From Gemmatimonadota bacterium (GTDB lineage Bacteria; Gemmatimonadota; Gemmatimonadetes; Gemmatimonadales; Gemmatimonadaceae): 17,236 nucleotides of DNA. The stretch covers positions 1-17,236 of the forward strand of contig PLMM01000159.1 of NCBI GenBank assembly GCA_003142495.1. Direction: 5' to 3'. The notes beneath the pieces were generated by a model. The model was not told the origin of the DNA. It ran no database searches and saw only the letters and a program-made list of their open reading frames with translations. Shown piece after piece: positions 1-17,236 of this stretch. Position 1 is the first letter of the stretch, and each line of letters begins with the position of its first letter. The position numbers were made by a program, and so were the translations under genes.

Positions 1-2
1 AG

Positions 3-74
3 TATGGGCTCGGCTCGGCCTGCATCGGCGGTGGTCAGGGGATCGCGGTGATCATTGAATCGCTCGAGGCGTAG
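3..74 (+). CDS. Thiolase (acetyl-CoA C-acyltransferase), C-terminal fragment
   Basis: Only the last 23 codons are inside the window; the gene starts upstream. The reading frame ends GLGSACIGGGQGIAVIIE and then a short tail before TAG at 72-74. This is the highly conserved C-terminal active-site loop of the thiolase superfamily; the Cys (codon 21-23) is the second catalytic cysteine, the one that acts as acid/base. Thiolases condense two acetyl-CoA into acetoacetyl-CoA or cleave 3-ketoacyl-CoA. The fragment cannot separate a biosynthetic acetyl-CoA acetyltransferase from a beta-oxidation thiolase. The 3-hydroxyacyl-CoA dehydrogenase two genes downstream on the same strand supports a shared acyl-CoA pathway. 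Its last 20 bases overlap the start of the next gene. Confidence 0.93.
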   Translation, partial: YGLGSACIGGGQGIAVIIESLEA

Positions 75-1224
75 TCGCATCGCGGCGGCGGGCGCGTTGC
101 TGCTCGCTGCCGGTTGCTCGGGACTCGTGGGCGCGAACACGACCCCCGAGGTCGAGCCGGTGGCCGCGCCTACCGGCATCGATCAGGAGGTAATCGGGCA
201 GACACCGTGGCCGGTGAAAACGCGCTACGTCGTCGACCTGTGGCTGCACGGCTACGCGATGCTCGTGAGCGACACGTCGCGCACGCCACTTTTTCGCGCG
301 GACTATCGCGACGCGATGATCGTGGCGAAGAACAGCCGCAACATTGCCTCGCAGCTCGACGACAACGCGGAGGCGCTGCGTCACGGACTGCGCGTGAATC
401 CGCGGCTGCTCGACGGAGCGCGGCTCGCGTTGCGCGAGGGGAGCTGGGTGGAGATGGGGAACGACATCGCCGCCTTTCTCACGTCCGGAGAGGAAGCAGC
501 GAGTGGCAAGAAGCGACCGTCGGCACTCTCCACGTGGAAGCGCACGCCGCACCCGGCCGAGGAAACGACGGCGACGTCGGCGGTGCTCGGCTCCGTCTTT
601 CGCACGGAGAGCGATCGCGCGTGGCTCAAGCTGTTCGCACTCTCGCTCAGCGACGAGCACTCGAAGTTCTACGAGCTGTACTGGCGCGAGCAGCAGCACG
701 CGCTGCGCCCGACGCTCGCCGCCGTCGACTCGCAATTCTCGCAGCGCTACCTGAAGCAGCTGCGCAGCTATCTCCGCGGCGTGCAGCTGCCGACGGGTGA
801 GATCGTACTCTCGCTCCCGTTGGGCGGCGAGGGGCGCAGCATTCTCGAGGGGCAGCACTCCGTGGCGATCGGCTTCCCGGCGACGGCGGATTCCTCGCTC
901 GACGCGGTGTACGAGTTCGCGCACGAGGCGGTTGGCGGGATAGCGGAGCAGGCGGTGCGCGAGCGCATCTCACCGGCGGAGTTTCGCGCGGGCGCGGCGG
1001 CGCAGTTCGAGAGCCCGACGAAAGTTCGCGGCGGCGCGATGCTCCTCCAGCGCGCGATCCCCGAGCTCGTTGCCGGCTACGAGCGACACTATCTCTCGGT
1101 CGCGCGCGTACGATTTGGTGGAACCGATGTGGACTCCGCATTCGTGCGCGCGTTTCCCGTGAGGCAGGCTATTATCGACGGTATGGATCAGCAGCTCGAT
1201 CAGGTGCTCAAGGCGGCCAACTGA
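55..1224 (+). CDS. Probable lipoprotein of unknown function
   Basis: This 389-residue protein starts with TTG at 55. An in-frame stop at 49-51 rules out any start further upstream, and starting here gives a complete export signal. The n-region is basic (RSRRSR), followed by an Ala/Leu-rich core and a lipobox-like LAAGC with Cys at residue 21. The mature part is mostly charged helix with no transmembrane segment, so it is probably membrane-anchored by lipid and faces the periplasm. A lone HE pair (residues 290-291, within FAHEAVGG) recalls a metallopeptidase helix, but no complete HEXXH is present, so no enzymatic role is claimed. The start lies inside the end of the thiolase frame, and the stop overlaps the next start (TGATG), which suggests translational coupling with both neighbours. 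Family not recognised. Confidence 0.8.
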   Translation: MNRSRRSRIAAAGALLLAAGCSGLVGANTTPEVEPVAAPTGIDQEVIGQTPWPVKTRYVVDLWLHGYAMLVSDTSRTPLFRADYRDAMIVAKNSRNIASQLDDNAEALRHGLRVNPRLLDGARLALREGSWVEMGNDIAAFLTSGEEAASGKKRPSALSTWKRTPHPAEETTATSAVLGSVFRTESDRAWLKLFALSLSDEHSKFYELYWREQQHALRPTLAAVDSQFSQRYLKQLRSYLRGVQLPTGEIVLSLPLGGEGRSILEGQHSVAIGFPATADSSLDAVYEFAHEAVGGIAEQAVRERISPAEFRAGAAAQFESPTKVRGGAMLLQRAIPELVAGYERHYLSVARVRFGGTDVDSAFVRAFPVRQAIIDGMDQQLDQVLKAAN

Positions 1225-2066
1225 TGGCCGGCGACTCGAAGCCCGTGCCGGCTCCCATCGTTGCGCCTGCGCCCGGGGCGCCGGTGCCGCTCGAGCGCGC
1301 GGCGCTCGAGCGCGTGCTCGCGCGCGCCGCGGAGCTGCAGGCGCAGGAGGCGGATCCGGGTGAACTGACGCTCACCGAGGCACAGATTCTCGAAGTCGGC
1401 AACGATGTCGGCATCCCCGCCAAGCATTTGCGCCAGGCGCTCGCCGAGGAGCGGTCGCGTATCGAGGTGCCGGTGGAGCGCTCGCGCATGGCGGCGATCT
1501 TCGGCTCCGCGACGGTGTCCGCGAGCCGCACGGTGCGCGGGACGCCGGCGTCGATCTTCGACCGCCTCGACGACGCCATGCAGCGCGAGGAGTCGCTGCG
1601 CGTGAAGCGCCGCTTCCCCGATCGAATCGCGTGGGAGCCGCGCGGCGGCATGGCGACGGAGTTCAAGCGCATCATGAATGTCGGTGGCCACGGTTATCGA
1701 CTCTCGCGCGCAGAAGAAGTTGCGGCGACGGTGATCGCGGTCGATGCGGAGCGCTCGATCGTGCGCCTCGATGCGAGTCTCACGACGCTGCGTTCGCGCT
1801 ACGTTGCCGGCGGAAGCTCGATGGTCGTCGTCGGCGGCGTGACGGGCGGCATCATGATCGCGCTCGGCGTCATGACCGCGGTCGCGGCGCTGCCCGTCGC
1901 AGCGGGGCTGGTCGCGGGATACTTCATTGCGCGCGGTCATACGCCGCAGGTCGCGGGCGCTCAGCTCGCGCTCGAGCAGATGCTGGATCGCCTCGAGCGC
2001 GGCGAGATGCAGCGGTCGTCGCTCCTCTCGGCAATCACTGCGAGCGCCGGACTTCGCTGGCCCTGA
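1224..2066 (+). CDS. Two-helix membrane protein with N-terminal helical domain, unknown function
   Basis: A 280-residue protein whose ATG overlaps the stop of the lipoprotein gene by one base (TGATG). A Pro/Ala-rich stretch (1-22) leads into a helical segment, residues 23-77, with the pattern LERVLARAAELQ ... LTEAQILEVGNDVGIPAKHLRQAL. I know similar modules at the N-terminus of uncharacterised membrane proteins, where they may mediate contacts. A central soluble region (about 80-195) follows. Two adjacent hydrophobic Gly/Ala-rich helices (about 197-237) form a hairpin, and the C-terminus is charged. There is no signal peptide, so the N-terminal domain is probably cytoplasmic. The tight coupling implies it works with the lipoprotein. 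No enzyme motif is visible. Confidence 0.8.
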   Translation: MAGDSKPVPAPIVAPAPGAPVPLERAALERVLARAAELQAQEADPGELTLTEAQILEVGNDVGIPAKHLRQALAEERSRIEVPVERSRMAAIFGSATVSASRTVRGTPASIFDRLDDAMQREESLRVKRRFPDRIAWEPRGGMATEFKRIMNVGGHGYRLSRAEEVAATVIAVDAERSIVRLDASLTTLRSRYVAGGSSMVVVGGVTGGIMIALGVMTAVAALPVAAGLVAGYFIARGHTPQVAGAQLALEQMLDRLERGEMQRSSLLSAITASAGLRWP

Positions 2067-2069
2067 TCG

Positions 2070-2094
2070 CTTTTCTTCCCTTTCTCTTCCCTCT
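2070..2094 (+). other. Uninterrupted 25-base pyrimidine tract before hbd
   Basis: The 39-base spacer between the membrane protein gene and hbd holds 25 consecutive C/T bases (2070-2094), ending 11 bases before the ATG at 2106. No Shine-Dalgarno sequence is present. Pyrimidine-rich leaders are known to bind ribosomal protein S1, so this may aid initiation; that role is inference. Confidence 0.5.
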
Positions 2095-2105
2095 GAAATC
2101 AACTA

Positions 2106-2993
2106 ATGACAACGATTGCGACCGTCGGCGTGCTCGGCGGAGGACTCATGGGCTCTGGCATCGCGCAGGTTGCGGCGGTGAATGGATTCAAGACCATCGT
2201 GCGCGAAGTGGATGACGCGTCGGCGGCACGCGCGCGCGCGAGCATCGAGAAGTCGCTGGCCAAGGCGATCGAGAAGGGGAAGCTCACCGAGCAGGCACGC
2301 ACGGAGACGCTCGGCCGGCTGACGTTCACGACGAAGGTCGCGGATCTCGCGCCGGCGGACATCGTGGTCGAGGCCATTGTCGAGGATCTCGAGCTCAAGA
2401 ACGCGATCTGGAAGGAGCTCAACGCGCTGTGCGCGGCGCACACGATCTTCGCGTCGAACACGTCGAGCCTCACGATTGCCGCGATGGCGGCGGCAGGCGG
2501 GCGCGGCGACCGGATGGTGGGGCTGCACTTCTTCAATCCGGTTCCGGTGATGAAGCTCGTCGAGGTCGTGAAGACCGTGACGACGAGCGACGAGACGTTC
2601 ACGCGCGCCTTCGAGTTCGCGAAGATGCTCAAGAAGGAGCCGATCGCGGCGAAGGACAACTCGGGCTTCGTCGTGAATCTGCTGCTCGTGCCCTACCTGC
2701 TCGACGCGATCAACGCGCTGGAGCACGGCGTCGCGAGCGTCGAGGACATCGATAAGGGGATGATGCTGGGCACGGGCTACCCGATGGGGCCGTTCACGCT
2801 GCTCGACTTCGTCGGGCTCGACACCACATACAAGATCGCCGAGATCATGTTCGACGAGTATCGCGAGAAGCGCTATGCGCCGCCGCCGCTGCTCAAGCGA
2901 ATGGTGCTCGCGGGCTACTATGGTAAGAAGTCGAAGCGGGGGTTCTATGACTACAGCGTGGAGCCGCCGGTGGTGAGCAAGCTGGGGTTGTAG
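2106..2993 (+). CDS. hbd: 3-hydroxybutyryl-CoA dehydrogenase
   Basis: A 295-residue cytosolic enzyme of the 3-hydroxyacyl-CoA dehydrogenase family, the usual length for the single-function form. It interconverts acetoacetyl-CoA and 3-hydroxybutyryl-CoA (or longer 3-ketoacyl/3-hydroxyacyl pairs) with NAD(P)H. The N-terminal Rossmann fold shows VGVLGGGLMGSGIA (residues 7-20). The catalytic set is visible: Ser120 in SNTSS, His141 in HFFNP, Glu153 in KLVEVV and Asn191 in DNSGFVVN, with the same spacing as characterised Hbd proteins. The C-terminal helical domain carries GYPMGPFTLLDFVGLD. The start ATG has no Shine-Dalgarno but follows a pyrimidine tract. With the upstream thiolase it gives two consecutive steps of acetoacetyl-CoA metabolism, usable in beta-oxidation, butanoate or polyhydroxybutyrate routes; the direction is not determinable here. 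Confidence 0.94.
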   Translation: MTTIATVGVLGGGLMGSGIAQVAAVNGFKTIVREVDDASAARARASIEKSLAKAIEKGKLTEQARTETLGRLTFTTKVADLAPADIVVEAIVEDLELKNAIWKELNALCAAHTIFASNTSSLTIAAMAAAGGRGDRMVGLHFFNPVPVMKLVEVVKTVTTSDETFTRAFEFAKMLKKEPIAAKDNSGFVVNLLLVPYLLDAINALEHGVASVEDIDKGMMLGTGYPMGPFTLLDFVGLDTTYKIAEIMFDEYREKRYAPPPLLKRMVLAGYYGKKSKRGFYDYSVEPPVVSKLGL

Positions 2994-3041
2994 GGGTGAG
3001 CAATCCGCGGGAACACAAGCCGTCAACAATTGGAAAACGAC

Positions 3042-3077
3042 TTGAACGGAAAAAGGCACGGATTTGAACGGAAAAAG
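3042..3077. repeat. Direct repeat of TTGAACGGAAAAAG, two copies, 22-base period
   Basis: The 14-base word TTGAACGGAAAAAG occurs exactly at 3042-3055 and 3064-3077, with an 8-base spacer. It lies in the AT-richer spacer between the convergent ends of hbd and the DUF116-like gene. It resembles dispersed intergenic repeats rather than coding sequence; I see no open frame here. It could be part of a terminator region or a repeat family member. Confidence 0.6.
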
Positions 3078-3101
3078 CTCTGCATCGGCTCATCCCGTCT
3101 T

Positions 3102-3141
3102 ATTCGTGCTCATTCGTCTTTTTTTTGTTTTTTTCGTGCTC
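3102..3141. repeat. ATTCGTGCTC-type short repeats flanking two T-runs
   Basis: ATTCGT recurs with a 10-base period (3102-3107 and 3112-3117), and TTCGTGCTC occurs at 3103-3111 and again at 3133-3141. Between them are runs of 8 T (3119-3126) and 7 T (3128-3134) broken by one G. The T-runs sit 125 bases past hbd and could help end its transcription, but no stable GC stem precedes them. The rest of 2994-3182 shows no gene. Confidence 0.5.
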
Positions 3142-3182
3142 GCGGTTGGCAGTACCTATCCGTTCGCCCTAACGCGCTCGGC

Positions 3183-4004
3183 CTAAGCGCCGCCCTTCAC
3201 TAAATACTTCCGGACAAACTCATCCATCCGCACCAGATCGAGCGCGGCGTCCTTGCATGGTCCGTTGGGGAGCGTCATCGGCAGCCCGAGCACGGGTACC
3301 CGCCCCGCAACGTCGTGCAGCCCGCTCACGAGATCGCGCTCACACGCGACCGCGACGACCGCCTTCGGGCGTCGCTCGCGGATCACGCGGCGCGCGAGTT
3401 GGCCGCGCGTAGCGACGAAGGCGGAGACGCCGTAGCGCTTCGCGATCTCGAGCACGCCGTCGAGCGCCTCGCGCGAGAGACAGCGCGGGATGAGGATCAG
3501 CAGCTCGGACGGATTCACGCGCCGCTCGCGCGCGAGGGCGAGATCGTTGTAGACGACGACGCTCGCGTGGTCGGTCCAGTCGCGCTTCACGCCGAAGAGC
3601 TCACCCACGCGCCACGCCAGGTTGAGCGCGCGGAGCAGCAGCCCGCGCTCGGCCAGCTTCTCGGGGAGGAGCGCGCGTCCAGTCCACACGGAGAGCGCGA
3701 GGAGCGTGAGCCACGCGAGCGAGATCGCCACGAACGAGGCTATCCCGAGGTAGAGCGCGAGTGGAAGCCGGCGCGAGAGGAAGGCGAGGCGCGGCGCGAG
3801 CAGGTAGACTGCCGCGGCGGCGAGAATCGCGACGAGCACGATGCCTACGGCCGTGAATCCGAAGTAGAGGCGCGTGGGCGAGGTGAAGTCGCCACCGTTG
3901 TCGAGCGCGCCGCCATCCCATTCGTCCCATTCGTGTCCGAGCCGCCGGTCTGTTTCGATCTTGATCAGCGGTCCGGCCTGTCGCAGCGGCACTTCGCTCT
4001 CCAT
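3183..4004 (-). CDS. DUF116-like two-helix membrane protein
   Basis: The 273-residue protein starts at the ATG whose first base is 4004; a TTG 75 bases further upstream is the only alternative and would run deep into the opposite gene. Two strong transmembrane helices are predicted by eye at about 47-70 and 81-107. They are followed by a soluble domain with LLILIPRCLS, an alpha/beta core, KAVVAVACERDL and NGPCKD. These three Cys-bearing blocks (Cys175, Cys221, Cys250) match the plan of DUF116 proteins, whose conserved cysteines suggest metal or redox chemistry; the biochemical role is unknown. Residues 24-32 (HEWDEWDGG) are encoded by a 9-base tandem repeat, so the extreme N-terminus may be a recent addition. 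It is divergent from the FAD oxidase, with start codons sharing CATG. Confidence 0.82.
   Translation of the reverse strand: MESEVPLRQAGPLIKIETDRRLGHEWDEWDGGALDNGGDFTSPTRLYFGFTAVGIVLVAILAAAAVYLLAPRLAFLSRRLPLALYLGIASFVAISLAWLTLLALSVWTGRALLPEKLAERGLLLRALNLAWRVGELFGVKRDWTDHASVVVYNDLALARERRVNPSELLILIPRCLSREALDGVLEIAKRYGVSAFVATRGQLARRVIRERRPKAVVAVACERDLVSGLHDVAGRVPVLGLPMTLPNGPCKDAALDLVRMDEFVRKYLVKGGA
3916..3933. repeat. Two perfect tandem copies of TCCCATTCG inside the DUF116-like gene
   Basis: TCCCATTCG is repeated exactly at 3916-3924 and 3925-3933; on the minus strand it reads as in-frame Glu-Trp-Asp units. The ATTCGT core is shared with the intergenic repeats at 3102-3117 about 800 bases away. 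This suggests that a dispersed repeat type has entered the 5' part of the gene. Confidence 0.55.
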
Positions 4005-5688
4005 GCTGGATGATGACGGGACCGCGAGTGCCTTGTCAACGGCGGCCGCGCGCGCCAATGTGCCCGTCGTGAAGCCCAATGGATTTCGTGGCGTCTTCCG
4101 CGACGATGAGTCCGCGCGCGCGGTCTACGCCGAGGGGGCGGGGATCGCGCGCGTGATCCCGGCGGCGGTGGCGGTGCCCGTAGATGCGGACGATGTCGCG
4201 GCGCTCGTGCGCTGGGCTGCGTCGAGCAACACGGCGCTGATCGCGCGCGGCTCCGGCAGCGGGATGGCGGGGGGCGCGGTGGGTCCGGGAGTCATCGTCG
4301 ACTTGAGCCGGCTGGATGCGATCGGGGCCATCGACGTGAGCCGCCGCCGAGTGGTGGTTGGCCCGGGCGCGGTGCGCGGCGCGGTGAACGAGGCCGCGCG
4401 CGCGAAGCAACTGCGCTTCCCCGTCGATCCGTCGAGTGGCGCATTTTGCACGATCGGCGGAATGGCGGCGACGAACGCCGCCGGCGCGCACACGCTGCGC
4501 TACGGCGCCACACGCGCGTGGGTGACGGCGCTCGACTGCATCTTCAGCGACGGCTCGCGCGCGCTGATCCGGCGCGGTGCGCCGATTCCGGAGATTCCCG
4601 CCATCGAGCGCTTCCTTGCCACCGCGCACTCGGCCATCCTCGCGTCGCCGGCGCGCGTGCGCTCGCATCCGGGCGTGCGGAAGGACTCGTCGGGATACGC
4701 GCTCGCGGACTATGCAAGAAGTGGCGAGTTGCTCGAGCTGCTGATCGGCAGCGAGGGCACGCTCGCGCTCTTCGTTGGGGTCGAGCTCTCGCTCGCCGCG
4801 CTCCCGGGTGCGACGAGCTCTCTCGTGGCCGAGTTCCCGACGCTGGAGCAGGCGGTGGATGGCGCGGCGCGCGCGCGGGTGGGCGGCGCGAGCGCGTGCG
4901 AGCTCCTCGACCGCACCTTCATCGAGGTCGCGCGCAGCGGGCCCTCGCTCGTCGCGATCGACGCCGCGAGCGAGGCGGTGCTGCTCGTCGAGATCGAGGC
5001 GGGCGACGAGCGCGCCGCCGCAGGGGCGGCGAAGCTGATGGAGCAGGCGATGATGGCGTGCGGCGCGACGCGCGTGACCGTTGCGCTCAACGCGGACGAC
5101 GAGGCACGGCTCTGGGCGCTGCGCCACGCCGCGAGCCCCATTCTCAATCGGCTGTCGCCCTCGCTCAAGTCAATGCAATTCATCGAGGACGCGGCAATGC
5201 CGCCCGAGAAGCTCCCGCAGTACGTCCGCGGCGTGCGCGAGATTCTCGCGCGCCACGAGGTGAAGGGCGTCATCTTCGGGCATGCCGGCGACTCGCACGT
5301 GCACGTGAATCCGCTCATCGACGTTCGCCGCACCAACTGGCGCGACACGGTGCGCTCGATCCTCGACGAGGTGACGTCGCTCGCGGCTCAACTCGGCGGC
5401 ACGATCGCGGGCGAGCACGGCGACGGGCGGCTCCGCACGCCGCTGCTCGAGCGGGTGTGGGACGCGCGCTCTGTGGCTCTCTTTGCCGAGGTGAAGCACG
5501 CCTTCGACCCGCAAAATATTTTCAATCCCGGCGTGAAGGTGCCCACGGGCGCTGGGCAACCGATCGGCGACGTGAAGTACGACCCAACGCTTCCGCAGCT
5601 TCCGCTCGATGCCCGGCAGGCGCTCGACCGAGTCGAGCGCGATCGCGCGTGGAGCAGCTATCGACTCTCGATGATCGGCGGCCACTGA
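4003..5688 (+). CDS. FAD-linked oxidase, GlcD / D-2-hydroxyacid dehydrogenase type
   Basis: A 561-residue flavoprotein of the GlcD/D-lactate dehydrogenase family, oxidising a D-2-hydroxy acid such as glycolate, D-lactate or D-2-hydroxyglutarate; the exact substrate is not readable. The PCMH-type FAD-binding domain covers roughly 45-260, with ARGSGSGMAGG (81-91), an FAD-contact block DPSSGAFCTIGGMAATNAAG (142-161) and GSEGTL (249-254). The C-terminal oxidase domain has HAGDSHVHVNP (from His427) and GEHGDGR (His472), the family's metal/substrate motifs. No iron-sulfur CxxCxxC domain is fused, unlike the long forms. I chose ATG 4003 because family homology begins soon after it; the frame is open further upstream to a GTG at 3874 but would then overlap the divergent gene. 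No Shine-Dalgarno is visible. Confidence 0.9.
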   Translation: MLDDDGTASALSTAAARANVPVVKPNGFRGVFRDDESARAVYAEGAGIARVIPAAVAVPVDADDVAALVRWAASSNTALIARGSGSGMAGGAVGPGVIVDLSRLDAIGAIDVSRRRVVVGPGAVRGAVNEAARAKQLRFPVDPSSGAFCTIGGMAATNAAGAHTLRYGATRAWVTALDCIFSDGSRALIRRGAPIPEIPAIERFLATAHSAILASPARVRSHPGVRKDSSGYALADYARSGELLELLIGSEGTLALFVGVELSLAALPGATSSLVAEFPTLEQAVDGAARARVGGASACELLDRTFIEVARSGPSLVAIDAASEAVLLVEIEAGDERAAAGAAKLMEQAMMACGATRVTVALNADDEARLWALRHAASPILNRLSPSLKSMQFIEDAAMPPEKLPQYVRGVREILARHEVKGVIFGHAGDSHVHVNPLIDVRRTNWRDTVRSILDEVTSLAAQLGGTIAGEHGDGRLRTPLLERVWDARSVALFAEVKHAFDPQNIFNPGVKVPTGAGQPIGDVKYDPTLPQLPLDARQALDRVERDRAWSSYRLSMIGGH

Positions 5689-5707
5689 GCCGCCTCAGCC
5701 AACCTCT

Positions 5708-5711
5708 GGAG
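5708..5711 (+). promoter_or_regulatory. Shine-Dalgarno GGAG for thyX
   Basis: GGAG lies 4 bases upstream of the GTG at 5716 and decides that start. The 27-base spacer after the FAD oxidase leaves little room for a separate promoter, so thyX is probably cotranscribed with the oxidase. Confidence 0.6.
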
Positions 5712-5715
5712 ATCC

Positions 5716-6465
5716 GTGTACTACTACGAGCCGCGCATTACCCTCCTCGCGAAGCCGACCTTCACCGCACCCGAGCACCTCGACGTCGCGTGGATCGGTG
5801 AGAGCACCGCCGGCGAGCAGCTCGCCGAGTTCGCGGGGCGCCTTTGTTACATGAGCCAGAAGAATCCCGCGGGGCGCACCACGCGGGCTTACCTCGAGAA
5901 CATCAAGAAGCAGGGGCACGGGAGCGTTCTCGAGCACGCGAGCTATTCGCTGCTCTTCGAGGGCGTCAGCCGCTCGCTGACGCATGAGCTGGTGCGTCAC
6001 CGAGCGGGCTTCGCCTACTCCCAGCTCTCACAGCGCTACGTCGACGAGAAGGACGCGAGCTTCGTCGTGCCGCCGGCGGTAGCGGGCGACGAAGCGCTCG
6101 AGGGCGCATGGCGCAGCCAGGTGGACGGCGCGCTCGCGAGCTATATCGGGCTCGTCGAGCAGCTGATGGAGCGTTACTCGTGGGTGGCCGACAAAGTCCA
6201 TCGGCGGAAGATGGCGCGCGAGGCCGCTCGCGGCGTGCTGCCGAACTCCACGGAGACGAAGATCGTGGTGACGGCGAACGCTCGCGCCTGGCGAACGATG
6301 CTGGAGCTGCGGTCGAGCGAGGGCGCGGAGCTGGAGATTCGGCGGCTGGCGGTGGCGACGCTGCGGCTGCTCGCGGCGGAGGCAGAGGGATTCTTTTCGG
6401 ACTTCGAGATCTACGTCGGCGACGATCGGCGAGAAGCGGCGCGAGTCGGATTTCACAAAGTGTGA
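5716..6465 (+). CDS. thyX: FAD-dependent thymidylate synthase ThyX
   Basis: The 249-residue protein starts with GTG. It makes dTMP from dUMP using methylene-tetrahydrofolate and NADPH, with FAD carrying the reducing equivalents, and works as a cytosolic homotetramer. The ThyX signature is present as RHRAGFAYSQLSQRY (residues 94-108), preceded by GHGSVLEHASYS (68-78) whose His residues help FAD binding. Downstream, KMAREAARGVLPNSTET and RAWRTMLELRSSEGAELEIR carry the expected Arg and substrate-contact positions. The signature has one more residue between RHR and the Tyr than the mycobacterial form as I recall it, a spacing tolerated in the family. The organism probably relies on ThyX rather than ThyA, though only the whole genome could show that. 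Confidence 0.95.
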   Translation: MYYYEPRITLLAKPTFTAPEHLDVAWIGESTAGEQLAEFAGRLCYMSQKNPAGRTTRAYLENIKKQGHGSVLEHASYSLLFEGVSRSLTHELVRHRAGFAYSQLSQRYVDEKDASFVVPPAVAGDEALEGAWRSQVDGALASYIGLVEQLMERYSWVADKVHRRKMAREAARGVLPNSTETKIVVTANARAWRTMLELRSSEGAELEIRRLAVATLRLLAAEAEGFFSDFEIYVGDDRREAARVGFHKV

Positions 6466-6467
6466 AA
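6451..6467. promoter_or_regulatory. Perfect inverted repeat TTTCACA-AAG-TGTGAAA over the thyX stop
   Basis: A 7-base perfect inverted repeat with a 3-base centre spans the last codons and the TGA (6463-6465) of thyX. It is AT-rich with no T-run after it, so it is a weak terminator candidate. The symmetry resembles an operator for a dimeric regulator, and it lies about 28 bases upstream of a possible promoter for the ATP-grasp gene. Function is inference. Confidence 0.45.
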
Positions 6468-6494
6468 TAAAGTCCGCGCACAAGCAAAAAATCA

Positions 6495-6523
6495 TTGCGC
6501 TGCATTTCATCGACTCTTAATTT
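6495..6523 (+). promoter_or_regulatory. Possible sigma-70-type promoter for the ATP-grasp/kamA block
   Basis: TTGCGC (6495-6500) and TAATTT (6518-6523) are separated by 17 bases, within the 215-base spacer between thyX and the first ATP-grasp gene. This spacer is less GC-rich than its surroundings. It would leave a leader of about 150 bases. Housekeeping promoters of this group are poorly known to me, so this is only a candidate. Confidence 0.3.
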
Positions 6524-6680
6524 GCTCGCACGTTCGATGTCGGAGTCACCGTTGCTTCAGGTTAGAGCAGCGAGATGTGAACGATTCGAGCGAGATGCGC
6601 GTCAATTGAAAAGAGCACGGCGCGCGGGTTGGGTGGCGGCGAGTGTTCGACCGGAATTGTCTGACCTCAAGCAGGATCGG

Positions 6681-7904
6681 ATGACACGAATCGGGTTCGC
6701 CTACAATCAGAAGCCTGAAGTACCTGCTCTTCGTCTCGAGGACGGCGCCGAGGATGCGCGTCCCGACGAAGAGCCTCCCAGTAGCGCAAACTCCAATTGG
6801 GGGAGCGCTGCGGATTCCGCGTCTGCCCCGCTCGCTGGCGGAATAGCCGCCGCCGAAGTCGACGACGAGTTCGCGGAGTGGGACAGCGCCGAGACCATCA
6901 ATGCGGTCGCGAATGCGCTCAGCGCGCTCGGCGAAGTAGTTCGCCTCGAGGCGAACGCGGACTTCCCCGAGCGCCTGCGGGCGACTCAGCCGGACATCGT
7001 CTACAACATCGCGGAAGGAATGGGCGGCGTGAATCGCGAAGCCCACGTCCCCGCAATATGCGAATTCTTCGGCATCCCATATTCGGGATCCGATCCGTTC
7101 TCGCTCTCGCTATGCCTCGACAAGGCGCGCGCGAAAGAGTTTTTGGCGTACCACGGCGTACCGACGGCGCCCTTCGCGCTCATCCGGACCGCCGCCGAGA
7201 TCCCCGCGATGCTCGACCGCCTCACCACGCGCAAGACGAGGAGCGGCAGCACGCGCCTTCGCCTTCCGCTGTTCGTGAAGCCGGTGCACGAGGGCTCGTC
7301 CAAGGGAATCACGGAAGACAATTATTGCCGCACGGTGAGCGAGGCGCAGGAGCAAACTGCGTTTCTTCTCGAGCGGTACGCGCAGCCCGTGCTGGTGGAG
7401 GAGTATCTCCCCGGCCGTGAGTTCACCTGCGCGGTGATGGGTAACGGCGACGGCTCGCACGTATTGCCGATCGTCGGGATGAACTTCGATGCCCTGCCAC
7501 CAGGTGCGCTTCCGGTGTACGGCTTCGAAGCCAAGTGGCTCTGGGACGACCGGAGCCACCCGTTACAGATTTTTGAGTGCCCTGCGCGGATCGACGAGGT
7601 GCTGCGGAGCAGGATCGTAGAGGTCGTGCTCTCCGCCTACCAGGTTCTCGGCTGCCGTGATTGGTCGCGCATCGATGTGCGACTCGATGCTTCTGGCGTG
7701 CCGAACGTGGTGGAAGTGAATCCCCTTCCGGGAATCCTTCCCCGTCCCGAGGACAACTCGTGCTTTCCCAAAGCGGCGCGGGCAGCCGGATTGAGCTACG
7801 ATGAGCTCATCCAGCGCTCCCTGCGTTTCGCCGCGGAGCGACAGGGGATCACCCTGTCGGGAAAGGCTGCGCGTCGAGTGCGACGTGCAGCGGCGTCGGG
7901 CTGA
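6681..7904 (+). CDS. ATP-grasp ligase, D-Ala-D-Ala-ligase-like (first of pair)
   Basis: A 407-residue protein; ATG 6681 is chosen because AGGA lies 4 bases upstream and the conserved start (MTRIGFAYNQ) begins there, although the frame stays open to 6495. The ATP-grasp fold is clear: LFVKPVHEGSSKGI (197-210), VEEYLPGREFTCAV (239-252), and metal ligands Asp332 (SRIDVR), Glu345 and Asn347 in VEVNPLPG. These enzymes activate a carboxylate as acyl-phosphate and join it to an amine. It lacks the GGxSxEREVS start and the HGxxGEDG block of true Ddl; it has VYNIAEGMGG (107-116) instead, so a cell-wall Ddl role is unlikely. Residues about 13-60 are an acidic Ser/Ala/Pro-rich insertion. It lies 58 bases before the second ligase. 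Confidence 0.88.
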   Translation: MTRIGFAYNQKPEVPALRLEDGAEDARPDEEPPSSANSNWGSAADSASAPLAGGIAAAEVDDEFAEWDSAETINAVANALSALGEVVRLEANADFPERLRATQPDIVYNIAEGMGGVNREAHVPAICEFFGIPYSGSDPFSLSLCLDKARAKEFLAYHGVPTAPFALIRTAAEIPAMLDRLTTRKTRSGSTRLRLPLFVKPVHEGSSKGITEDNYCRTVSEAQEQTAFLLERYAQPVLVEEYLPGREFTCAVMGNGDGSHVLPIVGMNFDALPPGALPVYGFEAKWLWDDRSHPLQIFECPARIDEVLRSRIVEVVLSAYQVLGCRDWSRIDVRLDASGVPNVVEVNPLPGILPRPEDNSCFPKAARAAGLSYDELIQRSLRFAAERQGITLSGKAARRVRRAAASG

Positions 7905-7908
7905 TCGC

Positions 7909-7920
7909 GCGAAGCTTCGC
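7909..7920. repeat. 12-base perfect palindrome GCGAAGCTTCGC after the ligase stop
   Basis: GCGAAGCTTCGC starts 5 bases past the TGA of the first ligase and reads the same on both strands. It may be a symmetric protein site or, with no loop, a weak hairpin; no T-run follows, so it is not a classic terminator. Confidence 0.4.
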
Positions 7921-7962
7921 TCCGGATTTCGCGCGTCGCCCCACCACGAGGCGGGGATGTAA

Positions 7963-9024
7963 ATGAAAATTGCTCTTTTGTTCGACGGCGCATCAGCGCT
8001 CGGCAAGTCGCCCGATCTGGCCATCCTCGAGACCGTCGAGGCCGTCGAAGCGGTGCTCGCGGCCGAGGGAAACAAGGTCGTGCGCGTGCCGGTGAACACG
8101 GACGGCCGCTGGATCGAGCGCACGCGCCGCACCAAGTGTGACGTCGCCTTCAATCTCTGCGAGGGGATCGACGGCGTGGCCGAGCTCGAGCCCACCGTCA
8201 TTTCCGCGCTCGAGGTGCTCGGCATTCCGTTCACGGGCAGCTCGTCGTGGACCACCTCGCTCTGCCTGCGCAAGCACGTCGTCAACGCGATCCTCGATCG
8301 CTGCCGCCTCCCGATTCCGCGCTTCGCGATCGTGCGCCGCGGCGACCCGATTCCCGCCGTCGGCTTTCCGGCGATCTGCAAGCCGGCCGCCGAGGATGCA
8401 TCAGTGGGCGTCGAGCAGCGCTCGGTGGTGCGCACCGCACGCGCGTTGGCCGAGCGCGTGAACTCGATGCACGAGCGGTGGGGCGAGGTGATCGTCCAGC
8501 GCTACATCGACGGGCGCGAGGTGAACGTCGGCATCGTCGGCGACACGGTGCTGCCGGTGTCGGAGATTCAGTTCGACGCGATGCCCAAGGGAATGTGGCG
8601 CATCGTGTCGTACCGCTCGAAGTGGGCGTCGGGGAGCGATGAAGACTCGGGCGCGCAGCCGCAGTGCCCGGCGAATCTCTCCACGGAGCTCACCGAGGAG
8701 CTGCAGCGCATCGCGCTCCAGGCGTGGCAAGTCGTCGGCGGCGACGGCTACGGCCGCGTCGACTTCCGCATCGATCGCGCGGGGAAGCCGTGGATCCTCG
8801 AGGTGAACTCGAATCCCGACATCTCGCCGGACGCGGGGCTCGCGCGAATGGCCGGCGTCGAGGGGCTCGACTACGGCGCGCTCGTGCGCGCGATCTGCGA
8901 GCGCGGGCTGCACCGCGAGCGGCCGTCCACCTCCGACCAGTGGGCGCTCGCGCAGCGGCTCTCCGGCGTCATGGTCGAAGAGCAGGGCGCGGCGCTCGAG
9001 CTGTTCGCCGTCGGGCAGCGCTGA
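7963..9024 (+). CDS. ATP-grasp ligase, D-Ala-D-Ala-ligase-like (second of pair)
   Basis: A 353-residue ligase, clearly diverged from the first. It starts MKIALLFDG with GGGG 6 bases upstream. Visible parts are an N-terminal Rossmann-like domain ending in AFNLCEGIDG (62-71, equivalent to the first enzyme's YNIAEG), ICKPAAEDASVGV (138-150; ATP-contact Lys140), VQRYIDGREVNVGIVGD (178-194), and metal ligands Asp267 (GRVDFR), Glu280 and Asn282 in LEVNSNPDIS. The family forms amide or ester bonds through acyl-phosphate intermediates. The canonical Ddl N-terminal Glu/Ser motif is absent, so the substrate is open. A second in-frame TGA follows 12 bases after the first because CGCTGAGCG is duplicated (9019-9027, 9031-9039). 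Probably the same operon as its neighbours. Confidence 0.88.
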   Translation: MKIALLFDGASALGKSPDLAILETVEAVEAVLAAEGNKVVRVPVNTDGRWIERTRRTKCDVAFNLCEGIDGVAELEPTVISALEVLGIPFTGSSSWTTSLCLRKHVVNAILDRCRLPIPRFAIVRRGDPIPAVGFPAICKPAAEDASVGVEQRSVVRTARALAERVNSMHERWGEVIVQRYIDGREVNVGIVGDTVLPVSEIQFDAMPKGMWRIVSYRSKWASGSDEDSGAQPQCPANLSTELTEELQRIALQAWQVVGGDGYGRVDFRIDRAGKPWILEVNSNPDISPDAGLARMAGVEGLDYGALVRAICERGLHRERPSTSDQWALAQRLSGVMVEEQGAALELFAVGQR

Positions 9025-9038
9025 GCGGCACGCTGAGC

Positions 9039-9057
9039 GCCGGGCGAGCAGCCCGGC
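9039..9057 (+). promoter_or_regulatory. GC-rich stem-loop between ligase 2 and GNAT
   Basis: GCCGGGC (9039-9045) and GCCCGGC (9051-9057) form a perfect 7-base-pair stem with the loop GAGCA. It starts 15 bases after the ligase stop. No U-tract follows, so it is more likely a processing, attenuation or mRNA-stability element than an intrinsic terminator. If the GNAT gene starts upstream of 9075, this sequence would instead be coding. Confidence 0.4.
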
Positions 9058-9074
9058 TCGTTGGTCCGCTCGCG

Positions 9075-9548
9075 TTGCACCATCGCGAGCGCCTCGTCGA
9101 GATTCTCGAAGCGACGGGCGTTTTTGCACCCTCGGAGATCGACGTCGCGCTCGAGCTCTTCGACGAAGGGATGCGGAGCGCCGAGTCGTACGAGCTGATG
9201 GGCGTGTTCGACGAGCACGGGGCGCTGCAGGGCTACGCGTGCTGGGGCCCGACGCCGGGCACCGATGGTGGATACGACCTTTACTGGATCGCGGTGGATG
9301 CGCGCGCGCACGGCGGCGGCTACGGGAGCGCGATGATGCGCGCAGTGGAGGAGCTGCTGCGGGGACGCGGCGCTCGGCTGCTCGTGGCGGAGACGTCGTC
9401 GCGCGACGTGTACGCGCAGACGCGCGACTTCTACGAGCGCGGCGGATACGTGGAACGTGCGCGCGTTCGCGGGTTCTATGCTGTGGATGACGATCGCGTG
9501 ATTTTCTCGAAGCAGCTGGCGGTGCGCGCCGGCGAGGAGACGCCATGA
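9075..9548 (+). CDS. GNAT-family N-acetyltransferase
   Basis: GNAT fold enzyme that transfers an acetyl group from acetyl-CoA to an amine. From TTG 9075 it is 157 residues. The acetyl-CoA pyrophosphate loop is RAHGGGYGS (77-85), preceded by the strand DLYWIAVDA and followed by RLLVAETSSRDVYAQTRDFYERGGY, the usual beta5/alpha4 part. The start is uncertain: similarity to GNAT N-termini (RLVGPL, coded from about 9049) extends upstream of 9075. There, only CTG codons (9021, 9033) or a GTG at 8940 deep inside ligase 2 could serve. The stop overlaps the kamA start (ATGA), implying coupled translation. Acetylation of beta-lysine or of the ligase product is a reasonable guess. It is much shorter than AblB beta-lysine acetyltransferases, so I do not name it ablB. 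Confidence 0.82.
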   Translation: MHHRERLVEILEATGVFAPSEIDVALELFDEGMRSAESYELMGVFDEHGALQGYACWGPTPGTDGGYDLYWIAVDARAHGGGYGSAMMRAVEELLRGRGARLLVAETSSRDVYAQTRDFYERGGYVERARVRGFYAVDDDRVIFSKQLAVRAGEETP

Positions 9549-10615
9549 GTGAGTGGCAGAAGGTTCTGCGCGAAGGGAGCGTGGACACACTCGAGAAGCT
9601 GGCCGAGAAGTTCGGCCGCGACGTGATCGACGTCGAGGCGCTGCGGCCGGCGTTCGACGGCTTCCAGGTGCGGATCACTCCGGCGGCGCTCGAGCAGATC
9701 AAGGAAGTCGGCGATCCGATGTGGAACCAGTACGTGCCGACGATCCGCGAGCTCGAGATAGTGGATGGCGTCGTCGACTCGCTCGACGAAGATGGTGACT
9801 CGCCGGTTCCGAACATCACGCATCGCTATCCGGACCGTGTTCTGTTTCTCGTGAGCCCGGTATGCGCGTCGTACTGCCGCTTCTGCACGCGGCGCCGGAA
9901 GGTCGGCGACCCCGAGAAGATTCCGCTCAACCAGTACGACTCGGCCTTCGCCTACATCGCGGCGCATCCGGAGATTCGCGATGTGATTCTCTCCGGCGGC
10001 GACCCGATGATGCTCTCGGACCGGCGGATCGAGCACATCCTGCAGAAGCTGCGCGAGATCCCGCACGTCGAGATCATCCGCATCGGAAGCCGGATCACGT
10101 CACATTTGCCAGAGCGGATCACGCCCGAGTTCTGCGAGATGGTGCAGAAGTACCATCCTATCTACATGAACACGCACTTCAATCACCCGAGCGAGCTCAC
10201 GCCGGCTGCGGTCGCGTCGCTCGATCGGCTCTCGCGCGCGGGTGTGGTGCTCGGCTGTCAGACGGTGCTGCTCAAGGGCGTGAACGACGATCCGAAGGTG
10301 ATGATGAAGCTGATGCACGAGCTGCTGAAGGCGCGCGTGCGTCCGTACTACATCTACATGGCCGACCAGGTGGCGGGGGGCGAGCACTTCCGCACGATGG
10401 TCCAGACCGGGCTCGAGATCATCAATGCGCTTCGCGGATGGACGTCGGGGCTCGCGGTGCCGCACTTCGTCATCGACGCTCCGGGCGGCGGTGGCAAGGT
10501 GCCGCTCCTCCCCGAGTACGTCGAGTCGATCACCGATGACGAGGTGATCTTCCGCAACTATCAGGGGGAGCGATTCACCTACAAGCAGCCAAGGATCGCG
10601 ATAGCAGCTGAGTAG
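9545..10615 (+). CDS. kamA: Lysine 2,3-aminomutase (radical SAM, PLP)
   Basis: A 356-residue radical-SAM enzyme converting L-lysine to L-beta-lysine with a 4Fe-4S cluster, S-adenosylmethionine and PLP. The cluster cysteines are Cys107, Cys111 and Cys114 in CASYCRFC, and GGDP (151-154) is present. The clostridial residues Asp293, Asp330 and Lys337 (lysine side-chain contacts and PLP Schiff base, known from the family) align by motif and spacing with Asp274 (IYMADQ), Asp311 and Lys318 (DAPGGGGK). The 37- and 7-residue spacings are identical. This favours lysine over glutamate as substrate and KamA over the EF-P modifier EpmB, which lacks the PGGGGK block. The C-terminal zinc-binding tail of the clostridial enzyme is missing. 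Translation is probably coupled to the GNAT by ATGA. Confidence 0.93.
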   Translation: MSEWQKVLREGSVDTLEKLAEKFGRDVIDVEALRPAFDGFQVRITPAALEQIKEVGDPMWNQYVPTIRELEIVDGVVDSLDEDGDSPVPNITHRYPDRVLFLVSPVCASYCRFCTRRRKVGDPEKIPLNQYDSAFAYIAAHPEIRDVILSGGDPMMLSDRRIEHILQKLREIPHVEIIRIGSRITSHLPERITPEFCEMVQKYHPIYMNTHFNHPSELTPAAVASLDRLSRAGVVLGCQTVLLKGVNDDPKVMMKLMHELLKARVRPYYIYMADQVAGGEHFRTMVQTGLEIINALRGWTSGLAVPHFVIDAPGGGGKVPLLPEYVESITDDEVIFRNYQGERFTYKQPRIAIAAE

Positions 10616-10625
10616 CCGGCGCTCG

Positions 10626-11168
10626 CTAGTGCGCAGGTGCCTTCACGTTCGCGTAGTCGAAGTCCAGGGTTGCCAACAGAATGTCCTGATCGACGATTTC
10701 ACGAACGGGCAGGCCGCTCCTCGGCGATATCCAGATCTTCGTTCTCCGCCCTGACTCCATTTTGAAGTCGTAGCCTGTTGCCGTTTCACCGCGAATCGAG
10801 GCGGCGGGGAGCGGCCGACAGTCGCTGAAGCCGTTTAGCGGACCAGTGAAGCCGCCCATTGGATTGTTGGTTACGAGCGCATGCGCCCAGCGCCCGTCGC
10901 CGAGCTTCGTGTACATCGTCTTGTCGACCCAAATCTCCTCGTGGTGCTCCGTCGGGAAGGCACCGGGCGTTGCAGGCGTGACTGTGTAAGTGGCGTGAAA
11001 TGGCGTCTTCGACTGCAGTGTGGCCGCTTTCGTCGCTGCCGCGCAGCCTGCGGCGCCGGCGCGCGCCGAGTCTGGAGTGCCCAACGCGATGCCGACGACA
11101 ACGACCGCGAGCGCCACGAATTGGGTCGTCTTCGCGAACGGTGGCGAGTCAGAGCCTTTGATGCGCAT
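10626..11168 (-). CDS. Exported LolA-like small protein, unknown function
   Basis: The 180-residue protein starts at the ATG whose first base is 11168, set by a strong GAGGAG six bases upstream (11175-11180). The N-terminus has a Sec-type signal: Lys/Arg at the start, hydrophobic core FVALAVVVVGIALG and a likely cut after SARA. The mature part is beta-rich (HATYTVTP, EEIWVDKTMYTKLGDGRW, KIWISPRSGLPVREIVDQD, ending LDFDYANVKAP). This resembles the LolA/LolB-type open barrel found in many periplasmic proteins of unknown role; the fold call is inference. It converges on kamA with a 10-base gap and is the last of three minus-strand exported genes. Confidence 0.8.
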   Translation of the reverse strand: MRIKGSDSPPFAKTTQFVALAVVVVGIALGTPDSARAGAAGCAAATKAATLQSKTPFHATYTVTPATPGAFPTEHHEEIWVDKTMYTKLGDGRWAHALVTNNPMGGFTGPLNGFSDCRPLPAASIRGETATGYDFKMESGRRTKIWISPRSGLPVREIVDQDILLATLDFDYANVKAPAH

Positions 11169-11174
11169 GATGAT

Positions 11175-11180
11175 CTCCTC
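11175..11180 (-). promoter_or_regulatory. Strong Shine-Dalgarno GAGGAG for the LolA-like gene
   Basis: On the minus strand GAGGAG precedes ATG (first base 11168) by 6 bases. It is the best ribosome site in the window and rules against the longer frame that begins further upstream at 11219. Confidence 0.75.
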
Positions 11181-11243
11181 AGGGAAAGTGTGCGGATTGC
11201 GATCGCTGCTCCGCCGCACGGCCGAGCCGAATGGACTGCCCTG

Positions 11244-13097
11244 CTACTCGCATCCCGGATTGCACGCCTTCATCTCGATCGTGTACACGGCCAGATTCTG
11301 GTTCGCCGGACGCTCTCGCGTCGCCGTTTTCTCGATCAGCATGGTCTTCCCCTTCGTCTCCACATCGTAGTCGCCCTTCACGACCTGGTTGAGAATGAAG
11401 GCGGCCTTCACGTAGGGGAGCGTGAAATGCCCCATCAGCGGCAGCCCGAGCGTGCGCTGCGCGATGACGACGAAGAAGGTGTGCCCCTGCGTGTACGACT
11501 CGTTGAAGTCGGAGCGCGCATCGCCGAGCGCGATGGTCATCTTGCTGCCGTCGAGCGTGCCCGTGAGCGGGATGTAGAACGACGTAGGTGAGATGAGCGA
11601 GTTCACCATTCCGCCGGCGCCATTGTCCGTCGCGGCGGGTGCGACATCCTTGGTGAGATACTCACCCGGACCGAACATGTTGCTGCCGAACAGGCTGCTC
11701 GTGAAGACGTTCGACTTGTAGGTGAAGCGTGTCGCTCCGCCCTCGAGCTGGCCGCTCAACGCCACGGCCTTTCCCGTGGCGCCCTTCGGATACCGAAGCG
11801 TGATTTTTCCCTTGACCGCGGTGGAGTAGGTCCACCATTCGGTTGGCTTGCCGTCGCCATTCGCCTTGCTGTAGAAGTGCGCGAGCATCGTCGCCGTGAA
11901 GTCGCCTTCGAACTTCTCGCAATACTTCCCGAAGAGCTGCTCGTTCGCGTACGCGACCACCGCGCCAGCAAGACTCGTCGCCTTGTCGAGCATGTCGATC
12001 GGGCTCTTCGTGCCGTCGACGATCGTGGGCAACCACTTCTTCGACTCCTCGACTGCGAACTTGTAGCCGGGCGTGTGCCGCACCGGTTCCGGAATCCGCT
12101 CCACCATCTTCTCGGCGATCTCCTGTTCGGGTCCGAGCTCCAGCTCATTCTCGGCCAGCGATTCCGCAGGCTTGCCGGCGGCAGTGGGAAGATTTTTCAC
12201 GAGCCCCCCAATGGCGTCGGCACCGGGGCCAGCTTTCGCCGGGAGCTCCGACTTCGCCATGTTCGTCCCGAACGATGCCGCGAACTGCCACGGTTTCTTC
12301 GCGATGCCGATCATGTCCGGAACTGCCTTGAGCGCTTGCGTCGCATGATCGATGGCATCACACGTCTGCGAGCCCTTCTGGCTCTCCGCAATCTCCTGGT
12401 CGAGCTCGACCTTGCTCTTCTTCATCTGGTCGTCGAGCTGCGACAGATGATCGAACATGGGCTGCAGCGTTTGCTCGGCGTCCGGCTGCTGCGTGACCAT
12501 GTTCTTGAACGGCGCCAGCGCCGCGGCGAGGTGCGTGCTCTGATCCGCGATCGGCTTTTCTGCCTCGTCTAGCGCGTCGAGCTTCGTCTCCATGTCGGTC
12601 TTGGCGGGAGAATCCGGGACGCTCTCCACCTCCTTCTTCACGGCCGTCACGAGCTTGTCGACATCCTCGAGAAACGACTTGTTGTCCGCGACGTCCTCGT
12701 CGATATCGATCAGGTACGTTTGCACGGTGAACTGCGCGAGCGCAGCGCCCGACTTCGCGCCCGCCTGCGCGCTCACCTTGTAGACACCGGCAGCTCTCGT
12801 CGAGCCGAAGGTGATGGCGTAGTTGCCATCCTTGTCCTGTGGCGCGAGGAGCATGGAAGGACCGCCGGATGGAGGCGTCACCGTCACGTGCACCTGCACG
12901 CCGGGTTGTGGATAGGCCATCCCCGAGATCTTGACTGTGCCGTTCGTGGGTATCTCGGCAGCCGAGAGTACGAGTGTCACCGCGGGATCGCTCGCATTGA
13001 GCGCGGGAGCTTGGGCGGCGAGTGGTGCTGCACAGGCACATGCCACAACGAACGCCAGCGCTCCCGAAACCGATAACGCCTTCACTATTATGGACAC
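11244..13097 (-). CDS. Large exported protein with Ig-like N-terminus, unknown function
   Basis: 617 residues from the GTG whose first base is 13097. It has AGAGGA about 5 bases upstream and gives a compact signal peptide (SIIVKALSVSGALAFVV, cut near LAAQA). A GTG at 13142, overlapping the previous stop as GTGA, would add 15 acidic-rich residues and spoil the signal. About 38-126 is an Ig-like beta domain (TLVLSAAEIPTNGTVKISG; GVQVHVTVTPPSGG). A highly charged helical stretch follows, about 130-255 (DNKSFLEDVDKLVTAVKKEV; DDQMKKSKVELDQEI), and probably forms coiled coil. The C-terminal third is beta-rich (GKITLRYPKG; MTIALGDARSDF) and ends with CNPGCE. Periplasmic or surface location is likely; no catalytic motif seen, family not recognised. 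Confidence 0.8.
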   Translation of the reverse strand: MSIIVKALSVSGALAFVVACACAAPLAAQAPALNASDPAVTLVLSAAEIPTNGTVKISGMAYPQPGVQVHVTVTPPSGGPSMLLAPQDKDGNYAITFGSTRAAGVYKVSAQAGAKSGAALAQFTVQTYLIDIDEDVADNKSFLEDVDKLVTAVKKEVESVPDSPAKTDMETKLDALDEAEKPIADQSTHLAAALAPFKNMVTQQPDAEQTLQPMFDHLSQLDDQMKKSKVELDQEIAESQKGSQTCDAIDHATQALKAVPDMIGIAKKPWQFAASFGTNMAKSELPAKAGPGADAIGGLVKNLPTAAGKPAESLAENELELGPEQEIAEKMVERIPEPVRHTPGYKFAVEESKKWLPTIVDGTKSPIDMLDKATSLAGAVVAYANEQLFGKYCEKFEGDFTATMLAHFYSKANGDGKPTEWWTYSTAVKGKITLRYPKGATGKAVALSGQLEGGATRFTYKSNVFTSSLFGSNMFGPGEYLTKDVAPAATDNGAGGMVNSLISPTSFYIPLTGTLDGSKMTIALGDARSDFNESYTQGHTFFVVIAQRTLGLPLMGHFTLPYVKAAFILNQVVKGDYDVETKGKTMLIEKTATRERPANQNLAVYTIEMKACNPGCE

Positions 13098-13138
13098 TGA
13101 TTCCTCTTGCTCAATGTTTGTCGTGAATGCCCGCGCGC

Positions 13139-13654
13139 TCACGGAGCCGCCCGAAGCAGCTTCTTGCAGAGATTCCCAATGCGATCCTCGAGCACGTCGT
13201 CGGATGGATCGGTGAAGTCACCCTCCGTTCCCAGCACGGAGATGTCGCAGAGCACATCGTTGCGTTCGGCGATGACCTCATGCAGGTCGCGCTGCCACGC
13301 GGCGCGATCACCAACGTCATAGAGGGGCCTCGCCTCGAGCGGCATCGTGCCGGACACCCAGGCGCGCACCGTGGCCTTGCCGCGCGAGGGCCGCAGGGTG
13401 ATCTCGATTTGTGGGCGCGAGGCGGTGACGAAGGCGCAGCTTTCGGGGTCGCCGGAGATGAGCGCGATACCGGTGATTGGAGCGCGGAGAATGCCGACTA
13501 CGTCGCGCGCGCTTAGAAGTCCGCGCTCGCAAGGGCTCCCAGGCACATGGGTACGAGGGGCGCTGTCCCCGCTGAGGCAGCTGAGCACCACCCAGGCACA
13601 TGCGATCCCGGCCGTAGACGCCCAGCGATGAAGTTGCCGTGTGAGTGCTTGCAT
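13139..13654 (-). CDS. Small exported or lipid-anchored protein, unknown function
   Basis: 171 residues from the ATG with first base 13654; a GTG at 13699 is possible but has no better ribosome site. The N-terminus RQLHRWASTAGIACAWVVLSCLSG reads as an export signal. A Cys in VLSC may be lipidated, although the lipobox is atypical (Leu at -2). The mature part contains a repeated-looking segment with ESCAFVTASRPQIEITLRPS and a late Cys pair (VLCDIS, NLCKK). This is compatible with a small disulfide-stabilised domain, somewhat like DUF3558-type lipoproteins, though I cannot claim that family. It is first in the minus-strand trio, 41 bases before the large exported protein, and divergent from the BTAD regulator. 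Confidence 0.68.
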   Translation of the reverse strand: MQALTRQLHRWASTAGIACAWVVLSCLSGDSAPRTHVPGSPCERGLLSARDVVGILRAPITGIALISGDPESCAFVTASRPQIEITLRPSRGKATVRAWVSGTMPLEARPLYDVGDRAAWQRDLHEVIAERNDVLCDISVLGTEGDFTDPSDDVLEDRIGNLCKKLLRAAP

Positions 13655-13656
13655 GG

Positions 13657-13685
13657 GCGCACACGCTAGCGGCGACGTGTCGCGC
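13657..13685. promoter_or_regulatory. Interrupted inverted repeat in the divergent intergenic region
   Basis: GCGCACACG (13657-13665) and CGTGTCGCGC (13676-13685) are inverted copies apart from one extra base, around a 10-base centre. They lie in the 89-base gap between the small exported gene and the BTAD regulator, next to the exported gene's start. This is a candidate operator for the divergent pair; the regulator that binds is unknown. Confidence 0.3.
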
Positions 13686-13743
13686 GGCCGTTGCTCCACC
13701 GTTTATTGCTGAGCGACGGCACGAGACCTACGTTCCAACCCTG

Positions 13744-16374
13744 ATGATCGAGCTAACTCTTCTCGGCCTACAGACTGTTCGCGACTCGGACGGCCGTGAC
13801 CTCGGCTCGCTCGCGGCGCAACCGAAGCGCTTTGCGCTACTGGCCTATCTCGCGATCTCCGGGAGCACCGGCTTTCATCGTCGCGACACGCTCGCGGCGA
13901 TGTTCTGGCCCGACCTCGACCAGTTCGCGGCGCGCAGGGCGCTCCGGAACACTTTGTACCATCTGCGAGAAACCATCGGCGACAGCGCGCTCATCACCCA
14001 GGGCGATGACGCGATCGCGATCGATCCCGCGGCGATCACCTGCGACGTCACGAAGCTCGCGTCCGCGGTGGCCGAGGGGCGCTTCGAGGAGGCGGTGGAG
14101 CTCTATCGCGGCGAGCTGCTCGCGGGGCTCCACTTCGCGAATGCAGGAGAAACCTTCGAGGAGTGGCTGTCGCACGAGCGCGCGCGCGTGATCGCGCTCG
14201 TGAGTCGCGCGACGCGCGCGATGGTCGATCGCGACGAGCAGTTGGGGAACGTCGCCGCCGCGGCGTACTGGGCGCAGCGCGCGTGCGCCTTCGCGCCGGA
14301 CGACGAGAGCCTGCTGCGGCGCGCGATGTCGCTGCACGATGCCGCGGATGACAGGGGCGGCGCGCTTCGGCTCTACGACGGCTACGCTCGCCACGTCTCC
14401 ATCCAGTTCGACACGAAGCCGAGCGCGGAGAGTGCGGCGCTGGCGGCGCGCATTCGCGCGGGAACGCCGCGGGCCGCGAGCGCGCCGGGCCCCGCGACGC
14501 CGGAGCGCGTCGCAGAGCCAGCCGCTCTCGCAACCTCCGCATCGACCGCTCCCGCGCGCGCCGACGCCGAAGCGGCGGCTCCCTCGGCGCCGACGAAGCG
14601 CCACCCGCCGCATCTCGTGCGCTGGGGACGCGCTCTCGCCCTCATCGCCGTCGCTGCCATCGCCGCGCTCCTCATCGTCCGCGCCGTGAACGCGACGCGC
14701 GTGCAACCCGTCGCGAAGGCGCGCGTGCTCGTCGACGTCTTCGACAATCGCACCGGCGACCCGAAGCTCGACGCGCTAGGTCGAATGGCCGAGGACTGGA
14801 TGTCGCAGGGATTGCTTCGCACGGCGTTGGTGGATGTCGTCGATCCGCGCGTCGTGTATGTCCAGACGCATGCGACCGCGGGCGACATTGTCGACCCCCT
14901 CGCGCTCGCCCGAAAGACCGGCGCCGCTTTTCTCGTAACGGGGAGCTACTACCGCCTCGGCGACAGCGTCCTCTTTCAGGCGTCCGTGATCGATGTGAAC
15001 GCCGGTCACATCGTGCGCGTCGTAGGGCCGATCGTGGCAGGACAGAACGCGACCGTCGCTGGTCTCGATGAAATGCGATCGCGAGTGATGACGGCGCTTG
15101 CCTCGGTCGTCGATCTGCACGGCACGCACGCCATGGAGAACGGCGGTGAGATTCCGCCCTTCGAAGCATACGAATCGTATGTCGAAGGGCTGGACGCGTA
15201 CTGGCATGGCGATGGCAAACGCGCGGAAGCGCTTTTTCTCGGCGCCTCGCGTCGGGACGCTGCGTTCACCGACGCATCCGTCGCCGCAGCATCGGTAGCA
15301 TCGAATTTCTACGAGTGCGCTCTCGTCGACTCGATCGTTCACTCGCTCAGCGGCGCGCCCCGTCCGCTCGATCGCGTGCAGCGCTTGACGCTGCAGATAG
15401 CGGAGTCCCGCTGCCATGGCCGTAACGAAGAGATGTTGCGACTGACTCTCGAGCGCGCCGACCTCGAGCCGCAAACTTCCTCGCTGCGCATGTCAGCCAT
15501 CGCCGCGGCGCTGTGGGCCAATCGCCCTCATCAGGCCATCAATCTGCTCAAGCACATCAATCCAGAAACGGATCTCGCCTTTAGCACGGACTCATCGCAC
15601 TTCACGTACTGGGGTGGCTGGGGGGAGTCGCTACATCTGCTCGGCGATCACGAGGCGGAGCTGGCGAGCGCGCGTCGAATGTCGTCCATTGCTCCGCTCT
15701 CGAAGGCATTCCTGGAAGGACGAGCGCTGGCGGCGCTCTCGCGTCCAACTGAGGTATTGGCGCTCGTCGACACCGCGCTGACGCGGCAGACGGAGACCTC
15801 GTTGAGCATCGGACTCGCGCCGTACCTCAACGGACGACCGGAGTACTCGGCGACGCCGGGGTGGGTGGCGGTCTGGATCGCGCGAGAGCTTGCCGTCCAC
15901 GGCGACAGCGCGACCTCCCGGCAAGTGGCGGCCCGTGGCCTCGCCTGGTACAGGGCGCGCCCACCGGAGGAACACGCCGCCGTGGAGGAACGGCTCGTGG
16001 CGGTGTGGTCGGAGGAGTTGACGGGGGCCTACGCCGATGCGGAGCAGGGTGCGAGATCGCTGATCGCGGAAGACAGTGCCAATGTCGACTACATGGGAAT
16101 ACTCGGAAGTATCGCTGCAGAACGTGGCAACGCTCCCCTCGCCGATTCCGTCGATCGTTGGCTCGCACGCCAATCCGGGGATGTGGTGAGCTGGTCGGCG
16201 AGCTACTATCGCGCGCGCAACGCGGCGCTCCTGGGACGGCGCGCCGATGCGATTGCACGACTTCGCGATGCGATGGACAAGGGAGTTTGGATGACGTACG
16301 TGCACATTGATCCCGCCTTCATCAGCCTGCGCACGATGCCGGAGTACATCGCGCTGACGGCGCTCAAGGACTGA
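13744..16374 (+). CDS. Membrane-anchored BTAD-domain transcriptional regulator with TolB-like and repeat C-terminus
   Basis: 876 residues from ATG 13744, where homology starts (MIELTLLGLQ). Residues 1-95 form an OmpR-type winged helix (QPKRFALLAYLAIS; HRRDTLAAMFWPDLD; RRALRNTLYHLRETIG). Residues about 98-240 are a BTAD helical domain as in SARP regulators (ELYRGELLAGLHFA; WAQRACAFAPDDESLLRRAM). An Ala/Pro-rich linker leads to one transmembrane helix (about 296-313). The rest is extracytoplasmic: a TolB/CsgG-like alpha/beta domain (VLVDVFDNRTGDPKLDALG, from 328; FLVTGSYYRLGDSVLFQASV) and a long helical, TPR-like region to the end. This predicts direct signalling from envelope to DNA. This architecture is expanded in Gemmatimonadota. 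It probably controls the divergent exported genes, itself, or both. No clear Shine-Dalgarno. Confidence 0.9.
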   Translation: MIELTLLGLQTVRDSDGRDLGSLAAQPKRFALLAYLAISGSTGFHRRDTLAAMFWPDLDQFAARRALRNTLYHLRETIGDSALITQGDDAIAIDPAAITCDVTKLASAVAEGRFEEAVELYRGELLAGLHFANAGETFEEWLSHERARVIALVSRATRAMVDRDEQLGNVAAAAYWAQRACAFAPDDESLLRRAMSLHDAADDRGGALRLYDGYARHVSIQFDTKPSAESAALAARIRAGTPRAASAPGPATPERVAEPAALATSASTAPARADAEAAAPSAPTKRHPPHLVRWGRALALIAVAAIAALLIVRAVNATRVQPVAKARVLVDVFDNRTGDPKLDALGRMAEDWMSQGLLRTALVDVVDPRVVYVQTHATAGDIVDPLALARKTGAAFLVTGSYYRLGDSVLFQASVIDVNAGHIVRVVGPIVAGQNATVAGLDEMRSRVMTALASVVDLHGTHAMENGGEIPPFEAYESYVEGLDAYWHGDGKRAEALFLGASRRDAAFTDASVAAASVASNFYECALVDSIVHSLSGAPRPLDRVQRLTLQIAESRCHGRNEEMLRLTLERADLEPQTSSLRMSAIAAALWANRPHQAINLLKHINPETDLAFSTDSSHFTYWGGWGESLHLLGDHEAELASARRMSSIAPLSKAFLEGRALAALSRPTEVLALVDTALTRQTETSLSIGLAPYLNGRPEYSATPGWVAVWIARELAVHGDSATSRQVAARGLAWYRARPPEEHAAVEERLVAVWSEELTGAYADAEQGARSLIAEDSANVDYMGILGSIAAERGNAPLADSVDRWLARQSGDVVSWSASYYRARNAALLGRRADAIARLRDAMDKGVWMTYVHIDPAFISLRTMPEYIALTALKD

Positions 16375-16399
16375 TCGCGATCGTCGTCTACATGGCCGA

Positions 16400-17236
16400 C
16401 TACGGCTTGGTCGCCACGCGCTTGAAGAACACATCGTCGCCAACGGCCAGCCCCGCCGCCGTCCCGTCTTCACCGAGCCGGAAGGTGACGAGCTGCCGCC
16501 CGCGATACGCGTCGTGCCAGTGCGCCATGAAGCTGTCGTAGTGCCAGTGCTCGAGATCGGCGGCTGACAGCGGACCGAACGAGACGACGAGCTTCTTCCC
16601 TTCCATCTTCACCGTCGCGGTGCCGTACAGGCTGTCGGCGTAGACGCCCGCGTAGCGCGCGAGTGGCAGCGATGGTTGAGTCCCCGTCACGTGTGCCGCG
16701 TCGATCTGTCGCTCGGCCTGCTTTCCTTCCTCGCGCAACGCCGTGTACATCGTGAGCATCTCGGCGCTCCAATCGTGCTTCGAGGGGCCGAGGTAGCGGT
16801 CGAACACCGTGTACATGAGTGCGTGGCGCAGCTCGGCGTGATCGCGATTGGCGAATACCACGACGCCCAAGTGCTTCTCGGGGATGAGGCCGACGATGGC
16901 CACCATCCCGTCGATGCTCCCCGTGTGGAAGGCGACGAACTCGCCGCGATAGTCTTCGAGGAACCAACCCTGCCCGTATCCCTGGAAGCGCGGATGCGTG
17001 AGCGTCGCGGTCGGATAGAACTGCTTTTCGTCGACGAGAATGTGCGGCGCGAAGAGGTCGGCGTAGCCGCGCGGCGAGAGCATGCGCTTGCCGCCCAGGC
17101 GCGAGCTGTCGAGCAAAAAGCGCATCCAGATCGCCATGTCGGACACGCTCGAGTACATCGCGCCGGCGGGACCGATGTTGTCGGTGGCGTAGCGCGGGAT
17201 GACGCGCACGGTGTCGTTCACGTAGTCGTGCGCAAA
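16400..17236 (-). CDS. Beta-lactamase-family serine hydrolase, C-terminal part
   Basis: The gene runs off the right edge: the frame is open to base 17236 (FAHDYVNDTV...), so the apparent start GTG at 17221 is internal and the catalytic SxxK motif lies outside. What remains is the second half of a class C beta-lactamase-like fold: GPAGAMYSSVSDMAIWMRFL, YGQGWFLEDY and AFHTGSIDGM, where HTG stands in for the KTG motif. A linker and a C-terminal beta-barrel-like domain follow (LARYAGVYADSLYGTATVKM; LVTFRLGEDG), as in serine hydrolases with a DUF3471-type tail. Such proteins act as peptidases, esterases or amidases, usually exported; substrate unknown. It converges on the BTAD regulator with a 25-base gap. 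Confidence 0.9.
   Translation of the reverse strand, partial: FAHDYVNDTVRVIPRYATDNIGPAGAMYSSVSDMAIWMRFLLDSSRLGGKRMLSPRGYADLFAPHILVDEKQFYPTATLTHPRFQGYGQGWFLEDYRGEFVAFHTGSIDGMVAIVGLIPEKHLGVVVFANRDHAELRHALMYTVFDRYLGPSKHDWSAEMLTMYTALREEGKQAERQIDAAHVTGTQPSLPLARYAGVYADSLYGTATVKMEGKKLVVSFGPLSAADLEHWHYDSFMAHWHDAYRGRQLVTFRLGEDGTAAGLAVGDDVFFKRVATKP

Follow-up and report, generated by a model that had tools for sequence, protein, structure and literature searches.

Beta-lysine and beta-arginine are found in antibiotics, and blasticidin S-type clusters encode a ligase that presumably couples a beta-amino acid as an amide. In one such cluster (NZ_CP108290), the KamA-family gene blsG lies near the gene for this ATP-dependent carboxylate-amine ligase. 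AblA and AblB likewise bring together a lysine 2,3-aminomutase and a GNAT acetyltransferase. The osmolyte N-acetylglutaminylglutamine amide (NAGGN) is an acetylated dipeptide with carrier-free synthesis; we know of no beta-amino acid and no KamA in this synthesis. A 2009 survey of ATP-grasp amidoligases may already list neighbourhoods of the kind described here. Among the matches listed for this kind of pathway and its components in the open-access literature, no title or abstract opening reports the four-gene set.

The window, by which we mean the whole stretch of 17,236 nucleotides that was analysed (contig PLMM01000159.1 of a Gemmatimonadota bacterium), harbours two ligase genes, lig1 and lig2, followed by a GNAT gene and kamA, at 6681-10615 and all on one strand (Table 1). 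This four-gene cassette is likely a new small-molecule pathway, which probably turns lysine into beta-lysine and joins beta-lysine to other small molecules without carriers. Similar to the blasticidin S-type cluster, it combines a KamA-family enzyme with a ligase. However, BlsG is of the arginine type (T330), its cluster is an antibiotic cluster with a nucleoside partner, and the ligase encoded there barely resembles lig1 or lig2 (best blastp E 1.8e-5). In contrast to AblA/AblB, the block possesses two additional ligases, a GNAT with no AblB match and a KamA without the C-terminal domain. With NAGGN-type synthesis, as we understand it, the proposed pathway would have the carrier-free mode in common. 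Protein searches name the members gene by gene, mostly as D-alanine--D-alanine ligase, hypothetical protein or GNAT/RimI-like acetyltransferase, which makes the pathway hard to spot in annotation.

Table 1. Coordinates of the four-gene block and of two upstream genes in the window.
Feature	Coordinates	Strand	Description
3-hydroxybutyryl-CoA dehydrogenase	2106-2993		upstream of the block
thyX	5716..6465	+	TIGR02170; upstream neighbour, syntenic in Gemmatimonadota
lig1	6681..7904	+	407 aa; PF07478 121 bits, 5e-35; Ddl-like ATP-grasp ligase
lig2	7963..9024	+	353 aa; PF07478 104.5 bits; second Ddl-fold ATP-grasp ligase, altered acceptor site
GNAT N-acetyltransferase	9033..9548	+	PF00583/PF13508; start doubtful (CTG 9033 or TTG 9075)
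kamA	9545..10615	+	356 aa; LAM_C and Radical_SAM; predicted lysine-type 2,3-aminomutase, radical SAM + PLP

The co-directional layout and the ATGA overlap of GNAT with kamA (9545-9548), both described in an earlier sequence-only reading, were confirmed. No in-frame ATG, GTG or TTG was found between the lig2 stop and 9075, and the GNAT homologue P0121 starts with V at the site where the window reads CTG. The earlier reading had also proposed a carrier-free set, and scans of window genes indeed recognised neither an NRPS or carrier protein nor an Rfam RNA. Pfam analysis covered ten genes of the window, as far as 10615, together with 12 flank proteins from seven block loci, and detected no carrier or condensation domain; among the same flank proteins and scanned window genes, no export or resistance gene was recognised. 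The block order is common to different phyla, although the neighbours vary. Of the 72 loci among L017-L096 that leave room for it, 55 have thyX less than 1.5 kb upstream of lig1; the ten non-Gemmatimonadota loci looked at gave zero matches, and thyX is probably outside the pathway.

All four genes occur in this order, with steps below 2.5 kb, in 84 of 116 loci, so that the recurrent association of the ligases with kamA expected from the single locus was borne out. Full blocks are present in Gemmatimonadota and Bacteroidota-type phyla. Matches are near full-length in 72 of the 84; kamA is cut by the locus end in six (L024, L049, L060, L062, L077, L081), and a match is internally short or weak in six (L053, L059, L072, L082, L083, L093). 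Aligned ends of successive genes lie a median of 39, 27 and 25 bp apart, which is operon-like spacing, and the four-gene neighbourhood is not due to chance. Thirty-two loci miss at least one gene: sixteen are locus ends, L067 is undecided, and the others are variants without GNAT (nine), without kamA (one) or with lig1 by itself (five). GNAT is thus the gene most often missing while ligases and kamA remain, and for five of the nine GNAT-less loci it was found nowhere in the genome, in drafts that may be incomplete. L044 consists of lig1-lig2-GNAT, with zero KamA matches in its genome. L109 and L110 duplicate L072 and L096; otherwise lig1 is never identical among loci. A ligase-GNAT fusion (six of the 120 JGI matches listed for GNAT are named 'D-alanine-D-alanine ligase') was rejected, as a fused ORF occurs in none of the 116 loci.

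The association extends to whole genomes. Among 121 Gemmatimonadota genomes, with related genomes counted as independent, KamA is present in 40 of the 41 with lig1 versus seven of the 80 without. Lig2 adjoins lig1 in 41/41 of the lig1-bearing genomes, and KamA is linked to lig1 in 35 of them, a count that scores G076, with lig2 at a contig end, as unlinked. The sole KamA of G041, G088 and G106 scores below the family cut-off and is unlinked. A second sample comprised 198 genomes, 34 of them with lig1 (five with lig1 alone); counted in the same way, KamA is present in 33/34 lig1 genomes versus 35/164 without lig1. Forty-nine genomes of this sample had a ligase match, namely the 34 with lig1, thirteen hand-picked as pair type, and G282 and G288, where KamA was not found at E 1e-60. 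All five genomes with a lig1-like ligase but no adjacent lig2 or GNAT possess an unlinked KamA, which carries D293/D330 in the four checked; two of the five (G205, G259) have one more ligase match elsewhere each. Since these five genomes hold KamA elsewhere and nine blocks lack GNAT, the central partner of KamA seems to be lig1.

KamA matches 2a5h in the PDB (E 1.4e-107). The match extends to residue 368 of LAM, only 7 residues before the end of KamA, so the C-terminal zinc/multimerisation domain is missing. The window KamA has Asp293, Asp330, Lys337 and Cys125/129/132. KamA reaches 421 bits with TIGR03820, against an AblA equivalog cut-off of 525, and is not filed as an AblA equivalog. Residues were counted in 84 of 93 KamAs (at least 300 aa), a set that differs from the 84 full loci. 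C125, C129, C132 (CxxxCxxC) and R134 are present in 84/84, and K337 in 80 (one R, three gaps); we take the CxxxCxxC motif, the PLP lysine and Arg134 to be functional residues of lysine 2,3-aminomutase. Asp293 and Asp330, which presumably read the lysine side-chain amine, are present in 83 and 82, the remainder being gaps. The reference residues at 293/330 are D/D in AblA, D/T in BlsG and D/C in a rhizobial KamA. The rhizobial enzyme, despite lacking Asp330, also scores best with the lysine model, so model rank alone is weak proof of substrate. In a tree of 42 hand-chosen rows (27 block rows and 15 others), the block KamAs form one clade (100/100) apart from BlsG. An arginine 2,3-aminomutase of the BlsG type was rejected given D330 in place of Thr and the separate clade. 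By its AblA-like residues, KamA is thus strongly predicted to shift the amino group of L-lysine from the alpha position to C3, yielding the beta-lysine already proposed for this locus.

The nearest PDB relatives of both ligases are Ddl enzymes (E 5e-33 for lig1). Similar to Ddl, the lig2 model shows the Ddl fold and both ligases keep the ATP/Mg residues: Lys97, Lys144, Lys215, Arg255, Asp257 and Asn272 are intact in 28/28 lig1 and 28/28 lig2 from 28 hand-chosen loci of the 116. However, His63 and Tyr216 of Ddl are replaced in every ligase of this sample (H63E, Y216W). Lig1 keeps S150, G276 and S281, with Gly276/Ser281 of the D-Ala2 site in 28/28 sampled. Lig2 carries the changes G149D, S150A and G276D; its D-Ala2 site has D276 in 28/28, with A281 in 22 and S281 in six. 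In a tree of 90 hand-chosen rows, in which L163_x (a misread frame on a long branch) was discounted, both ligases lie outside the Ddl clade, and lig1 rows and lig2 rows each divide Gemmatimonadota from Bacteroidota-type rows. Lig1 as a single clade has low support (27/15). Paralogues not near KamA nest within the lig2 clade and also carry H63E, and this change was therefore not used as a mark of beta-lysine. A separate canonical Ddl is encoded in the genome, so neither lig1 nor lig2 is the sole Ddl of the organism. The view of two diverged, Ddl-like ligases distinct from Ddl itself holds.

The GNAT family profile has 2r7h, 'Putative D-alanine N-acetyltransferase', as its top PDB match (E 5.9e-48). 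Comparison of the window GNAT with Bacillus velezensis AblB by blastp returned zero matches at E up to 10, and an AblB model is absent among the 18 NCBIfam families matched by 16 GNATs, in a library that may or may not include one. An identity with AblB was rejected on these two grounds. GNAT relatives occur in Desulfovibrio and Planctomycetota. Within 6 kb of plasmid relatives in Nostoc, Aquisphaera and Pseudonocardia, no annotated ligase or KamA was found.

We favour, with moderate confidence, a self-contained, carrier-free pathway to a beta-lysine amide. In this pathway KamA, a radical SAM and PLP enzyme, would convert L-lysine to beta-lysine. Lig1 would activate a carboxylate as acyl phosphate and join it to an amine, with beta-lysine as one half of a dipeptide-like amide; this step is assigned to lig1 because lig1 goes with KamA also in genomes where the two genes lie apart. 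Lig2, with its altered acceptor-carboxylate site, may add a second unit, probably onto an amine of the lig1 product, and GNAT may acetylate one amine, a decoration that could be optional or supplied in trans. A cytosolic end product, for instance a compatible solute, seems most natural given that the block was found to have no constant exporter, carrier or regulator gene next to it, although this role is a guess. Product, coupling partners and role are predictions, and the earlier reading is supported in part.

A secreted bioactive or metal-binding peptide, such as an antibiotic or siderophore, would accord with the known occurrence of beta-lysine and beta-arginine in antibiotics, and a Thioflavicoccus plasmid possesses a related ligase together with SbnA/ornithine-cyclodeaminase-type diaminopropionate genes and KamA. 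Nevertheless, neither an export nor a resistance gene was recognised in the scanned flanks and window genes, and the gene order is kept in several phyla despite varied neighbours, which makes a secreted product quite improbable. We also regard it as unlikely, if slightly less so, that KamA and a non-AblB GNAT make the osmolyte N-acetyl-beta-lysine while the ligases serve a separate purpose. The lysine-type KamA and its overlap with GNAT fit this reading, and AblA with adjacent AblB is a known arrangement (PMC2821294); yet the GNAT is unlike AblB by blastp and by NCBIfam families, and it is most often missing where ligases and kamA persist.

Ligases acting as Ddl variants on peptidoglycan precursors, with beta-lysine as a wall component, would agree with their nearest PDB relatives. 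The genome's own canonical Ddl, the H63E and Y216W changes, the altered D-Ala2 site of lig2 and the separation from the Ddl clade render this very unlikely. Slightly more remote is lysine catabolism, with KamA starting beta-lysine degradation and the remaining genes as bystanders: LAM acts in lysine degradation of other bacteria (PMC2821294), and a 3-hydroxybutyryl-CoA dehydrogenase lies upstream, but further beta-lysine degradation genes were not recognised among the scanned neighbours and the ligases follow KamA genome-wide. Beta-lysylation of EF-P, fed by KamA and with a ligase in place of EpmA, was rejected as close to negligible. KamA does lack the C-terminal domain, like EpmB/YjeK (PMC2821294), but the EpmB model scores far under the lysine model, and the modifiable lysine is missing. 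Eight block-bearing genomes were searched: the six with an EF-P match over the cut-off all have Asn at the Lys34 position, G000 and G016 gave zero matches, and a second, weaker relative in G013 likewise has no Lys there. Among ten genomes that lack the block, seven have Asn at this position as well.

If the favoured pathway is correct, one in three Gemmatimonadota genomes of the first sample (41/121) and one in six genomes of the second (34/198, five with lig1 alone) make a beta-lysine amide, and the ligase family is a compact toolkit for coupling beta-amino acids without carrier proteins. More tentatively, H63E Ddl-like ligases and KamA-family aminomutases may define a new, modular class of pathways that make amides of beta-amino acids without carriers. 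Its smallest form, one ligase with one aminomutase, for beta-lysine or another beta-amino acid such as beta-arginine, could have grown in Gemmatimonadota and Bacteroidota-type phyla to the four-gene cassette, whose conserved product would be an N-acetylated beta-lysine oligoamide with the character of a primary metabolite. In a different lineage, ligase-KamA pairs (L151, L164-L167, L171) have an H63E ligase with KamA downstream, as in the block, but possess a single ligase, and their KamA clusters with BlsG (99/97). For the L151 KamA, the arginine model (466 bits) narrowly exceeds the lysine model (451), all below cut-off, and its residues are Q293/D330, unlike the D/T of BlsG.

The gene arrangement described by the sequence-only reading, four co-directional genes with an overlap between the last two, is present in the window at 6681-10615, 3′ of thyX. 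The source assembly has 3.22 Mb in 431 contigs, with a completeness of 84.5%, and the closest named relatives of the window among the matches listed in the profile search are Gemmatimonadota MAGs, several of them Gemmatimonadaceae. No Rfam family reaches the gathering score in 6400-11300.

Coordinates of predicted genes in the window
Feature	Position	Strand	Remark
lig1	6681-7904	+	
lig2	7963-9024	+	
GNAT	end at 9548	+	start codon unsure
kamA	9545-10615	+	ATGA overlap with GNAT
ORF	11244-13142	-	632 aa, no NCBIfam matches, N-terminus secretion-like by eye

A lig1 profile built from 16 proteins was searched against the public genome collection, and the best 80 of 493 candidate stretches were taken as loci; record titles among the matches listed include Gemmatimonadota, Bacteroidetes, Melioribacter, Kryptonia/Kryptoniota, Thermokryptus, and Chrysopegis. 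Adding the window and 35 further loci from genome searches gave 116 tested loci. All four genes occur in order, with steps below 2.5 kb, in 84 of them (the window and Gemmatimonadota-titled records, 54; other named records, 10; second sample, 20), and in 72 out of the 84 every gene is matched over nearly its full length. The neighbourhood survey suggested by the sequence-only reading found the ligase-kamA association to be recurrent. In the remaining 12 of the 84, kamA is cut by the locus end (six) or a match is internally short or weak (six). Of the 32 incomplete loci, 16 are truncated by the locus end and one is undecided; five have lig1 alone, nine lack the GNAT with kamA still next, and one (L044) lacks kamA, with no KamA match in its genome. 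Successive gene pairs are separated by a median of 39, 27, and 25 bp, measured from aligned end to aligned end. Flanking proteins differ among loci (12 proteins at seven block loci, including RecG in three, NusG, amylase, and dehydroquinate synthase), and therefore the four genes themselves look like the unit.

At E <1e-100, lig1 was present in 41 out of 121 Gemmatimonadota-phylum genomes, with lig2 adjoining it in all 41 and KamA linked in 35. KamA was found anywhere in 40/41 genomes with lig1 versus 7/80 without; in three of the 40 (genomes G041, G088, and G106) the sole KamA is unlinked and below the family cut-off. In the second sample, drawn from the phylum of genome G121 (lig1 at E <1e-77), lig1 was detected in 34 out of 198 genomes, and KamA in 33/34 with lig1 (linked in 28) versus 35/164 without. 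The Fisher values, 1.4e-23 and 1.8e-17, respectively, both overstate the association because related genomes are not independent. All five lig1-only genomes possess KamA elsewhere, the four checked sharing 55-64% identity with a block KamA and keeping D293 and D330; among the five, two carry a single additional ligase match elsewhere.

The best NCBIfam model for the window KamA is lysine AblA (421 bits, cut-off 525), as for three further block KamAs tested; this model also ranks first for a rhizobial KamA lacking Asp330. In an alignment with the solved LAM 2a5h, 84 block KamAs with a length of 300 aa or more all keep C125, C129, C132, and R134. Asp293 (83/84) and Asp330 (82/84, the remainder in both cases gaps) are the residues that we take to read the lysine side chain, and K337 is found in 80 (one R, three gaps). 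Reference residues at 293/330 are D/D in AblA, D/T in BlsG, and D/C in rhizobial KamA. Block KamAs form a single clade (support 100/100) in a tree of 42 rows. The window KamA lacks the C-terminal domain.

Twenty-five alignment columns are invariant among 16 GNATs taken from the two phyla. The top solved relative of their profile is 2r7h (E 5.9e-48), deposited as a putative D-alanine N-acetyltransferase, whose relatives among the matches listed include ones named from Desulfovibrio and Planctomycetota. JGI calls six out of 120 GNAT-relative matches listed 'D-alanine-D-alanine ligase', which hints at linkage. For four blocks without GNAT (L027, L038, L040, L056), and likewise in the L053 genome, a GNAT of the block family lies on another contig; none was found in the genomes of L022, L023, L025, L037, and L043, whose blocks also lack it.

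Linkage, co-occurrence, and intact catalytic residues are established at the sequence level. In the proposed pathway, KamA would produce beta-lysine and lig1 would form the first amide, since lig1, not lig2, goes with KamA in reduced sets. Lig2, with its changed acceptor site, may add a second unit, and the GNAT may cap an amine. No exporters were seen among the 12 flank proteins, hence our guess of a compatible solute or other cytosolic metabolite. The kind of pathway has a precedent in blasticidin-type clusters, which likewise combine an aminomutase with a carrier-free ligase that presumably performs the coupling. The four-gene cassette was not found in the open-access literature among the matches listed.

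N-acetyl-beta-lysine alone as the product is a weak alternative; no relation to AblB was seen when the 16 GNATs were compared with NCBIfam and the window GNAT with AblB by blastp. Wall modification and lysine catabolism are likewise weak candidates for the function of the block. EF-P as the target was rejected because the Lys34 position is Asn in all six block-bearing genomes with an EF-P match; Asn is also found there in 7/10 genomes without the block.

A separate lineage within the second sample has single H63E ligases upstream of KamA; genomes with these ligases have KamA in 13/13, linked in 11. Six such KamAs group with BlsG (99/97 in the 42-row KamA tree) and possess Q293/D330, not the D/T of BlsG; for that of L151, the arginine model is best by a narrow margin. 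The ligases of these loci (L151, 5100-7259; L164, L165, L166, L167, and L171) lack the W216 mark and have T276. A probable diamino-acid peptide cluster lies on a Thioflavicoccus plasmid (L108, 3557-9038); besides DABA aminotransferase it has diaminopropionate genes (SbnA and an ornithine cyclodeaminase-like gene), a related Ddl-like ligase, and an opposite-strand KamA. On rhizobial plasmids (L197, 5965-8424; L198, 4491-7095), KamA with Cys at 330 adjoins an ATP-grasp protein of a different family.

The genome of the window encodes a further diverged Ddl-like ligase on contig C358 (L146, 5523-9812), with an amidase downstream. In two Gemmatimonadota loci (L147, 4414-6446; L150, 5102-7125), a lig2-related third ligase with no KamA nearby overlaps the end of the gene before it, which matches Peptidase_Mx weakly. 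Lone lig1-like ligases in L127, L134, L135, and L136 are preceded by an ORF of 129-159 aa, without Pfam matches in L127, L134, and L136; in these three an RsmB-like gene lies downstream of the ligase.
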